Part shown: positions 1-64,000 of the stretch, one piece after another
Position numbering within the stretch: position 1 is the first letter of the stretch
Layout of the letters: each line of letters starts with the position of its first letter
Origin: Cognatilysobacter tabacisoli
GTDB taxonomy: Bacteria > Pseudomonadota > Gammaproteobacteria > Xanthomonadales > Xanthomonadaceae
Length of the DNA stretch: 64,000 bases
Direction: 5' to 3'
NCBI RefSeq assembly: GCF_003586305.1
Contig: NZ_QXJI01000001.1
Span: 868,001-932,000, forward strand
Notes under the pieces: generated by a model
What the model saw: the letters and a program-made list of their open reading frames with translations, nothing else
Told to the model about the DNA's origin: nothing
Database searches by the model: none
Translations under genes and position numbers: made by a program

Positions 1-962
1 ACGGAACGCGTCCAGTACTGCGCGCAGACCCACAGCGCCGCGGCGACGATATACCACGCCATCACTACACTGAATACGAAACCCGGACTGGTTTGCCGGA
101 TCAGCAGCATGAGCACGACCGACACCGCGGTCCAAGCCGCGTAACCCGTCGTGACCCGCGCGTGCCCCCCTGTCCGGGCCGCGAGCCGCTGGTAGGCGTG
201 CTGCACGTGCGCCGTCCACCACCGCTCCCGCCGGACGATACGCCGCAGCAATGTGAGGCCCGTGTCGACGAGGAACGCCGACAGCGGCAGCAAGAGCAGC
301 AACCAGCTCGTTGGATCGGCGCGGCCGGCGACCACGACCAGCGCGGCCACCGTCAGCCCCAGCGCGCCGCTGCCGACGTCGCCGAGGAAGATCCGCGCAC
401 GCGGGAGGTTGAACGGCAGGAATCCGGCCGCCGCGGCCAATAGGGCAAGGGCCAGCCAGGTCCAGGCGCCGCCGGTGGCCGCGGCCAGACCGGCCGCCAC
501 CACCGCGGCCTGCGTCGCCGCGATGCCGTCGATGCCGTCCATGAAGTTCCACGCATTCGTCAGCACCAGCACCGCCACGAACGCGGTGGCCGCCATCGCC
601 CCGCCTCCGCCGGTGGTCCAGACCGCACCGGCCAGCACGACGCCGGCCAGCGCATGCACCCCGAGCCGTGCCCGCGCCGACAGCGGGCGGTGGTCATCGA
701 CCCAGCCAACGCCCGCGACAAGAAGAAGCGACGCCAGGAACGCCGCGAGCAGCAAGGCGTCCTCCGGGAAGCGCGCGAGCAGAGCCGCGGCCGCCACGGC
801 CAGCGCAATCACCGCCCCCACCCCGCCGCCGCGAGGGGTCGGCACGCGATGGCTGCGACGCTCCCCGGGGTGGTCGAGCAGCTGCCGCTGGCGCGCGTAG
901 CCCAGCGCCAGCCACGTGCCGAGCACGCTGATCGCGAACAGGACCCCGCACCAGACCAGCAT
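1..962 (-). CDS. WecA/MraY-family glycosyl-1-phosphate transferase (3' end cut by window start)
   Basis: Integral membrane enzyme that would transfer a sugar-1-phosphate from a UDP-sugar to undecaprenyl phosphate, the first step of O-antigen or exopolysaccharide repeat assembly. The reading frame starts at ATG 962, two bases after the lapB stop codon, and stays open for 320 codons to the window edge. Family signatures are visible: the Asp-Asp motif VDDHRPLSAR near residue 88, NAWNFMDGIDGIA near 137, and FLGDVGSG near 190, plus about ten hydrophobic segments. The C-terminal HxxH-type element (THVQHAYQRL-like, 'AHVQHAYQRL') is present near residue 250. Position behind lapB, in the same direction, suggests co-transcription with the LPS-regulation genes. 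Which sugar it uses cannot be read from sequence. Confidence 0.85.
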   Translation of the reverse strand, partial: MLVWCGVLFAISVLGTWLALGYARQRQLLDHPGERRSHRVPTPRGGGVGAVIALAVAAAALLARFPEDALLLAAFLASLLLVAGVGWVDDHRPLSARARLGVHALAGVVLAGAVWTTGGGGAMAATAFVAVLVLTNAWNFMDGIDGIAATQAAVVAAGLAAATGGAWTWLALALLAAAAGFLPFNLPRARIFLGDVGSGALGLTVAALVVVAGRADPTSWLLLLLPLSAFLVDTGLTLLRRIVRRERWWTAHVQHAYQRLAARTGGHARVTTGYAAWTAVSVVLMLLIRQTSPGFVFSVVMAWYIVAAALWVCAQYWTRS

Positions 963-964
963 GC

Positions 965-2143
965 TCAGACGACGGCGTAGTTCAACAGCGGCTTCACGGT
1001 GCCCCACTCCTTGCAGCTGGGGCATTGCCAATGGTGGCTGCGCGCACCGAAGCCGCACCGGTTGCAGCGGTAGCTGGGATTGCGCACCAGCAGCTGATCG
1101 GTGATGTGCTTGAGGTCCTGCAGCGTGGCCATGGGGTCGGCGCCTTCGGCCAGCGTCAGGTCGATGAGCGCCGCTTCACCGCGCACCGACGGCCGGTCCT
1201 TGAGCTGACGCGCAAGGTAGGCGCGTGCCGCGGCAACGCCATCCTCGGCCTCGACCATGCGCGTCAGCGCGAGTACGGGCGCGATGCCGCGGTAGTGCTC
1301 GCACATTTCGGACAGGAACGCGCGCGCACCCGGCAGGTCGCCGGAGCGCTCATAGCAGGTCAGCAGCGACGGCAGTACTTCCGGCAGGTAGTCGGGATCG
1401 GCGCGGGCGACGCGCTCGAACGAGCGCACGGCGCCGGCATCGTTGCCGGCCTCGATCTCGATGCGACCTTCGATCATGCCCGCGCGCACCGAGTTGGCGT
1501 CGGCCTGGTAGGCGCGGGCGACGGCAGCACGCGCGGCGTCGACCTCCCCCGCCGCGCGATGGCGGTCCGCCAGTTCGCATTCGAACTGGGCGATCAGCTT
1601 GCCCATCGGTTCGCCGGTGACTTCCTCGAACCGTCGCGCATTCTCGATCGCCTTGTCCCAGTCGCGTTCCGACTGGTAGATGCCGATCAGGTGCCGCAGC
1701 GCCAGCGGCGCACGCACGTCGAGTTGGGCGAGGTCGCCGAACACCGTCTCGGCCCGGTCGAGCAGGCCAGAGCGCATGTAGTCCTCGCCCAGCGCCAGCA
1801 GCGCCTGGACCTTCTGCTGGTCGCTCAGTCCCGGCCGCTGGACCAGCGCCTGGTGCAGGCGGATCGCGCGGTCGACTTCGCCCCGGCGGCGGAACAGATG
1901 GCCGAGCGCAACCTGCGTCTCGAAGGTGTCCTTGTCGAGTTCGGCGATGTGCAGGAACAGCTCGATCGCCTTGTCGGGCTGCTCGTTGAGCAGATAGTTG
2001 AGTCCGCGGAAATAGGTCGTCGACAAGCGGCTGACCTGGGTATTGCTGTGGCGCTCGCCTCCGCGGCGGCCAATCACCCATCCGCTGACCGCGGCGAGCG
2101 GCAGCAGCAGGAAGAACCAGAACCACTCGTTGATGAAGGCCAT
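965..2143 (-). CDS. lapB: lipopolysaccharide assembly protein LapB (YciM)
   Basis: Inner-membrane-anchored TPR protein that, with LapA, controls LPS synthesis by promoting FtsH-dependent LpxC turnover (known for E. coli). 392 residues, close to the usual 389. An N-terminal membrane anchor occupies residues 8-24, several TPR helices follow, and the C-terminus carries the rubredoxin-like metal knuckle (CNRCG near 365 and CPSCKEWG near 379, i.e. four cysteines). It lies 4 bp downstream of lapA and is followed after 2 bp by the WecA-like gene, so it is the middle of an LPS-related operon. Family assignment is secure. Confidence 0.96.
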   Translation of the reverse strand: MAFINEWFWFFLLLPLAAVSGWVIGRRGGERHSNTQVSRLSTTYFRGLNYLLNEQPDKAIELFLHIAELDKDTFETQVALGHLFRRRGEVDRAIRLHQALVQRPGLSDQQKVQALLALGEDYMRSGLLDRAETVFGDLAQLDVRAPLALRHLIGIYQSERDWDKAIENARRFEEVTGEPMGKLIAQFECELADRHRAAGEVDAARAAVARAYQADANSVRAGMIEGRIEIEAGNDAGAVRSFERVARADPDYLPEVLPSLLTCYERSGDLPGARAFLSEMCEHYRGIAPVLALTRMVEAEDGVAAARAYLARQLKDRPSVRGEAALIDLTLAEGADPMATLQDLKHITDQLLVRNPSYRCNRCGFGARSHHWQCPSCKEWGTVKPLLNYAVV

Positions 2144-2147
2144 AGGA

Positions 2148-2408
2148 TCAGGCGCCAGGCGACGGGGGGGCGATGCGTTCGCGCTGCAGTCGCGCGATGC
2201 GACGGCGCAGCGGCAGCACCAGGCTTGCAGTAACGGCCAGACCGCCCAGCGCGACGCCGAGCAGCAGCGTCGTCAGCAGGGCCACGCCGAGCGTGGTGGG
2301 AATCAGGGCGAATCCGGCGTCGACGATCGTGGGCTGCCGGTTCAGTGCGCCGACGATGGCGCCCATCGCGACGAAGGCCACGGCGACGAGGAGTCGAAGC
2401 AAACGCAT
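2148..2408 (-). CDS. lapA: lipopolysaccharide assembly protein LapA (DUF1049)
   Basis: Small inner-membrane partner of LapB, 86 residues. Two hydrophobic segments (about residues 4-22 and 35-60) followed by a short basic, helical C-terminus (LRRRIARLQRER) match the LapA/DUF1049 architecture. I chose ATG 2408 because a GGAG sequence lies about seven bases upstream. An in-frame upstream start at 2501 would add 31 residues without family character and would overlap the ihfB stop. Order ihfB-lapA-lapB is the same as in E. coli. Confidence 0.9.
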   Translation of the reverse strand: MRLLRLLVAVAFVAMGAIVGALNRQPTIVDAGFALIPTTLGVALLTTLLLGVALGGLAVTASLVLPLRRRIARLQRERIAPPSPGA

Positions 2409-2476
2409 GGCATCTCCAGGAGGCCCCTCGGACCTGCCTAGCTTAACGGACATCAGGAAGGGTGAATCGGGTGGCA

Positions 2477-2493
2477 CGCCAGCGTCGCTGGCG
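2477..2493 (-). terminator. short hairpin just downstream of ihfB
   Basis: A perfect 7-bp inverted repeat (CGCCAGC / GCTGGCG, 3-nt loop) sits 4 bp beyond the ihfB stop codon. It lacks a T-run on the minus strand, so it may attenuate rather than terminate transcription into lapA. Confidence 0.35.
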
Positions 2494-2497
2494 GCGC

Positions 2498-2800
2498 TCA
2501 CTCGGCGTCGTCGCGCGGGATCACGTCGCTGACGCGCTCGCGCAGCTCCTTGCCCGGCTTGAAGTGTGGAACGTGCTTGCCCGGCAGCGCGACCGATTCG
2601 CCGGTCTTCGGATTGCGCCCGAGGCGCGGCGGACGGTAATGCAGGGAAAAACTGCCGAAGCCGCGGATCTCGATCCGCTCCCCGGTCGCGAGTGCGCCGC
2701 CCATCATTTCGAGCAGGGCCTTCACCGCGAGATCCACGTCCTCGCCCTTCAGGTGGGCCTGACGCTGCGACAGGATCTCGATCAGTTCGGACTTGGTCAT
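2498..2800 (-). CDS. ihfB: integration host factor subunit beta
   Basis: DNA-bending nucleoid protein that pairs with IHF-alpha. 100 residues, the normal size for the beta subunit. It has the HU/IHF fold signature: N-terminal [11 protein letters not shown], the beta-arm motif [26 protein letters not shown] (residues 43-68, containing the intercalating Pro region), and C-terminal [11 protein letters not shown]. The gene follows rpsA in the same direction, as in most gammaproteobacteria, with a strong hairpin in the 121-bp gap. Confidence 0.97.
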
Positions 2801-2866
2801 GGGCGAAACGCGGGATGCTCGCTACGGACGGTGGGTGTTGCAGACGCGGAATCGGTGGCGCAAATG

Positions 2867-2898
2867 GAAGGCGACCCGGCCGAAGCCGGGCCGCCTTC
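2867..2898 (-). terminator. rpsA-ihfB intergenic hairpin
   Basis: A 14-bp stem with one G-T wobble and a 4-nt loop (CGAA on the plus strand) lies between the rpsA stop codon and ihfB. On the minus strand it is followed by CATTTG, only a weak T-run. It probably gives partial termination, separating high ribosomal-protein expression from ihfB. Confidence 0.6.
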
Positions 2899-2921
2899 GA
2901 AGGCGCTGCGAGCCGGGGCGA

Positions 2922-4610
2922 TTACTCGCCCTTGCTGCCCAGCTGCTCGCGCAGGAGCGCGCCCAGCTTGGTCGTGCCGCTGGCGGCGTCCGAGGTCTGG
3001 CGGTTGTAGTCGGCCAGGGCCTCCTGCTGCTCCGCTTCGTCCTTCGCCTTGATCGACAGCTGCATGCTGCGGCCCTTGCGATCGTTGCCGATGATCTTGG
3101 CTTCGATTTCCTGGCCGATCTTCAGGTGGTGCGAGGCGTCGTCGACGCGCTCCTTGGCGATGTCGCGGGCGGCCACGTAGCCCTCCACGCCGCCCTCGAG
3201 CTCGACCACGGCGCCCTTGGCGTCGACTTCCTTGACGATGCCCTTGACGATCGAGCCCTTCGCGTTGGACGCGACGTACTGGCCCATCGGGTCCTGCTCG
3301 AGCTGCTTGACGCCCAGGCTGATGCGCTCGCGCTCCGGATCGACCGCCAGCACGACGGCCTCGAGCGTGTCGCCCTTCTTGAAGTTGCGGACCATGTCCT
3401 CGCCGGTGGTGCTCCAGCTGAGGTCGGACAGGTGCACCAGACCGTCGATGCCGCCGTCCAGGCCGATGAAGATGCCGAAGTCGGTGATCGACTTGATCTG
3501 GCCTTCGACCTTGTCGCCCTTCTTGTGGATGGCCGCGAAGGTCTCCCACGGGTTGGACGACACCTGCTTCATGCCCAGCGAGATGCGGCGACGCTCCTCG
3601 TCGACATCCAGGACCATGACCTGCACTTCGTCGCCGACCTGCACGATCTTCGACGGGTTGACGTTCTTGTTCGTCCAGTCCATCTCGGAGACGTGCACCA
3701 GGCCTTCGACGCCCGGCTCGATCTCGACGAACGCGCCGTAGTCGGTGACGTTGGAAACCTTGCCGAACACGCGGGTGTTGGCCGGGTAGCGGCGGGCGAT
3801 GTTGTCCCACGGATCCTCGCCCAGCTGCTTGAGGCCGAGGCTGACGCGGTTGCGCTCGCGGTCGTACTTGAGCACGCGGACGTCGAGCTCCTGGCCGACT
3901 TCGACCACTTCGCTCGGATGGCGCACGCGCTTCCACGCCATGTCGGTGATGTGCAGCAGACCATCGATGCCGCCGAGGTCGACGAACGCACCGTAATCGG
4001 TGAGGTTCTTGACGACGCCCTTCAGGATCGCGCCTTCCTGCAGCTTCTCCATCAGCTGCTCGCGCTCGACGCTGTACTCGCTCTCAACCACCGCACGGCG
4101 GGAGACGACGATGTTGTTGCGCTTGCGGTCGAGCTTGATGAGCTTGAACTCGAGTTCCTTGCCCTCGAGGTAGGCCGAGTCGCGGACCGGGCGCACGTCG
4201 ACCAGGGAGCCCGGCAGGAAGCCGCGCACGTCCTTGATGTCGACGGTGAAGCCGCCCTTGACCTTGCCGCTGATGCGGCCGGTGATGGTCTCGTTCTTCT
4301 CGAGCGCCTGCTCGAGCTCGTCCCACACCATCGCGCGCTTGGCCTTCTCGCGCGAGAGCACGGTCTCGCCGAAGCCGTTCTCGATCGAGTCGAGGGCGAC
4401 CTTGACTTCGTCGCCCACGCCCACGTCGATCTCGCCGGCGTCGTTCCGGAACTGTTCGATCGGCACGATGCCTTCGGACTTCAGGCCGGCGTTGATCACC
4501 ACCACGTCGCCGCGGACTTCCACGACGATGCCGGTGACGATGGCGCCCGGCTTCAGCTTGGCCAGATTGGTCTGGCTTTGTTCGAACAGCTCGGCAAATG
4601 ATTCGGTCAT
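2922..4610 (-). CDS. rpsA: 30S ribosomal protein bS1
   Basis: mRNA-binding ribosomal protein needed to load structured transcripts on the 30S subunit. 562 residues, against 557 in E. coli. Six S1 repeats are recognisable by their recurring GxVxxxxDYGAFV/GFTVD and VG(D/Q)EV motifs. I start it at ATG 4610 ([12 protein letters not shown]), the conserved N-terminus; the longer frame to 4664 adds 18 non-conserved residues. The C-terminus ends in a short tail containing the sequence [14 protein letters not shown]. The 183-bp gap to cmk upstream contains a small hairpin (4657-4672) and is likely to hold the rpsA promoter and leader; I cannot resolve a convincing -35/-10 pair there. Confidence 0.97.
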
Positions 4611-4793
4611 TGGAGTATTACTCGGTTGAACACACGGGCCGCACCGGCTGTCATGTCCGTCCACCGGGACGGCTCAAGCAGCACGTGGTCGACCCACCCG
4701 TCGATGTGGCGCCGTGACGCGCGCCATGTGTTGTTGGTGGATACCGTCCGCGGGATTGCGGATCGGGCCTTGCCTGCCGCGGTGGACGCTCGA

Positions 4794-5483
4794 TCAGCGG
4801 GCCGGCAACAGCGCCAGCACGCGATCGACGACCTCGTCGATACCCAGGCCGGTGGTGTCGATGCGCACGGCGTCTTCGGCCGGTCGCAGCGGTGCCACCG
4901 CGCGCTGGGCGTCGCGGGCGTCGCGGGCGAGAATCTCCCGCAGCAGACCCGCCAATGTAACGGAAACCCCTTTTTCCATCAACTGCTTATAGCGTCTTTC
5001 GGCCCGTTCCTCGGCGCTGGCGGTCAAGAACACCTTATGGGCGGCGTCAGGGAAGATGACGGTCCCCATGTCGCGGCCGTCGGCCACGAGCCCCGGCGGC
5101 TGGCGGAAAGCGCGCTGGCGCTCCTTAAGCGCCGAGCGGACCTCCGGGATGGCGGCAATCGCCGACGCGGCGGCCCCTGCCGTTTCGGTCCGCAGTTCGT
5201 CGGTGGCGTCGATGCCGTCCACCAGGACCCGCAGCTCGCCATTGGGGGCGTCCCGGAAGCCGATCTCGGTGTCGAAGGTGCAGCGCACGACCGCGGACGA
5301 ATCGGCCAGGTCGACGTCGGCCCAGCCGGCCGCGACGCCGATCGCCCGGTACAGCGCGCCGGAGTCGAGGTAATGCCAGCCGAGGCGGTCGGCGACGCGG
5401 CGGCTGATGGTGCCCTTGCCGGAGCCGGAGGGTCCGTCGATGGTCAGGACGGGGACGGAACTGGAGGTGTGGGTGCTGTTCAT
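4794..5483 (-). CDS. cmk: cytidylate kinase
   Basis: Phosphorylates CMP and dCMP to the diphosphates with ATP. 229 residues. The P-loop GPSGSGKG is at residues 14-21, followed by the [14 protein letters not shown] nucleotide-binding element and the [13 protein letters not shown] motif near 127, all typical of Cmk. Start ATG 5483 gives the standard N-terminus; the open frame continues 26 codons further upstream but without conserved sequence. The cmk-rpsA order is widely conserved. Confidence 0.96.
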
Positions 5484-5561
5484 TCCCACATTATGCGGGG
5501 TGGCATGCCGCTCCCCGCGGCGGTCCGACCGCCCGGCCGCCCACCTTCTCCACGCAACCAC

Positions 5562-5591
5562 TTGATCGAACGGGAAAATGACGGCTACAAT
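5562..5591 (+). promoter_or_regulatory. sigma-70-type promoter for rpmJ
   Basis: TTGATC (5562-5567), an 18-bp spacer and TACAAT (5586-5591) lie about 40 bp upstream of the rpmJ start. Both hexamers match four or five of six consensus positions. Prediction by eye only. Confidence 0.55.
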
Positions 5592-5631
5592 CGCGGGCTA
5601 ACTTTTCCTCTTCCCGTTTTCGAGGTCTGTC

Positions 5632-5757
5632 ATGAAGGTCCTGTCCTCCCTGAAGTCGGCGAAGGCCCGCCACCGCGACTGCAAGGTCGTCCGCCGTCGT
5701 GGCAAGGTCTTCGTGATCTGCAAGTCGAACCCGCGTTTCAAGGCGCGCCAGCGCTGA
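5632..5757 (+). CDS. rpmJ: 50S ribosomal protein bL36, zinc-free (YkgO-type) form
   Basis: 41-residue ribosomal protein beginning [17 protein letters not shown] and ending NPRFKARQR. In zinc-binding bL36 the ligands are three cysteines and a histidine. Here only Cys17 and Cys30 remain: the first cysteine is replaced within AKARHRDC, and KSNPRFK replaces the final ligand region, exactly as in the E. coli YkgO (C-minus) form. It has its own promoter, a GAGG ribosome binding site, and a terminator, so it is a monocistronic unit divergent from cmk. Whether a zinc-binding copy exists elsewhere cannot be seen here. Confidence 0.93.
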
Positions 5758-5794
5758 GTAGCGGCGGCGCCCGGTTTTCCGGGCTGCATCGACC

Positions 5795-5818
5795 GAAGGC
5801 CGCCGCAAGGCGGCCTTC
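5795..5818 (+). terminator. terminator of rpmJ
   Basis: Perfect 10-bp stem (GAAGGCCGCC / GGCGGCCTTC) with a GCAA tetraloop, 37 bp after the rpmJ stop codon. A short pyrimidine stretch follows. Confidence 0.75.
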
Positions 5819-5912
5819 TGCATTGCCGGTCCCGCAAAACGTGACGGCCGCGTGGTGCCCTGCGTTGCAGGGTTGTGCCTACAATCGCCCGTCCACTGGG
5901 GAGTGACACGCC

Positions 5913-6257
5913 ATGAAAGCCCGTTCGATCAAAACCGCCATCGCTGCCGCTCCGCTGTTCGCCCTGCTGGCCGTCGCGGGCCTCGCGTCCGCCGACACGC
6001 TGCTGATCGAGCGCGTGCAGGAGGAGAACCGCGCCGCCATGCCGACCCGCGGCCTGTCGATGGCCCAGGTCGAGTCGCGCTACGGCGCGCCGACCGAGCG
6101 CCTCGACCCGCGTGGCGGCCAGAAGCGCCAGTGGCCGCAGATCAACCGCTGGGTCTATCCGGCCTTCACCGTGTACTTCGAGAAGAACAAGGTGATCGAC
6201 GTGGTCGCCAACAAGGCCGGCGCCGAAGAGATCGGACCGAAGCCGCCCGTTCGCTAG
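5913..6257 (+). CDS. small exported protein with a BamE/SmpA-like fold
   Basis: 114 residues. A cleavable signal peptide is clear (basic start, hydrophobic core about 9-24, predicted cut after ALASA near residue 27). There is no lipobox cysteine, so the product should be periplasmic. The segment GLSMAQVESRYGAP (residues 47-60) resembles the helix-turn element of SmpA/OmlA (BamE-like) domains, and the C-terminal WVYPAFTVYFEKNKVIDVV reads as two beta strands, as in that family. It lies 7 bp before aguA and could be co-transcribed with it, but no functional link is known to me. Function unknown. Confidence 0.75.
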   Translation: MKARSIKTAIAAAPLFALLAVAGLASADTLLIERVQEENRAAMPTRGLSMAQVESRYGAPTERLDPRGGQKRQWPQINRWVYPAFTVYFEKNKVIDVVANKAGAEEIGPKPPVR

Positions 6258-6264
6258 GAATTCG

Positions 6265-7299
6265 ATGAATCACGATGTCCTGCGCTTCCCCGCGGAGTGG
6301 GAGCCCCAGTCCGCGGTCCTGATTGCGTGGCCGCATGCCGACACCGACTGGGCCGAGCGCCTCGGTGAGGTCGAAGACACCTACATCGCCCTGGTCGGGG
6401 CGATCACCCGGCTCGAACCGGTCCTGATCTGCGTTGCGGACGACGACGTCGAGGCCTACGCCCGCGCGCGCCTGTCGTCCGCGCGTGTCGACATGGGCCG
6501 GGTCACCTTCGTCCCGCTCGCCTACGACGACACCTGGCTGCGCGACTCCGGCCCGATCACCCTGCGCCAGGGTGCGTCCTTCCGCCTGCTCGATTTCCGC
6601 TTCACCGGCTGGGGCGGCAAGTTCGACGCGAGCCTCGACGACCGCCTCGTCGAGGGGCTCGACGGATTGAACCTGTTTGCAAATAGTGTGCGGCAAAGCA
6701 TTGATTTTGCTTTGGAAGGCGGCGCCATCGAAACCGACGGCGCCGGCACGCTGCTGACCACGTGGCAGTGCCTGCATGAGCGCCATCCCCAGCTGTCCCG
6801 CGACGAGCTGACCGCCAAACTGTCGGGCTGGCTCAAGCAGGACCGCGTGCTGTGGCTGGATCACGGCTACCTCGAGGGCGACGACACCGACGCCCACGTC
6901 GACACGCTCGCCCGGTTCGCGGGCCCGGACGCCATCACCTTCCAGTCGTGCGACGACCCGGACGATTCGCACCATGCCGAGCTGCAGGCAATGGCCGACG
7001 AGATCGCGGCGCTGCGCACCGCGGACGGGCAGCCCTACCGGCTGTTCCCGCTGCCGTGGCCCCAGCCCATCGTCGACGAGGGGCGCCGGCTCGCGGCCAG
7101 CTACGCCAACTTCCTGATCGTCAACGGCGCGGTCTTGATGCCGGCCTATGGCGACCCCGCCGATGCGCGCGCTCAGGCGGTCCTTGCCGAGGCCTTCCCC
7201 GACCGCGAAGTCGTCGCGGTGCCGTGCCGGTCACTGATCTGGCAGAACGGCAGCCTCCACTGCATCACGATGCAGCTGCCCGCGGGCCTCGTCGCCTGA
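6265..7299 (+). CDS. aguA: agmatine deiminase
   Basis: Hydrolyses agmatine to N-carbamoylputrescine and ammonia, the first step of the arginine-decarboxylase route to putrescine. 344 residues, the family size. It has the guanidino-group-modifying fold with the substrate loop DDTWLRDSGP (about 92-101), the catalytic histidine in DTDAHVDTL (His211) and the catalytic cysteine in GSLHCITM (Cys333). The next gene encodes the following enzyme of the pathway, which supports agmatine rather than peptidyl-arginine as substrate. Confidence 0.95.
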   Translation: MNHDVLRFPAEWEPQSAVLIAWPHADTDWAERLGEVEDTYIALVGAITRLEPVLICVADDDVEAYARARLSSARVDMGRVTFVPLAYDDTWLRDSGPITLRQGASFRLLDFRFTGWGGKFDASLDDRLVEGLDGLNLFANSVRQSIDFALEGGAIETDGAGTLLTTWQCLHERHPQLSRDELTAKLSGWLKQDRVLWLDHGYLEGDDTDAHVDTLARFAGPDAITFQSCDDPDDSHHAELQAMADEIAALRTADGQPYRLFPLPWPQPIVDEGRRLAASYANFLIVNGAVLMPAYGDPADARAQAVLAEAFPDREVVAVPCRSLIWQNGSLHCITMQLPAGLVA

Positions 7300-7463
7300 G
7301 CGCAGCTCCAGGCCTCGCCGGGACGCCCACGTCGGCAGGACGTCAACTGTGGAATCCGCCCGCGCGGTGACCGGATGTTCGCGCGCCACACCTAGAATAT
7401 GGGCGGTCGATCTTCGCCCGTCGCGGCCATGTGCCGCCTCGCTTCCCCGTGCCCGGATGCCCC

Positions 7464-8354
7464 ATGCCCAACCAGACCACCCTGCCCGTCGCGCTGATCC
7501 AGGAATGCAACCACGGTGACGCCGACGCCAACCTCGCGGTGATCGAGCAGCGCGTCGCCGAGGCCGCCAAGCGCGGCGCGCGGCTGGTGCTGCTGCAGGA
7601 GCTGCACAACGGCGCGTACTTCTGCCAGCACGAGTCAGTGGACGAGTTCGATCGCGCCGAAACGATCCCGGGGCCGAGCACCGAGCGCCTCGGCCAGCTC
7701 GCGCGCCAGCACGGCGTCGTGCTGGTGAGCTCCCTGTTCGAGAAGCGCGCCACCGGCCTGTACCACAACACTGCGGTGGTGTTCGACAAGGACGGTTCGA
7801 CCGCGGGCAAGTACCGCAAGATGCACATCCCGGACGATCCGGGCTTCTACGAGAAGTTCTACTTCACTCCCGGCGACCTGGGCTTCGAACCGATCCAGAC
7901 CTCGGTCGGACGGCTCGGCCTGATGGTGTGCTGGGACCAGTGGTACCCCGAGGGCGCGCGGCTGATGGCGCTGGCCGGCGCGGACCTGCTGCTGTACCCG
8001 ACCGCGATCGGCTGGGACCCGGACGACGCGCAGGACGAGAAAGTCCGCCAGCGCGGAGCGTGGATCCTCAGCCACCGCGGCCATGCCGTCGCAAACGGCC
8101 TACCGGTGCTGAGCTGCAACCGCGTCGGGCACGAGGCCTCGCCGCTGGGCACGTCGGGCATCCGCTTCTGGGGCTCGAGCCACGTGCTCGGCCCGCAGGG
8201 CGAGTTCCTCGCCGAAGCCGGCACCGACGAGCCGGAGATCCTGATGGCCGAGGTCGACATGCAGCGCAGCGAACACGTGCGCCGCATCTGGCCGTTCCTG
8301 CGCGACCGCCGCATCGACGCCTACGCCGACCTGCTCAAGCGCTACCGTGACTGA
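7464..8354 (+). CDS. aguB: N-carbamoylputrescine amidase
   Basis: Nitrilase-superfamily amidase that converts N-carbamoylputrescine to putrescine, CO2 and ammonia. 296 residues from ATG 7464, which gives the conserved start TLPVALIQ; an upstream in-frame start at 7431 adds 11 residues. The Glu-Lys-Cys triad is visible: Glu46 (LLQELHNG), Lys119 (YRKMHIPDD) and Cys156 (MVCWDQWYPE). The last eight bases overlap the downstream acetyltransferase gene. A 164-bp gap follows aguA and contains a possible TAGAAT -10 element near 7393, so it may have its own promoter. Confidence 0.95.
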   Translation: MPNQTTLPVALIQECNHGDADANLAVIEQRVAEAAKRGARLVLLQELHNGAYFCQHESVDEFDRAETIPGPSTERLGQLARQHGVVLVSSLFEKRATGLYHNTAVVFDKDGSTAGKYRKMHIPDDPGFYEKFYFTPGDLGFEPIQTSVGRLGLMVCWDQWYPEGARLMALAGADLLLYPTAIGWDPDDAQDEKVRQRGAWILSHRGHAVANGLPVLSCNRVGHEASPLGTSGIRFWGSSHVLGPQGEFLAEAGTDEPEILMAEVDMQRSEHVRRIWPFLRDRRIDAYADLLKRYRD

Positions 8355-8892
8355 CGCGCCGCGGTCGCCGGTGATCGTCCGTGCCGCCGGCGTGGACGAC
8401 CTGCCGGCGATCACCGCGCTGTACGCACGCGAGGTCGCCGAAGGCGTCGCCACGTACGAAACCCAGGCGCCCGATGCGACCACCATGGCGGAGCGCTGGC
8501 GCGCGATCACGGCGCAGGGCTACCCCTACCTGGTGGCCGAGCTCGATGGACGGCTCGCCGGGTACGCCTATGCGAGCAGCTACCGCACGCGCGCCGGCTA
8601 TCGTTGGACCGTCGAGGACACGGTTTATGTCGATGCCGGGTGCACCGGACGTGGCGTCGGCCGGGCGCTGCTGGAGGCGTTGATCCGGGCCTGCGAAGCG
8701 CTCGGCTACCGGCAGATGATCGCGGTCGTCGGCGACCGGCATAACGCCGCGTCGATCGCATTGCATAAGCGCCACGGGTTCCACATCGTCGGCACCTTCG
8801 AGGGGATCGGCTGGAAGCACGGTCGATGGCTCGATGGCGTGCAGATGCAGCGCGCCCTGGGTGATGGCGCCGCGTCAGAGCCGACGGCCTAA
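8347..8892 (+). CDS. GNAT N-acetyltransferase, phosphinothricin-acetyltransferase-like
   Basis: 181 residues starting at GTG 8347, which overlaps the end of aguB by eight bases, so translation is likely coupled. Acetyl-CoA-binding motif A is visible as VYVDAGCTGRGVGRALLEAL (about 94-113), preceded by the VATYET and VEDTVYVD elements and followed by NAASIALHKRHGFHIVGTFEGIGWKHGRWLDGV, which is characteristic of the PAT/MddA/ArsN subgroup acting on glutamate-like amino groups. Known relatives acetylate phosphinothricin, methionine sulfoximine or arsenical mimics. The overlap with aguB raises the possibility that the real substrate is a polyamine or related amine; this is inference. Confidence 0.85.
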   Translation: MTDAPRSPVIVRAAGVDDLPAITALYAREVAEGVATYETQAPDATTMAERWRAITAQGYPYLVAELDGRLAGYAYASSYRTRAGYRWTVEDTVYVDAGCTGRGVGRALLEALIRACEALGYRQMIAVVGDRHNAASIALHKRHGFHIVGTFEGIGWKHGRWLDGVQMQRALGDGAASEPTA

Positions 8893-8911
8893 GAAATTAA
8901 GCGCCCGACGA

Positions 8912-8938
8912 ACGGTCGCTCTATTTTCGAACGACCGT
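8912..8938. promoter_or_regulatory. palindromic operator upstream of the TetR gene
   Basis: The perfect inverted repeat ACGGTCG (8912-8918) / CGACCGT (8932-8938) flanks an A/T-richer centre 16-42 bp upstream of the regulator start. The two halves also share the element CGAACG. Such a palindrome in front of a TetR gene is the usual autoregulatory operator. Confidence 0.6.
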
Positions 8939-8953
8939 GCTAATTTTCGCCGC

Positions 8954-9571
8954 ATGAGCCCCGCCACCTTCCCCGCCCCGCTCGGCAAAGGCGCCGCCAC
9001 GCGCGACGTCATCATCGAGCGTGCCTACGGAATCGCGTGCTCGGCGGGCCTCGAGGGCCTGTCAATCGGCCCGCTGGCGCAGGCCGTCGGGATGTCCAAG
9101 AGCGGCGTCTTCGCGCATTTCGGCTCGCGCGAGGACCTGCAGCTGGCGGTCCTGGATGCCGCCGGCGCGCGCTTCCTCGAGGCGGTGCTGGTGCCTTCGC
9201 TGAAGGCGCGCCGCGGATTGCCGCGCCTGCGCGCAATCGTCGACGCGTGGTTCGACTGGGTGCGCGACAACGACGGCGGCTGCCTGCTGATCGCCGCGGC
9301 CGCCGAGTACGACGACCGCCCCGGGCCGCTGCGCGATCGCGTCGTCCAGCATGAAACGCGCTGGCGGTCGGACGTGGCGCGCGCGATCGGGCTGGCCATC
9401 GACAGCGGCGAGCTGCGCGCCGACACGGACGCGGCCCAGTTCGCGTTCGAGATCTACGCCGTGGCCATCGCGGTCAACCACGACGCCGGGCTGTACGGGC
9501 TCGAGACTGCCGTGGCGCGCGGCCGGCGACTGTTCGAACGCCTGCTCGCCTCGTACTCCCCCACCGCCTGA
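8954..9571 (+). CDS. TetR/AcrR-family transcriptional regulator
   Basis: 205 residues from ATG 8954, chosen because the longer open frame (to 8834) runs into the preceding acetyltransferase gene and across the operator. The N-terminal helix-turn-helix GLSIGPLAQAVGMSKSGVFAHFGSREDLQ (residues 36-64) is typical of TetR proteins. The C-terminal ligand domain contains WFDWVRDNDGGCLLIAAAAEYDDRPG, resembling the YcdC/TetR_C_39-like group. The gene is 20 bp upstream of an alpha/beta hydrolase, so the hydrolase is the likely target; the inducer is unknown. Confidence 0.9.
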   Translation: MSPATFPAPLGKGAATRDVIIERAYGIACSAGLEGLSIGPLAQAVGMSKSGVFAHFGSREDLQLAVLDAAGARFLEAVLVPSLKARRGLPRLRAIVDAWFDWVRDNDGGCLLIAAAAEYDDRPGPLRDRVVQHETRWRSDVARAIGLAIDSGELRADTDAAQFAFEIYAVAIAVNHDAGLYGLETAVARGRRLFERLLASYSPTA

Positions 9572-9591
9572 TCCGCCGACGAGGTGTCGCC

Positions 9592-10518
9592 ATGCATAGC
9601 TTGCTGAGCAGAATTAGCACGATCGTTCGCACCAAAGTGACGTTGTCGCTGCTGCGTGCCGGATTTGCCGTCGGCAGCCGCCTCGCGCCGGAATCGACGA
9701 TCCGCCGCGCGGGCCGCCTCTTCTGCACACCGTTCGCGTCGACGCGCACCCGTGCCCGGACCGCACCGTCGCTCGGAGCACGCGAGGCGCAGCTCGACGT
9801 CGACGGCCTGCGCCTGACCACGTACGCGTGGGGCGACCCGCACGCGCAGCCGTACGTGCTGTTCGCACACGGCTGGTCGAGCCACGGCACCCGCATCGCG
9901 CCGTGGGTCGGGCCGCTGCAGGCGGCGGGGTACGCGGTGGTCGCGTTCGACCAGGCCGCGCACGGCAAGAGCGACGGCCGCCAGACCACGCTGCCCGACT
10001 TCGCGTGCCACCTGCTGGCCGTCGGGCGCCATTTCGGGCCGGCCGCGGCCGTGGTCGGCCACTCGCTGGGCGGCGCGGCCAGCGCGATCGCGCTCGCGAA
10101 CGGGCTGCAGGCCGAGCGCGCGGTGCTGATCGCGCCGCCCGCCGATCCGCTGGTGATGGCGGAGCAGTTCGCCGGGATGATCGGGATGGCCCGCCACCTG
10201 AGCCGACGCATGTTCGCGCGCTTCGAACGCAGCATGCGATTTGCGGCCGAGGACCTGCAGGCGCAGCACCTGGTGCCGACGATCGCGCGCCCGGCGCTGA
10301 TCGTCCACGACCTCGAGGACCGCGAGGTTCCATGGGCCGAGGGTGAGCGCTACGCGCGCTTCTGGGGCGAATCGCGCCTGCTCAGCACGCGCGGGCTCGG
10401 GCACAACCGGGTCGTCGACAGCGAGCGCGTGATCGATGCGGCGCTGCGTTTCCTGCGAGGTGAAGCCGTCGGCGACCGCGTGGTGTCGTCGCCGAACCTG
10501 CCGTACGGATTCGCCTGA
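9592..10518 (+). CDS. alpha/beta hydrolase
   Basis: 308 residues. The nucleophile elbow is GHSLGGA (Ser158), the acid is probably Asp243 in DLEDREVP, and the histidine is His271 in GLGHNRV, so the triad is complete. The oxyanion element FAHGWSSHG is near residue 91. The N-terminus is unusually long and basic-hydrophobic (about 60 residues before the first strand) but shows no clear signal peptidase site. Substrate cannot be told from sequence. Co-orientation and a 20-bp gap with the TetR gene suggest a regulator/hydrolase pair that responds to an ester or lipid. Confidence 0.88.
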   Translation: MHSLLSRISTIVRTKVTLSLLRAGFAVGSRLAPESTIRRAGRLFCTPFASTRTRARTAPSLGAREAQLDVDGLRLTTYAWGDPHAQPYVLFAHGWSSHGTRIAPWVGPLQAAGYAVVAFDQAAHGKSDGRQTTLPDFACHLLAVGRHFGPAAAVVGHSLGGAASAIALANGLQAERAVLIAPPADPLVMAEQFAGMIGMARHLSRRMFARFERSMRFAAEDLQAQHLVPTIARPALIVHDLEDREVPWAEGERYARFWGESRLLSTRGLGHNRVVDSERVIDAALRFLRGEAVGDRVVSSPNLPYGFA

Positions 10519-10596
10519 GGGGATTGGGCCGGCGCGCGCGGTTTGCCGCTTCACGGGGCAGGCCCTAAGCTCTGGGGCCCTCGCTCAGAGCCACTG

Positions 10597-10620
10597 CAAC
10601 GGCGCCCTCCGGCGCCGTTG
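10597..10620 (+). terminator. hairpin after the hydrolase gene
   Basis: Perfect 10-bp stem (CAACGGCGCC / GGCGCCGTTG) with a 4-nt loop, 79 bp downstream of the hydrolase stop. There is no T-run, so termination may be weak or Rho-dependent. Confidence 0.5.
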
Positions 10621-10686
10621 CCATGACGGTGGCAGCTATCCGATGACCAACGCCCCGACCCCTCGCCCGCCATCGATCCACCGCGG

Positions 10687-11928
10687 GTGCCTGCCGTGAG
10701 CGACGCGCGACCGATCGACGCCGTCCTGGCCGACCAGCCGCACGCCATCGTCGAGCGGGACGGCGTGCGCTACACGCTGCTGGGCACCGCGCACGTGTCG
10801 CTGGCCAGCGTCGAGGCGGTGCGCGACGCGATCGCCTCCGGCGCGTTCGACACCGTCGCGGTCGAACTCGACCCGCAGCGCCTGCAGGCGCTCAGCGATC
10901 CCGACGCGCTAGCGCGGCTGGACCTCGTCCAGGTGATCCGTACGGGCCGGACGGCGTTGTTCGCCGCCAACCTCGCCTTGGCCGCGTACCAACGTCGGCT
11001 CGCCGAGCAGCTCGGCATCGAGCCGGGTGCCGAACTCAAGCGCGCGGTGCTGGAGGCGCGCGAGCGCGACCTGCCGGTGCACCTGATCGACCGCGACGTG
11101 GGCCTGACCTTCAAGCGCGCCTCGGCGCGGCTGGGCTGGTGGCAGCGGGCCAAGCTCGGCGGCGGGATGATGGTCGGGTTGTTCGTAGACGACGAGGTCG
11201 GCGCCGAGGACATCGAGAAGCTCAAGCAGGGCGACATGCTCGAGTCGAGCTTCAGCGAGTTCGCCAGCGACAGCCCGGCGCTGTACGAAACGGTCATCGC
11301 CGAGCGCGACCGCTACATGGCTGCGCGCCTGCGCGAGGCGGCGGTGGTCGCGCCGACGGATGGACCGCGCCCGCGCGAAGTGCTCGCGGTGATCGGGGCC
11401 GGCCACCTGCTCGGCATGGCCCGCCACCTGCGCGAGGACACTGAAGCCCCCGAAGCCCTCCGCGCGGAGCTCGAGGCGTTGCCGAAGAAGAGCGACATCC
11501 CGTGGTTCACGATCGTGCTGGCCACGTTCGTGCTCGGCGGTTTCGCGTGGGGTTTCTGGCGTGGCGGCGTCGACGTGGGCTCGGACCTGCTGCTGGCGTG
11601 GGTGCTGGCGACCGGCATACCGGGCGCGATCGGCTGCGCGATCGCGCGCGGCCACCCGCTGAGCATCCTGACCGCGTTCGTCGCCTCGCCGATCACCCCG
11701 CTGCACCCGGCGCTGGCGTCGGGCACGCTGAGCGCGCTGGTCGAAGCCTGGGTGCGCGATCCAAACTACGCCGACTTCATGGCGCTGCGCGACGACGTGC
11801 AGCACTGGCGCGGCTGGTGGCGCAATCGCGTGGCGCGGATCCTGCTGAACTTCTTCCTGACCAGCCTCGGCACGGCGATCGGCGTGTGGCTCGGCGGCGC
11901 GCAGCTGATCGGCAAGCTGTTCGGCTGA
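10687..11928 (+). CDS. TraB/PrgY-family membrane protein
   Basis: 413 residues if GTG 10687 is the start; GTG 10696 is equally possible and would remove three residues. The N-terminal TraB domain has the signature LLGTAHVS (about 31-38), VAVELDPQR (about 59-67) and, near 240, GAGHLLGM. The C-terminal third holds four or five hydrophobic segments (about 275-295, 305-335, 345-365 and 390-410). The founding members shut down pheromone activity in Enterococcus, and the fold is related to ChaN/EreA-like enzymes, but the role in proteobacteria is not established. It stands alone between two hairpins. Confidence 0.88.
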   Translation: MPAVSDARPIDAVLADQPHAIVERDGVRYTLLGTAHVSLASVEAVRDAIASGAFDTVAVELDPQRLQALSDPDALARLDLVQVIRTGRTALFAANLALAAYQRRLAEQLGIEPGAELKRAVLEARERDLPVHLIDRDVGLTFKRASARLGWWQRAKLGGGMMVGLFVDDEVGAEDIEKLKQGDMLESSFSEFASDSPALYETVIAERDRYMAARLREAAVVAPTDGPRPREVLAVIGAGHLLGMARHLREDTEAPEALRAELEALPKKSDIPWFTIVLATFVLGGFAWGFWRGGVDVGSDLLLAWVLATGIPGAIGCAIARGHPLSILTAFVASPITPLHPALASGTLSALVEAWVRDPNYADFMALRDDVQHWRGWWRNRVARILLNFFLTSLGTAIGVWLGGAQLIGKLFG

Positions 11929-11951
11929 GCCGGCAGGCGTCGGAAAAGAAA

Positions 11952-11978
11952 CAGGCGCCGCGATGATCGCGGCGCCTG
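11952..11978. terminator. bidirectional terminator between the TraB gene and the RND operon
   Basis: Perfect 12-bp stem (CAGGCGCCGCGA / TCGCGGCGCCTG) with a TGA loop, between the convergent TraB-family and RND genes. A-rich sequence (GGAAAAGAAA) upstream gives a T-run for minus-strand transcripts. Confidence 0.8.
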
Positions 11979-12005
11979 CGTGTGGAACAACAGATGCCGA
12001 CGGCG

Positions 12006-15000
12006 TCAGCCGTCCGCACCGCCCGCAGTGATCGCGGTCACCGCCGCGGCCGGCACCCGCCCGCGGCCGCTGCGCGCACGGGCCAGCAGGCGCGTGGTGC
12101 CGCTGCGCAGGTCGTCGAGGATCGCGTAGATCGTCGGCAGGAACAGCAGGCTGACGATCGTCGAGAACGCCAGGCCACCGGCGATCGCACGCGCCATCGG
12201 GTAGTACGCCGGGCCGTCGCCGCCCATCTGCGTGCTGCCCATCGCGATCGGCACCATCGCCAGGATCGCCGTGCCCATCGTCATCAGGATCGGCCGCAGA
12301 CGCTCGCGGCTGCCCTCGACCAGCGCATCGGTGCGCGACAGACCGCGCCGGCGCAGATTGTTGATGTGCTCGATCATCACGATGCCGTTGTTCACGACCA
12401 CGCCCATCAGCACCAGGATGCCGATGAAGGCCATGATGTTGAACTCGGTGCCGGTCAGCCAGAACAGCCAGAACACGCCGAACACCGAGAACACGACGCC
12501 CGACATGATCGCCGACGGGAACAGCAGCGACTCGAACACCGCCGCCATCACCACGTAGATCATGACCAGCGCGATGACGAGGTTGAACATCATCTGCTTC
12601 ATCGCCTCGTCGTCGTCGCCGAAGCCGCCGCCCTGCTCGAACGTGAAGCCGTAGCCGGCCGGGAACGAGATCGTCTTGAGCGTCTCCTCGATCGCCTTGC
12701 GCGCCTCCGGCGGCGTGGTCTTGTCGACCAGGTTCGCCTGGATCGTCAGCGCGGTCTGGCGGTTGGCGCGCTGGATCTCGGTCGCCGCCGGCTTGACCGA
12801 CACGTCGACCATCGCCAGCAGCGGCACCGAACGCCCGTCGGGCGCGCGCACCGTGAACGAGGCGATGTCGGCCACGCCGTACTGCTCGGCGCCGGCGAAG
12901 CGCACCCACACCGGGACCTCGTTCTCGCCACGCTTGAACTCGCGCAGCGGCGCGCCGCGAAGCGCAAGACCGACGAACCGCGAGACGTCCTCGGCGCTGA
13001 AGCCGAACGCGGCCGCGCGCTCGCGGTCGACCCGCACCGACAGCTCGCTGTTCTGGTCGCCGGCGTCGACGCGGACGTCGCGCAGGCCCTTGGTGCGCGC
13101 GAGGATCGGGATCACGTCGCGCGCCAGCTCGTTGAGGGTCTGGGTGGAGTCGCCGATCAGGCGAACCTGGATCGACTGGCCGCTCGGACCGCCACCGCCG
13201 CCACCGGGGCCGTCGTTGTTGCCGACGCCGATCGTGGCCCGCGCGGACTTCGGCAGCTCCTTGCTCATCTTGTCGATCAGCGGCTTGAGCTCGCCTGCGG
13301 TCTCGGTGTCGAACGTCACCCGCGTGGCCGCGCCGCCGTCCTCGCTGAACCACGAGTACAGCTGCTCGATGTGGAAGCGCTCGCGGTTGGCGTCGAGGAA
13401 CTGCTCGACCTTGAGCACCTCGTCCGACATCTGCTCCTTCGTGTAGCTGCCCTTGAACTGGTAGAACACGTTCGTCTCGGCGCCTTCCTCACCGCCGAAC
13501 ATGTTGACCTTGGTCATCTTCATCGGCACCAGGCTGACGAGGATGATCAGGACGATGCCCATCACGCTCTTGCCGCGGTGCTCGAGCGTCCAGCGCAGCA
13601 GGCTGGCGTACCGCCGCTGCAGCCGCGGGATGATGCCGGTGTCGCTGCGCACGGCCGGCGGCGTCTTCATCCGCGCCGACGCCATCGGAATCAGGCTGAC
13701 CGCGACCAGCCACGAGGCCAGCAGCGACACCGAGATGGTGATGGCGATCTGCGACATGTAGATGCTGATGAAGTTGCGGTCGCCGAACAGGTTCGGCACG
13801 AACACGATGCAGTGGCACAGCGTGCCCGCCGACAGCGCGATCGCCACGTGGCGGGTGCCGAGGATCGACGCGAGTCGCGGGTTGCCCGGGTTCTTTTCGC
13901 GCTCCTGGTAGATGCTCTCGACGACGACGACCGCGTTGTCGACCAGCATGCCGATGGCCAGCAGCAGGCCCATCATCGACAGGATGTTGAGGGTCACGCC
14001 GGCGAAGTACATGAAGCCCAGCGTCATCACGAAGCAGATCGGGATGGCCAGCGTGACCATCAGCGTCGATGCCCAGTGGCGCAGGAAGAAATACAGCACC
14101 GCGATCGACAGCAGCAGGCCGATCAGGCCGGCCTCGGCCAGTTCGAGCAGCGACGAGGTGACGTTCTCGCCCTGGTTCTCGATGATCTTGACCTGCACGT
14201 CCTGCAGGGCGGGCTCCTTGCGGATCTCCTCGACCTCGTTGAGGGCGTTGCGCGAAACCTCGACCAGGTTCGCGTTGCGCTCCTTGAACACGTCGATGCC
14301 GACAGCCGGCTTGCCGTCCAGCCGCCGCCCGTAGTTCATCCGCGCCGGCTTGAGCCGCACCTCGGCGATATCGCGCAGGCGCGTGCCCTTGCCGTCGATC
14401 ACCAGGTCGCGCAGCTCCTGCAGGTCGTTGAGCTCGCCGATCGGCTGCACGCGCAGGCGCTGTCCGCCGTCGTCGATCTGCCCGGCGGACACCGAGAAGT
14501 TGACCGCCTGCAGGCGGGTGTTGAGCTCATTGATGCCGACGTCGTGGGCGGTCAGGCGGTCCGGATCGATCGCCACCTCCACTTCGTTCGGCGGCGCACC
14601 GGAGATTTCCACGCGGGCGACGCCGGGGATGCGCTCGAGCCGGCGCTTGAACTCGCGCTCGATCATGTCGTACGCGCCGGTCAGATCCGTCGAGCTGGCC
14701 AGCCGCACCCGCAGCACCGGCTGGTCGGTGGTGGAGAACTTGAGCACGAAGTAGCGCTGCAGGTCGTCGGGCAGCTCGTCGCGGATCGCGTCGATCCGCT
14801 CGCGCGCCTCCGACGCGGCGATCGCCACGTCGCGGTCCCAGTCGGAGAACTGCAGGAACACGTTGGCCCCGTCGGCACGGGCCGACGAGTCCATGCGCTT
14901 GACGCCCGACATCGTGGAGATCGCTTCCTCGACTGGGCGCAGCACGGTGCGCTCGACTTCCTCCGGCGTCGAGCCGGCGTACGGCACCTGCACGAAGATG

Positions 15001-15131
15001 AAGGGCGGCGAGACCTCGGGGAACGCCTCCAGCGGCAGTCGCAGCGCGGCGATCAGGCCGATCACGAACAGCGACACGAACAGCATCACCGCCGTGACCG
15101 GGCGCCGGATACTCAGTTCGGCGACGCTCAT
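12006..15131 (-). CDS. RND efflux permease (HAE1 type), second permease of the operon
   Basis: 1041 residues with the standard RND duplication: twelve membrane segments and two large periplasmic loops. The N-terminus LSIRRPVTAVMLFVSLFVIG is typical of permeases exporting hydrophobic compounds. The proton-relay positions are atypical: segment 4 reads GMLVDNAVVVVES, where AcrB-type pumps have two adjacent aspartates, and segment 10 reads GVVVNNGIVMIEHINN, where the relay lysine would be expected before NA/NG. Only one of the three charged relay residues therefore remains. A glycine run (GPGGGGGGPSG, near residue 640) lies in the second periplasmic loop. Its ATG overlaps the stop codon of the preceding permease gene (ATGA), so the two are translationally coupled and may form a mixed trimer. 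Confidence 0.93.
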   Translation of the reverse strand: MSVAELSIRRPVTAVMLFVSLFVIGLIAALRLPLEAFPEVSPPFIFVQVPYAGSTPEEVERTVLRPVEEAISTMSGVKRMDSSARADGANVFLQFSDWDRDVAIAASEARERIDAIRDELPDDLQRYFVLKFSTTDQPVLRVRLASSTDLTGAYDMIEREFKRRLERIPGVARVEISGAPPNEVEVAIDPDRLTAHDVGINELNTRLQAVNFSVSAGQIDDGGQRLRVQPIGELNDLQELRDLVIDGKGTRLRDIAEVRLKPARMNYGRRLDGKPAVGIDVFKERNANLVEVSRNALNEVEEIRKEPALQDVQVKIIENQGENVTSSLLELAEAGLIGLLLSIAVLYFFLRHWASTLMVTLAIPICFVMTLGFMYFAGVTLNILSMMGLLLAIGMLVDNAVVVVESIYQEREKNPGNPRLASILGTRHVAIALSAGTLCHCIVFVPNLFGDRNFISIYMSQIAITISVSLLASWLVAVSLIPMASARMKTPPAVRSDTGIIPRLQRRYASLLRWTLEHRGKSVMGIVLIILVSLVPMKMTKVNMFGGEEGAETNVFYQFKGSYTKEQMSDEVLKVEQFLDANRERFHIEQLYSWFSEDGGAATRVTFDTETAGELKPLIDKMSKELPKSARATIGVGNNDGPGGGGGGPSGQSIQVRLIGDSTQTLNELARDVIPILARTKGLRDVRVDAGDQNSELSVRVDRERAAAFGFSAEDVSRFVGLALRGAPLREFKRGENEVPVWVRFAGAEQYGVADIASFTVRAPDGRSVPLLAMVDVSVKPAATEIQRANRQTALTIQANLVDKTTPPEARKAIEETLKTISFPAGYGFTFEQGGGFGDDDEAMKQMMFNLVIALVMIYVVMAAVFESLLFPSAIMSGVVFSVFGVFWLFWLTGTEFNIMAFIGILVLMGVVVNNGIVMIEHINNLRRRGLSRTDALVEGSRERLRPILMTMGTAILAMVPIAMGSTQMGGDGPAYYPMARAIAGGLAFSTIVSLLFLPTIYAILDDLRSGTTRLLARARSGRGRVPAAAVTAITAGGADG

Positions 15132-18100
15132 GCGCGACCGCCCTCCGGCGCCGTACCGGAGCCGATCGCACCGTCGTCCAGCGCATCCTGGTCATGCGAC
15201 AGCGCGTCGGCCGCCTCGGCCCGCTCGCGGCGCGCACGGCGCCCGCGCTCGCGGTAGTACTCGTCGGCGCGGCGGTCGAGCAGGTCGTACACGATCGGGA
15301 TCACCACCAGCGTCAGCAGCGTCGACACCAGCAGGCCACCAATCACGGTGATGGCCATCGGCGAGCGCACTTCCGCGCCCTCGCTGCCGAACAGCGGCGC
15401 GGCGGCCAGCGGCAGGAAGCCGAACAGCGTGCACAGCGTGGTCATGATGATCGGCCGCAGGCGCGAACGGGCGCCTTCCACCAACGCCTCGCGCTTGGCG
15501 ACGCCCTCTTCGCGCAGCTGGTTGACCTTGTCGATCAGGATGATCGCGTTCTTGGTCACCAGGCCGACGAGCAGAATCACGCCGATGAACACCACGACCG
15601 AGATCGACGAGTTCGTCAGCAGCAGGGCGAGCACCGCGCCGACCAGGGCCAGCGGAATGGTGAACAGGATGACGAACGGGTGCAGCAGTGATTCGAACTG
15701 CGACGCCATGACCAGGTAGACCAGGAACACCGCCAACGCGAACGCAAACAGCAGCGAGTTGATCGATTCGGTCAGCTCCTCGCCCTGGCCGCCGATGTGC
15801 ATGCGCACGTCGGCACCGAGCGGCTGCGATGCCACCATGTCCTCGACCTCCTGCACCGCGGTGCCCAGGTCGATGTCGCGCAGGTTGGCCGAGACGATCG
15901 CCACGCGCACCTGGTCGGCCCGGTGGATCTCGCTGGGGCCGGTGGTGGCGACGACGTCGGCAACCGCGTCGAGCGTCACCGGCCGGTCGCTGCCGGGGTT
16001 CACGATCAGGCGCTTGATGCCTTCGAGCGAGGCACGGTCGGACTCGCGGGCGCGAACGAGCACGTCGATCTTGCGGTCGCGGAAGCTGTAGCGGGTGGCC
16101 ACTTCGCCGCGGACCTTCTGCACGACCACGTCCGCGATCTGCCGGGTGCTCAGGCCGAGCGCGCCGGCACGGTCCTGGTCGAAGCGGATTTGGATCTCCG
16201 GGAAGCCCTGCTCGACCGTCGAGGTCACGTCGGCGTAGTTCGGATTGGCCCGCAGCAGGGCCGCCATCTGCTGGCCGGCGCGCTCGATCGATGCGAGGTC
16301 CTGCCCGCGCAGTTCGATCTCCAGCGGTGGCGAGAAGCTGAAGAGCTCCGGACGCGAGAAGTCGACCTGGGCGCCCGGATGCTGCTGCATCGTCGCGCGC
16401 AGGCGCTCAGTCTGTGCGACCTCGATCTCCTTGCTGCCGCCATCGGCCATCACGATCGACAGCTTCCCGATGTTCTCGCCGCTTTCGGTCGGGTTGGCAT
16501 CCAGCCGCGTGCCGCTGCCGCTGACGCCGAACATCGCGCGGATTCCGTCGTCCTTGGCGTGCTTGAGCTGGAGCTCGCGCACCAGCGCATCGGTCTCGCG
16601 CAGCGGCGTGCCCGGCGGCAGCTTGACCGTCATCTCGAAGCGGTCCTGCGCCAGCTGCGGGATCAGATCCGCGCCCAGCATCGGCACGGTCGCCAGCGTC
16701 AGCACGAACGCGGCCGCGGCGGCGCCGAGCACCAGCGTCGGGCGCTGCAGCGCGGCCGGCAGCAGGCGCAGGTAGCTGCGCTCGGCCCGGCCGTAGGGCG
16801 CCATCGCGATGTCGCTGAGCTTGCGCATCACCGGGCCGACCACGGCCACCACGCCGCGCCAGAGCCGGACGAACACCCAGGCGATGCCGAAGAAGAACCC
16901 GCGCACGGCCGTACCGACGCCTCGGCGCGCCACGGCGACCGGCTTGAGCACGCGCGAGGTCGGCTGCCACTGCGGATGCGGGGCCTCGTCGGCAAAGGCC
17001 ATCGGCGGACGGCCCTTGAGCGCGCTGAGCATCGGGATCAGCGTCATCGACACGACCAGCGAGATCGCGATCGCGATCGCCACGGTCAGGGCCTGGTCGC
17101 GGAACAGCTGGCCGGCGATGCCCTGCACGAACACCAGCGGCAGGAACACCGCGATCGTCGTCAGCGTCGAGGCCACCACGGCCATGCTGACTTCGCGCGT
17201 GCCTTCGATCGCCGCCTCGAGCACCCCGAGGCCGCGCTCGCGCGCCTTGGCGATGCTTTCCAGCACCACGATCGAGTCGTCGACCACCAGGCCGGTGGCG
17301 AGCGCCAGGCCGCCGAGCGACATCACGTTGAGGCTGAGGCCGAACTGGCCCATGAAGAAGAACGTCGCGACGATCGAGACCGGCAGCGACAGCGAGATCA
17401 CGAACGTGCTCCAGCCGTCGCGCAGGAACAGGAAGATGATCAGGATCGCGAGCATGCCGCCGATCACCGCGTCCTTCTTGACGTCGCTGATCGCGTGGCG
17501 GATGAACTGCGACTGGTCGTCGATCGTGGTCAGCTCGACGTCGTCGGGCACCTGCTCTTCGATCTCTTTCAGGCGCGCGGCAATGGCGTCAGCGGTCGCC
17601 ACGGTGTTCGCGTCGCCTTCCTTGTAGATCGCCAGCTCGACGGCCTCCTTGCCGGCCAGGCGGATGATCGCCTCGCGCTCCTTGTAGCCCTGGCGAACGT
17701 CGGCGACGTCCTTGAGGCGCACCGGCATGCCGCCGGCGATCGCGCCGGACGACGAGCCGCTGGCGTTCTGCACCGATGCCGCAGCCGCCATCGACGCGGC
17801 ATCGCCGCTAGCCGCGGCCACGCGCGCCATCTGCTGCGCGGCGGTCTCGGCCGCGCCGCCGCCACCGGACTGGGTGGTGACGAGCATCTCGCGCATCTCG
17901 GCGACGCTGGCGAACTGGTTCACCGTGCGCACGAGGTAGCGCTGCGAGCCTTCTTCCAGCCGCCCGCCGGAGATGTTGATGTTCTCCTGCTTCAGCCGAT
18001 TGACCACGGTCTCGACGGGCAGGTTCAGCTGGGCGAGCTTCTGCTGATCGATGTCGACCTGGACTTCGTCCTCGAGGCCGCCGCCGACCTTGACCGCGGC

Positions 18101-18670
18101 CACGCCCTCGACCGGCTCGAGCTTTTTCTTGAGGTCGTCGTCGGCGTAGCGACGCAGCGCGGTGAGCTGGCGGATCGCCTCTGCCTCGTTGCCGGCGTTC
18201 TTCGGCGACAGCGCCAGGCGCAGGATCGGCTCGGTCGACGGGTTGAAGCGCAGCAGCACCGGCTTCTTCGCTTCGAGCGGCAGCTGCACGACCTCCATCT
18301 TGTCGCGCACCTCCAGGCTGGCCTGGTCCATGTCGGTGCCCCAAGCGAACTCGAGCACGACGTCGCTCTGGCCCGTGCGCGAGACGGACTTGAGCTTGCG
18401 CAGCCCCTTGACCACGCCGACGGCCTCCTCGACCGGCTCGGTGATCAGCGTTTCGATTTCCGACGGCGCCGCGCCGGTGTATTCGGTGCGAACGGTCAGC
18501 GTGGGGTAGCTCAGGTCGGGCAGCAGGTTGACCTTGAGGTCGCCGAGAGCGATCAGGCCGAACAGCACCAGCGTGATGGTCATCATCGCGATGGTGACGC
18601 GTCGGCGCGTCGAGAACTCGACGAGGTTGAACCGGCCGTTGGAGCCGTCGGTGTCGTGGGCGTTGCTCAC
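15128..18670 (-). CDS. RND efflux permease (HAE1 type), first permease of the operon, enlarged
   Basis: 1180 residues, about 140 more than usual. The relay residues are intact: GLVVDDSIVVLES in segment 4 and LVTKNAIILIDKVNQL in segment 10. The extra length comes from two places. One is an Ala/Gly/Ser-rich insertion in the first periplasmic loop (roughly residues 265-320, including GSGGGGAAETAA and GSSSGAIAGG). The other is an enlarged central cytoplasmic linker (roughly 555-640, including FADEAPHPQWQPTSRVLKPV and a further hydrophobic stretch FFFGIAWVFVRLW). The frame is continuous, so these are true insertions rather than frameshifts. It follows the fusion-protein gene by 13 bp. Confidence 0.93.
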   Translation of the reverse strand: MSNAHDTDGSNGRFNLVEFSTRRRVTIAMMTITLVLFGLIALGDLKVNLLPDLSYPTLTVRTEYTGAAPSEIETLITEPVEEAVGVVKGLRKLKSVSRTGQSDVVLEFAWGTDMDQASLEVRDKMEVVQLPLEAKKPVLLRFNPSTEPILRLALSPKNAGNEAEAIRQLTALRRYADDDLKKKLEPVEGVAAVKVGGGLEDEVQVDIDQQKLAQLNLPVETVVNRLKQENINISGGRLEEGSQRYLVRTVNQFASVAEMREMLVTTQSGGGGAAETAAQQMARVAAASGDAASMAAAASVQNASGSSSGAIAGGMPVRLKDVADVRQGYKEREAIIRLAGKEAVELAIYKEGDANTVATADAIAARLKEIEEQVPDDVELTTIDDQSQFIRHAISDVKKDAVIGGMLAILIIFLFLRDGWSTFVISLSLPVSIVATFFFMGQFGLSLNVMSLGGLALATGLVVDDSIVVLESIAKARERGLGVLEAAIEGTREVSMAVVASTLTTIAVFLPLVFVQGIAGQLFRDQALTVAIAIAISLVVSMTLIPMLSALKGRPPMAFADEAPHPQWQPTSRVLKPVAVARRGVGTAVRGFFFGIAWVFVRLWRGVVAVVGPVMRKLSDIAMAPYGRAERSYLRLLPAALQRPTLVLGAAAAAFVLTLATVPMLGADLIPQLAQDRFEMTVKLPPGTPLRETDALVRELQLKHAKDDGIRAMFGVSGSGTRLDANPTESGENIGKLSIVMADGGSKEIEVAQTERLRATMQQHPGAQVDFSRPELFSFSPPLEIELRGQDLASIERAGQQMAALLRANPNYADVTSTVEQGFPEIQIRFDQDRAGALGLSTRQIADVVVQKVRGEVATRYSFRDRKIDVLVRARESDRASLEGIKRLIVNPGSDRPVTLDAVADVVATTGPSEIHRADQVRVAIVSANLRDIDLGTAVQEVEDMVASQPLGADVRMHIGGQGEELTESINSLLFAFALAVFLVYLVMASQFESLLHPFVILFTIPLALVGAVLALLLTNSSISVVVFIGVILLVGLVTKNAIILIDKVNQLREEGVAKREALVEGARSRLRPIIMTTLCTLFGFLPLAAAPLFGSEGAEVRSPMAITVIGGLLVSTLLTLVVIPIVYDLLDRRADEYYRERGRRARRERAEAADALSHDQDALDDGAIGSGTAPEGGRA

Positions 18671-18683
18671 GGGGCCCCCTGGC

Positions 18684-19811
18684 TCAGTTCTTCTTCGCGG
18701 CCGGCGCGGCAGCGACGGCCTTCTTCGGCGCCGGCTGGCCGATCACCTGCACCGCCGTGCCGTCGCGCAGCGCGGTCTTGCCGGCGACGACGACCTGCGC
18801 ACCCTCGGCCAGGCCGGAGCGCACTTCGACCCACTCGCCATCCATGTAGCCGAGCTTGACCGGCACGCGCGCCGCCTTGCCGTCCTTGACGGTGTAGACG
18901 GCCGGGTCGCCCTCGTCGTCGAGCAGCGCAATGCGCGGCACGACCAGCGCGTCGGCGCGGCTGTCGTAGTCGATCTTGATGCGACCGAACATGCCGGGTT
19001 GCAGCAGGCCACCGCCGTCGAACGCGCAGATGACGCGGAACGTGCCGCTGCCCGAATCGACGACCGGGGACACGCGGTCGACCACGCCGGTGAAGGTCTT
19101 GCCCGGCAGTGCGTCGACGGACAGCCCGACCGGCAGGCCCGCCTTCAGCGTCGCCAGTTCGCGCTCGGGCACGTTCAGCACGGCCTCCAGGCGCGAGATG
19201 TCGACGATGCGGAAGATCGGCGTGTTGATCTGCACGAAGTTGCCGGTCTTGATCGAACGCGACGCAATCACGCCGGAGATCGGCGCGACGACGTTGGCGT
19301 ACGACAGCTCGAGGTTGGCCATGCGGTTGGCCGCACGCGCGCTCTCCAGGTCGTAGCGCAGCGTGTCGTTGTCGTTGGCGCTGAGCAGCTTCTGCTCGGC
19401 GAGCTGACGCGAGCGCGCGTAGTTGTTCTCGAGCTTGCGCATCGTCGCGGCGGTGCGCGCGGCCTCGAGCGCGGCGCGGGCCGAGTCCAGGCGCACCAGC
19501 ACCTGCCCGGCGCGGACCTGCTGGCCCTCTTCGACCATCACGCTGAGTGCGACGCCCGAGGTCTTGGCCACGACCTGGGAGTCGGCCAGCGCCTCGAGCG
19601 GCGCCGTGCCGGTGTAGCTGGCGGCGACCGCGCGGCGGCTGGCCTTGGCGACCTCCACCGGCACGGCCTCCGGCGCCTTCTGTTCGTTGGCCTTGGCCTG
19701 CGCCTCGCCGTTGCCGCCGCCTTTGCAGGCGGCCAGCGCGACGGCGCAGGACAGGGCGAGGACGGCCGCGCGCAGGACGGGCTGGCGGCGGAGAGCGTGC
19801 ATTGCGGACAT
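18684..19811 (-). CDS. RND membrane-fusion (periplasmic adaptor) lipoprotein
   Basis: 375 residues from ATG 19811 (ATG 19802 is an alternative). The N-terminus is a lipoprotein signal with lipobox LAAC (Cys29). The HlyD/AcrA order follows: lipoyl half-motifs around EALADSQVVAKTSGVALSV, an alpha-hairpin (about 105-160, with YARSRQLAEQKLLSANDND), the second lipoyl half ANVVAPISGVIASRSIKTG, then beta-barrel and membrane-proximal domains. It is the first gene of the operon with two permeases. No outer-membrane channel gene is adjacent, so a TolC-type protein encoded elsewhere is presumably used. No dedicated regulator is adjacent either. Confidence 0.93.
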   Translation of the reverse strand: MSAMHALRRQPVLRAAVLALSCAVALAACKGGGNGEAQAKANEQKAPEAVPVEVAKASRRAVAASYTGTAPLEALADSQVVAKTSGVALSVMVEEGQQVRAGQVLVRLDSARAALEAARTAATMRKLENNYARSRQLAEQKLLSANDNDTLRYDLESARAANRMANLELSYANVVAPISGVIASRSIKTGNFVQINTPIFRIVDISRLEAVLNVPERELATLKAGLPVGLSVDALPGKTFTGVVDRVSPVVDSGSGTFRVICAFDGGGLLQPGMFGRIKIDYDSRADALVVPRIALLDDEGDPAVYTVKDGKAARVPVKLGYMDGEWVEVRSGLAEGAQVVVAGKTALRDGTAVQVIGQPAPKKAVAAAPAAKKN

Positions 19812-19955
19812 GATGGGGGCCCCTGGAACGGTTCGACTTTCGGCGTGTATGCCGGTGTTGTAGCTAGGTATATCACCCGCCTCCGGATCCACCATCTCCC
19901 GAAGGTCATGGTGACCTGCGCCATGCTCCCCATGAGGGATGCGTCGACTGGCGTG

Positions 19956-19984
19956 TTCGTTGCATCGGCGTCGCAGGCTATACT
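19956..19984 (+). promoter_or_regulatory. predicted promoter of the cytochrome c pair
   Basis: TTCGTT (19956-19961), a 17-bp spacer and TATACT (19979-19984), followed by an 86-bp leader to the first cytochrome start. The -10 is good; the -35 is weak. The 259-bp region between the fusion-protein gene and the cytochromes shows no other gene. Confidence 0.45.
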
Positions 19985-20070
19985 TCGCGCCTTGTGCGCA
20001 ACGCCCCGCCCGACAACGGCTGCAGGGCTCCGCGCGATCCTTCTGCCAGCCATTCGAGAGTGCGCAATAC

Positions 20071-20472
20071 ATGACGCGACCGCTGACGATCGCCGCCTGC
20101 CTTGCCGTGACCACGGCCGCCCTGTGGGCGACCGCCACTGCCCAGGAAGCCGCCCCGAGCCCGGCCGCGCCGGCCGCCGCACCGACCGCCACGGCCGCTC
20201 CCGCGCCCGCCGCGACCGCAACCGGCGACGCCAAGCGCGGCCGCGAGCTGGCCTACACCTGCCAGGGCTGCCACGGCGTGACCGGCTACAAGAACGCGTA
20301 CCCCAGCTACCACGTGCCCAAGATCGGCGGCCAGAGCGAGGCCTACCTCAATGCCGCGCTGCTCGAGTACCGCAAGGGCACGCGCAAGCACCCGACCATG
20401 CAGGCGCAGGCGCAGAGCTTCTCGGAGCAGGACATCGCCGACATCGCCGCCTTCCTTGCCAGCGTGAAGTGA
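20071..20472 (+). CDS. single-haem cytochrome c (exported)
   Basis: 133 residues from ATG 20071. A signal peptide (about 1-24, cut near ATAQ-EA) is followed by a low-complexity Ala/Pro linker (about 27-50) and one class I cytochrome c domain. The haem site is CQGCH (Cys64, Cys67, His68) and the axial methionine is probably Met110 in KHPTMQAQ. The domain resembles one half of a cytochrome c4 or a c5/c553 electron carrier. It acts in the periplasm. The next gene encodes a second, similar cytochrome 11 bp downstream, so the two likely work together in electron transfer to a terminal oxidase or another acceptor. Confidence 0.9.
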   Translation: MTRPLTIAACLAVTTAALWATATAQEAAPSPAAPAAAPTATAAPAPAATATGDAKRGRELAYTCQGCHGVTGYKNAYPSYHVPKIGGQSEAYLNAALLEYRKGTRKHPTMQAQAQSFSEQDIADIAAFLASVK

Positions 20473-20483
20473 GTAGAACCGAC

Positions 20484-20924
20484 ATGACGAAGTCCACCCT
20501 CGCCATCGCCCTGCTCGCCCTCGCGCTCGGCGCCTGCTCCAGCGAAGCGCCGAAGGAAGGCGCCGAAGCCCATGCGTCCACCTCGTCGTCGGCCGGACTG
20601 CCCGCCGGCAACATCGCCGCGGGCGAGAAGCTCGCCAGCACCAAGGGCGCCAGCGGCCAGGCCTGCGTCGACTGCCACGGCGCCGAAGGCAACGCGCCGA
20701 TCGACGACACCTACCCGAAGCTCGGCGGCCAGTACCACAGCTACCTTGCGCATTCGCTGCAGGCCTACCGCAGCGGCAAGCGCGAGCACGCGCTGATGTC
20801 GAGCCAGGCCAAGGAGCTGACCGACCAGCAGATCGCCGACCTCGCCGCGTACTACGGCTCGCGCGACGGCCAGCTGGCCGACCTCAACGGCGTCACGCTC
20901 GAGAGCCAGCGCGCCGCGAACTGA
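20484..20924 (+). CDS. single-haem cytochrome c lipoprotein
   Basis: 146 residues from ATG 20484. The N-terminus MTKSTLAIALLALALGACSS is a lipoprotein signal with lipobox cysteine at residue 18, so the protein is membrane-tethered on the periplasmic side. The haem motif is CVDCH (Cys61, Cys64, His65), and Met105 in EHALMSS is the probable sixth ligand. The YPKLGGQYHSYLAHSLQAYRSGKR segment matches the cytochrome c4/c553 core and the homologous part of the preceding gene. The pair looks like a divided or duplicated c4-type unit, one half soluble and one anchored. Confidence 0.9.
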   Translation: MTKSTLAIALLALALGACSSEAPKEGAEAHASTSSSAGLPAGNIAAGEKLASTKGASGQACVDCHGAEGNAPIDDTYPKLGGQYHSYLAHSLQAYRSGKREHALMSSQAKELTDQQIADLAAYYGSRDGQLADLNGVTLESQRAAN

Positions 20925-20952
20925 TCGCCGGGCACCTCCACGGCAAGGCAAG

Positions 20953-20978
20953 AAGGCCCGCGAAAGCGGGCCTTTTTT
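20953..20978 (+). terminator. Rho-independent terminator of the cytochrome pair
   Basis: 9-bp stem (AAGGCCCGC / GCGGGCCTT), GAAA tetraloop, then a run of six T. A textbook terminator 28 bp after the stop codon. Confidence 0.92.
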
Positions 20979-21026
20979 CTGGCGTCCTGCTATCGCGCGC
21001 GCCGCGATGCATGCGCTGACGAGCCG

Positions 21027-22766
21027 CTACGGCGTCGGCCTCACCGAACCGTTGTCCTCCTGGAGTTCCGGCTTGAAGGGAATGTCGGGCGGCGGCCGCG
21101 CCGACGCGGGCTGCTCGTTGAGGTTCGGGTCGCTGACCGTGCAGCCGCCCGCCGCCTGCAGCAGCGATACGACGCATTCGAGCTTCTTCGTGGTGCCCGG
21201 GATCGGCACCATCACCTTCTTGATGCCCTTGCTGACCCACTCCTCGAGCAGGTTCTGGTGCGGGCGCCAGTACTGCTCGAACCGGGTGGGCTCGAACTCG
21301 TTGGGGCGGCGCTTCAACCACGTGCCGGCGCGGTCGAGGTCGGCGATCTCGTCGGTGATCGTCCCCGGCGGTTGTCCGGGCGACGCCGATCCGGGCGGGC
21401 CCGGCACGCGCAGGCTGCCGTCCGGGTTGTAGAGGCCGGGCCGCCCGCCGGCCTGCGCGCCGGGGCGGTTGCGGTCGGCGTCGCCCCAGTCGTCGGATCG
21501 GCGCGTGGTCGGGAACGCGCCCGGCGTCGGCGTGCTGCGAGGCCCCACGCCGGTTTCGCCGGCGCGTCCGGCCGCGTTCGGTCGCGTCGCCGCGCTGCGC
21601 GCCGACGCGGCGGCGGGACCCGATGACGGCGTGGCGGCCGTCGCGCGAGGCGCACTCGCGGTCGACGCCGCGGTCGACGCCGCGGCCGGCGCAGCGGTCG
21701 CGCTCGGCGTCGCGCTGCCCGGACGCGGCTGCGGCGTCGGCACGTCGACGCGGCGGACCTGTGGCGTACGTGCGGCGAGCTCCGGGGCCGTGATCGGTCG
21801 CACCGGCACCTCGCGCGCGGGCAAGGTGGGCCGCTGCAGCGGCTCCGGAATCGCGCGCTCGGAGACCGTCGGCGAGCGCGCCGCCAGCGCCGGATTGGCC
21901 ATCGGTCGCGGCGGGATCTCGCGCTGGATCGGCTGCACCGGTTCGGCCACCTCCCGCGCGCTGACGTTTGGCGTTGGCGCGCGCAATTCCGGCGCGGCCG
22001 GGTCCGTGCGCGGGCGCAGCGTCGGTGGCGGCAGCACGAACGTCACCGGCTCGTCATTGCGGGGCTCGGTCACCGCGACGGGCTGCTCCGCCACCGGTTC
22101 GCTCGGCGCGGGCAGCTGCGGTTCGGGCACGTCGCGCTGGGCGATGTCGGGCAGCGGCGCCTGCAGGTCCGGCGTCGCCTGCGGGGGTTGGCTGGGCATG
22201 GGCAGCGAGGGCAGCGCCGCACTGGCGGCGGATTCACTCGCCGCCTCCTGCGCCGGCTGCGCGGACGCGTCCGGTTCGCTGTCCTGCAACTGCGGGGGCG
22301 CGTCGCCGCCGCCGGGAGCTTCGGGCGTGCCGTCACCGATGTACTCGACCTGCACGACCGTCTCGCCTTCGCGCGTAATCGGCACGCCGAGGAACTGCAG
22401 CAGCGCCAGCCAGAACAGCATCGCGCCGAGGACCAGGTGGATCAGCCCGGTCATCGCGACTGCGAACCGGCGCAGCCCGCGCTCTTCGGGAATCGGCGCA
22501 TGCCACTGCTGGCGCCACATCGCGCCGAATGCCTGCCAGCGCGTCAGGTCACCGACCCGGCGCGGCGCCGGGCGCGGCGCGCGCTGGGCCAGCACGTCCA
22601 CGATGGCCGCCGGCGGCACGCCGGTGACGCGCCCGGGACGCATCGCCATGTCGGCGAGCCAGACTTTCCACCCGGGCGGGAACTCGCCGGCGGTGCGGTG
22701 TCGGTGCGGCGCCTGCAGCAGCAGGCGGCGCTGCAGGGCCTGGATGAGGTCGGCGGCAGTCAGCAT
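21027..22766 (-). CDS. transmembrane repetitive protein (Xanthomonadaceae type), function unknown
   Basis: 579 residues. A cytoplasmic N-terminal part (1-100, containing the WKVWLADMAMRPGRVTGVPPAAIVDVL-like stretch) precedes one membrane span (about 104-130), after which some 300 residues of Pro/Ala/Thr-rich, low-complexity sequence extend outward. A compact C-terminal part (about 475-579) has two cysteines (LECVVSLLQAAGGCTVSD). Three imperfect 33-36-residue repeats lie in the extended region. The size and layout match a protein annotated as 'transmembrane repetitive protein' in Xanthomonas, also near nfuA as I recall. A TonB-like role (a long Pro-rich periplasmic arm) is conceivable but there is no TonB C-terminal motif. 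Confidence 0.8.
   Translation of the reverse strand: MLTAADLIQALQRRLLLQAPHRHRTAGEFPPGWKVWLADMAMRPGRVTGVPPAAIVDVLAQRAPRPAPRRVGDLTRWQAFGAMWRQQWHAPIPEERGLRRFAVAMTGLIHLVLGAMLFWLALLQFLGVPITREGETVVQVEYIGDGTPEAPGGGDAPPQLQDSEPDASAQPAQEAASESAASAALPSLPMPSQPPQATPDLQAPLPDIAQRDVPEPQLPAPSEPVAEQPVAVTEPRNDEPVTFVLPPPTLRPRTDPAAPELRAPTPNVSAREVAEPVQPIQREIPPRPMANPALAARSPTVSERAIPEPLQRPTLPAREVPVRPITAPELAARTPQVRRVDVPTPQPRPGSATPSATAAPAAASTAASTASAPRATAATPSSGPAAASARSAATRPNAAGRAGETGVGPRSTPTPGAFPTTRRSDDWGDADRNRPGAQAGGRPGLYNPDGSLRVPGPPGSASPGQPPGTITDEIADLDRAGTWLKRRPNEFEPTRFEQYWRPHQNLLEEWVSKGIKKVMVPIPGTTKKLECVVSLLQAAGGCTVSDPNLNEQPASARPPPDIPFKPELQEDNGSVRPTP
21718..21993 (-). repeat. three imperfect protein-level repeats in the repetitive membrane protein
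   Basis: Units begin LRAPTPNVSAREV, LAARSPTVSERAI and LAARTPQVRRVDV, spaced 33-36 codons apart, with the common pattern L-A/R-A-R/P-S/T-P-x-V-x-x-R. Boundaries are approximate. Confidence 0.6.
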
Positions 22767-22785
22767 CGGCGACGCCGCGCGCCGG

Positions 22786-23382
22786 TCAGGCCGCGCTGTC
22801 GCGGCTGATGTACGGCGCGCTGCCGCTGTCGTGGTCGGTCGCGTCGCGCACCGCGGTGACGCCCGGCACCTGTTCCATCAGCGTCTTCTCGATGCCCTGC
22901 TTCAAGGTGACGTCCGCCATGCCGCAGCCGTGGCAGCCGCCGCCGAAGCGCAGCACCACGACGCCGTCCGAGGTCACTTCCTGCATGGCGACGTGGCCGC
23001 GGTGCTGGGCAAGCTGCGGGTTGATCTCGTGCTCGACGACCCACTGCACGCGCTCGACCAGCGACGCGGCGGCCGCGGGCGCGACGCCCTTGATCTTCGG
23101 TGCGCGGATCTGCAGCTGGCCGCCGGTGCCGCTGGTTTCGTAGTCGATTTCCGCGCCGTCGAGGTAGGTCACGCTCGGCGCATCGAGCCACAGCGTGAAG
23201 CCCTCGCAGTCGATCGCCCATTCGTCGCCGCGCAGATCGCCCGGCTCGGCGAACTCGAGCCGCACGTCCGCCTTGCTGGTGCCAGGATGGATCGCGGCCA
23301 GCCGCACGCCCAGGCCGGGCAGCGCTTCGCGCTCGATCAGCCGACGGAAATGGGTTTGCGCGGATTCGGAAATCTGGATCAT
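22786..23382 (-). CDS. nfuA: Fe-S biogenesis protein NfuA
   Basis: Carrier that receives and passes on [4Fe-4S] clusters. 198 residues with an N-terminal degenerate A-type scaffold domain (about 1-100, lacking the A-type cysteines) and a C-terminal Nfu domain whose cluster ligands are in [19 protein letters not shown] (Cys150, Cys153). The C-terminus ends with the [10 protein letters not shown] element typical of NfuA. It lies 19 bp upstream of the repetitive membrane protein in the same direction and is divergent from phhB. Confidence 0.96.
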
Positions 23383-23485
23383 GCGGCTATTCTAGCGGGG
23401 TCCGCGCGACGGTTCGCCACGCCTGCACGGTCCGACAACCCACGATGTGGTTTCGTTCACTCGCCACGCCAGCTGCGGGAATCCC

Positions 23486-23827
23486 ATGTCCGACCTCGTC
23501 CCCCTCGCCCACGCCCACTGCCTGCCGCGACGCGGCGTGGAACACCGACTGACGGAGGCGCGCGTGCGCGAGCTGTTGCCGGAAGTGGCCGGGTGGGAAC
23601 TGGTCGAGGACGGCCACGCGCTGTCCCGGACGTTCCGCTTCGACGACTACCACCGCACGATGGCCTTCGTGAACGCGCTGGCGTTCATCGCACACCGCGA
23701 GGACCACCACCCGGACCTCGGCGTGCACTACGACCGCTGCGTGGTGCGCTTCTCGACGCACGACGTCGGCGGCCTCAGCGAGAACGACTTCATCTGCGCC
23801 GCGAAGGCCGCGGCGCTGGTCGAGTGA
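23486..23827 (+). CDS. phhB: 4a-hydroxytetrahydrobiopterin (pterin-4a-carbinolamine) dehydratase
   Basis: Dehydrates the 4a-carbinolamine formed by phenylalanine hydroxylase. 113 residues from ATG 23486; the frame can be opened 13 codons earlier, but that lies in the promoter region shared with nfuA. The active-site signature [16 protein letters not shown] (about 67-82) includes the catalytic His pair, and [20 protein letters not shown] is the conserved helix. No phenylalanine hydroxylase gene is adjacent. A TonB-domain lipoprotein gene follows after 10 bp. Confidence 0.95.
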
Positions 23828-23837
23828 GGACGAATCG

Positions 23838-24281
23838 ATGACCCGCCCGCTGGTGTCCTCCATGACCTCCATGACGTCCGCCGCGACGCTGGTCGCCCTG
23901 CTCGCGCTCGCCGGCTGCGGGAGCGACTCGGCCGCCCCTGCCGCGCCGGCCGTGCCCCCGACCGATCCGCAGGCGATCGAAACGCCGCCGCCGGACTATC
24001 CGCTCGAACTGGCCTGTGCCGGGGTCGATGGCCAGGCCACGCTGCAGCTGACGATCGGTCCCGACGGCCGCGTGGCCGGTTCGCGCCTGGAGCGCGGCAG
24101 CGGCAGTGCCGCGCTCGACGCGCTCGCCCAGCAGGCCGTCAAGCGCTGGCGCTTCGAAGCGGCGACCCGGGGCGGCCAGCCCGTCGAGGCGCGGATCCGC
24201 GTGCCGATCACGTTCAACGCCCCGGCCGAACGCCCGCAGGCCTGCTTCGCCCTCGACGCGGGGCGCGCGCCGGCGCAGTAA
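23838..24281 (+). CDS. lipoprotein with a TonB C-terminal domain
   Basis: 147 residues. The signal ends in lipobox LAGC (Cys27), then a short Ala/Pro linker, then a TonB C-terminal domain: GVDGQATLQLTIGPDGRVAGSRLERGSGSAALDALAQQAVKRWRFEAA (about 61-108), ending in a strand RIRVPITFN. Unlike real TonB it has no N-terminal membrane span able to contact ExbB/ExbD and no long periplasmic arm. It is probably a TonB-fold lipoprotein with a structural or binding role. ATG 23862 would also give a lipoprotein signal. Confidence 0.85.
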   Translation: MTRPLVSSMTSMTSAATLVALLALAGCGSDSAAPAAPAVPPTDPQAIETPPPDYPLELACAGVDGQATLQLTIGPDGRVAGSRLERGSGSAALDALAQQAVKRWRFEAATRGGQPVEARIRVPITFNAPAERPQACFALDAGRAPAQ

Positions 24282-24297
24282 CCGGCCGGCTGCGCCG

Positions 24298-25257
24298 CTA
24301 GGCGAGCCGATCCAGCACGTCGAGCAGTTCCGGCGCCAGCGGTGCGTTCAGCGCGTACGGCGCCTTGCCGCCGTCGAGCGCGAACTCGAGCGTCGACGCG
24401 TGGAGGAACAGCCGCTTCAGCCCCACCTGCTCACGCAGCCGCTTGTTGGCCGCTTCGTCGCCGTACTTGTCGTCGCCGGCCACCGGATGGCCGATGTGCT
24501 GCGCATGCACGCGGATCTGGTGCGTGCGCCCGGTCTCGATGCGGACCTCGCAGTACGACTGCCCACCGCGGCGCTCGAGCACCTTGAAGTGGCTCAGCGA
24601 CGCCTTGCCGTCGCGGTGGACCTGCACGTGGCGCTCGCCGCCCTGGCGCAGGCCGATGTGCAGCGGCGCGTCGACCGTCATCACGCCATCGGGCATGCGG
24701 CCGGCCAGCAGCGCCAGGTAGCGCTTGGCGATGCCGCCGTCCTCGCGCATCAGCGCCTGCATCTCGGTCAGGGCCGAGCGCTTCTTGGCCACGATCAGCA
24801 GGCCGGAGGTGTCGCGGTCGAGGCGATGGACCAGTTCGAGCGTCGTGTTGGGGCGCAGCGCGCGCAGACTCTCGATCGCGCCGTGGCTGATGCCGCTGCC
24901 GCCGTGGCTGGCCAGCCCGGACGGCTTGTTCAGCGCCAGCAGGCGGGCGTCCTCGAACACGATCGCCGCGTCCAGCGCCGCGAGCAGCCCCTTCGGCGGC
25001 GGCTGGCGCTCGCCGGCCTCGGCCAGCCGCACCGGCGGAATGCGGACCTCGTCCCCGGCCTCGAGCTTGCGCTCGGCCTTGGCCCGTCCGCCGTTCACCC
25101 GGACCTGGCCGGACCGGACCAGCTTGTAGACCAGCGAGCGGGGGGCGCCCTTGAGCTGCCCCAGCAGGAAATTGTCCAGCCGCTGGCCCTCGCGGTCGTC
25201 GGACACGCGCACGGTGCGGGCGCCGGGTCCGGCGGCAGGGGGGGCGGGATCGGTCAT
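24298..25257 (-). CDS. rluC: 23S rRNA pseudouridine synthase RluC
   Basis: Makes pseudouridines in 23S rRNA (positions 955, 2504 and 2580 in E. coli). 319 residues from ATG 25257. An S4 RNA-binding domain (about 25-85, with RLDNFLLGQLKGAPRSLVYKLVRSGQVRVNG) precedes the RluA-type catalytic domain with the signature HRLDRDTSG, catalytic Asp147. The open frame continues upstream into the rne leader but without S4-domain similarity. Divergent neighbour rne is the arrangement found in E. coli, which supports RluC over RluD. Confidence 0.93.
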   Translation of the reverse strand: MTDPAPPAAGPGARTVRVSDDREGQRLDNFLLGQLKGAPRSLVYKLVRSGQVRVNGGRAKAERKLEAGDEVRIPPVRLAEAGERQPPPKGLLAALDAAIVFEDARLLALNKPSGLASHGGSGISHGAIESLRALRPNTTLELVHRLDRDTSGLLIVAKKRSALTEMQALMREDGGIAKRYLALLAGRMPDGVMTVDAPLHIGLRQGGERHVQVHRDGKASLSHFKVLERRGGQSYCEVRIETGRTHQIRVHAQHIGHPVAGDDKYGDEAANKRLREQVGLKRLFLHASTLEFALDGGKAPYALNAPLAPELLDVLDRLA

Positions 25258-25766
25258 TCCGTGGGGGTTATCTGATACACTCGCGACGCGAGATAAGGTT
25301 TTGATTTCGCAGGGAGTTGCACCCGTCCTCGGCGTCATCGCCTCGGCTGCGGTGCAGGGCCAAAAGCCCGACCTGCGATTCCGGTCCGCGACTAACCACT
25401 GCCCACGGGGCAGCCATGTTAGCAGCGGCGGATCGGCGGAACCGGACTCGCCCGGTGTGTCAGACACCGGCGATGAACACGCCCCCGAGCGCCGCGCCTG
25501 CCCAGGCGGGAGGCGGCCGCCGGGATCGAACCGCGCGACGTCCGCGTCGCCGGCCCCGCAATTTGGACAGCAACAACAAGCGCTCCCGCGGTCCGCCGTG
25601 GTGTTGAAGCGCTGGAGATTCGAGGTCCCGCCGGCGCTGGCGTGGTGGCTTGCCATCGAGCAGCGACGCACGATCCGCGACGGGGGGACGTCGTGACCAG
25701 AGGCGAAACGCCAAGGCGTTCCGCGCGCCTGCCCTCGGGCAGGAGGAAGCGCGCGAGGACGCAATC
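25258..25766 (+). promoter_or_regulatory. long rne 5' leader and divergent rluC/rne promoter region
   Basis: 509 bp without a credible gene. An extended -10 element TGATACACT (25273-25281) close to the rluC start is a possible rne promoter, which would give a leader of about 480 nt. Two compact hairpins sit just before rne: AACGCC-AA-GGCGTT (25707-25720) and CCTGCCC-TC-GGGCAGG (25728-25743). The second overlaps a purine-rich AGGAGG (25741-25746), while the start-proximal GAGGA (25755-25759) is 7 nt from the ATG. In E. coli the rne leader is a long structured RNA through which RNase E limits its own synthesis; the same logic is inferred here from position and length. Confidence 0.6.
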
Positions 25767-28700
25767 ATGAAGCGAATGCTCATCAACGCGACGCAGGCGG
25801 AAGAACTGCGCGTCGCCATCGTCGACGGCCAGAACCTGTACGACATCGACATCGAACAGCCGTCGAAGGAACAGAAGAAGTCCAACATCTACAAAGGCAA
25901 GATCACCCGCCTGGAGCCGTCGCTCGAGGCCGCCTTCGTCGAATACGGCGCCGAGCGCCACGGCTTCCTGCCGCTGAAGGAAATTTCCCGCGACTACTTC
26001 GCCGCCGGGGTCGACCACAACAAGGCCGGCCTGAAGGAGCTCCTGCGCGAAGGCCAGGAAGTGGTCGTGCAGGTGGACAAGGAGGAGCGCGGCAACAAGG
26101 GCGCCGCCCTGACCACGTTCATCTCGCTGGCCGGCCGGTACATGGTCCTGATGCCGAACTCGCCGACCGCCGGCGGCGTCTCGCGCCGGATCGAGGGCGA
26201 CGACCGCGCCGCCCTCAAGGAGGCGATGGACAAGCTGCAGATCCCCGACGACATGGGCGTGATCATCCGCACCGCGGGTGTCGGCCGTGACGCCGAAGAA
26301 CTGCAGTGGGACCTGGATTACCTGCTGCAGGTCTGGAAGGCGATCGCCGAGGCCGCGCTGACCAAGCCGGCGCCGTTCCTGATCTACCAGGAATCCCGCC
26401 TGATCATCCGCGCGCTGCGCGACTACATGCGCCCGGACATCGGCGAGGTGCTGGTCGACACGCCGGAGATGTACGCCGAGGCGCGCGAGTTCGTCGAGCA
26501 GGTCATGCCGCACAACCTGCGCAAGCTCAAGCACTACACCGACGACACCCCGCTGTTCAACCGCTTCCAGATCGAATCGCAGATCGAGAACGCGTACGAG
26601 CGCACCGTGCGCCTGCCGTCCGGCGGCGCGCTGGTGATCGACCAGACCGAGGCGCTGACCGCGGTCGACGTCAACTCGGCGCGCGCCACCAAGGGCGGCG
26701 ACATCGAGGAAACCGCGTTCAACACCAACCTGGAGGCGGCCGAGGAGGTCGCGCGCCAGATGCGCCTGCGCGACCTCGGCGGCTTGGTGGTGATCGACTT
26801 CATCGACATGTCGAGCAACAAGCACCAGCGCGAGGTCGAGAACCGCCTGCAGAACTCGCTGCGCTCCGACCGCGCGCGCGTGCAGATCGGCCGCATCTCG
26901 CGCTTCGGCCTGCTCGAGCTGAGCCGCCAGCGCCTGCGCCCGAGCCTGGGCGAGTCGAGCCAGATCGTCTGCCCGCGCTGCGAAGGCCACGGCCGCATGC
27001 GCAGCGTCGAGTCGCTGTCGCTGTCGATCCTGCGCCTGGCCGAAGAGCACGCGATGAAGGAGAACACCGGTCAGGTGCTGGTGCAGGCGCCGACCGAGAT
27101 TGCGACCTACCTGCTCAACGAAAAGCGTCGCGCGCTCAGCGAGATCGAGAAGCGCCACGATGCGCCGATCGTCATCGTCGCCGACGAGCAGCTGCACACC
27201 CCACACTACGAGGTCACCCGCATCCGCGAGAACGAGCTCGGCGAGGAAACCAGCAAGCCCAGCTACCACCGCGGCACGCCGCGCAAGCTGCCGACGCACG
27301 CGCTGACCAAGGCCCACCTGAACATCCCGGACCTGCCGGCGGTGACCAACGTGAAGCCGAGCCAGCCGGCGCCGATGCGCGAGCCTCGCGAGGTCGCCGC
27401 CGCCCCGGCGGCACCGGCCCCGGTCCCCGCGCCGGTGGCGACCCCGACCCATTCGGTCGGCGTGGTCGAACGCATCCTGCGCTTCTTCCGCGGCAGCCAG
27501 CCCGCGCCGGCGGCGCCGGCGCCGGCGCGTGAGCGCGACGGTCGCGTCAACCGCAACGAGCGCGGCGACCGCAACGGACCGCGACGCGACGGTCGCCCCG
27601 GCAACAAGCCGCAGGGCGGACGCGACGGCGGTCGCCGCGACGAGGGCCGTCGCGACGACAACCGTCGTGACGAAAGCCGCCGCGACGAGTCGCGCCGCAA
27701 CGCGCCCGCGCAACCGAAGGGCGGCAGCGCGCCGCAGCAGCCTGCTCGTGCACAGGAGCCGAAGGCCGACAAGCAGGCGCAGAAGCCGCAGGCGCAGCCC
27801 AATGCGCCGCGTCCGCCGCGCGAACCGCGTCCGCCGCAGGCTCCGAGGGGCGAACCCCGCGAAGCAAAGGTCGAGCTGAAGGTCGAGCAGCCGGGCGTCG
27901 CCACGGCGCCGGTCGAAGCGCCGAAGAAGATCGAAGCCGCCTCGCCGGCCGTCGAGGCCGCTGCCGCGGCGTCGGTTGCCGCGCTCGCCTCCGTGGAGGC
28001 ACCGGCCGGCGCCCCGGTCGATGGCGACGAGGCGCATGCAGCGGCCGGCACCGCCGCTGACGGCACCGAGAGCGGCGCACGCCGCCGTCGCGGCCGCCGT
28101 GGTGGCCGTCGCCGCCGTCGCGGTGGCGCCGAGGGTGCCGCCGCCGGCGGTGCCGAGGGCGTCGACGACGGCAGCTTCGACGACGCCAACGGCGACGACG
28201 AACTGGGCGCGATCGACGAAGTGCCGGGCGCCCCGGCGCACCGCTCGCAGCCGGAGTTCGACTTCGACGACGAGTTCGACGCCCCCGCCGCCCCGCAGCC
28301 GCGCGCCGAGCGCAAGCCGGCACCGGTGGCCGAGGCGGTTCCGGTCGCTGCGGCTGTCGCCCCGGTCGTCGCCCAGGCCACGACACCGGCTGACGCCGCG
28401 GTTGCCGCGTCGTCGCCGGAGCGCGAAGAAATGCCCGCCGTCGCGGACGACGTCGTGATCGCGACGCCAACGCCGGTCGAGCCGATCGCCGTCGAAATCG
28501 AGCCGGTCGCGCCGGTGACCGTGCCGGCCCCGGTCGTCGTCGACGCTCCGGTCGTGGAGTCGCCCGCCATCGACGCGATCGCAGCGGAGACGGCCGCGGT
28601 GGAGTCGCCGGCGTCGCCGGCCGAAGCCGCCGCAGCCGCCGCCGCGCAGCCTGACATCGTCGCGACGGCTCCGGTCACCCCGGCGCACGCTGACGCTGCA

Positions 28701-28856
28701 TTCGCAGCGGAAGCCGCGCCGAGCGCGGCCCCCGTTGCCGAGCCCGAGGCCGTGGTCGAGGCCAGCGTGCCGCGCACCGCAGGCCTGTTCGACGCCCATC
28801 CGGCGCCGGACGCGGACCGCAGCGGTCATGACGAGGACGACGTGCGCCGGATCTGA
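25767..28856 (+). CDS. rne: ribonuclease E
   Basis: Endoribonuclease for mRNA decay and rRNA/tRNA processing, and scaffold of the degradosome. 1029 residues. The N-terminal half is standard: S1 domain (about 38-125), DNase I-like domain with Mg-binding Asp301 ([15 protein letters not shown]) and Asp344 (VVIDFIDM), and the zinc link CPRC (Cys402, Cys405). The amphipathic segment [10 protein letters not shown] near residue 567 lies where E. coli has its membrane-targeting helix. The rest is a disordered scaffold: an Arg/Asp/Asn-rich stretch (about 585-650), Pro/Gln-rich sequence, an Arg patch [15 protein letters not shown] (about 770-785) likely to bind RNA, and a Val/Ala/Pro-rich acidic tail. 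ATG 25767 gives the conserved [10 protein letters not shown]; the longer frame to 25650 is leader. Confidence 0.97.
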
Positions 28857-28879
28857 TCCGTCACGCACGCCCGGAAACG

Positions 28880-28914
28880 CAGAAAGGCCGCGAGCGATCG
28901 CGGCCTTTCTGTTT
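28880..28914. terminator. rne terminator (bidirectional)
   Basis: Perfect 14-bp stem (CAGAAAGGCCGCGA / TCGCGGCCTTTCTG) with a 4-nt loop, followed by TTT. It lies between convergent rne and the response-regulator gene and can serve both. Confidence 0.88.
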
Positions 28915-28940
28915 CGCGGGGCGTGCGCGTCGGGCCCGAC

Positions 28941-29585
28941 CTAGGCAGTGACCCCGAACTCGGCCACCCCGTACTGGTGCAGCAGCCGCGCCAGGGCGAC
29001 CGTGTCGTCGATGCCGAGCTTGGCGAACAGCCGGCTCTTGTGGGTATTGACCGTCTTGACGCTGAGGCTCAGGCGCGCCGCGATGTCGACCTGACGCATC
29101 CCCTGCGCGAGCAGCAGTGCCGTTTCCATTTCGCGCGGCGAAAGTCCGTCGAACGGCGTCCCCGCGTCGAAGCGCGCGAGCGCCAGGTTCTGCGCGACAC
29201 GGTTGCCGAGGAAGCGCTTGCCGAGCGCGGCCGACCGCACCGCACCGACCAGTTCGTCGGCGTCGCCGCCTTTGCCGACGTAGCCCGATGCGCCGGCGGC
29301 CAGCAGCCGCTTCGGCAGCGGGCCGTCCTCGAGCACGGACACGATCACCACGCGGGTGCCGCCCTGCCCCTTGAGGATGCGCTCGGTGATTTCGAGCCCG
29401 CTGACACCGGGCAGGTTCAGGTCGCACAGCACGACGTCGGGCTTGAGCCTACGGATCAGCGGCAGCGCGACCTCCCCCGAATCGGCCTCGCCGACGACGT
29501 CGATGTCGACCTCGTTCGACAGGATCATGCGCATGCCCGCGCGCACCAGCGCGTGGTCGTCCACGAGAAAAACGCGGATGGTCAT
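28941..29585 (-). CDS. GacA/UvrY-like response regulator (NarL/FixJ family)
   Basis: 214 residues. Receiver domain 1-120 with acidic pair Asp9/Asp10, phospho-acceptor Asp55 (VVLCDLNLPG) and Lys105 (GYVGKGG). C-terminal LuxR-type helix-turn-helix 148-195 (LSPREMETALLLAQGMRQVDIAARL, then SVKTVNTHKSRLFAKLGI). The segment around EDGPLPKRLLAAGASGY aligns well with E. coli UvrY, so GacA/UvrY is the best guess. In other gammaproteobacteria that regulator works with a hybrid kinase encoded elsewhere and drives csr/rsm small RNAs. No kinase and no uvrC is next to it here. Symbol left blank because this identification is by eye. Confidence 0.88.
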   Translation of the reverse strand: MTIRVFLVDDHALVRAGMRMILSNEVDIDVVGEADSGEVALPLIRRLKPDVVLCDLNLPGVSGLEITERILKGQGGTRVVIVSVLEDGPLPKRLLAAGASGYVGKGGDADELVGAVRSAALGKRFLGNRVAQNLALARFDAGTPFDGLSPREMETALLLAQGMRQVDIAARLSLSVKTVNTHKSRLFAKLGIDDTVALARLLHQYGVAEFGVTA

Positions 29586-29725
29586 CCCTGACTCCTGGTG
29601 TGGTGAAACTCCTGGCGCCGAGGCTAAGCGGCCCGGCGACCCACATGCAAGTCAACCGCCCCCAGGGGCCGATGTCCCCTCTCCGCGCCATGCTACCTTC
29701 GGCCCCGACAAGGGAGGGCGGCGAC

Positions 29726-30154
29726 ATGGACGACACGCACGGCGCGAAACGGGGATACCGGCTGTTCGTCGGGCTCGCAGTTGCGCCTATCGCGACGGCG
29801 TTGGCGGCGGTTTTCATCACCCCCCTCTTCGATGAGAGCCTCTCGCTAGGGGCGGCGCCGATCGTGTTTCTCGCCACCCTGCTGCTGGCGTACCCGATCG
29901 CGGTCGTGGTCGCCCTGCCCGCCTACATGGCGATGCAGGCGCTCGGTTGGCTGACGCTCGGCAGCGCGATGGCAGCTTCCACGATGGGCGGCCTCGTACT
30001 GGGGCTTGCGTTGGGAACGGGCGGCACGTTCTCCACCGACGACAGCTGGGCCCTGAGCCTCTACGGCGGCGCACTGGGGTGCGTCATGGGAGCAGCGTGG
30101 GCCGTCGCGGCGGGCATGCCACTGACGCTGGCGGCCGCGCGGCACGCTCGTTGA
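29726..30154 (+). CDS. small integral membrane protein, unknown
   Basis: 142 residues from ATG 29726, preceded by a purine-rich GGGAGGGCGGCGAC ribosome binding site; the open frame reaches 29600 but that part overlaps the regulatory region of the divergent regulator gene. Four hydrophobic spans are visible (about 13-31, 40-60, 70-95 and 105-130), rich in Gly and Ala, with little between them. The N-terminus is charged (DDTHGAKRGYR). I do not recognise a family. It is divergent from the response-regulator gene and followed by tRNA-Ser on the opposite strand. Confidence 0.65.
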   Translation: MDDTHGAKRGYRLFVGLAVAPIATALAAVFITPLFDESLSLGAAPIVFLATLLLAYPIAVVVALPAYMAMQALGWLTLGSAMAASTMGGLVLGLALGTGGTFSTDDSWALSLYGGALGCVMGAAWAVAAGMPLTLAAARHAR

Positions 30155-30189
30155 ATGGGTATGTAGACGCCACCGCGAGGGAACAGCAG

Positions 30190-30279
30190 TGGCGGAGAGA
30201 GTGGGATTCGAACCCACGGAAGGTTTGACCCTTCGGCGGTTTTCAAGACCGCTGCCTTAAACCACTCGGCCATCTCTCC
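30190..30279 (-). tRNA. tRNA-Ser (anticodon UGA)
   Basis: 90 nt including an encoded CCA end (30190-30192). The acceptor stem GGAGAGA pairs with TCTCTCC, the long variable arm is characteristic of serine tRNA, the T-loop GGTTCGAATCC is standard, and the anticodon loop CTTGAAA places TGA (UGA) in the anticodon, reading UCA/UCG-type codons. Confidence 0.97.
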
Positions 30280-30314
30280 GTAGCGCGCGTGCGCATTCTG
30301 CCAGAGGCGCCGGC

Positions 30315-31289
30315 TCAGCGGCGCTTGGGCTTCTCCGACCCCGGCGGACACGGCGCGCCCTTGATCTCGCTGCAATGCAGCCGGGCGGACTCGACGAGCG
30401 ACGGCGCCTTCTCTGCGAGGTAGTCGATGAACACGCGCACCGCCGGCAGCAGGCCGCGGCGCGAGGCGAACACCGCGTGGAAGATGCCCTGCGGCAGCCG
30501 CCACTCGGGCAGCACGACCTGGAGTTCGCCGCTGCGCACGGCCTCGGCGCAGACCGTCTCCGGCAGCAGGGTGATGCCGAGGCCTTGCTTGGCCAGCGCC
30601 ATCAGCATCGGGAAGTCGAACGCCATTACGCGCGGCTTGAGCTCGACGCGGCTGACTTCGCCGTTCGGCCCGTGCAGTTCCCAGCGCTGGCGCGCCTCGT
30701 CCTCGCTGATGCTCAGCGTCACGTGGTCGGCGAGGTCGTCCGGCGAGCGCGGCGCGCCGCGCTTGCGCAGGTAGTCCGGGCTGGCGACCAGCAGCTCCTG
30801 CACCTGTCCGAAGCTGCGCATCACCAGGCTGCCGTCGTCGTCGAGCTTGGCGCGCACGCGCAGCGCGACGTCGATGCCTTCATTGATGATGTCGACGCGC
30901 CGGTTGCTGACGTGCATCTGCACGCGCACCTGCGGGTACTTGGCGAGAAACTCCGGCAGCAGCTTGGGCATCTGCTCCTGCGCGAGCGCGACCGGCACGC
31001 TGACGCGGATCACGCCGCGCGGCTCGGCACTCAGCCGGTCGACGACCTCGCGCGCGGCCTGCGCCTCGGCCAGCATCGACTGCGCGTGGCGGTACACGCT
31101 CTGGCCGACGTCGGTGACCGCGAATCGGCGCGTCGAGCGCTGCAGCAGGCGCACGCCGAGATCCGTCTCGAGCTGGCTGATGCGCCGGCTCAGGCGTGAC
31201 TTCGGAATGCCCAGCGCGCGCTCGGCCGCGGCGAAGCCCGAGTGGTCCACCACCATCGCGAAGTAATAGAGGTCGTTGAGGTCGTGCAC
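30315..31289 (-). CDS. LysR-family transcriptional regulator
   Basis: 324 residues. N-terminal winged helix-turn-helix (about 4-62, with GFAAAERALGIPKSRLSRRISQLE) and C-terminal LysR substrate domain (about 90-295), of the CrgA/AaeR-like subgroup that begins MHDLNDLYYFAMVVDHSG. It is divergent from azoR with 114 bp between the starts. That gap contains the small inverted repeat GTGG-CATT-CCAC (31318-31329), a possible binding site, so azoR is the probable target. The C-terminal tail (about 305-324, with two cysteines and a basic end) is extra to the family fold. Confidence 0.93.
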   Translation of the reverse strand: MHDLNDLYYFAMVVDHSGFAAAERALGIPKSRLSRRISQLETDLGVRLLQRSTRRFAVTDVGQSVYRHAQSMLAEAQAAREVVDRLSAEPRGVIRVSVPVALAQEQMPKLLPEFLAKYPQVRVQMHVSNRRVDIINEGIDVALRVRAKLDDDGSLVMRSFGQVQELLVASPDYLRKRGAPRSPDDLADHVTLSISEDEARQRWELHGPNGEVSRVELKPRVMAFDFPMLMALAKQGLGITLLPETVCAEAVRSGELQVVLPEWRLPQGIFHAVFASRRGLLPAVRVFIDYLAEKAPSLVESARLHCSEIKGAPCPPGSEKPKRR

Positions 31290-31403
31290 GGCGCGGGTTC
31301 CATATTCAGAACAGTTAGTGGCATTCCACCAGATTTATCCCATGGGCGCAACGACCTATGGTGGCTTCACCGCGGCACGGCCGCCTGCCCACGAGGCCAC
31401 CCC

Positions 31404-31982
31404 ATGAAGCTGCTGCATCTCGACGCCAGTGCGCTCGGCGCCAACTCAGTCACCCGCGAACTCACCGCTGCGATCGTCGCTCGCTGGCAGGACGAAGTGA
31501 AGGACCTGCAGGTCGAGTACCGCGACCTGGATGCGAATCCGGTCGCGCACCTGACCGGCGCCACGCTCGGCGCTTCCGACGCCGAGGCCGCTGCCGACGC
31601 CGCCAAGGTCATGGAGCAGTTCCTCGCCGCGGACGTCATCGTGATCGGCGCGCCGATGTACAACTTCTCGGTGCCGTCGACGCTGAAGGCATGGATCGAC
31701 CGGATTGCCGTCGCCGGCAAGACCTTCCGCTACACCGAAGCCGGCCCGCAGGGGCTCGCCGGCGGCAAGCGCGTCATCGTCGCCAGCGGACGCGGCGGCC
31801 TGCACGCCGGCCAGCCGACCGATTTCGTCGAGCCGTACCTGCGCCAGGTGTTCGGCTTCCTCGGCATCAGCGAGGTGGAGTTCGTGCGTGCCGAAGGCGT
31901 CGCCTACTCGCCACAGCACCGGACCGACGCGATCGCCGCCGCGCGCGCTTCGATCCCGCGCCCGCTGGCGCGCGCGGCCTGA
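31404..31982 (+). CDS. azoR: FMN-dependent NADH-azoreductase
   Basis: Flavodoxin-like quinone/azo reductase, 192 residues. The N-terminus MKLLHLDASALGANSVTRELT is the FMN phosphate-binding loop, GAPMYNFSVPSTLKAWIDRIAVAGKTFRYT (about 85-114) is the family hallmark at the flavin site, and VIVASGRGG follows near 131. I start at ATG 31404; upstream in-frame starts run into the LysR promoter region. Such enzymes protect against quinones and electrophiles, and the divergent LysR protein is the likely regulator. Confidence 0.94.
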   Translation: MKLLHLDASALGANSVTRELTAAIVARWQDEVKDLQVEYRDLDANPVAHLTGATLGASDAEAAADAAKVMEQFLAADVIVIGAPMYNFSVPSTLKAWIDRIAVAGKTFRYTEAGPQGLAGGKRVIVASGRGGLHAGQPTDFVEPYLRQVFGFLGISEVEFVRAEGVAYSPQHRTDAIAAARASIPRPLARAA

Positions 31983-32037
31983 TCCGACCGCAGCCCCGGC
32001 GTTACGGCCCGGCCCTCCCCTCCCGTCCGTAACGCCA

Positions 32038-32070
32038 ACGGGCCCGCATTGCGGGCCCGTCTTTTTTTTT
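32038..32070 (+). terminator. Rho-independent terminator of azoR
   Basis: Perfect 10-bp stem (ACGGGCCCGC / GCGGGCCCGT), ATT loop, then nine consecutive T. The strongest terminator in the window. Confidence 0.95.
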
Positions 32071-32114
32071 GGGGTCGTGAGGTCGGCCGATTGGCCGAGA
32101 CCTGCCGCGCGTCG

Positions 32115-33425
<1,311 letters not shown>

Positions 33426-33507
33426 TTATCGCAGCCTTGGCGGGCCAATTTCCGAAGCGTTAACGCGGGTTTGGGCACAGTCCCACGGTCCCCCGACCGT
33501 CCCGCCC

Positions 33508-34164
33508 ATGTCCACGACCTCCCCCGCGCTGCCGCCCCGTCGATCGTTCAATGCCCGCGCGTGGCTGCCGCGCCGGCGCGCCCTGCTGTGGATCGCGCTG
33601 GCGGTGATCGCCGGCGCGCTGCTGTTCCTGTGGGCGCTGCCGTCGAAGCAGGAGCGTGACTTCTACCGCGCCGGCCCGGCGGCCCCGAACGCCGAATCAC
33701 CGCGCTATGTGCCGCTGCCGGCGCCGATGGCCGGCGGGCGCCAGGACAGCGCCAGCGGCTTCGGCTCGACGCCGCGCGATGACGACGGGAAGGACGCGGC
33801 GGGCCGGCCCGAACTCGTCGAGACACGCCCGGAGATGCCGCCCCCGGAGGCCCGCCCCGCGCCGCCACCGGCGCCCGCCGCGGCCACGTCCCGCCCGACG
33901 CCGCTGGCGGGCAGCACGCCCGCGCCGCGCTATCCGCCGACGTCGCTGCGCCGCGGCGAGAGCGGCACGGTGCTGGTCGAAGCACGCGTCGACGCGAGCG
34001 GTGCGGTCAGCGCCGTCAGCGTCGCCAACGGCAGCGGCTCGCGGCTGCTGGACCGCGCCGCGATGGACGCGGTGCGTCGCTGGCACTTCGAACCGGCACG
34101 CTCGAACGGCCAGCCGGTCGACGCCACTGTGCGCGTGCCGATCCAGTTCTCGCCGAACCGCTGA
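33508..34164 (+). CDS. TonB-family energy-transducer-like protein
   Basis: 218 residues from ATG 33508. One N-terminal membrane anchor (about 25-44, LLWIALAVIAGALLFLWAL) is preceded by a basic cytoplasmic segment. A Pro/Ala-rich periplasmic spacer (about 55-135) leads to a TonB C-terminal domain (about 138-218: PRYPPTSLRRGESGTVLVEARVDASGAV, then LDRAAMDAVRRWHFEPA). This is the TonB layout, but the anchor lacks the usual SHLS-type motif and there is no exbB/exbD nearby, so it may be an accessory TonB paralogue. The C-terminal domain is closely related to that of the lipoprotein at 23838-24281. Confidence 0.85.
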   Translation: MSTTSPALPPRRSFNARAWLPRRRALLWIALAVIAGALLFLWALPSKQERDFYRAGPAAPNAESPRYVPLPAPMAGGRQDSASGFGSTPRDDDGKDAAGRPELVETRPEMPPPEARPAPPPAPAAATSRPTPLAGSTPAPRYPPTSLRRGESGTVLVEARVDASGAVSAVSVANGSGSRLLDRAAMDAVRRWHFEPARSNGQPVDATVRVPIQFSPNR

Positions 34165-34206
34165 CCGGCTGAGGTCGCGACGCAACGCCGTCGCGACCTC
34201 AGCCGG
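34165..34206. terminator. 18-bp perfect hairpin between tonB-like gene and aroA
   Basis: A perfect 18-bp stem with a 6-nt loop (CAACGC) starts at the first base after the TonB-like stop codon. Its right arm includes the aroA stop codon (34199-34201) and the last bases of the gene's 3' end. It serves two convergent genes. No long T-run follows. Confidence 0.8.
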
Positions 34207-35515
34207 TCTCTGCGAGGCCCATGCCGGCGGACCGCGCCAGCGCGACGAATCCGGGGAACGAGGTCGCCACGTTGGCCACGTCGCCGATGCGCACATCGCC
34301 GACCGCCCGCTGCGCGGCCACGGCCAGCGCCATCGCGATGCGGTGGTCGCCGTGGCTGTCGGCGGTCCCCGCCCGGATCGCCCCGCCCACGATGTCCGCG
34401 CCGTCGGGCGTCTCGTCGACGACGATGCCCAGCGCGCGCAGGCCGGCGGCCATCGTCGCGATCCGGTCGGACTCCTTGACCCGCAGCTCGGCCGCGCCGC
34501 GCACGACGGTGCGCCCGCGTGCGCACGCGGCGGCCGCGAACAGCGCCGGGAACTCGTCGATCATGTCCGGCACCAGCGCCTCGGGCACCTCGATGCCGTG
34601 CAGCGGCGCGTGGCGCACGACGAGGTCGGCCACCGGCTCGCCGCCCTGCTCGCCCGCGTTGGTTTCGGCGATGTCGGCACCCATCGCGCGCAGCGCGGCG
34701 AGCAGGCCGGTGCGCCGCGGGTTCATGCCGACGGCTTCGAGCGTCAGCTCCGAGCCGGGCACGACACTCGCTGCGACCAGGAAGAACGCCGCCGATGAGA
34801 AATCCGCCGGCACGTGCACGTCGGTGGCGCGCAGTACGTGGCCGCCGGACAGCGTGGCGACGCCGGGCGCGAACTCGATCGGCCAGCCGAACGCCACGAG
34901 CATCCGCTCGGTGTAGTCGCGGGTCGGGTGCGGTTCGCGCACGGTGGTCTCGCCGTCGGCGTACAGGCCGGCGAGCAGCACGGCCGACTTGACCTGCGCA
35001 CTGGCCACCGGCGTTTCGTAGTCGATGCCGCGCAGCGATTGGCCGCCGCGGACACGCAGCGGCGGCAGCCCGCCGGGCGCGCTGTCGATGCGCGCGCCCA
35101 TGCGCGCCAGCGGCTCGGTGACGCGGCGCATCGGCCGCTTCGACAGCGACGCGTCGCCCACGAGCGTGCTGTCGAACGCCTGCCCCGCCAGCACGCCGGC
35201 GAGCAGCCGCATGCCGGTGCCGGCGTTGCCGCAGTCGAGCGGGCCGGACGGCGCCCGCAGCCCGTGCAGGCCGACGCCGTGGACGATGCGTTCGCTCGGG
35301 CCGGGCGCGTCGATGCGCACGCCGAGCTGCTCGAACACCCGCGCCGTGGCGCGCGTGTCCTCGCCCTCGAGGAAGCCGGTGATGCGCGTGGTGCCCTCGG
35401 CCAGCGCGCCGAGCATGATCGCCCGGTGCGACACCGACTTGTCGCCCGGCACCCGCACGCGGCCGCGCAGCGGCGCGCCGGCGCGCGCGATCCAACCCGC
35501 TGTGCCGCCGCTCAC
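34199..35515 (-). CDS. aroA: 3-phosphoshikimate 1-carboxyvinyltransferase (EPSP synthase), class II-like
   Basis: Sixth step of the shikimate pathway. 438 residues from GTG 35515, which overlaps the hisC stop codon (GTGA), indicating translational coupling; the frame stays open upstream inside hisC. Substrate-binding motifs are GDKSVSHR (Lys26) and DCGNAGTGMRLLAG. The second differs from class I NAGTAMRPL by carrying Leu where class I has Pro. Other class II features are SKRPMRRVTEPL and SAQVKSAVLLAG. Class II enzymes are often less sensitive to glyphosate; that is inference here. Last gene of serC-pheA-hisC-aroA. Confidence 0.95.
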   Translation of the reverse strand: MSGGTAGWIARAGAPLRGRVRVPGDKSVSHRAIMLGALAEGTTRITGFLEGEDTRATARVFEQLGVRIDAPGPSERIVHGVGLHGLRAPSGPLDCGNAGTGMRLLAGVLAGQAFDSTLVGDASLSKRPMRRVTEPLARMGARIDSAPGGLPPLRVRGGQSLRGIDYETPVASAQVKSAVLLAGLYADGETTVREPHPTRDYTERMLVAFGWPIEFAPGVATLSGGHVLRATDVHVPADFSSAAFFLVAASVVPGSELTLEAVGMNPRRTGLLAALRAMGADIAETNAGEQGGEPVADLVVRHAPLHGIEVPEALVPDMIDEFPALFAAAACARGRTVVRGAAELRVKESDRIATMAAGLRALGIVVDETPDGADIVGGAIRAGTADSHGDHRIAMALAVAAQRAVGDVRIGDVANVATSFPGFVALARSAGMGLAETG

Positions 35516-36678
35516 GGCAGCACCTCGTCGAGCGCGGCCAGCAGCCGCGCGTTCTCGTCGCGGGTGCCGACGGTGATCCGCAGCCACTGCGGCAGGCCGT
35601 AGCCGCCCATCGGCCGCAGCACGATGCCGCGCTCGAGCAGCGCCGCCTCGATCCGTGCCGTTTGGGCGCCGAACTCGACCAATACGAAGTTCGTTTGCGA
35701 CGGCAGCACCATCAGGCCGCGCGACTGCAGCGCTCCCGCCAGTGCGGCGCGCGATGCGGCATTGCGCGCGCACGTCCAGGCGAGGTGCGCGTCGTCCCCG
35801 ATCGCCGCCTCGCACGCGGCCAGCGCCGGCCCATTGACGTTGAAGCTCTCGCGCACCCGCTCTATCACCGCGACCAGTCCCGGCGCCGCCACGAGATAGC
35901 CGACCCGAAGCCCGGCCAGTCCGTACGCCTTGCTGAAGGTGCGGGTGACGACCAGGTTGGCGTGCGTCGACAGCAAGGCGAGTGCGCTGCCGGCCGTGCC
36001 CTCGTCGGCCATTTCGGCGTAGGCCTCGTCAACCACGATGATCACCTGCGGCGGCACTTGCGCGAGGAACGCGGTCAGCTCCGCCGGCGTGAACCATGTC
36101 CCGGTCGGATTGTTCGGGTTGGCGAGGTACACCAGCGTCGTCGCCGGCGTGATCGCGCGCGCGATTGCGGCCAGGTCGTGGCCCAGCGGCATCGCCGCGT
36201 CGCGCGGCAGGGGCTCGACGACGACGGCGCGCGCGCCGGCGGCCTGGGTGGCCAGCGCGAACACGGCGAAGCCGTAGCGCGAGTAGACGACGTCGTCGCC
36301 GGGCCCGGCGAACACCTGCGCCAGCTGCATCAGCAGCTCATGTGAGCCGTTGCCGAGCAGCAGCTGTTCGACGCGCACCCCGTGGCGCGCCGCCAGCGCG
36401 TGCTTGAGCCCGGCACCGCGCGGGTCGGGGTAGCGATGCAGTGCGTCGAGCTCGCCCAGCATCGCTTCACGCGCCGCCGGCGACGGGCCGTACGGGTTCT
36501 CGTTGGATCCCAGTTCGACCAGCCTCGAGTCGCGGAACCGGGCCCGCAGCGTCACCAGGTCGTGGCCCGGGTCGTAGGCTTTCAAGGCCCGGATGCCGGC
36601 CTGCGCGCGCGACGCGAACCATGCCTCGTCGAAGGCCGGTTCGGATCCCAAGCGCGCACTGTCGGGTTGCGGCGGCAT
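35512..36678 (-). CDS. hisC: histidinol-phosphate / aromatic aminotransferase (HisC family)
   Basis: PLP enzyme of fold type I, 388 residues. The start ATG 36678 shares one base with the pheA stop (TGATG). Conserved elements: ELGSNENPYGPSP (about 58-70), YLANPNNPTGTW (near 190), DEAYAEMADE (near 217) and the Schiff-base lysine in TRTFSKAYGLAGLRVGY (near 250). A 45-residue N-terminal extension precedes the family core. Its place between pheA and aroA, away from other his genes, suggests a role in phenylalanine/tyrosine transamination as well as, or in place of, histidine synthesis. The symbol reflects family. Confidence 0.9.
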   Translation of the reverse strand: MPPQPDSARLGSEPAFDEAWFASRAQAGIRALKAYDPGHDLVTLRARFRDSRLVELGSNENPYGPSPAAREAMLGELDALHRYPDPRGAGLKHALAARHGVRVEQLLLGNGSHELLMQLAQVFAGPGDDVVYSRYGFAVFALATQAAGARAVVVEPLPRDAAMPLGHDLAAIARAITPATTLVYLANPNNPTGTWFTPAELTAFLAQVPPQVIIVVDEAYAEMADEGTAGSALALLSTHANLVVTRTFSKAYGLAGLRVGYLVAAPGLVAVIERVRESFNVNGPALAACEAAIGDDAHLAWTCARNAASRAALAGALQSRGLMVLPSQTNFVLVEFGAQTARIEAALLERGIVLRPMGGYGLPQWLRITVGTRDENARLLAALDEVLP

Positions 36679-37895
36679 CACGCGATCGCCACCGGGTACG
36701 AGCCGAGCACCTTCACTTCCTCGACGAACGGCGCGACGCCGTCGAGCGCGCGGCGCATCGCCGGCTCGTCGACGTGGCCGCCGATGTCGACGAAGAACGC
36801 GTACTGCCAAAGGCCGGTGTGGCCCGGGCGGGATTCGATCCGGTTCATGCTCAGGCCCTGCTGCGCGAACGGCGCGAGCACGTTGAACAGCGCGCCGGGC
36901 TGGTCCTTGATGAAGATCAGCAGCGAGGTGCGGTCGTTGCCCGACGGCGGGAACAGTTCGCGCCCGAGCACCAGGAAGCGCGTGGTGTTGTCCGGCCGGT
37001 CCTCGATCGGACCGGCAATGCTCTTCAGCCCGTACACCGTCGCCGCGCTGGCGCCGGCGATGGCCGCCGCGTCATCGGCGTTGCGCGCGCGCCGGGCGGC
37101 CTCGGCGTTGCTCGCGACCGGGATCTTCTCGGCCTTCGGCAGGTACTGGCGCAGCCACGCCTTGCACTGCGCGAACGACTGCGGGTGCGAGTACACGCGC
37201 TCGATGTCCTCGATGCGGCCGCCGCGCGACAGCAGGTGCTGGTGCACGCGCAGCTCGACCTCGCCGCAGATCTTCAGCCCCGAGGTCAGGAACATGTCGA
37301 GCGTCGACTGGATCGTGCCCTGGGTCGAGTTCTCCACCGGCACGACGCCGAAGTCCGCGCTGCCGGCCTCGACCTCCTGGAATACCTCCTCGATGCTGGC
37401 CAGCGGCAGCCCGTGCACCGAATGGCCGAAGTGCTTGAACACGGCCTGCTGCGAATGCGTGCCCTCCGGCCCGAGGTAGCCGATCTTCAGCGGCTCCTGC
37501 TGGGCGAGGCACGCCGACATGATTTCGCGGAACACGCGCACAAGCACGTCGTCGCGCAGCGGGCCGTCGTTGCGGTCGACCACCCGGCGCAGCACCTGCG
37601 CCTCGCGCTCGGGGCGGTAGTAGTCGACGGCCGCGGCAAGCTTGCCCTTGGCCTTGCCGACCTGGTTGGCGAACTGGGCGCGCTCGGCGATCAGCTGCTG
37701 GATGTGGCGGTCGAGGCCGTCGATGCGGTCGCGCAGCGCGGCCAGGTCGGCCGGGGCGAGGTCGATCGCCGGCGGCGCCGCGTCCTTGACGGCAAGCGCG
37801 CGCTTGGCTTTCGGCCTTGCGCCCGCGGCATTCGCGATCGGCGTCTTGGAGCCCGCCCGGGCGGATTTCCTGCCCGACTTCGGCTTGACCGCCAT
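36678..37895 (-). CDS. pheA: bifunctional chorismate mutase / prephenate dehydratase (P-protein)
   Basis: Converts chorismate to phenylpyruvate. 405 residues. Order: a basic, Lys/Ala-rich N-terminal extension (1-45) not found in E. coli PheA; chorismate mutase (about 48-135, LAALRDRIDGLDRHIQQLIAERA); prephenate dehydratase (about 138-315, with GYLGPEGTHSQQA and NTTRFLVLG); and the regulatory ACT domain (about 325-400) with GALFNVL and ESRP, the phenylalanine-binding motifs, so feedback inhibition by Phe is expected. Its ATG 37895 overlaps the serC stop by one base (TGATG). Confidence 0.97.
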   Translation of the reverse strand: MAVKPKSGRKSARAGSKTPIANAAGARPKAKRALAVKDAAPPAIDLAPADLAALRDRIDGLDRHIQQLIAERAQFANQVGKAKGKLAAAVDYYRPEREAQVLRRVVDRNDGPLRDDVLVRVFREIMSACLAQQEPLKIGYLGPEGTHSQQAVFKHFGHSVHGLPLASIEEVFQEVEAGSADFGVVPVENSTQGTIQSTLDMFLTSGLKICGEVELRVHQHLLSRGGRIEDIERVYSHPQSFAQCKAWLRQYLPKAEKIPVASNAEAARRARNADDAAAIAGASAATVYGLKSIAGPIEDRPDNTTRFLVLGRELFPPSGNDRTSLLIFIKDQPGALFNVLAPFAQQGLSMNRIESRPGHTGLWQYAFFVDIGGHVDEPAMRRALDGVAPFVEEVKVLGSYPVAIA

Positions 37896-38980
37896 CAGCC
37901 GTTCCTCTGCTGGAAGTCGCGCATGAACGCCGCCAGCGCTTCGACGCCGGCGACCGGCATCGCGTTGTAGATCGACGCGCGCATGCCGCCGAGCACCTTG
38001 TGGCCCTTGAGGCCGATCAGGCCGGCCTCGCGCGCCTCGGCCAGGAACGCGGCATTGAGCGCGTCGTCGTGCAGGAAGAACGGCACGTTCATCCGCGAGC
38101 GCGCGCCGACGGCGACCTCGTTCCGATAGAAGCCGCCGGAGCCGTCTATGAGGTCGTAGAGCAGCGCCGACTTGCGCGCGTTGCGGCGGGCGAACTCGTC
38201 GACGCCGCCCTCGGCCAGCATCCACTGGAAAACCAGCCCGGCCAGGTACCAGTTCCACGTCGGCGGGGTATTGAGCATCGAGTCGCCGCGCACGTGCGAG
38301 GCGTAATTCATGATGTCCGCGCGCGGCTGGCCGGCACGCTCGAGCAGGTCGCGGCGGACGATCACCACGCTGACGCCGACGGGACCGAGGTTCTTCTGCG
38401 CGCCGCCGTAGATCACCCCGAAGCGCGACACGTCCAGCGGCTCGGACGCGATCGATGAGCTGAAGTCCGACACCAGCGGCACGTCGCCGACATCGGGGAT
38501 GTCGCGGAACTCGACCCCGTGGATCGTCTCGTTCGCGGTGTAGTGCACGTACGCGGCGTCCGCGGACAGCGTCCACCCGGCGCGCGCGGGAACGTCACGG
38601 AAGCCACCGGCTTCGCTGCTGGCCGCAATGCGCGCGTCGACGTACGGCGTGGCCTGGCGGATCGCGGTCTTGCCCCAGTGCCCGCTGATGACGAAGTCGA
38701 CCGCCTGCCCCGGGGCGGCGAAGTTCAGCGCGATCAGCGCCTGCTGCAGGGTCGCCCCGCCCTGCAGGAACAGCACCGCGTGGCTGTCCGGGATCGCCAT
38801 CAGCATGCGCAGGTCGGCCTCGGCCTGTCGCGCCACCTCCATGAACTCGGGGCCGCGATGGCTCAGCTCGACGATCGATGCGCCCGACCCGTGCCACTCG
38901 AGCATTTCGCCCTGCGCGTGCCGCAGCACCGACTCGGGCAGGGTCGCGGGGCCGGCACTGAAGTTGTAGGCGCGGGACAT
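37895..38980 (-). CDS. serC: phosphoserine aminotransferase
   Basis: Transaminates 3-phosphohydroxypyruvate to phosphoserine and also acts in pyridoxine synthesis. 361 residues, as in E. coli. N-terminus [15 protein letters not shown] is diagnostic, the PLP lysine lies in [10 protein letters not shown] (near 196), and [14 protein letters not shown] follows. First gene of the coupled serC-pheA-hisC-aroA operon; the promoter should lie in the 131 bp shared with divergent msrP, but no clear hexamers stand out. Confidence 0.97.
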
Positions 38981-39111
38981 TGCAAACGCTCGCTGGGCGG
39001 GGCCTGCGAGTATGCCGCAGCGCAGCAGGACGTGAATCCTTCGTTACCCCCGTAACTTTTGCTGCACCGGACACGTACTACCTTGTGACCGTCCGGTCCG
39101 AGGAGCCCCCG

Positions 39112-40086
39112 ATGTCCCTGCGCGACGCCCTGCGAATCCCCGCGTCCGTGATCACCGACGAAGCGGTGTACCGCGATCGCCGCCGGCTGCTGGCCGCCTT
39201 TGCGGCGGCGCCGGCGCTGGCCATGGCCGGCTGCGCGGAGGCCGAGCCACCGCCTCCGCCGCCTCGCGCGGTGATCGACCCCGCGCTCGCCCGCAAGGGC
39301 TACCGGACGACCGAAACGCTGACGCGCTTCGAGGACGCGACAACCTACAACAACTTCTACGAGTTCGGCACCGACAAGGGCGATCCGGCCCGCGCCGCGC
39401 GCACGCTACGGACGTCGCCGTGGACGGTCGCGGTCGGCGGCCACTGCGCCAAACCCGGCAAATTCGCCCTGACCGACCTGATCAAGGGCCTGACCCCGGA
39501 GGAGCGGGTCTACCGCCTGCGCTGCGTCGAAGGCTGGTCGATGGTGATCCCATGGATGGGCGTGCCGCTGGGCGACGTGCTCAAGCGCTTCGAGCCCACC
39601 TCGAAGGCCAAGTACGTCGCGTTCACCACGCTCGCCGACCCGGGCCAGATGCCCGGCATCGCCTACCGCTCGATCGACTGGCCGTACCGCGAGGGCCTGC
39701 GCATCGACGAGGCCATGCACCCGCTGTCTCTGCTGGCCACCGGCATGTATGGCAAGACCACCCTGCCGCAGCAGAACGGCGCGCCGCTGCGGCTGGTCGT
39801 GCCGTGGAAGTACGGGTTCAAGAGCATCAAGTCGATCATCGCGATCACCTTCGTCGAGAAGATGCCGGTGACCAGCTGGAATGACCTGCAGCCGAGCGAG
39901 TACGGGTTCTTCTCCAACGTGAACCCCGCGGTCGACCACCCGCGCTGGAGCCAGAAGACCGAGCGGCGCATCGCCGGCACGCAGAGCAAGCTGTTCGCCG
40001 ACCGCATCCCGACGCGGCCGTTCAACGGCTACGGCGACCAGGTCGCGGGCCTCTACGCCGGCATGGACCTGAGGCGCTGGTTCTGA
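39112..40086 (+). CDS. msrP: protein-methionine-sulfoxide reductase catalytic subunit MsrP
   Basis: Periplasmic molybdopterin enzyme that repairs oxidised methionine in envelope proteins. 324 residues from ATG 39112. The N-terminus has a twin-arginine signal ([12 protein letters not shown], residues 21-32). The Mo-ligand cysteine is Cys138 in [13 protein letters not shown], and [15 protein letters not shown] and [12 protein letters not shown] are family hallmarks. Oddity: the signal ends in AMAGC (Cys41), which resembles a lipobox, so the protein might be a Tat-exported lipoprotein. The stop overlaps the msrQ start (TGATG). Confidence 0.95.
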
Positions 40087-40751
40087 TGGCGGCAGTGGCC
40101 GCGCGTCCGGCGCGACGGCGCACGCCGCGCGGCGTCATCGCCGGCAAGGCGCTGGTCCATGTGCTGGCGCTGACGCCAGCGGCGATCCTTGCCTGGCAGA
40201 TCCGGCAGGAATGGCTGACCGGCAGCGGCGGACTCGGTGCGGACCCGGTGGCCGAGATCGAACACCGCCTCGGGCTTTGGGCGCTGCGCCTGCTGCTGGT
40301 TACGCTGGCCATCAGCCCGCTGCGGCAGATCACCGGCTGGACCGGCGCGCTGCGTTTCCGCCGGATGCTCGGCCTGTACGCGTTCGCGTACGCGACGCTG
40401 CACCTGTCGGCGTACCTCGTGCTCGACCTGCGCGGCTACTGGACCCAGATCTTCGAGGAAATCGCCAAGCGGCCGTACATCACCGTCGGCTTCCTCGCGT
40501 GGCTGCTGCTGATCCCGCTGGCGGCGACGTCGACCCAGGCCGCGATGCGCCGGCTCGGACGCCGCTGGGGCCAACTGCACCGGCTGATCTACCCGATCAC
40601 GGTGCTGGCCGTACTGCACTTCTGGTGGCTGGTGAAGTCCGACGTCCGCGAGCCGGCGCTGTACGCGGGCATCCTCGCCGCGCTGCTGGGCTGGCGCGCG
40701 TGGAAACGCCTGCGCGGGGTCAGCGCACGCCGTACAGCAGCAGCAGGCTGA
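40086..40751 (+). CDS. msrQ: haem-binding membrane subunit MsrQ
   Basis: Ferric-reductase-like b-type cytochrome that passes electrons from the respiratory chain to MsrP. 221 residues with about six membrane spans. Likely haem-ligating histidines lie in the segments LHLSAYLVLDL (near 104), WGQLHRLIYPI (near 166) and VLHFWWLVKSD (near 178). It is coupled to msrP by a one-base overlap. Its last 32 bases overlap the 3' end of the convergent FHA gene. Confidence 0.94.
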   Translation: MAAVAARPARRRTPRGVIAGKALVHVLALTPAAILAWQIRQEWLTGSGGLGADPVAEIEHRLGLWALRLLLVTLAISPLRQITGWTGALRFRRMLGLYAFAYATLHLSAYLVLDLRGYWTQIFEEIAKRPYITVGFLAWLLLIPLAATSTQAAMRRLGRRWGQLHRLIYPITVLAVLHFWWLVKSDVREPALYAGILAALLGWRAWKRLRGVSARRTAAAG

Positions 40752-41532
40752 GCGCGCCCGACAGCAGCAGCGCGGCCAGCAGCAGCCACGGCATGCGCCG
40801 GGCCGACGCGCCCACCGACGCGACCGGCAGCGGCTCGTGTTCGCGCTCGTCGGCCGCCGCGCGCGCCTCGCCGACGCTGGCGGCGTGCCACGACGACACC
40901 GAAGGCGCTTCAACGACGAACCGGTGGTGCGCGTCGAACACGACCTGGTCGCCCGGCCGCAACAGCGCGTGGCGCACCCGCTGTCCGTTGACGACCGTGC
41001 CGTCGGCCGACCCGAGGTCGCGCAGCACCGCGCCGTCGGGGTGCGGCTCCAGCCGCGCGTGGCGATCGGCGAAAGCCGGTTCGTCGACGCGGATGTCGCA
41101 TTCGGCGAGCCGACCGACCAGCCGAGGCTGGCCCAAGGTCACGCAGCGCCCGTGGTGCGAGCCGCCCACGCCGCGCAGCACCAGCCGCGGGTCAGCTTCC
41201 GCGAGCGGCGCGGGCCTGGGGGTCGTGGCCGGCGCCGGCAGCGGGTCGTCGCCGACCAGCAGCAGTTCGGTGCCTTCGATGAACACGCCGTCGCCGACGC
41301 GCAGCATCGCCATGCGACGCACCGGCCGGCCGTTGACGTAGACGCCGCGCGAGCCGGCGCCCAGCTGCATCCACACGCCACGGCGATCGACGCAGAACTG
41401 CGCGAGCGCCCCGTGCGCGCGCTCGCCGAACCCCGGCCGCCCGTCGCTGTCGCGGCCCATGGCGTGCACGCCCGGCGACAGGGCCAGGTCATCGTGTTCA
41501 CGGTTCGGGAATCGGAGTCGGAGTCTTTGCAC
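40720..41532 (-). CDS. membrane-anchored protein with two FHA domains
   Basis: 270 residues from GTG 41532, the last plausible start before the divergent gene's promoter. First FHA domain about 20-95, second and better conserved about 120-208 (VGRLAECDIRVD, then DLGSADGTVVNGQRV), then a Glu/Ala linker and one C-terminal span (248-267). Neither FHA copy has the serine that usually contacts the phosphothreonine: the positions read RAHGALAQF and FADRHARL. The second keeps Arg, His and the NG asparagine. Phosphopeptide binding may therefore be weak in the first domain. No Ser/Thr kinase gene is nearby. Its 3' end overlaps msrQ by 32 bp. Confidence 0.85.
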   Translation of the reverse strand: MQRLRLRFPNREHDDLALSPGVHAMGRDSDGRPGFGERAHGALAQFCVDRRGVWMQLGAGSRGVYVNGRPVRRMAMLRVGDGVFIEGTELLLVGDDPLPAPATTPRPAPLAEADPRLVLRGVGGSHHGRCVTLGQPRLVGRLAECDIRVDEPAFADRHARLEPHPDGAVLRDLGSADGTVVNGQRVRHALLRPGDQVVFDAHHRFVVEAPSVSSWHAASVGEARAAADEREHEPLPVASVGASARRMPWLLLAALLLSGALSLLLLYGVR

Positions 41533-41665
41533 GCGTCGGGAATCTAGCACGGGCCCTGCGCGTTGCAGTCGCCTGTACAGCGCCGCGCGTCGCGCGTTGG
41601 CCCCTTTCGCACCGCGGCGCGCGACCGCAGAATGGCGCCTCCGAACGCACGCCGAAGGACCCTCC

Positions 41666-41941
41666 ATGTCGCGCATCGACATCCGCCACGCGCACTCGCT
41701 CGCCCCGGCCAAGGCGCGCGCCGCCGTGCAGGAAGTGGCGGAGAAGCTCGCCGAGCGCTTCGGCGTCGACTACGCGTGGCACGGCGACACGCTGCAGTTC
41801 AACCGCAGCGGCGTCGACGGACAGATCGAGCTCGGCCCCAAGCAGTTGCAGGTCACCGCGCAGCTGGGCTTCCTGCTGTCGGCCCTGAAGGGACCGATCG
41901 AGGCCGAGATCCGCCGCGTGCTCGACGAGCGCTTCAGCTAG
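41666..41941 (+). CDS. polyhydroxyalkanoic acid system family protein
   Basis: 91 residues from ATG 41666. It fits the small family annotated as polyhydroxyalkanoate-system proteins (PHA_gran_rgn), with the alternating pattern IDIRHAHSLAPAKARAAVQEVAEKLAERF, then YAWHGDTLQFNRSGVDGQIEL and the C-terminal LLSALKGPIEAEIRRVLDERF. The family often sits near phasin genes, and a phasin lies 2.2 kb downstream here. Biochemical role unknown. Confidence 0.85.
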   Translation: MSRIDIRHAHSLAPAKARAAVQEVAEKLAERFGVDYAWHGDTLQFNRSGVDGQIELGPKQLQVTAQLGFLLSALKGPIEAEIRRVLDERFS

Positions 41942-41953
41942 GCGCGACGCGCC

Positions 41954-42703
41954 TCAGCGCATCCGCCCGGCAAACGGGTCCGGGTGCCCGTCGAACAGGC
42001 GCTGCAGCACGGCCAGTTCGTCCTGCTCGATTTCGGCGATGAAGGTGTCAGCGTCGCCCAACTGGCCGAACGCATCGAAGCCGCGCTCGAGGAAGCCCTG
42101 CAGCTCGGCCAGGCCGGCCGCCTTCGCCGGGCCGCGCGACAGCTTCAGCAGCGTCGCCACCCCGGGCAGCCGCAGCGCGTGCCCTAGGCCGCGCCCTACC
42201 GCCGCGATCAGCGCGACCTGGTGCAGCCGCAGCGGCTGCTGGCCCACGTGCCGGTACGCCTGCGCGTACAGCGCGGCGTCCAGTGAACGCCGGCGCGGCG
42301 CGAGGTCCTGCAGCGCCTGCGCCATCTGCAGGTCGAACTCGTGGGTGACCACGCCCAGCTCGATCGCATCGCCGACCGTGTCGAGCAGCGCCGCCGGCAG
42401 CAGCGTCCGCATCATCGGCAGCACCCGCACGATGTCGGCGTCGCGGCGGCTGAAATCGCGGTCGTTGTAGACGTCGGTCAGGAAGAACTGCGCGGCCGGC
42501 CGGCGCCGCGGGTCCAGCAGGAACCGGTCGAAACTGGCCTCCAGCCTCCGGGCCTGCCAGCGGCGCAGCTCGGGCAGCCAGCGCAGGTGGTTGCGCGGCT
42601 CGCGGCGCGGGTCGTGCAGCAGCTGGTGACGCGCCAGCAGGCCCGCCAGGCGCTCGGGCGGGCGCGCGGCGACACGCTCGGGGCGGCGGGAAGGACCGGG
42701 CAT
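41954..42703 (-). CDS. conserved hypothetical protein next to patatin
   Basis: 249 residues from ATG 42703; upstream open frame runs into the divergent patatin gene. All-helical and Arg/Leu-rich, with the characteristic segment FFLTDVYNDRDFSRRDADIVRVLPMM (about 74-99). I recall this motif from uncharacterised proteobacterial proteins, also seen beside patatin-like genes. No signal peptide or membrane span. It ends 12 bp from the convergent PHA-system gene. Function unknown; the divergent pairing with patatin suggests a lipid-related role. Confidence 0.7.
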   Translation of the reverse strand: MPGPSRRPERVAARPPERLAGLLARHQLLHDPRREPRNHLRWLPELRRWQARRLEASFDRFLLDPRRRPAAQFFLTDVYNDRDFSRRDADIVRVLPMMRTLLPAALLDTVGDAIELGVVTHEFDLQMAQALQDLAPRRRSLDAALYAQAYRHVGQQPLRLHQVALIAAVGRGLGHALRLPGVATLLKLSRGPAKAAGLAELQGFLERGFDAFGQLGDADTFIAEIEQDELAVLQRLFDGHPDPFAGRMR

Positions 42704-42815
42704 CGACCGCGATGATCGGCGGCCGCCGCCGGCCCCGCAACCGCGCCCGCCGCGCAGTGCGGCGGCGTACGGCGCGTGGGCTACACTCGACCGTCCTGCT
42801 CGACCGTGGCCCGCA

Positions 42816-44081
42816 ATGCTGTCACTCCACTCCGCCCGGCAACGGCCGCGCCATCCGTCCCCGTCGCCGGCGCGCATCGGCCTGGCGATCGCCGGCGGCG
42901 GCCCGATCGGCAGCATGTACGAGCTCGGCGCCCTGCGCGCGCTCGACGAGGCGCTCGACGGCCTCGACCTGACCCGGATGGACTGCTACGTCGGCGTCAG
43001 CAGCGGCGCGTTCCTCGCCGCCGGGCTGGCCAACCGCATGGACACCGCGGAGATGTGCCGCATCTTCATCACCGGCGACAGCGACGACGTGCGCTTCCGC
43101 CCGGAAACCTTCATGCGGCCGGCGGTGTTCGAGTACTGGCGCCGCGCGGCGGGCTTCCCGGCGCTGCTGATGGAAAGCTGGCGGCAGGTGCTGACGGCGC
43201 CGGGCCGCGTGCGCTGGCCGGACATGCTGCTGCGCTTCGGCGGGCTCGTGCCGACCGGGCTGTTCGACAACGGCGAAATCGAGCGCTTCCTGCGCGACGT
43301 CTTCACCCGACGCGGCCGCAGCAATGACTTCCGCGAGCTGTCGGCGCCGCTGTTCGTCATCGCTGTCGACCTCAACAGCGGCGAGGCGGTGCGGTTCGGC
43401 GGCGAGGGCTGGGACGACGTCACGATCTCCCAGGCCGTGCAGGCCAGTTCCGCGCTGCCCGGGCTGTACCCGCCGGTCGAGCTGCGCGGCCGCCAGTTCG
43501 TCGACGGCGCGCTGCGCCGGACGATGCACGCGTCGGTGGTGCTCGAGCGCGGCATCGACCTGCTGATCGGGATCAACCCGCTGGTGCCGTTCAACGCGCG
43601 CGGCACCGACGACGGCCAGCCGATGCAGGATACCGACCGGCGCCTGGCCGAGGGCGGACTGCCCGCGGTGCTGTCGCAGACCTTCCGCACAATGCTGCAG
43701 TCGCGCATGCAGGTCGGCCTGGCCAAGTACGCCCAGCAGTACCCCGACATCGACCAGCTGATCTTCGAGCCCAATGCCGAGGACGGCGAGCTGTTCTTCA
43801 CCAACGCTTTCAGCTTCTCGACCCGGCGGCGCATCTGCGAGATCGCCTACCGCAACACGCTGGCCGACCTGCACCGCCGCCGCGAGACGCTCGCGCCAAT
43901 CCTCGCCGCGCACGGGCTGGCACTGCGCGAGGACGTGATCGCCGATCGCGAGCGCTCGATCCTCGACCACCTTGCGCCGCGCCCGGCCGCGACCGAGACG
44001 ACCGCGAAGCTGCGGCGCGCGCTCGGCGAGGTCGACCACCTCGTCGCGCAGCGGCGCCGCCGGCCGCGCGCCCGGCGCTGA
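42816..44081 (+). CDS. patatin-like phospholipase
   Basis: 421 residues. Ser-Asp dyad hydrolase: oxyanion loop AGGGPIGSMYELGAL (about 26-40), nucleophile GVSSG (Ser62) and the acid in VDGAL (Asp230). The N-terminal 20 residues are basic and Pro-rich rather than a signal peptide, so the protein is probably cytoplasmic or peripheral. The C-terminal 150 residues include the conserved ARG/QTFRTMLQSRMQVG region found in the long bacterial patatin group, and the last 40 are Arg-rich. Some relatives act on storage-granule or membrane lipids, and a phasin gene follows 99 bp downstream. Confidence 0.9.
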   Translation: MLSLHSARQRPRHPSPSPARIGLAIAGGGPIGSMYELGALRALDEALDGLDLTRMDCYVGVSSGAFLAAGLANRMDTAEMCRIFITGDSDDVRFRPETFMRPAVFEYWRRAAGFPALLMESWRQVLTAPGRVRWPDMLLRFGGLVPTGLFDNGEIERFLRDVFTRRGRSNDFRELSAPLFVIAVDLNSGEAVRFGGEGWDDVTISQAVQASSALPGLYPPVELRGRQFVDGALRRTMHASVVLERGIDLLIGINPLVPFNARGTDDGQPMQDTDRRLAEGGLPAVLSQTFRTMLQSRMQVGLAKYAQQYPDIDQLIFEPNAEDGELFFTNAFSFSTRRRICEIAYRNTLADLHRRRETLAPILAAHGLALREDVIADRERSILDHLAPRPAATETTAKLRRALGEVDHLVAQRRRRPRARR

Positions 44082-44180
44082 GCCGGTAGCCGCGCGGTTC
44101 GCGCCGCGCGGTTGGTGTGAAAGCTCTAGCGCGCGGCTCGATGGTGCAGTTCAACCGCCACCCCGCTTCGGAGCCCGCAC

Positions 44181-44759
44181 ATGGCCACGTTCAAGAAGAC
44201 CGCAAAGAAGTCCTCCGCCAAGTCGCGCGCCAAGCCGACGCCGCAGCAGCAGGCCGAGCAGTTCACCAAGACGATCAGCGAGTCCGCCCAGCAGGTGTGG
44301 CTGGCCGGCGTCGGCGCCTTCAGCCGCGCGCAGACCGAGGGCAACAAGCTGTTCGAGAACCTCGTCAAGGAGGGGCTCAACCTCGAGCAGACCGCGCGCA
44401 GGTTTGCCGGTGGCCAGGCCGAGGCGGTGCGTGGCGTCGTCGAATCGAAGGTCGACCAGGCCCGCGAGCGCGCGGTCGACACCTGGGACCGCCTCGAGAA
44501 GGTGTTCGAGGATCGCGTGCAGCGCGCCCTGGTCAAGCTCGGCGTGCCGGGCCGCGACGACCTGGCCGACCTCAGCCGGCAAGTGGACGCGTTGACCAAG
44601 GAGCTTCGCCGCCAGGGCGGCAACGCCGCCGCGCCGCGCGCGTCCGCCCCCAGGACCGCCGCGCGCAAGGCGCCTGCGGCGCGCAAGGCCGCCGCCCGCA
44701 CCACCGCGACGGCGCCGGCCCGCAAGAAGGCAAGCCGGGCGAAGTCGCCCACCGCATAA
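44181..44759 (+). CDS. phasin family protein (PhaF/PhaI type)
   Basis: 192 residues. The N-terminal phasin domain (about 20-145) includes the hallmark QQVWLAGVGAFSRAQTEGNKLF and amphipathic heptads that coat polyhydroxyalkanoate granules. The C-terminus (about 146-192) is a Lys/Ala/Arg tail of the histone H1-like, AAKP kind, which binds DNA in Pseudomonas PhaF and helps segregate granules. The basic N-terminus (KKTAKKSSAKSRAK) is also unusual. No phaC synthase is in the window, so whether granules are made must be checked elsewhere in the genome. Confidence 0.92.
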   Translation: MATFKKTAKKSSAKSRAKPTPQQQAEQFTKTISESAQQVWLAGVGAFSRAQTEGNKLFENLVKEGLNLEQTARRFAGGQAEAVRGVVESKVDQARERAVDTWDRLEKVFEDRVQRALVKLGVPGRDDLADLSRQVDALTKELRRQGGNAAAPRASAPRTAARKAPAARKAAARTTATAPARKKASRAKSPTA

Positions 44760-44773
44760 CCCCACCGCTCCAC

Positions 44774-44798
44774 CGGCGACGCCGAATGTGCGTCGCCG
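44774..44798 (+). terminator. hairpin directly after phasin gene
   Basis: 9-bp perfect stem (CGGCGACGC / GCGTCGCCG) with a 7-nt loop, 15 bp after the phasin stop codon. No T-run. It may stabilise the 3' end of the phasin mRNA. Confidence 0.5.
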
Positions 44799-44805
44799 CA
44801 CCGCC

Positions 44806-44872
44806 AAGCCCGCCAGCCAGACCTCCGTATGCTCCCCTCCCCTTACGGTTCGCGGCTGGCGGGCTTTCTTTT
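44806..44872 (+). terminator. phasin terminator with long loop
   Basis: 13-bp perfect stem (AAGCCCGCCAGCC / GGCTGGCGGGCTT) enclosing a 35-nt loop, followed by TCTTTTT. The T-run supports Rho-independent termination. Confidence 0.78.
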
Positions 44873-44966
44873 TGCGTTGCAGGCTGCGTCACGTTCATCC
44901 ACGCGGGGGCCGTGGGGCCCTGCCGTATAGTGGCGCCCGACCCACGGTACGGAATGCCCGCACGCC

Positions 44967-45920
44967 ATGCCCCCCGGCTCCACGCTGTTCACTGCCCTGC
45001 TGATCACCGCCGCCATCGGCGCCGTCCTGACCGTGCTGCTGCTGCGCGTCAGGCGTCCGCGACTGGAAACCGAGGCGGGCATCCGCACGCTCGCCGCAAT
45101 GCGCTGGCGCGAATTCTCGAACCTGGTGATCGAGGCGCTGCATGCGCAGGGCTACGAGTCCGAACCGGTCGAGGAGAGTGCCGAACGTGGCCAGCAGGCC
45201 GACCTGGTCCTGCGCCGCGGCGGCGAGAACTGGCTGCTGTCGTGCAAGCAGGGCGCGCACTACCGGGTCACCCCGGAAGTGGTCGCCGAAGTGGCCGACG
45301 CCGTGCGTTTCAACGGCGCGGCGGGCGGCGTGATCGCCACGCCCGGCACGATCGATCCGAAGGCGCGCGCCGCCAAGCTCGGCATCGAACTGATCGACGG
45401 CGCCACGCTGTGGCCGCTGGTGCGCCCGCTGCTGTCGGAGGGCGTGCGCGAGGAACTCGCGAACGAGGCGCGCCAGCAGACCAGCCGCGGGCTCGTCGCC
45501 GGATGGGTGCTGGCCTTGGCGATGGGACTGGTCGGGGCATGGCTGCTGCGAGACGGCGCGCCGGCCGACGCGACGCCCGGCGCCGCGTCCGCGCCGGCCG
45601 CCACGACGTCGACTCCAGCCACGCCGACAGTCTCGCCGCCGGTCGATCCGACGCCGGTGGCGCCGGCGCCGATCGGCGAGGACGAACAGCGCGCCGAGGT
45701 CATCCGCACGATCGGCGACCTGCCCGGCATCGACAAGGCCGTGTGGTCGACGCGCTCGACGCTGCTGGTCTATCTCGACAGCGACGACGGCAGCGATCGG
45801 CTGCGCGAGATCTGCGCCGTGCTCGAGCGCTACGAGACACTGCGTGCGTCGAGGCTGCAGCTGCAGCCCCCGGCCGGCAGCGAGCGCGCCGTGCGGTTCC
45901 TGCAGTGCCGCGTGTTCTGA
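44967..45920 (+). CDS. membrane-anchored Mrr-type restriction endonuclease-like protein
   Basis: 317 residues. One span at the N-terminus (about 8-27), an Mrr/PD-(D/E)xK nuclease domain (about 42-165), a second span (about 172-190, GLVAGWVLALAMGLVGAWLL), a Pro/Thr-rich linker, and a C-terminal domain (about 228-317) with two beta-alpha elements. The nuclease core is WREFSNLVIEALHAQGYES, then QADLVLRRGGENWLLSCKQG, giving the Asp and the Cys-Lys-Gln form of the D...(E/Q)xK motif. No methyltransferase or specificity gene is adjacent, so this is not a classic restriction-modification pair. Confidence 0.82.
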   Translation: MPPGSTLFTALLITAAIGAVLTVLLLRVRRPRLETEAGIRTLAAMRWREFSNLVIEALHAQGYESEPVEESAERGQQADLVLRRGGENWLLSCKQGAHYRVTPEVVAEVADAVRFNGAAGGVIATPGTIDPKARAAKLGIELIDGATLWPLVRPLLSEGVREELANEARQQTSRGLVAGWVLALAMGLVGAWLLRDGAPADATPGAASAPAATTSTPATPTVSPPVDPTPVAPAPIGEDEQRAEVIRTIGDLPGIDKAVWSTRSTLLVYLDSDDGSDRLREICAVLERYETLRASRLQLQPPAGSERAVRFLQCRVF

Positions 45921-45949
45921 TCACCGGACGTCGCGAACCGCTCCAACGA

Positions 45950-45973
45950 AAACGGCGGCCTCGGCCGCCGTTT
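45950..45973. terminator. bidirectional terminator, nuclease gene and reductase gene
   Basis: 11-bp perfect stem (AAACGGCGGCC / GGCCGCCGTTT) with a TC loop, between convergent genes; T and A flanks suit both strands. Confidence 0.82.
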
Positions 45974-46018
45974 CCGTTCCAGTTCCCGCTGGTGTTCCGA
46001 TCTTCGCCGCCGTCGCCC

Positions 46019-48025
46019 CTACCAGTGCACGCCGCGCATCAGCGAGGCGAACGCGATCTGCTCGTTGCTGGGCTCGACCTCGCCGCGCAGCGCCTTCTTG
46101 TCGCCCTTGGCCGCCGCCGAATCCGGGAACAGCTCGAACGCGGTGTTCATCACCACCTCGTAGGCCTTCGGTGCGACCGCGTTGATCAGCGCGGCGAAGA
46201 TGCCCAGCCGCGTGGCGATGCGGCTGGGCTTCTCGATGATCGCCTTGACCAGCAAGTCGGCGGCCTCGTCCGGCGTCAGCGTCGGCACGCTGTCGTACAT
46301 CTTGGTCGGCGCGATCATCGGCGTCTTCACCAGCGGCATGTTGATCGTCGTGAAGCTGATGCCCTTGCCGGACAGCTCGCCCTGCGCGCAGCGGCTGAAG
46401 GCGTCCAGCGCCGCCTTCGATGCGACGTAAGCGGAGAAGCGCGGCGAATTGGCCAGCACGCCGATCGAGCTGATGTTGATGATGTGGCCGCGCCGGCGCT
46501 CGGTCATCTTCGGCAGGAAGCCCATGATCAGGCGCAGGCTGCCGAAGTAGTTCAGCTGCATGGTCCGTTCGAAGTCATGGAAGCGGTCGTACGACAGCTC
46601 GATCGAGCGCCGGATCGAGCGGCCGGCATTGTTGACCAGCACGTCGACCTGGCCGTGCTCCTTCAGCACCGTCGCCACCAGCCGGTCGCAGTCGGCCATG
46701 TCGGCCAGGTCGGCGGTGTACGCGAACACCTTGCCGCCTGCGGCCTTCATGGCGTCGCGGGCCTTGAACAGCTCCTCTTCCCCGCGGGCGACGATGATCG
46801 TGATCGCGCCGGCTTCGGCGACCCGCTGCGCGGTCGACAGGCCGATGCCGGACGAGCCGCCGGTGATCAGCACCACCTTGCCGCGGACCTTGCCCTTGAG
46901 CGTGCGGTCGACGAACAGGTCCGGGTCGAGGTGCCGCTCCCAGTAGTCCCACAGCCGCCACGCGTAGCTCTCCAGCGGTGGCACCTTGATGCCGCTGCCC
47001 TTCAGCGCGCGCTCGGCCTCGCGGTTGTCGAACCGCGTCGGGTAGGTGATGAACTTCAGCACCTCCTTGGGAATCTGGAAGTCGCGCAGCAGCATCCCGA
47101 TGAAGCGCCGCACCGGCGGCAGGTTGCCGACCGCCATGCGCACGCCGCTGGGCACGAACGCGAACATGCGCGCGTCGATGCGCATCGTCATCTCCGGCGC
47201 GTGGCCGGCGCGGGCAAACGTGTTGAGGACCTCGCCGACGCGCATCGGCTCGGGGTCGGTCAGGTGAAAGGTGTGGCCGTCGAGCTTCGGCTTGTGCGCG
47301 ATGTGGTCCATCGCGTCGACGACGAAGTCGACCGGCACCACGTTGATCCGCCCGCCCTCGATGCCGAGCGTCGGCATCCAAGGCGGCAGCATTTCGCGCA
47401 GCTTCTTGAGGAAGGTGAAGAAGTAGTACGGCCCATCGATCTTGTCCATCTCGCCGGTCTGCGAGTGGCCGACGACCATGCCGGGACGGTAGATCCGCCA
47501 CTTGAGGCGTTTCTCGGCGCGCACCAGGCCTTCGGAATCGTGCTTGGTGCGCAGGTACGGATCGTCGAGGCCCTCGGCCTCCTCGAACATGTCCTCGCGG
47601 AACACGCCGGGATACAGGCCGGCGGCGGCGATCGAGCTGGTGTGGTGGAACACGGGGCCGGCGCCGGTGGCGCCCTTGATCGCCACAGCGAGGTCGAGCG
47701 CATTGCGCGTGCCGTCGATGTTGGCCTTGCGCTGCGACTCGGCGCTCGCGGTCAGGTCGTAGATCGCGGCGAGGTGGAAGAAGTGCTTGACCTTGCCGGT
47801 GAGCGCGCGTAGCTGCGCGGCGCTGACGCCGCACTTCGGCGCGGTCATGTCGCCTTCGACCACCACCACGCGCTTCATGTCCCAGCCCATCTTCCTGCCG
47901 ATCGCCTCGAGCTTCTTGCGCGAGTCCTTCCGTACCAGCACGTGGACCGTGCCCTTGCGCTTGAGCAGGTTGCTGACGAGGAACCGACCGAGGAAACCGG
48001 TCGCTCCGGTGACGAAGTAGCTCAT
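46019..48025 (-). CDS. two-domain NAD(P)H-dependent reductase, fatty acyl-CoA reductase-like
   Basis: 668 residues from ATG 48025, chosen because AAGGGAG lies 7 nt upstream (GTG 48031 would leave no spacing). The N-terminal extended-SDR domain (about 1-360) begins YFVTGATGFLGRFL and has the YLRTK active site. The C-terminal classical SDR domain (about 375-668) begins VVLITGGSSGIGLSTA, with NNAG, NISSIGVL and YVASKAA. This pairing and size match the Marinobacter-type long fatty acyl-CoA reductase and mycobacterial homologues, in which one domain reduces acyl-CoA to aldehyde and the other aldehyde to alcohol. An acyl-CoA-binding protein gene is divergent, 204 bp away. Confidence 0.85.
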   Translation of the reverse strand: MSYFVTGATGFLGRFLVSNLLKRKGTVHVLVRKDSRKKLEAIGRKMGWDMKRVVVVEGDMTAPKCGVSAAQLRALTGKVKHFFHLAAIYDLTASAESQRKANIDGTRNALDLAVAIKGATGAGPVFHHTSSIAAAGLYPGVFREDMFEEAEGLDDPYLRTKHDSEGLVRAEKRLKWRIYRPGMVVGHSQTGEMDKIDGPYYFFTFLKKLREMLPPWMPTLGIEGGRINVVPVDFVVDAMDHIAHKPKLDGHTFHLTDPEPMRVGEVLNTFARAGHAPEMTMRIDARMFAFVPSGVRMAVGNLPPVRRFIGMLLRDFQIPKEVLKFITYPTRFDNREAERALKGSGIKVPPLESYAWRLWDYWERHLDPDLFVDRTLKGKVRGKVVLITGGSSGIGLSTAQRVAEAGAITIIVARGEEELFKARDAMKAAGGKVFAYTADLADMADCDRLVATVLKEHGQVDVLVNNAGRSIRRSIELSYDRFHDFERTMQLNYFGSLRLIMGFLPKMTERRRGHIINISSIGVLANSPRFSAYVASKAALDAFSRCAQGELSGKGISFTTINMPLVKTPMIAPTKMYDSVPTLTPDEAADLLVKAIIEKPSRIATRLGIFAALINAVAPKAYEVVMNTAFELFPDSAAAKGDKKALRGEVEPSNEQIAFASLMRGVHW

Positions 48026-48229
48026 TGCCACGCTCCCTTGGGAAGGCGAAAGGACGGCGGTCCATGCGGGCGCGTGTGGACCGGCCGACGCAGCATAGCC
48101 AGCGCCACGGACACTGCCTAGCGAGCGCGCGGGCGTGGGCGTCGCGCGAGCGAGCGGGCGCCGGCCAGCGCGCGTTGACCGTCCCGGGGGCGCGTGATAT
48201 CACCAGCGCACGCCGCACGGAGCCGACCC

Positions 48230-48487
48230 ATGTCCGATCTGAAGACCCAATTCGAGCAAGCCGCACAGGACATCCAGTCGCTCTCCGAGCGTCCCGACAA
48301 CGACACGCTGCTGCGGCTCTATGCGCTCTACAAGCAGGGAGCCGAGGGCGACGTCAGCGGGCCGAAGCCGGGCTTCTTCGACTTCGTCGGCACGGCCAAG
48401 TACGAGGCCTGGTCGAAGCTGAAAGGCACCGCACAGGACGCGGCGATGACCCAGTACATCGCGCTGGTCAAGAAGCTGCGCGGCTGA
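48230..48487 (+). CDS. acyl-CoA-binding protein
   Basis: 85 residues from ATG 48230. A complete ACBP four-helix fold: FEQAAQDIQSLSERPDNDTLLRLYALYKQG, then GDVSGPKPGFFDFVGTAKYEAWSKLKG, with the ligand-binding Tyr and Lys residues (LYALYKQ, KYEAW) conserved. It binds long-chain acyl-CoA esters in the cytoplasm. ACBP is common in eukaryotes but patchy in bacteria. It lies between the reductase gene and a TetR gene, which suggests a shared acyl-CoA pool. Confidence 0.95.
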   Translation: MSDLKTQFEQAAQDIQSLSERPDNDTLLRLYALYKQGAEGDVSGPKPGFFDFVGTAKYEAWSKLKGTAQDAAMTQYIALVKKLRG

Positions 48488-48506
48488 TGCACCCGACGTC
48501 CTGACC

Positions 48507-49133
48507 GTGGCGAGGCAGACCCGCCAGCGCATCCTCGACACGAGCCTGGCGATGTTCAACGCCCAGGGCGAGCCGAACGTCACCACGAACCACATCGCCG
48601 ACGAGCTGGAGATCAGCCCGGGCAACCTGTACTACCACTTCCGCAACAAGGACGACATCATCGAGCAGCTGTTCTCGCGCTTCGAGGAGCGCATGGACAG
48701 CGCGCTCGCCGCGCCGCAGGGCCGGCTGCCGGGGCTGGAGGACATCTGGCTGCAGCTGCACCTGGTGTTCGAGAGCATCTGGGACTACCGCTTCCTGTAT
48801 CGCGACCTGGTCGAGATCCTCAGCCGCAACCGGCGGCTGCGGCTGCGGTTCGCGCGCATCCTCAAGCGCGCCGACGAGCAGGCCCACGAGGTCATGCGCG
48901 GGCTGTCGCAGGCCGGCGTCATGCGCGCCTCCAAGGACGAACTGGCGGCGACGGCGACCAACGTGCTGGTGATCGCCACGTTCTGGCTGAACTACGCGTC
49001 GGCCCGCGGCGACAAGGACGAGCACGCGGCGATCCGCGACGGCATCGTGCAGGTGATGATGCTGGTGGCGCCGTTCCTGCGCGACGCAGAGCGCGTGCAC
49101 CTCAACACACTGGTGCGCGCCTACCTCGACTGA
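48507..49133 (+). CDS. TetR-family transcriptional regulator
   Basis: 208 residues starting at GTG 48507, 19 bp after the acyl-CoA-binding protein gene. The HTH is NVTTNHIADELEISPGNLYYHFRNKDDIIEQLF (about 24-56). The C-terminal domain begins WLQLHLVFESIWDYRFLYRDLVEILSRNRRL, as in a TetR subgroup often next to acyl-CoA metabolism genes. Co-transcription with the binding protein suggests control by acyl-CoA or fatty acid; this is inference. Confidence 0.92.
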   Translation: MARQTRQRILDTSLAMFNAQGEPNVTTNHIADELEISPGNLYYHFRNKDDIIEQLFSRFEERMDSALAAPQGRLPGLEDIWLQLHLVFESIWDYRFLYRDLVEILSRNRRLRLRFARILKRADEQAHEVMRGLSQAGVMRASKDELAATATNVLVIATFWLNYASARGDKDEHAAIRDGIVQVMMLVAPFLRDAERVHLNTLVRAYLD

Positions 49134-49151
49134 CACGGCGTGCCGCTGGCG

Positions 49152-49484
49152 CTACGCGCCCCGTCGCGGCCCAGTCCGGACCGCCCGACCGCGGCGGCGC
49201 ACCGGCGGGGGCAGCGCGGGCCGCGCGCTCGTTTCGGCACCGGCGCGATTCCCCGCCCCCTGCTTCGGCCGCAGCAGCGTGGCCGCACGAAGCGCCCACG
49301 TGGCGCGAGCCAACTGCAGTGCGTCGCGCACCCGCTGCGGCGTGGACTGCAGGCGAGCGCCCGCCTGATTCGCGCCGGCGGCGCCACGCGCGGCCAGCCC
49401 GAGTCCCGCCAGCCACAGGTGCCGGGCCGTGGTCTCGCGGCTGCTCAGCCGCTTGGGTCGCGCCGGGCGCTGGACCGGGGCCAT
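49152..49484 (-). CDS. short phasin-like protein
   Basis: 110 residues from ATG 49484, with GGAG about six bases upstream. Residues 20-40 (ARHLWLAGLGLAARGAAGANQ) match the phasin signature seen in the granule protein at 44181-44759 (QQVWLAGVGAF). The rest is Ala/Arg-rich and helical, ending in a strongly basic, Pro-rich tail (RRRGRAVRTGPRRG). It ends 18 bp from the convergent TetR gene and is divergent from the TPR gene, filling an otherwise empty gap. Gene status rests on this motif, the ribosome binding site and position. Confidence 0.6.
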   Translation of the reverse strand: MAPVQRPARPKRLSSRETTARHLWLAGLGLAARGAAGANQAGARLQSTPQRVRDALQLARATWALRAATLLRPKQGAGNRAGAETSARPALPPPVRRRGRAVRTGPRRGA

Positions 49485-49646
49485 CGCAGTCTCCGAGGGG
49501 TGCGCCGAGCGGCGCGGGATGCGAGCAATCTGGCCGCGCCGCATGGAGCAATCACACTATGGCGCAGACCGCGGCACAAGGCTTGCCTCGCCCGAGCGGC
49601 GGCGGGATGCTGGCGGTCTCCTACTTCTCCATTCCGAGGACCGTCG

Positions 49647-50501
49647 ATGGCCGCGAAATCCGCCTGGGCCCCGTTTCCGCACGACGCCAAGGCCTACGCC
49701 TACGCCGGCGACGCCCTCAAGAAGGCATGGCCGAAGCTGCATGCCGGCGACCAGGAACCGTACCCGGACGCCAAGCGCGCCGCCGCGCTGATCGCCGCTG
49801 CCGGGAAGTCCGCACCGAAGGGACTGGACGCCGAGGCGCTCGCCACGGCCCTGCAGGACGCATGGCGCGCCTTCCATCGCGGCGATTTCCGTGCGGCGTT
49901 CGAAGCCGGCGAGGCGCTCGGCCCGGTCGGCGCATCGGTCGCGGTCAAGGCCTTGGGCATCCACGCCAGCTACCTCGTCGACGACGACGCCGAGAAGCTC
50001 AAGCGCTTCGAACGCGCCGCCCACCTGGCCGAGGCCGCGGTCAAGGCGCTGCCCGACGAGGCCAACGCGCACTACCGCCACGCATTCGCGCTGGGCCGCT
50101 ACAGCCAGGGCCTGAGCATCGCCAAGGCGCTTAAGGCCGGCATCGCCGGCAAGGTCCGTGCGGCGCTCGACGCGACCCTGGAGCGCGCGCCCAAGCACGC
50201 CGAGGCCCACACCGCCATGGCGCTGTACCACGCGGAGATCATCGGGAAGGTCGGCGCGATGATCGGTGGGCTCACCTACGGCGCCAAGGCCGCGGAAGCC
50301 GACAGGCACATCAGGGCGGCGCTGAAGCTGACCCCCGACTCGCCGATCGCGCACATCGAACACGGCAACGTGCTGATGCTGCTGCACGGCGACAAGCAGG
50401 AGGACGCCGCCGCCGCGGCCTACGAGAAGGCCGGCAAGCTCAAGCCGCTCGACGCCATGGAGGCGCTCGACGCGGCCTACGCGCGCTCGCAGATCGAGTA
50501 G
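49647..50501 (+). CDS. tetratricopeptide-repeat protein
   Basis: 284 residues from ATG 49647 (GAGGA ribosome binding site, 6-7 nt upstream); the open frame reaches 49140 but that part overlaps the phasin-like gene. No signal peptide. Helical pairs with TPR spacing run from about 70 to 284, clearest as YLVDDDAEKLKRFERAAHLAEAAVKALPDEANAHYRHAFALGRYSQG and HAEAHTAMALYHAEI. The start (AAKSAWAPFPHDAKAYAYAGDALKKAWPKLHAGD) is unlike a TPR and may be a binding segment. Probably a cytoplasmic scaffold; partner unknown. Confidence 0.8.
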   Translation: MAAKSAWAPFPHDAKAYAYAGDALKKAWPKLHAGDQEPYPDAKRAAALIAAAGKSAPKGLDAEALATALQDAWRAFHRGDFRAAFEAGEALGPVGASVAVKALGIHASYLVDDDAEKLKRFERAAHLAEAAVKALPDEANAHYRHAFALGRYSQGLSIAKALKAGIAGKVRAALDATLERAPKHAEAHTAMALYHAEIIGKVGAMIGGLTYGAKAAEADRHIRAALKLTPDSPIAHIEHGNVLMLLHGDKQEDAAAAAYEKAGKLKPLDAMEALDAAYARSQIE

Positions 50502-50575
50502 CCCGGGCGCGAGGGCGGCGTTCTCGACGCGACGCGCCGCGCGCCGTGGCGGTCCTCCCGACCCGCCCTGCCCGC

Positions 50576-51586
50576 TCAGGCGCCGTAGTAGTCGCGGTAC
50601 CAGCGGACGAAGTTGGCGACGCCCTCTTCGACGTCGACCACCGGCCGGTAGCCGACCGCGGCCACCAGGCCGGAGACGTCGGCCTCGGTGTCGGGCACGT
50701 CGCCGGCCTGCAGCGGCAGCATCTCCATCGTCGCCTTGCGTCCCAGGCACTGCTCGAGCACCTCGATGTAGCGCAGCAGCTCGACAGGATGCTCGTTGCC
50801 GATGTTGTAGATGCGGTACGGCGCCACGCCGCTGCTGGCCGGGTCCGGCGCGTCGCCGCGCCACGCGGGGTCGACGCCGGGCACGGTGTCGAGGGTGCGG
50901 ATCACGCCTTCGACGATGTCGTCGACGTAGGTGAAGCTGCGCTTGTGGCGACCGTGGTTGAACACCCGGATCGGCTGGCCGTCGAGGATCGCCTTGGTGA
51001 ACAGGAACAGCGCCATGTCCGGCCGCCCCCACGGGCCGTAGACGGTGAAGAACCGCAGGCCGGTGCTCGGGATGCCGTAGAGGTGGGCGTAGCTGTGCGC
51101 CATGGCCTCGTTGGCCTTCTTGGTCGCCGCGTACAGCGTCAGCGGATGGTCGGTGCCCTGGTGCTCGGAGAACGGCATCGCCGTGTCGGCGCCGTAGACC
51201 GAACTGGTCGACGCGAACACGAGGTGCTCGACGCCGTGGTGGCGGCAGCCCTCGAGCACGTGCAGGAAGCCGGTGACGTTGCTGGCCACGTAGACGTGCG
51301 GGTTCTGCGCGGCGTAGCGCACGCCCGCCTGCGCGGCCAGGTGCACCACGCGCTGCGGCCGATGCTCGGCGAACACCGCCTCGACCGCGGCGCGATCGGC
51401 GAGATCGGCCGTGACGTGGGTGTAGCCGGGGTGGTCGGCGAACCGCGCCAGCCGCGCCTGCTTCAGCGTCACGTCGTAGTAGTCGTTGAGGCTGTCGAAG
51501 CCGACCACCTCGTCGCCGCGCGCCAGCAGGCGCAGCGCGACGTGGGAGCCGATGAAGCCGGCGGTGCCGGTAACGAGGATCTTCAC
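50576..51586 (-). CDS. UDP-glucuronate 4-epimerase
   Basis: Extended-SDR sugar-nucleotide epimerase supplying UDP-galacturonate. 336 residues. NAD motif GTAGFIGS (7-14), the [18 protein letters not shown] stretch typical of the GalAE/LpsL group, STSSVYG, catalytic YAATK (Tyr near 152) and [15 protein letters not shown]. The start is GTG 51586 and, unusually, the preceding nine bases but one are all C, with no Shine-Dalgarno sequence. It follows the dehydrogenase gene by 21 bp and would use its product if that were UDP-glucuronate. Confidence 0.92.
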
Positions 51587-51587
51587 T

Positions 51588-51596
51588 GGGGGGGGG
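51588..51596 (-). repeat. nine-base C homopolymer in front of the epimerase start
   Basis: Nine consecutive G on the plus strand (C on the coding strand), one base from the GTG start codon of the UDP-glucuronate epimerase and at the place where a ribosome binding site should be. Confidence 0.95.
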
Positions 51597-51607
51597 CGTC
51601 CGGGGTC

Positions 51608-52885
<1,278 letters not shown>

Positions 52886-52983
52886 CTCTTGCTCCAGGGT
52901 GGTGTGCAGGGCCGTGCCGCCGGAGGGCGACGCGGCGACGTTTCGGGTCGAGCCAGGCGCACGGTCCGCGCGGGCGGACCGGC

Positions 52984-54150
52984 TCAGGATAGTGCGGCGG
53001 CGCGCTCGTGGGCGGCGCGCGGCGGGCGCCGGCGCTCGGCTCCGCTCCAGCGGAACGGCACGGCGGGTTCCCGCCGGTCCAGGAACGGGCCCGCGTAGCC
53101 GAGCGGGTTCATCGACTGCCAGCGCCACGCGTCGCGGCACATCGCGTCGACGTCCAGCTCCGCGCGCCAGCCGAACACCGCCTCCGCAAGGCTCGGGTCG
53201 GCATAGACCACGGCGACGTCCTGGGCGCGACGCGGAACGACTTCGTACGGGATGTCGCGACCGGACGCCTCGCCGAACGCCCGCACCATCTCCAGCACGC
53301 TGACGCCGCGGCCGGTGCCGAGGTTGACCGTGACGCTGCGGTCGGCGGCGACCAGGTAGTCGATCGCGTCGGCATGCGCGCGCGCCAGGTCCATGACGTG
53401 CAGGTAGTCGCGCACGCCGGTGCCGTCCGGCGTCGGGTAGTCGTTGCCGAACACGCGCAGCCGTTCGCGCCGCCCGGTCGCCACCTGGCTGACGAACGGC
53501 ATCAGGTTGTTGGGCGTGCCGGCCGGGTCCTCGCCGATCAGGCCGGAGGGGTGCGCGCCGACCGGGTTGAAGTAGCGCAGGTTGGCGACGCGGAACTCCG
53601 GGTCGCACGCGCACAGGTCGCCGAGCAGCTGCTCGACCACCAGCTTGGTGCGACCGTACGGGTTGGTCACGCCGAGCGCCGCAGACTCGTCGACCGGGAG
53701 CCGCTCGGGGCTGCCGTACACCGTGGCCGAGGAGCTGAACACCAGCCGGCGCACGCCGGCGGCCTGCATCGCCTGCAGCAGCGTGATCGTGCCGGCGATG
53801 TTGTTGTCGAAGTACTCGAGCGGCCGTTCGCACGATTCGCCCACGGCCTTCAGCGCGGCGAAGTGGATCACCGCGTCGAATCGCTCCGACTGGAACAGCG
53901 CCGCCAGCCCGGCGCGGTCCCGGATGTCGAGGCAGCGCAGGTCGATCGGCGCGCGGGTCAGCTCTTCGAGCCGGTCGATCACCGCGGCCGACGCGTTGCA
54001 CAGGTTGTCGACGATCACCAGGCGGTGGCCGCGCTCGGCGAGCACGACGCAGGTGTGGCTGCCGATGTAGCCGGCCCCGCCGCAGACCAGGATCGACAGC
54101 GGCGCTGGCGCACGCGGCCGGCTCGGCGGCGCGCGGAACTGCGTTGGCAT
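52984..54150 (-). CDS. galE: UDP-glucose 4-epimerase
   Basis: Interconverts UDP-glucose and UDP-galactose. 388 residues from ATG 54150. A short Pro/Arg-rich lead (1-17) precedes the NAD motif [20 protein letters not shown] (22-41); then [19 protein letters not shown], catalytic YGRTK (Tyr near 160), [19 protein letters not shown] and [13 protein letters not shown], all GalE signatures. The C-terminal 40 residues ([18 protein letters not shown] and beyond) extend past the family end and are Arg-rich. Divergent from the export genes. Confidence 0.93.
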
Positions 54151-54278
54151 GGTGCGTGGCCCCCCGTGGTTGACCTCAGTAAACGCAAGGCCGGCGCAAA
54201 ACCGGCAGGCCCCGCGGACTGGCCGGATCGCCGCGACCGCTGCGTTCTTGATCAGTGGAACCTGGGGAGAGGACACCC

Positions 54279-54911
54279 ATGCGATTGATGCAACGAATCT
54301 GCGTGCTGGGCGCCGCGACGATGCTGGCGGCCTGCGCGGCACTCGGCGGCAACAGCGGCTCGATGATCACCGAGGCGCCGCCGCCGGAAACGCGCGCGGC
54401 CGTCAACGCGTACCAGATCGGCGTCGACGACGTCGTCCAGGTCAGCGTGTGGCGCAACCCGGACCTGAGCATCACCGTGCCGGTGCGCCCCGACGGGATG
54501 ATCTCGGTGCCGCTGGTCGGCGACGTGCGCGCCGGCGGCCGCACACCCGAAGAGGTCGCCAAGGACATCCAGGACAAGCTCGGCGCGTACGTGCGCGACC
54601 CGCAGGTCGCGGTGATCCTCAACGACCTGCGCAGCCACGAGTACCTGTCGCGCGTGCGCGTGACGGGCGCGGTGCGCCAGCCGATCTCGATCCCGCACCG
54701 CCAGGGCATGACCGTGCTCGACGCGGTGCTCGCCGCCGGCGGCATCACCGAGTTCGCCGCGCCGGCCCGCTCGGGCCTGTACCGCAAGGACGCCGAGGGC
54801 ACCCGCACCTACCAGGTGCGGCTGGACAAGATCCTCGACAGCGGCGAGCTGTCGACCAACTACGAGGTCGCCCCCGGCGACGTCATCACCGTTCCGGAAC
54901 GCGTGCTGTGA
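54279..54911 (+). CDS. polysaccharide export outer-membrane lipoprotein (Wza/GumB type)
   Basis: Channel for exopolysaccharide export. 210 residues from ATG 54279 (ribosome binding site GGGAGAGGA); GTG 54255 is unlikely. Lipobox LAAC (Cys19). A poly-export domain YQIGVDDVVQVSVWRNPDLSITVPVRPDGMISVPLVGDV (about 46-84) is followed by an SLBB domain (VRVTGAVRQPISI, then AGGITEF). This short form lacks the extra domains of E. coli Wza and resembles the export proteins of XrtA-associated and Gum-like systems. The stop overlaps the next start (GTGA). Confidence 0.93.
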   Translation: MRLMQRICVLGAATMLAACAALGGNSGSMITEAPPPETRAAVNAYQIGVDDVVQVSVWRNPDLSITVPVRPDGMISVPLVGDVRAGGRTPEEVAKDIQDKLGAYVRDPQVAVILNDLRSHEYLSRVRVTGAVRQPISIPHRQGMTVLDAVLAAGGITEFAAPARSGLYRKDAEGTRTYQVRLDKILDSGELSTNYEVAPGDVITVPERVL

Positions 54912-56473
54912 GCCTTCCCCTGAAATGGCAGGGGGCCGAAGAGGCCTCCCCGATCACCCAGATCCTCCCGATCGCATTCGAGGAGTCCAAGCGCCGGACC
55001 CTCGTGCTGGTCACGATCTTCGCCGTCATCGCCCTGCTCGCGCTGGCGATCGGCCTGCTGCTGCCGCAGAAGTTCACCTCGCGCACGACGATCTTCGTCG
55101 AGAACAGCAACATCATCGGCCCGCTGATGGAAGGCCGCGCGGTGCCGACCTCGGTCAGCAACCGCGCCGCGATCACCCGCGAGGTCGCCTTCAGCACCCG
55201 CGTGATGCAGGAGATCCTCAAGGCCGGCGGCTGGGACGAGGCCAACCTCAACCCCGTGCAGCGCGCGCGGCTGGTCGAGGACGTGACCTCGCGCACGCAG
55301 ATCACGACCCCGCGCGAGAACCTGATCCAGATCACCTACTCCGATTCGGACCCGCGCCGGGCCTACCGGGTGACCAAGCGCTTCGCAGACATGGTCATCA
55401 GCGAAAGCCTGGCGACCAAGGAGCGCGAGAGCCAGGAGGCGTTCCGCTTCATCGATTCGCAGGTGCGCCAGTACCACACCAAGCTGACCGACGCGGAGAA
55501 CAAGCTCGAGGCGTATCGCAAGTCCAACCCGGACGCCCGTGCTGGGGTGGAGACCGACGTCAACGCCCGCATCGGCGAACTGCGCCGCCAGGTCGAGACC
55601 TCGCGCATGGAGCTGGGCGATTTCCAGTCGCAGGAGCAGGCGCTGCAGGCGCAGCTGACCGACGAGAACCAGGTGGTGCGCGTGCAAACCCGGACCGGCC
55701 AGCTGCTGGCCCGGCTGGCCGAGCTCGAGGCCGAGCGCGAGCGGCTGCTGATGTCGTTCACCGAACTGCACCCGGACGTGGTGCGCACCCAGCACCAGAT
55801 CGCCGACCTGCAGGACGACCTGCGCCGCGAGGACACGCTGGCGCAGACGCGCGCGCCGAGCGCCGGCTCGCTCGGCACCGACGCCTCGCTGAACCCGCTG
55901 TACGGCCAGCTGCGCAGCCGGCTGGCGGAAGTGCGCAGCAGCGCCGCCGCCACCCGCGCGCGCATCGCCGCCGGCGAGTCGCTGCTGGCGCAGGAGCTGG
56001 CCCGCAGCCGCGGCATCGCGTCGTCGGAGAGCCAGGTGGCCGAACTGACCCGCGACTACGAGGTCAACCGCGACCTCTACCAGGACCTGCTGCGCCGCCG
56101 CGAGAACGCCCGCGTATCGATGAACCTCGACGCCGAGGCGCGCGGCCTGAGCTTCCGCATCGAAGAGCCGGCGTCGGTGCCGGTCCAGGCCAGCGGCCTG
56201 CGCCTGCTGCACGTGGCCGGTGGCGGCCTCGGCCTGGCGGTGCTGGCGCCGATCGCCCTGCTCGGCGCGTTCGTCAAGCTCGACCCGCGCGTGCGCTCGC
56301 CCAAGGCCTTCGACGGCAAGCCGAACCTGCCGCTGCTGACGGTCGTTCCCGCGTACGTGACCCGCAAGGACCGGCAGGTGCAGGTGGGCCGCTGGATGCT
56401 CAGCGCCGGCATGGTCGCGGGCGTGTTCGCGATCTACGGCACCCTCTACCTGCTCAAGCTGGCCAACGCATGA
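54908..56473 (+). CDS. polysaccharide chain-length determinant (Wzz/Wzc N-terminal type)
   Basis: Inner-membrane polysaccharide co-polymerase. 521 residues from GTG 54908, overlapping the preceding stop. First span about 30-52, periplasmic region with long coiled coils (about 160-300: AENKLEAYRKS, ETDVNARIGELRRQVETSRMELGDFQSQEQ; and 320-420), second span about 430-455, and an extra C-terminal span (about 496-516). The segment SFTELHPDVVRTQHQIADL is a family hallmark. The kinase domain is a separate protein, the next gene. The length and order recall the chain-length proteins of XrtA/PEP-CTERM exopolysaccharide loci. Confidence 0.92.
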   Translation: MSLPLKWQGAEEASPITQILPIAFEESKRRTLVLVTIFAVIALLALAIGLLLPQKFTSRTTIFVENSNIIGPLMEGRAVPTSVSNRAAITREVAFSTRVMQEILKAGGWDEANLNPVQRARLVEDVTSRTQITTPRENLIQITYSDSDPRRAYRVTKRFADMVISESLATKERESQEAFRFIDSQVRQYHTKLTDAENKLEAYRKSNPDARAGVETDVNARIGELRRQVETSRMELGDFQSQEQALQAQLTDENQVVRVQTRTGQLLARLAELEAERERLLMSFTELHPDVVRTQHQIADLQDDLRREDTLAQTRAPSAGSLGTDASLNPLYGQLRSRLAEVRSSAAATRARIAAGESLLAQELARSRGIASSESQVAELTRDYEVNRDLYQDLLRRRENARVSMNLDAEARGLSFRIEEPASVPVQASGLRLLHVAGGGLGLAVLAPIALLGAFVKLDPRVRSPKAFDGKPNLPLLTVVPAYVTRKDRQVQVGRWMLSAGMVAGVFAIYGTLYLLKLANA

Positions 56474-57240
56474 CCAAGATCGCCAAAGTCACCGGCGCGG
56501 TGCACGAGATCGACGGCGACGCCTCGCACGGGGTCGTCCGCCGCACCGACGGGCCGCGCGCGCTGTCGCGCATCAACGAACCCAACCCGATGCCGACCGC
56601 CAAGCTCGAGGAGCGGCGGATCATCCACCGCAACGAGTCCGTGCGCGAGCAGGCCAACGCGTTCCGCGAGCTGCGCACCTGCCTGCTCGCACTCGGCGCC
56701 GGCACCAACTTCATCACCCTGGTCGTGCCCGTCGCCGACGGCTGCGGCGGGAGCTTCGTCGCGCGCAACCTGGCCGCGGCGTTCGCGTTCGACGACACCA
56801 AATCGGCGCTGCTGGTCGACTGCGACGTGCGCCAGCCGTCGCAGCACGAGGCGTTCGGCATCGAGGCCAACCAGGGCGGGCTGATCGACTACCTGCGCGA
56901 CGACGCGATCGACGTGCCGAGCATCCTGTACCGCACCGGCGTGCCGGGCCTGCAGCTGATCCCGGCCGGCGAACAGCGCGAGGTCACCGGCGAGGTGTTT
57001 TCGTCGCAGCGCATGCGCTCGATGGTGAAGGCCCTGCACGACCGCTACCCGGACCGCTACCTGATCCTCGACGGCCCCTCGGTGCTGGGCTCGCCCGACG
57101 CGCGGATCCTCGCGGAACTGGCCGACCTGGTCGTGCTGGTGACCGGCTATGGCCAGGTCACGATGGACGCGGTCGACAAGGCGGTCGCGAACTTCGACCC
57201 CTCGAAACTGGCCGGCGTCGTGCTCAACAAGCGTCCGTGA
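56470..57240 (+). CDS. BY-kinase-like protein lacking the P-loop lysine
   Basis: 256 residues from ATG 56470, overlapping the preceding stop (ATGA). Resembles CpsD/Wzc-type tyrosine autokinases: SVREQANAFRELRTCLLAL (57-75), Walker A' ALLVDCDVRQP (113-123), Walker B YLILDGPSVLGSPDARILA (197-215). The Walker A motif is degenerate: where BY-kinases have GxGKS/T, it reads ADGCGGSF (89-96), with Gly in place of the ATP-binding lysine. The usual C-terminal tyrosine cluster is also missing (the last Tyr is 227, and the protein ends LAGVVLNKRP). It may be a pseudokinase that still partners the chain-length protein. Confidence 0.88.
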   Translation: MTKIAKVTGAVHEIDGDASHGVVRRTDGPRALSRINEPNPMPTAKLEERRIIHRNESVREQANAFRELRTCLLALGAGTNFITLVVPVADGCGGSFVARNLAAAFAFDDTKSALLVDCDVRQPSQHEAFGIEANQGGLIDYLRDDAIDVPSILYRTGVPGLQLIPAGEQREVTGEVFSSQRMRSMVKALHDRYPDRYLILDGPSVLGSPDARILAELADLVVLVTGYGQVTMDAVDKAVANFDPSKLAGVVLNKRP

Positions 57241-57265
57241 CTGGACCGACCCAGGGGAAAGGACG

Positions 57266-58567
57266 ATGACCAGGGGACGCAAACGCAGCGCCACGCTCGC
57301 CGTCGCGGTGATGGCGCTGGGCGCCGGCAGCGCGCACGCCGCCCGGTTCGATTACACGGTCGACCTGGGCATCGAGCGCAACGACAACCTCAACCTCAGC
57401 CCCACCGACCCGATCGAGGAAACGATCTACCGGCCGGCGGTCGGCTTCTCGCTGACCGAGGACAGTGACACGCTGCACGCCAACGTCGCCGGGCGCATCG
57501 AATACCGCCATTACGCCGACGGCACCTACGACAGCGGCATCGACGGCACCCTGGCCGGCATCGTCGAGTGGGAGGCGATTCCCGAGCGCCTGACCTTCAC
57601 CGCCGAGGACACGGTCTCGCTGGAGCCGATCGACACGTTCGAGGTCGACAGCCCGGACAACCGCCAGCAGGTGAACGTGTTCTCGATCGGGCCGACGCTG
57701 AATTTCCGCATCGGCGCGGCGCTCGACGGCCAGGTCGAGCTGCGCTTCGTCGACACGAACGCCGAGGTCACCGACGAGTTCAACTCCAGCCGCGTCGACC
57801 TCGCGCTGCGCACCATCCGCCGGCTCGACGCGACCAGCCAGGTGACGCTGAACCTGCGCGGGCAGTCGGTCGACTTCGACGACGAGGTCACCGGCCGCAA
57901 CTACCGTCGCGTCGACCTGTTCGGCAGCTACGCCAAGCGCCTGCACCGGTTCGAGCTGGGCGCGGACGTCGGCTTCTCGCGCATCGACTACACCGACGGC
58001 AACGACGCGCGCTCCGAACCGCTGCTGCGCGGCGAGGTGGCGTGGATTCCCAGCGACAGCCACCGCTTCAACCTGGCGCTGTCCAAGCAGTTCTCCGACG
58101 CGGCCACCGATGCGATGGCGCGGTTGAGCGACGGCATCGCCGCGCCCGGCAGCATCCTGACCGGCGACACGGTCATCAACGCCTCGCCATACGAGGAGCG
58201 CCGCGCGCAGCTGGACTACACGTTCACCTCGACGGTGTTCACCACGTCGGTGGAGACCTACGCCGACGAACTCGACTACGTCGACAGCGACGAGTTCGAC
58301 CAGGAGGGCGTCGGCGGGCGCGCCACGCTGCTGTGGGTCATCAACGAGCGCACCACGGCCGGCGCGTTCGCCGGCGTCGACAAGATCACGTACACCCAGA
58401 TCGACCGCGAGGACGAAGTGCGCCGCTACGGCGTGAGCCTCGGCCGCACCTTCACGCCGCACTGGTCGGCGCGGCTGGAGTTCTCGCGCTACGAGCGCCG
58501 CACCACCGCGCTGGACGGCGACGCGGATCAGAACACCGTGTTTTTCGTCTTCCGCTACACCCGCTGA
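57266..58567 (+). CDS. outer-membrane beta-barrel protein of the exopolysaccharide operon
   Basis: 433 residues with a signal peptide (1-25, cut near AHA-AR) and then almost entirely alternating amphipathic strands, ending with an aromatic-rich final strand NTVFFVFRYTR, the outer-membrane insertion signal. The start FDYTVDLGIERNDNLNLSP is typical of the EpsL-like / PEP-CTERM-system outer-membrane family found behind export, chain-length and kinase genes. It may guide the polymer through the outer membrane or anchor the export complex. ATG 57266 has the ribosome binding site AGGGGAAAGG. Confidence 0.85.
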   Translation: MTRGRKRSATLAVAVMALGAGSAHAARFDYTVDLGIERNDNLNLSPTDPIEETIYRPAVGFSLTEDSDTLHANVAGRIEYRHYADGTYDSGIDGTLAGIVEWEAIPERLTFTAEDTVSLEPIDTFEVDSPDNRQQVNVFSIGPTLNFRIGAALDGQVELRFVDTNAEVTDEFNSSRVDLALRTIRRLDATSQVTLNLRGQSVDFDDEVTGRNYRRVDLFGSYAKRLHRFELGADVGFSRIDYTDGNDARSEPLLRGEVAWIPSDSHRFNLALSKQFSDAATDAMARLSDGIAAPGSILTGDTVINASPYEERRAQLDYTFTSTVFTTSVETYADELDYVDSDEFDQEGVGGRATLLWVINERTTAGAFAGVDKITYTQIDREDEVRRYGVSLGRTFTPHWSARLEFSRYERRTTALDGDADQNTVFFVFRYTR

Positions 58568-58577
58568 GGAACCCGCG

Positions 58578-60422
58578 ATGACCCGCACGCCTGCCGCCCG
58601 CCCCCGCCGCGCCGCCGGCCCCGGGCGCTGGGAATGCGCCTTCCTGCTGTGCACCGTCTCGCTCTCGGCGTCGTGCGGCTACCCGGAAACGTCGACGGCG
58701 CCTGCGCCGACGGCGACGGTCGACGTGCCCGCGCCGAGCGAACAGGCGGCCGAGCCCAGCGGGGACCCGGCCAAGGCCGGCATCCCGATGGACCTGTCCT
58801 ACGTCGACCGCAAGTCCGACGGCTACGCGCGGTTCCGCAGCTGGGTCGACCGCGCAGCCGCCGGCCAGCCGGGCTACGCGTTCGCCGCCAGCGACGCGGC
58901 GCTGATGTACCGGCTCGATCCGAAGCAGAAGTACTGCGACCTGGCGGTGCGCATGGTCGAGGAGCAGGTCAGCACGGCCGAGGGCGTGATCGCCGGCGGC
59001 GGTCGGCCGGCGGTCTCCGGCGATTCCTACCTTGAGGTCGGCCCTTACATCTCCGACTTGGCGATGACGCTCGACACCTGCGGCAAGGACCTGTCGCCCG
59101 AGCAGCGCAAGCGCTGGGGCGCGTATGCCGAGCAGGCGGTCTGGAACGTCTGGCACCACCCGCGCGCATCGTGGGGCGGCCGCCCGCACCCGTGGACCGG
59201 CTGGGCCACCGACAACCCGGGCAACAACTACTACTACAGCTTCCTCGAGGCGACGATGTACTGGGGCCTCGCGAGCGGCAGCCAGACATGGCTCGACGTG
59301 CTGCGCCAGGACAAGCTGCCGCCACTGACGAAGTACTTCGCCGCCCTGCCCGGCGGCGGCAGCCGCGAAGGCACCGGCTACGGCGCCGCGTACATGCGCC
59401 TGTTCCCGCTCTATCGCCTGTGGCGCGACGCGACCGGCACCGACCTGGCCAACGCCAACCCGCACGTCCGGGACTCGATCCGCTACTGGGTGCACGCCAC
59501 CGTGCCGACGCTCGACCGCTTCGCGCCGATCGGCGACCAGTCGCGCAACTCGGTGCCCGAGCTGTTCGACTACCACCGCCGGCTGGTGCTGGAGGCGCGC
59601 TACCTGACGCCGGATCCCGCGGCCAAGGCGGTGGCGTCGTGGTGGCTGGAGAACATCTCGGTGCCGCAGATGACCCAGGGCTTCAACAGCCGCTACGACC
59701 TGCTGCCCACCGGCGACGGCGGCGCCCCGCCGACCGAGCTGCACTACCACTCGCCCGGCACCGGGCACCTGTTCGCGCGCAGCGACTGGGGCAAGGACGC
59801 GATGTGGCTGTCGTTCGTCGCCGGGCCATACGACGAGAGCCACGCGCACCAGGACCAGGGCTCGTTCACGCTGTTCGCGCGCGACTGGCTCGCCGTGACC
59901 GAGAACATCTGGAGCCGCAGCGGCATCAACCAGGCGCCGCAGGTCCACAACGTCGTGCGGTTCGAGCGCGCCGACGGCGACGACAGCCAGTGCCAGGCGC
60001 CACGCGGCGACGTCGTCGTGCACCAGTGCACCGAAACCGTGTCGACGATGTCGGTCACCCCCGGCGCCGCGGGCGCACTGGCCGCGACCGCGGACCTCAC
60101 GCCGGCCTACCGCGGCAATTCCGCCGTGCGGCGGTGGGAGCGCCGCCTCGATTTCGCCGGCCGCAAGCTGACCGTCCGCGACGCGTTCGAGCTCGGCGCC
60201 GGGACCCGCGCCGTGTTCCAGCTCAACGTCCCGACGGAGCCCCAGGTCAGCGGCAACGAGGTCATCTCCGGCCGACTGCGGGTCCGGGTGCTGGAGCCCG
60301 CCAACGCCACGATCCGGGTCCACGACTGGCGCGGACAGGACGCGTCCGAGTTCCAGCGGGGCTGGCGAATCGATGTTTCGGGCGGAAATGCGGGCTATCT
60401 GGTGGAACTGGACGAAAAATAG
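58578..60422 (+). CDS. heparinase II/III-like polysaccharide lyase, first copy
   Basis: 614 residues. The N-terminus has a hydrophobic signal ending LSASC (Cys33), possibly a lipoprotein, then a Pro/Ala linker. An alpha/alpha-toroid domain (about 70-390) carries WTGWATDNPGNNYYYSF, GGGSREGTGYGAAYMRLF and PELFDYHRR, followed by a beta-sandwich domain with ESHAHQDQGSFTLFARDWL (about 415-435), the metal/His region of heparinase II/III-type lyases. It is expected to cleave an acidic polysaccharide by beta-elimination in the envelope. It follows the barrel gene by 10 bp, so it is part of the export operon. The true substrate is probably the polymer made here. Confidence 0.8.
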   Translation: MTRTPAARPRRAAGPGRWECAFLLCTVSLSASCGYPETSTAPAPTATVDVPAPSEQAAEPSGDPAKAGIPMDLSYVDRKSDGYARFRSWVDRAAAGQPGYAFAASDAALMYRLDPKQKYCDLAVRMVEEQVSTAEGVIAGGGRPAVSGDSYLEVGPYISDLAMTLDTCGKDLSPEQRKRWGAYAEQAVWNVWHHPRASWGGRPHPWTGWATDNPGNNYYYSFLEATMYWGLASGSQTWLDVLRQDKLPPLTKYFAALPGGGSREGTGYGAAYMRLFPLYRLWRDATGTDLANANPHVRDSIRYWVHATVPTLDRFAPIGDQSRNSVPELFDYHRRLVLEARYLTPDPAAKAVASWWLENISVPQMTQGFNSRYDLLPTGDGGAPPTELHYHSPGTGHLFARSDWGKDAMWLSFVAGPYDESHAHQDQGSFTLFARDWLAVTENIWSRSGINQAPQVHNVVRFERADGDDSQCQAPRGDVVVHQCTETVSTMSVTPGAAGALAATADLTPAYRGNSAVRRWERRLDFAGRKLTVRDAFELGAGTRAVFQLNVPTEPQVSGNEVISGRLRVRVLEPANATIRVHDWRGQDASEFQRGWRIDVSGGNAGYLVELDEK

Positions 60423-60491
60423 GGTCATTCTCGCGGCACCCCGGTCTATCCCCCACCCGGCGGTCCGGTCTCCGGGCCCCAGGAGACCCCG

Positions 60492-62480
60492 ATGCCAGCA
60501 CCCGTTTTGCGTCGTTCCGCGCGCGCGGCCGCCCTCCCGTTCGGCCTGATGCTCCTCACCCTCGCCGCGCTGGCCAGCGCCGGCATGGTCCGACTCCCTG
60601 GATTCGCCCCGGCCGAGCGCTGGCTGCCGCAGCGCTCGCCGCTTGCGGTAGGTGTCCCGTCAGCGTGGGCGTCGACCCCCGCCGCGACCCGTGACGCCGC
60701 CCCCGGCACCACCGGCACAGGCTGGCTGGATCGCTGGATTCCCAATCGCCTCGCGGCCAAGTGGCGCAGCGCCGAGGCCCGCGCGGGACGCGGCTCCACC
60801 GGTTCAGCGCCTCCGGCGCCCGCGGTCCCGCCGACTCCCCCGGCGGCGCCCGCGCCGGAGCCGACGTCCCGCCCGCAGCTGGCCGGCATCCTGCTGGACG
60901 TCAGCTATGTCGACCGTGGCTCCACCGCGTTCACCCGGTTCAAGACCTCCGTCGACAACGCCGTCGCCGGTCGCCCGACCTACGGCTTCGAGGCCACCGA
61001 CGCGGCGATGATGTACCTCCTGTCCGGCGGCCTGCAGTACTGCGACCTCGCCGTGCGGATGGTCGAGCAGCAGGTCGCCGACGCCGAAGCACGGATCGCG
61101 TCGGGGCAGAACCCGGCGGTGGCCGGCGACTCCTACCTGGAGGTCGGCGACAAAATCTCCGACCTGGCGCTGACGCTCGACGTCTGCGCGTTCCGCACCA
61201 CCGCCACCCAGCAGCAGCGTTGGCTCGCGTACGCCGAGCAGGCGGTGTGGAACGTCTGGAACCCGAGCCAGGCGCGCTGGGGCAACCGATCGGCCCCGTG
61301 GTCGGGCTGGTCTATCAACAACCCGGGCAACAACTACCACTACAGCTTCCTGACCGCGACGGCGTACCTGGGCCTGACCTTCGGCCGCAACCCGACCTGG
61401 CTCAACTACCTCGACGCGCAGAAGTGGCCTCCGCTGCGGTCGTACTACGCGGGCCTGCCCGGAGGTGGCAGCCGCGAGGGCACCGGCTACGGCACCGCGC
61501 AGATGCGCCTGTTCACCCTCTACCGGGTGTGGCGCGATGCGACCGGCGTCGACCTCGGCAACGCCAGCTCGCACCTGACCGACACGATCCACTACTGGAC
61601 CCACGCGACGGTGCCGACGCTGAACCGCTTCGCCCCGTTCGGCGACCAGTCGCGCAACTCCAACCCCGAGCTGTTCGACTACCACCGGCGGCTGATGCTC
61701 GAGGCGCGCGCGATCACCACCGACGCGCGGGCGAAGGAAATCGCCTCGTGGTGGCTCAACAACATCTCGGTCCGTCAGATGTCGTCGGCGTTCAACTTCC
61801 GCCACGACCTGCTGCCGGCCGGCACCGGCGGCACGCCGCCGACCGACCTGACCTACCACGCGACCGGCACCGGCCATCTGTTTTCGCGCACCGGCTGGGA
61901 CACCGCGGCGATGTGGGTGGCCTTCACCGCCGGCCCGTACGTCGAAAGCCACGCCCACCAGGACCAGGGTTCGTTCACGCTGTTCGCCGGCGACTGGCTG
62001 GCGGTCACGTCGAACATCTGGAGCGCGAGCGGCATCGAGCAGTCGACCGACATGCACAACTTGGTGCGCTTCGAACGCAGCGGCTCGATCGTGCCGCAGC
62101 GCGAGGGCACGACGTCGTCGATGACGGTGACCCGCGGCGCCGGCGGCGCGTTCACCGCGAACGCGAACCTCACCCCGGCCTACGGCACCAGCAGCCCGCC
62201 GGTCAGTTCGTGGACGCGGCAGCTGCAGTTCGGCAACCGCCGGCTGACGGTCACCGACAGCTTCGCGCTGAACTCGGGCGTGACCGCGATCCACCAGACC
62301 CATTCGCCGACCGCCCCGACCGTCAACGCCGCGGCGCGCGAGGTGACCACGCAGCGGATGCGGATGCGGGTGCTGTCGCCGGCGAACGCGACGATCTCGT
62401 CGGTCTCTGTGCAGGGCCGCTACCGGATCGAGGTGCGCGGCGGCACCACCGGCTATCAGGTCGAGTACAGCGAGCTCTGA
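60492..62480 (+). CDS. heparinase II/III-like polysaccharide lyase, second copy
   Basis: 662 residues, a tandem paralogue of the preceding gene: the same blocks recur in order (DVSYVDRGS, CDLAVRMVEQQV, GDSYLEVG, WSINNPGNNYHYSF, GGGSREGTGYGTAQMRLF, ESHAHQDQGSFTLFAGDWL). It differs at the N-terminus, which has an uncleaved-looking span (about 11-32) and a longer Pro/Ala-rich stalk (to about 130), suggesting anchoring in the inner membrane. By eye well over half of the residues in the catalytic region match. The 69-bp gap contains no promoter I can identify. Together the pair could trim or release the nascent polymer. Confidence 0.8.
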   Translation: MPAPVLRRSARAAALPFGLMLLTLAALASAGMVRLPGFAPAERWLPQRSPLAVGVPSAWASTPAATRDAAPGTTGTGWLDRWIPNRLAAKWRSAEARAGRGSTGSAPPAPAVPPTPPAAPAPEPTSRPQLAGILLDVSYVDRGSTAFTRFKTSVDNAVAGRPTYGFEATDAAMMYLLSGGLQYCDLAVRMVEQQVADAEARIASGQNPAVAGDSYLEVGDKISDLALTLDVCAFRTTATQQQRWLAYAEQAVWNVWNPSQARWGNRSAPWSGWSINNPGNNYHYSFLTATAYLGLTFGRNPTWLNYLDAQKWPPLRSYYAGLPGGGSREGTGYGTAQMRLFTLYRVWRDATGVDLGNASSHLTDTIHYWTHATVPTLNRFAPFGDQSRNSNPELFDYHRRLMLEARAITTDARAKEIASWWLNNISVRQMSSAFNFRHDLLPAGTGGTPPTDLTYHATGTGHLFSRTGWDTAAMWVAFTAGPYVESHAHQDQGSFTLFAGDWLAVTSNIWSASGIEQSTDMHNLVRFERSGSIVPQREGTTSSMTVTRGAGGAFTANANLTPAYGTSSPPVSSWTRQLQFGNRRLTVTDSFALNSGVTAIHQTHSPTAPTVNAAAREVTTQRMRMRVLSPANATISSVSVQGRYRIEVRGGTTGYQVEYSEL

Positions 62481-62516
62481 CCGCGACGCGCGGCGCCCGC
62501 CAGCGGGCCCGCGCCG

Positions 62517-63305
62517 CTACTGGCGCTTGGCCAGCGCGTTGCCGGCGTACTGGGTGAAGTACCAGGCCGCGAGCGGCCACGACAGGCCCTCGACGTTGCG
62601 GTAGATGTGCCACTGCCAGCGCGCCGCCTTCAGCTTGTCGGACGACAGCGAGCCGCTGCGCACGAGGTACCACGCCAGCGGCTCGTCGCTGGCGCACAGG
62701 GCGCGGCCGGCGCGGCGGACGAGGTCCAGCCAGAACACGTAGTCCTCGTGGCCGACGCGCTGGAAGCGCGCCTCGCCGAGCGAGCGGTCGTACAGGCCGG
62801 TCAGGTTGCCGATGCGGTTGCTGCGCAGCATGGCCGCGTGGTCGACCGACGCTGGAGGACGCACCGTCGACAGCACGTGGCCGGACTCGTCGACGCGCTG
62901 GTACGCGGCGTAGCTGATCATCCCGCCGGTCTCCCGCAGGTGCGCGAGCTGGATGGCGACCTTGCGCGGGTGCCACCAGTCGTCGCTGTCGCAGAACGCC
63001 ACGTGGGTGCCGGTTGCCGCCTCGATCCCGGCGTTGCGCGCGGCGGCGACGCCGCCGTTGCGCGGCTGGCGGATTACGACCACGCGCGGGTCGAGCGCGG
63101 CATAGCACTCGGCGATCGCGACGGAGTCGTCGCGCGAGCCGTCGTCGACGGCGAGCAGCTCGACGTCCTCGTGGCTCTGCGCGAGCACCGACTCGATCGA
63201 GCGGCGCATCGTCGCCGCGGCGTTGTAGACCGGCATCACCACGCTGACGCGCTCGCTGCCGGGGCGACCGTGCCGCGGAACGAACGCGTCGGACATGCGG
63301 TTCAT
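62517..63305 (-). CDS. family 2 glycosyltransferase
   Basis: 262 residues from ATG 63305, overlapping the stop of the upstream gene (ATGA). The GT-A fold begins VSVVMPVYNAAATMRRSIESVLAQS (20-44), with VDDGSRDDS (about 55-63) and the metal-binding CDSDDWW (near 104). The acceptor side contains GHEDYVFWLDLVRRAG, where ED is the usual catalytic base. No membrane span, so it is a soluble or peripheral enzyme that adds one sugar to the lipid-linked repeat. ATG 63296 is an alternative start. Confidence 0.92.
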   Translation of the reverse strand: MNRMSDAFVPRHGRPGSERVSVVMPVYNAAATMRRSIESVLAQSHEDVELLAVDDGSRDDSVAIAECYAALDPRVVVIRQPRNGGVAAARNAGIEAATGTHVAFCDSDDWWHPRKVAIQLAHLRETGGMISYAAYQRVDESGHVLSTVRPPASVDHAAMLRSNRIGNLTGLYDRSLGEARFQRVGHEDYVFWLDLVRRAGRALCASDEPLAWYLVRSGSLSSDKLKAARWQWHIYRNVEGLSWPLAAWYFTQYAGNALAKRQ

Positions 63306-64000
63306 GCCCGCCCCCCGGCCCAGGACGCCCGCGGCGGCGGCAGCACGTAGTCGCGGTACTGCGACGGATCGCCGTCGAGCCCGGCCTCGGCGGCCTTGAT
63401 GATGTTGTAGACCTCGCGCGAGGTGACGTAGTGCAGCACGTGCCGCTGGCCGTCGTTGTACGCACGCTCGAGGTAGTCGTGCATGGCGTCGACCTGCGGG
63501 CCGAGCAGCGTGTCCATGTCCGTTTCCTGGGTGCCGTGCGTGTGGATCTTCACGAACACCCACTCCGGCCGCCCCTCGACGTGCACGCCCGCCCGCACCC
63601 AGCTGTCGACGCGGCTCGGCGTCGGCGGGCAACTGCGGCGAATATCGGAGTTCTCGATCCGCGGGACCAGGCCGAACTTGCGGTTGCGCCAGTCCAGCGC
63701 CAGCGGCCCCTGCACGATCATCAGGTCGCCGCTTGCGCGTCCCCCGGTGCGGACCGGCTCGCCGCGATCGTGCGACTTGGCGCGCTGCGGGTCGTCGGTG
63801 GCGTAGTAGATCGAGTTGATCGTCGCGGTCTGGGTGTCGCTCGGCGCCGACGGCAGGGTGAAGTCGGCGTAGCAGCCCAGTTCGCGCAGCAGCACCAGCT
63901 CGTTGTTCAAGCCGCACCAGCGGCCGTCCGGCCGCGAGTTGTCCAGGCACCAGTTGCCGTGGATGAAGCCGAACTGCAGCTCGCCGCTGGCCGGGTGCCG
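63302..64000 (-). CDS. conserved protein of exopolysaccharide loci (5' end beyond window)
   Basis: The frame is open from the window edge for 232 codons and ends at 63302, so the N-terminus is missing. Visible motifs: GFIHGNWCLDNSRPDGRWCG, then NNELVLLRELGCYADFTLPSAPS and NSIYYATDDP (first about 75 visible codons), and KIHTHGT (about 150 visible codons in). I recall this pattern from uncharacterised proteins in glycosyltransferase clusters, sometimes labelled polysaccharide-deacetylase-like because of the His-rich segments. A hydrolase or deacetylase role is possible but not shown. It is coupled by overlap to the GT2 gene. Confidence 0.75.
   Translation of the reverse strand, partial: RHPASGELQFGFIHGNWCLDNSRPDGRWCGLNNELVLLRELGCYADFTLPSAPSDTQTATINSIYYATDDPQRAKSHDRGEPVRTGGRASGDLMIVQGPLALDWRNRKFGLVPRIENSDIRRSCPPTPSRVDSWVRAGVHVEGRPEWVFVKIHTHGTQETDMDTLLGPQVDAMHDYLERAYNDGQRHVLHYVTSREVYNIIKAAEAGLDGDPSQYRDYVLPPPRASWAGGRA

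Follow-up and report, generated by a model that had tools for sequence, protein, structure and literature searches.

Tandem heparinase II/III-like lyases encoded in a putative exopolysaccharide export operon of Cognatilysobacter tabacisoli

The window examined here, a stretch of 64,000 nucleotides of C. tabacisoli DNA, contains an export operon (54279-62480) whose six genes lie on one strand (+). All six were found at the positions listed below, together with the genes that flank them.

50576..51586, minus strand: NAD-dependent sugar-nucleotide epimerase (PF01370; best PDB relatives 5u4q and 6zl6)
51608..52888, minus strand: UDP-N-acetylglucosamine 6-dehydrogenase, TviB type (NF011729 TviB, 639 bits versus a cut-off of 592)
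52984..54150, minus strand: UDP-glucose 4-epimerase GalE, divergent from the operon (TIGR01179, 423 bits versus a cut-off of 262)
54279..54911, plus strand: Wza-like export protein, XrtA-system type (TIGR03027, 201 bits versus a cut-off of 180; PF02563; SLBB)
54908..56473, plus strand: chain-length determinant (Wzz/Wzc membrane part), XrtA-system type (TIGR03007, 320 bits versus a cut-off of 279)
56470..57240, plus strand: BY-kinase-like protein (TIGR03018, 185 bits, under the cut-off of 231; aligned to E. coli Wzc)
57266..58567, plus strand: outer-membrane beta-barrel protein (TIGR03016, 45.9 bits, under the cut-off of 90.9; position conserved)
58578..60422, plus strand: lyase 1, heparinase II/III-like (PF07940, 21.8 bits, under the cut-off of 24; alignment)
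60492..62480, plus strand: lyase 2, heparinase II/III-like (PF07940, 22.5 bits versus 24; AF2 model, fold search and PL33 profile alignment)
62517..63314, minus strand: family 2 glycosyltransferase at the end of a convergent assembly operon (PF00535)
63302..64000, minus strand: conserved 394-residue protein, with its C-terminal 232 residues in the window and the rest beyond it (no family match)

The gene set and spacings given in the original prediction are as it described them. The Wza and chain-length genes overlap by 4 bp, as do the chain-length and kinase-like genes, and these are followed by gaps of 25 bp (kinase-like gene to barrel), 10 bp (barrel to lyase 1) and 69 bp (lyase 1 to lyase 2). 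A promoter/terminator scan returned no promoter-like sites and no terminator-like sites within the operon; its single terminator-like site lies on the minus strand upstream of the operon, fewer than the 2.9 sites that shuffled sequences lead one to expect in the scan. The lack of an internal terminator-like site weakly suggests that the operon is expressed as a single transcript.

Export and initiation genes of the XrtA type are recognized by models TIGR03027, TIGR03007 and TIGR03013, each over its curated cut-off, and the kinase-like, barrel and Wzy proteins and one glycosyltransferase match XrtA-system models below cut-off. The same locus holds a Wzx/Wzy pathway set: a flippase (PF01943) and a polymerase (PF04932), both scoring over cut-off, together with Wza, the chain-length determinant and the initiating glycosyltransferase (TIGR03013), which is encoded ~18 kb further on. 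Exosortase XrtA (TIGR03109) was found in none of the seven lyase-bearing genomes searched, which include that of the window and of which five have a completeness of 90% or more and a contamination of 5% or less. Membership in an XrtA system was therefore rejected. XrtA/PEP-CTERM loci have the Wza, chain-length and initiating glycosyltransferase genes in common with the locus described here, but in this case XrtA was not found in the seven genomes and tandem lyases end the operon. Judged by these profile matches, this is a predicted XrtA-type Wzx/Wzy exopolysaccharide locus without XrtA.

The Wzc protein of the original prediction is present in its chain-length and kinase-like parts, but these are divided between a membrane protein and a separate, degenerate kinase. 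Walker A of the kinase-like protein is degenerate (GCGGS) and lacks its lysine. Across the 20 distinct loci displayed, the motif is always G-[CS]-G-G-S; a pattern scan did not locate it in locus L051. In the 24 rows shown, the C-terminal 25 residues of the protein contain no tyrosine. Both BY-kinase features, the Walker-A lysine and the C-terminal tyrosine cluster, are missing, and a 'Wzc' acting as a single active kinase was rejected given the degenerate motif in relatives.

Evidence on the nature of the polymer comes from the dehydrogenase gene at 51608-52888, whose product has a UDP-HexNAc-type dehydrogenase as its closest PDB relative. A UDP-glucose dehydrogenase was ruled out for this gene by the TviB profile. 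Because this adjacent enzyme exceeds the TviB cut-off, an N-acetylhexosaminuronate is the probable acidic sugar, which supports and sharpens the earlier proposal of an acidic polymer of the uronic-acid type. Of 24 cluster loci, 11 have a TviB-type gene next to the operon; for the other 13, none is within the stretch covered. The neighbouring epimerase (50576..51586) we take to be probably of the UDP-uronate 4-epimerase type, a naming made without a curated cut-off. The passing of the TviB model recalls the Vi antigen pathway, but the epimerase falls under the TviC cut-off (97 versus 760 bits), and the present locus carries Wzx- and Wzy-type genes.

Neither lyase passes a curated family cut-off in Pfam or NCBIfam. 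Their PF07940 scores are just below the gathering score, and two NCBIfam heparin-lyase models match lyase 2 at 15 bits, far under cut-off, with none matching lyase 1. The profile search named in the original prediction as a check on both proteins thus stops short of an assignment, but the fold search with lyase 2 supports it. In the AF2 model of this protein, which has its core at ~130-662, 392 of 662 residues reach a pLDDT of at least 90. A Foldseek search with the model yielded 51 matches at E <=0.001, headed by heparinase II/III-fold lyases, and the fold is an (alpha/alpha)6 toroid plus an antiparallel beta-sheet domain, as in PL12, PL15, PL17, PL21, PL33, PL35 and PL39. VIA-align Z scores are 28.9 for 4MMH (HepC, PL12), 27.9 for GAGase II (PL35), 27.1 for GAGase VII, 22.1 for PL33, 21.9 for Atu3025 (PL15) and 21.8 for a PL17 enzyme, at 7-16% identity in the structural alignments listed. 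The model covers lyase 2, and the fold of lyase 1 is assigned through its 59% identity to lyase 2; locus L051 falls outside the model's alignment. The toroid-domain profile on its own retrieved no lyase from the PDB, giving one chance match (E 1.7).

The candidate catalytic residues were located by comparison with PL33 (BtPL33HA, BT4410) and PL35 (GAGase II and VII). Profile alignment places H487 of lyase 2 on H444 of PL33 (a 34.4-bit segment) and, in a separate segment of only 2.8 bits, Y333 on PL33 Y291, with positions counted from printed chain numbers. N281 was placed from spacing and motif rather than from residue-level alignment; it lies 52 residues before the tyrosine, compared with 53 in PL33 and 54 in PL35. 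The resulting series of 281/333/487/489/491 parallels N238/Y291/H444 of PL33 and N191-N192/Y246/H401/H403/D405 of PL35. Residues N280, N281, Y333 and H487 do not vary among the homologues (39 of 39). Both paralogues in the window keep these and also the residues at 489 and 491; the candidate triads are N217/Y268/H422 (lyase 1) and N281/Y333/H487 (lyase 2).

Lyase 2 resembles PL33 in fold (Z ~22) and in the Tyr291 and His444 positions, the tyrosine through a weak segment, but identity is 13-16% and Tyr470 is not conserved: many homologues carry His there, lyase 1 of the window Arg and lyase 2 Ala. HA, heparosan, chondroitin and gellan are the substrates of the PL33 enzymes that have been studied. 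PL35 is alike in fold, in the Asn-Asn pair and in an H-x-H-x-D motif at nearly the same distance from the tyrosine, but identity is 14-15%. H489 and D491 fit the PL35 metal ligands H403 and D405 by position, but vary: H489 is Ala in two lyase 1 copies (L040 and L044) and in L037, a solitary homologue, and 11 lyase 1 copies of the alignment have Glu in place of D491. Ligands D421 and H457 are unplaced. Through the modelled lyase 2 fold and the catalytic residues, the lyase identity given in the original prediction is supported, and both proteins are predicted to be lyase-type members of the heparinase II/III clan. The pair is possibly an unnamed PL family.

N-termini were judged by a loose lipobox pattern and by eye. 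Lyase 1 of the window carries a lipoprotein-like signal (LSASC). Among first lyases with a readable start, 21 of 21 have a Cys behind the hydrophobic stretch, as does L052 when inspected by eye; the lyase 1 of L017 has an unreadable start and lies outside this count. The corresponding number for second lyases is 0 of 20. In 12 of 21 copies the lyase 1 Cys is preceded by Gly, Ala or Ser, and in the other 9 by His or Gln. These atypical lipoboxes, and a Ser at -3 of the Cys in the window, make the Cys a firmer finding than the lipid anchor. Lyase 1 is probably lipid-anchored. In lyase 2 of the window, the hydrophobic stretch ends A-L-A-S-A and is followed by a low-confidence linker. Across lyase 2 copies the stretch mostly ends A-x-A-like, by eye, and the linker spans 59-155 residues (n=17 measured). 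The N-termini of lyase 2 from L028, L035 and L041 were read separately from translated frames; for L035, the chosen start falls after the likely signal, and the upstream frame lacks a Cys where the hydrophobic stretch ends. From these patterns lyase 2 is probably soluble with its signal cleaved, an uncleaved anchor being possible. The paralogues thus differ at their N-termini as had been predicted, but the contrast is between a Cys-containing signal and an A-x-A stretch with a linker, not between a short signal and a span plus stalk.

Comparison with related genomes bears out the expectation that the cluster order would be conserved. The order of the operon recurs in 19 of 35 loci (18 from a locus scan plus the window, added by hand from its gene coordinates), which is more than chance; L047, L048, L050 and L053, whose contigs match those of L025, L041, L030 and L026 in length, were taken as duplicates of these and are outside the 35. 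The tandem pair sits directly behind the same barrel in all 19 loci with the pair and upstream sequence, whereas L017 begins inside lyase 1 and is silent on this point. In 11 of 35 loci, some of them on short contigs, a homologue occurs without an export gene in the stretch covered, so clan members are not confined to export loci. Lyase 1 rows (n=20) form one clade (95/93) and lyase 2 rows (n=18) another (80/85), the row L041_2 being partly out of frame because its gene is split over frames. Genome G106 (L052) has lyase 1 only, which indicates that lyase 2 is dispensable there. Some copies are broken. Culturable relatives that carry the locus include Pseudoxanthomonas sp. Root630 and Lysobacter sp. 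Root494. No published report of the cluster was found among the titles and abstract starts listed, and we do not claim the cluster as unpublished.

The 394-residue protein at the edge of the window, searched at full length, has zero Pfam or NCBIfam matches and a poor AF2 model (mean pLDDT of 53.0), and is 73-79% identical in 18 other rows representing 15 distinct loci. A close copy (at least 76%) is held by 12 of 119 family genomes, all 12 of which have a lyase. In four family genomes whose copy is 56-60% identical, the search gave no lyase match at E 1e-20.

From the computed gene order, lyase 2 fold, conserved residues, clades, unlike N-termini and sugar-nucleotide genes, we infer the activity, substrate, lipid anchor, location and purpose of the cut. 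We favour, with some confidence, the hypothesis that the two heparinase II/III-clan polysaccharide lyases act on the cell's own exopolysaccharide at export, where they would shorten, release or clear it. The locus would make an acidic polymer, probably containing N-acetylhexosaminuronate, by a Wzx/Wzy route, with Wza, the chain-length determinant and the barrel as its export path. Lyase 1, with its probable lipid anchor, would likely reside at the outer membrane, close to Wza and the barrel, and lyase 2, with a cleavable signal and a flexible linker, in the periplasm or outside. Both would act by beta-elimination, with Tyr as acid/base, His as its partner and Asn as neutraliser, and cutting may shorten, release or clear the polymer as it is exported. 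That relatives keep both lyases with different export signals points to polymer cutting as an integral export step at two places.

The purpose of such a cut could lie outside normal chain trimming. AlgL is a lyase of own-strain alginate, and AlgL-type clearing is known; the WelR gene lies within the gum gene cluster. In the available text of two papers, WelR breaks down the welan gum of its own strain and is treated, as a lyase of an own acidic polymer, alongside the biosynthesis genes (PMC7899989, PMC9197254), and in that of the former it does so upon glucose depletion (PMC7899989). Our paralogues differ in being two, side by side in an export operon, with unlike N-termini, and clan kinship with WelR is not implied. 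Following these precedents, and given the plain signal-like N-termini of homologues away from export loci, both enzymes could clear or recycle polymer that is stuck in the periplasm or secreted, as in starvation or dispersal. The placement of the lyase genes right behind the barrel and the retention of the pair with the export operon argue for expression with export; clearing is compatible with this, but we consider it unlikely as the main role. Still less do we expect the lyases to be catabolic enzymes for foreign glycans that lie next to the operon by chance. Many of the fold relatives are catabolic, and the 11 loci without nearby export genes fit this, but the 19 informative tandem loci behind the same barrel and the lyase in all 12 family genomes with a close 394-residue protein make it highly improbable.

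Other explanations concern what the proteins do to the chain. The fold search also matched human DS-epi1 (6hzn; Z 23.2 over 500 aligned residues), which has the fold and core residues in common with lyases, according to the available text of PMC11848413, so one or both paralogues might be polymer-level C5 epimerases that convert uronate during export without cutting. An exopolysaccharide locus is a natural setting for such an enzyme, and a pair could divide cutting and epimerising. The catalytic residues proposed for DS-epi1 in the available text of PMC8006597 are His205, Tyr261 and Tyr473. However, Asn-Asn occupies the presumed equivalent of His205 in all 39 homologues, and the presumed equivalent of Tyr473 is the variable PL33-Tyr470 position (His in many, Arg in lyase 1, Ala in lyase 2), so that we regard epimerisation as quite unlikely. 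One paralogue might instead be active and the other a binding or scaffold protein, as the substitutions of H489 and D491 could imply, but N280, N281, Y333 and H487 are invariant across both clades and we find this very doubtful.

Returning to cutting at export, a bolder proposal, which we rate as rather unlikely, is that the pair forms an unnamed N-acetylhexosaminuronate-specific family that trims at two stations, and that cutting, together with the lysine-less kinase, replaces chain-length control by tyrosine phosphorylation. The lipid-anchored lyase at the outer-membrane exit would then set chain length or release polymer, and the soluble lyase with its flexible linker would clear the periplasm. 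The enzymes may serve as a new tool on aminouronate glycans. The locus touches on the question of why export loci hold enzymes that cut their own polymer, whether for trimming, release or clearing, and natural controls are at hand in paralogues with unlike N-termini, relatives that have both lyases, one relative that has lyase 1 alone and a sister locus that lacks both.

The six genes of the export operon lie on the forward strand as originally predicted, with two overlaps of 4 bp followed by gaps of 25, 10 and 69 bp. In a profile scan, Wza and the chain-length protein score over the cut-offs of TIGR03027 and TIGR03007, and the kinase-like protein and the barrel match TIGR03018 and TIGR03016 below cut-off. 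The features are as follows.

Left of the operon, -: GalE
Left of the operon, within 50576-52888, -: TviB-type dehydrogenase (639 bits versus the TviB cut-off of 592)
Left of the operon, within 50576-52888, -: epimerase, which we take to be a UDP-uronate 4-epimerase
54279-62480, +: export operon
56470-57240, +: kinase-like protein
58578-60422, +: lyase 1
60492-62480, +: lyase 2
63302-64000, -: C-terminal part of the 394-residue protein
Right of the operon, convergent, mostly past the window end: family 2 glycosyltransferase, 394-residue protein without family, NodB-type deacetylase, family 4 glycosyltransferase, 260-residue protein, Wzx, Wzy, second deacetylase

The kinase-like protein can be aligned to E. 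coli Wzc over ~190 residues. Across the 20 distinct loci displayed, its Walker A motif is always G-[CS]-G-G-S, Gly replacing Lys, and the last 25 residues contain no Tyr in any of 24 rows. By these motifs it is a conserved pseudokinase of the exopolysaccharide locus, and because the Walker-A Lys and the Tyr tail are absent, the usual phosphorylation cycle controlling chain length is unlikely to operate here.

The proposed assignment of the tandem proteins to the heparinase II/III-like lyases is supported by fold and catalytic residues, and both match PF07940 just under its cut-off. The models used place the group in no named family; two NCBIfam models for heparin lyases give lyase 2 a score of 15 bits, well short of their cut-offs. 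The paralogues are 59% identical. Modelled by AF2 (mean pLDDT 79.9; residues 29-114 below 50), lyase 2 matches PL35 GAGase II, enzymes of PL33, PL15, PL12, PL21, PL39 and PL17, and human DS-epi1, the family labels being taken from excerpts of PMC11848413 and PMC12088678. The closest solved relatives by profile are PL33 structures (E 2.7e-9, lyase 2). Counted from the printed chain numbers of the profile alignment, PL33 His444 aligns to H487 of lyase 2 in a 34.4-bit segment, and Tyr291 aligns to Y333 in another segment, which scores just 2.8 bits. The same excerpts give N238, Y291 and H444 as the catalytic residues of PL33 (PMC11848413) and, for PL35, N192 with N191, Y246 and H401, with a metal at H403 and D405 (PMC12088678). 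The corresponding residues are N280-N281, Y333, H487, H489 and D491 in lyase 2 and N216-N217, Y268, H422, H424 and D426 in lyase 1, the putative Asn equivalence to PL33 and PL35 resting on spacing: a sequence search with the toroid domain alone found no lyase. Since N280, N281, Y333 and H487 are unchanged in 39 of 39 aligned homologues and the residues are kept in both paralogues, both are probably active. Chemically, the chief alternative is a C5 epimerase like DS-epi1, itself among the fold matches and proposed to use His205, Tyr261 and Tyr473 (PMC8006597); the Asn-Asn of these proteins and the absence of the second Tyr, at positions presumed equivalent, disfavour it relative to a lyase.

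In a tree of 50 rows, first lyases form one clade (20 rows, support 95/93) and second lyases another (18 rows, 80/85, in 72% of bootstrap trees), the latter with moderate support and including one row, L041_2, that is partly out of frame; the other 12 rows are separate (82/83). The N-termini of the paralogues differ, in agreement with the original prediction: all 21 readable first lyases have a Cys behind the hydrophobic stretch, and none of 20 second lyases does. This Cys, a candidate lipid anchor, is preceded by Gly, Ala or Ser in 12 first lyases and by His or Gln in nine, so a canonical lipobox is not established for all. Asp follows it in none of the 21. By the +2 rule of lipoprotein sorting, the predicted destination of lyase 1 is the outer membrane. 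In second lyases, the hydrophobic stretch mostly ends, by eye, in A-x-A-like residues and is followed by a linker, 59-155 residues long in the 17 measured.

The order Wza-Wzc-kinase-barrel-lyase-lyase is conserved in relatives, being found in 19 of 35 loci compared (the window, 30 loci and four further loci). The pair is also present in L017, whose stretch starts within lyase 1, and two stretches (L032, L040) stop just past lyase 1. In L052 the locus includes a single lyase, whose N-terminus is of lyase-1 type, and in L051 a single lyase closes the convergent operon. The remaining 11 loci have a lyase without any export gene in the stretch covered; three of these (L039, L042, L043) come from contigs of 3-10 kb, and L029 distantly matches two sugar genes. 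Within 10 kb behind the lyases, no assembly genes were found in four of the 19 ordered loci (L022, L023, L027, L044). The pair's named hosts belong to Pseudoxanthomonas, Lysobacter and other Lysobacteraceae/Lysobacterales. Among 119 drawn family genomes, 14 carry a lyase at E 1e-20. In 11 it is a tandem pair, of which three (G023, G084, G140) have one member broken up or interrupted by a stop; the other three genomes hold one copy (G014 on a 3.3-kb contig, G106, G137).

The likeliest reading is that the two lyases are self-directed and would cut the cell's own aminouronate polymer at two envelope sites, thereby trimming, releasing or clearing it. Fold, catalytic residues, gene order and N-termini are computational results, from which activity, substrate, lipid anchor, location and purpose are inferred. 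As to purpose, the main rival is clearing or recycling of the polymer. Lyases of a strain's own exopolysaccharide, as proposed here for the pair, are known: according to excerpts of PMC7899989 and PMC9197254, WelR degrades welan gum. New to us are a tandem pair with differing N-termini in a locus that is XrtA-type but lacks a detected XrtA, and lyases that the models used assign to no named family. The cluster is reported in none of the titles and abstract openings among the literature results listed, and the word 'lyase' is absent from PMC1569441.

The gene content is that of an XrtA-type Wzx/Wzy exopolysaccharide locus, and a TIGR03013 initiating transferase over cut-off lies ~18 kb further along. 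XrtA was found in none of seven lyase-bearing genomes searched, the 3.12-Mb genome studied here among them; the window is bases 868001-932000 of its contig 1. Among 24 cluster loci, 11 have the TviB-type gene next to the operon, and in the other 13 it does not lie in the stretch covered. Together with the dehydrogenase and epimerase at 50576-52888, the locus has two deacetylases in the convergent operon; the polymer is possibly a de-N-acetylated, zwitterionic aminouronate. A Gfo/Idh oxidoreductase in locus L003 (11798-12898), whose best NCBIfam match is UDP-GlcNAc 3-dehydrogenase at 106 bits, below the cut-off of 450, could point to a diacetamido-uronate.

The 394-residue protein (63302-64000; L003:1302-2486) has no Pfam or NCBIfam match and a poor AF2 model. 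It is 73-79% identical between clusters, a higher conservation than that of the lyases, and its His/Asp-rich motifs may resemble those of NodB-type deacetylases. It is present in 16 of the 119 family genomes: 12 copies at least 76% identical, every one in a lyase genome, and four at 56-60% identity, every one in a genome without a lyase match (E 1e-20). Two lyase genomes lack it (G014 and G137, 82 and 85% complete). Of the four sister loci with the 56-60% copies, L055 has the export genes with a different gene behind the barrel; comparison with the window's proteins found no export gene within 20 kb in the other three.

One lyase copy is spread over several frames or interrupted by a stop codon at L041:9044-11487, L054:9317-10974 (-) and G084:C23:19890-21737, through possible sequencing error or decay, and in L041 part of the N-terminal region is seemingly repeated. 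In L051 (genome G055, where XrtA was not found), two genes behind the barrel (6995-8633) are alpha/beta hydrolase-like by eye and, we presume, recall exosortase-associated hydrolases. Lone homologues occur in Dokdonella and Lysobacterales (L031, L033, L034, L036, L038) and in MAGs of Acidobacteria (L043) and Myxococcota (L046), where the stretch covered contains no export gene; they are possible catabolic relatives. The lyases of L031 and L034 lie near genes that, judged by eye, resemble efflux and metabolic genes.
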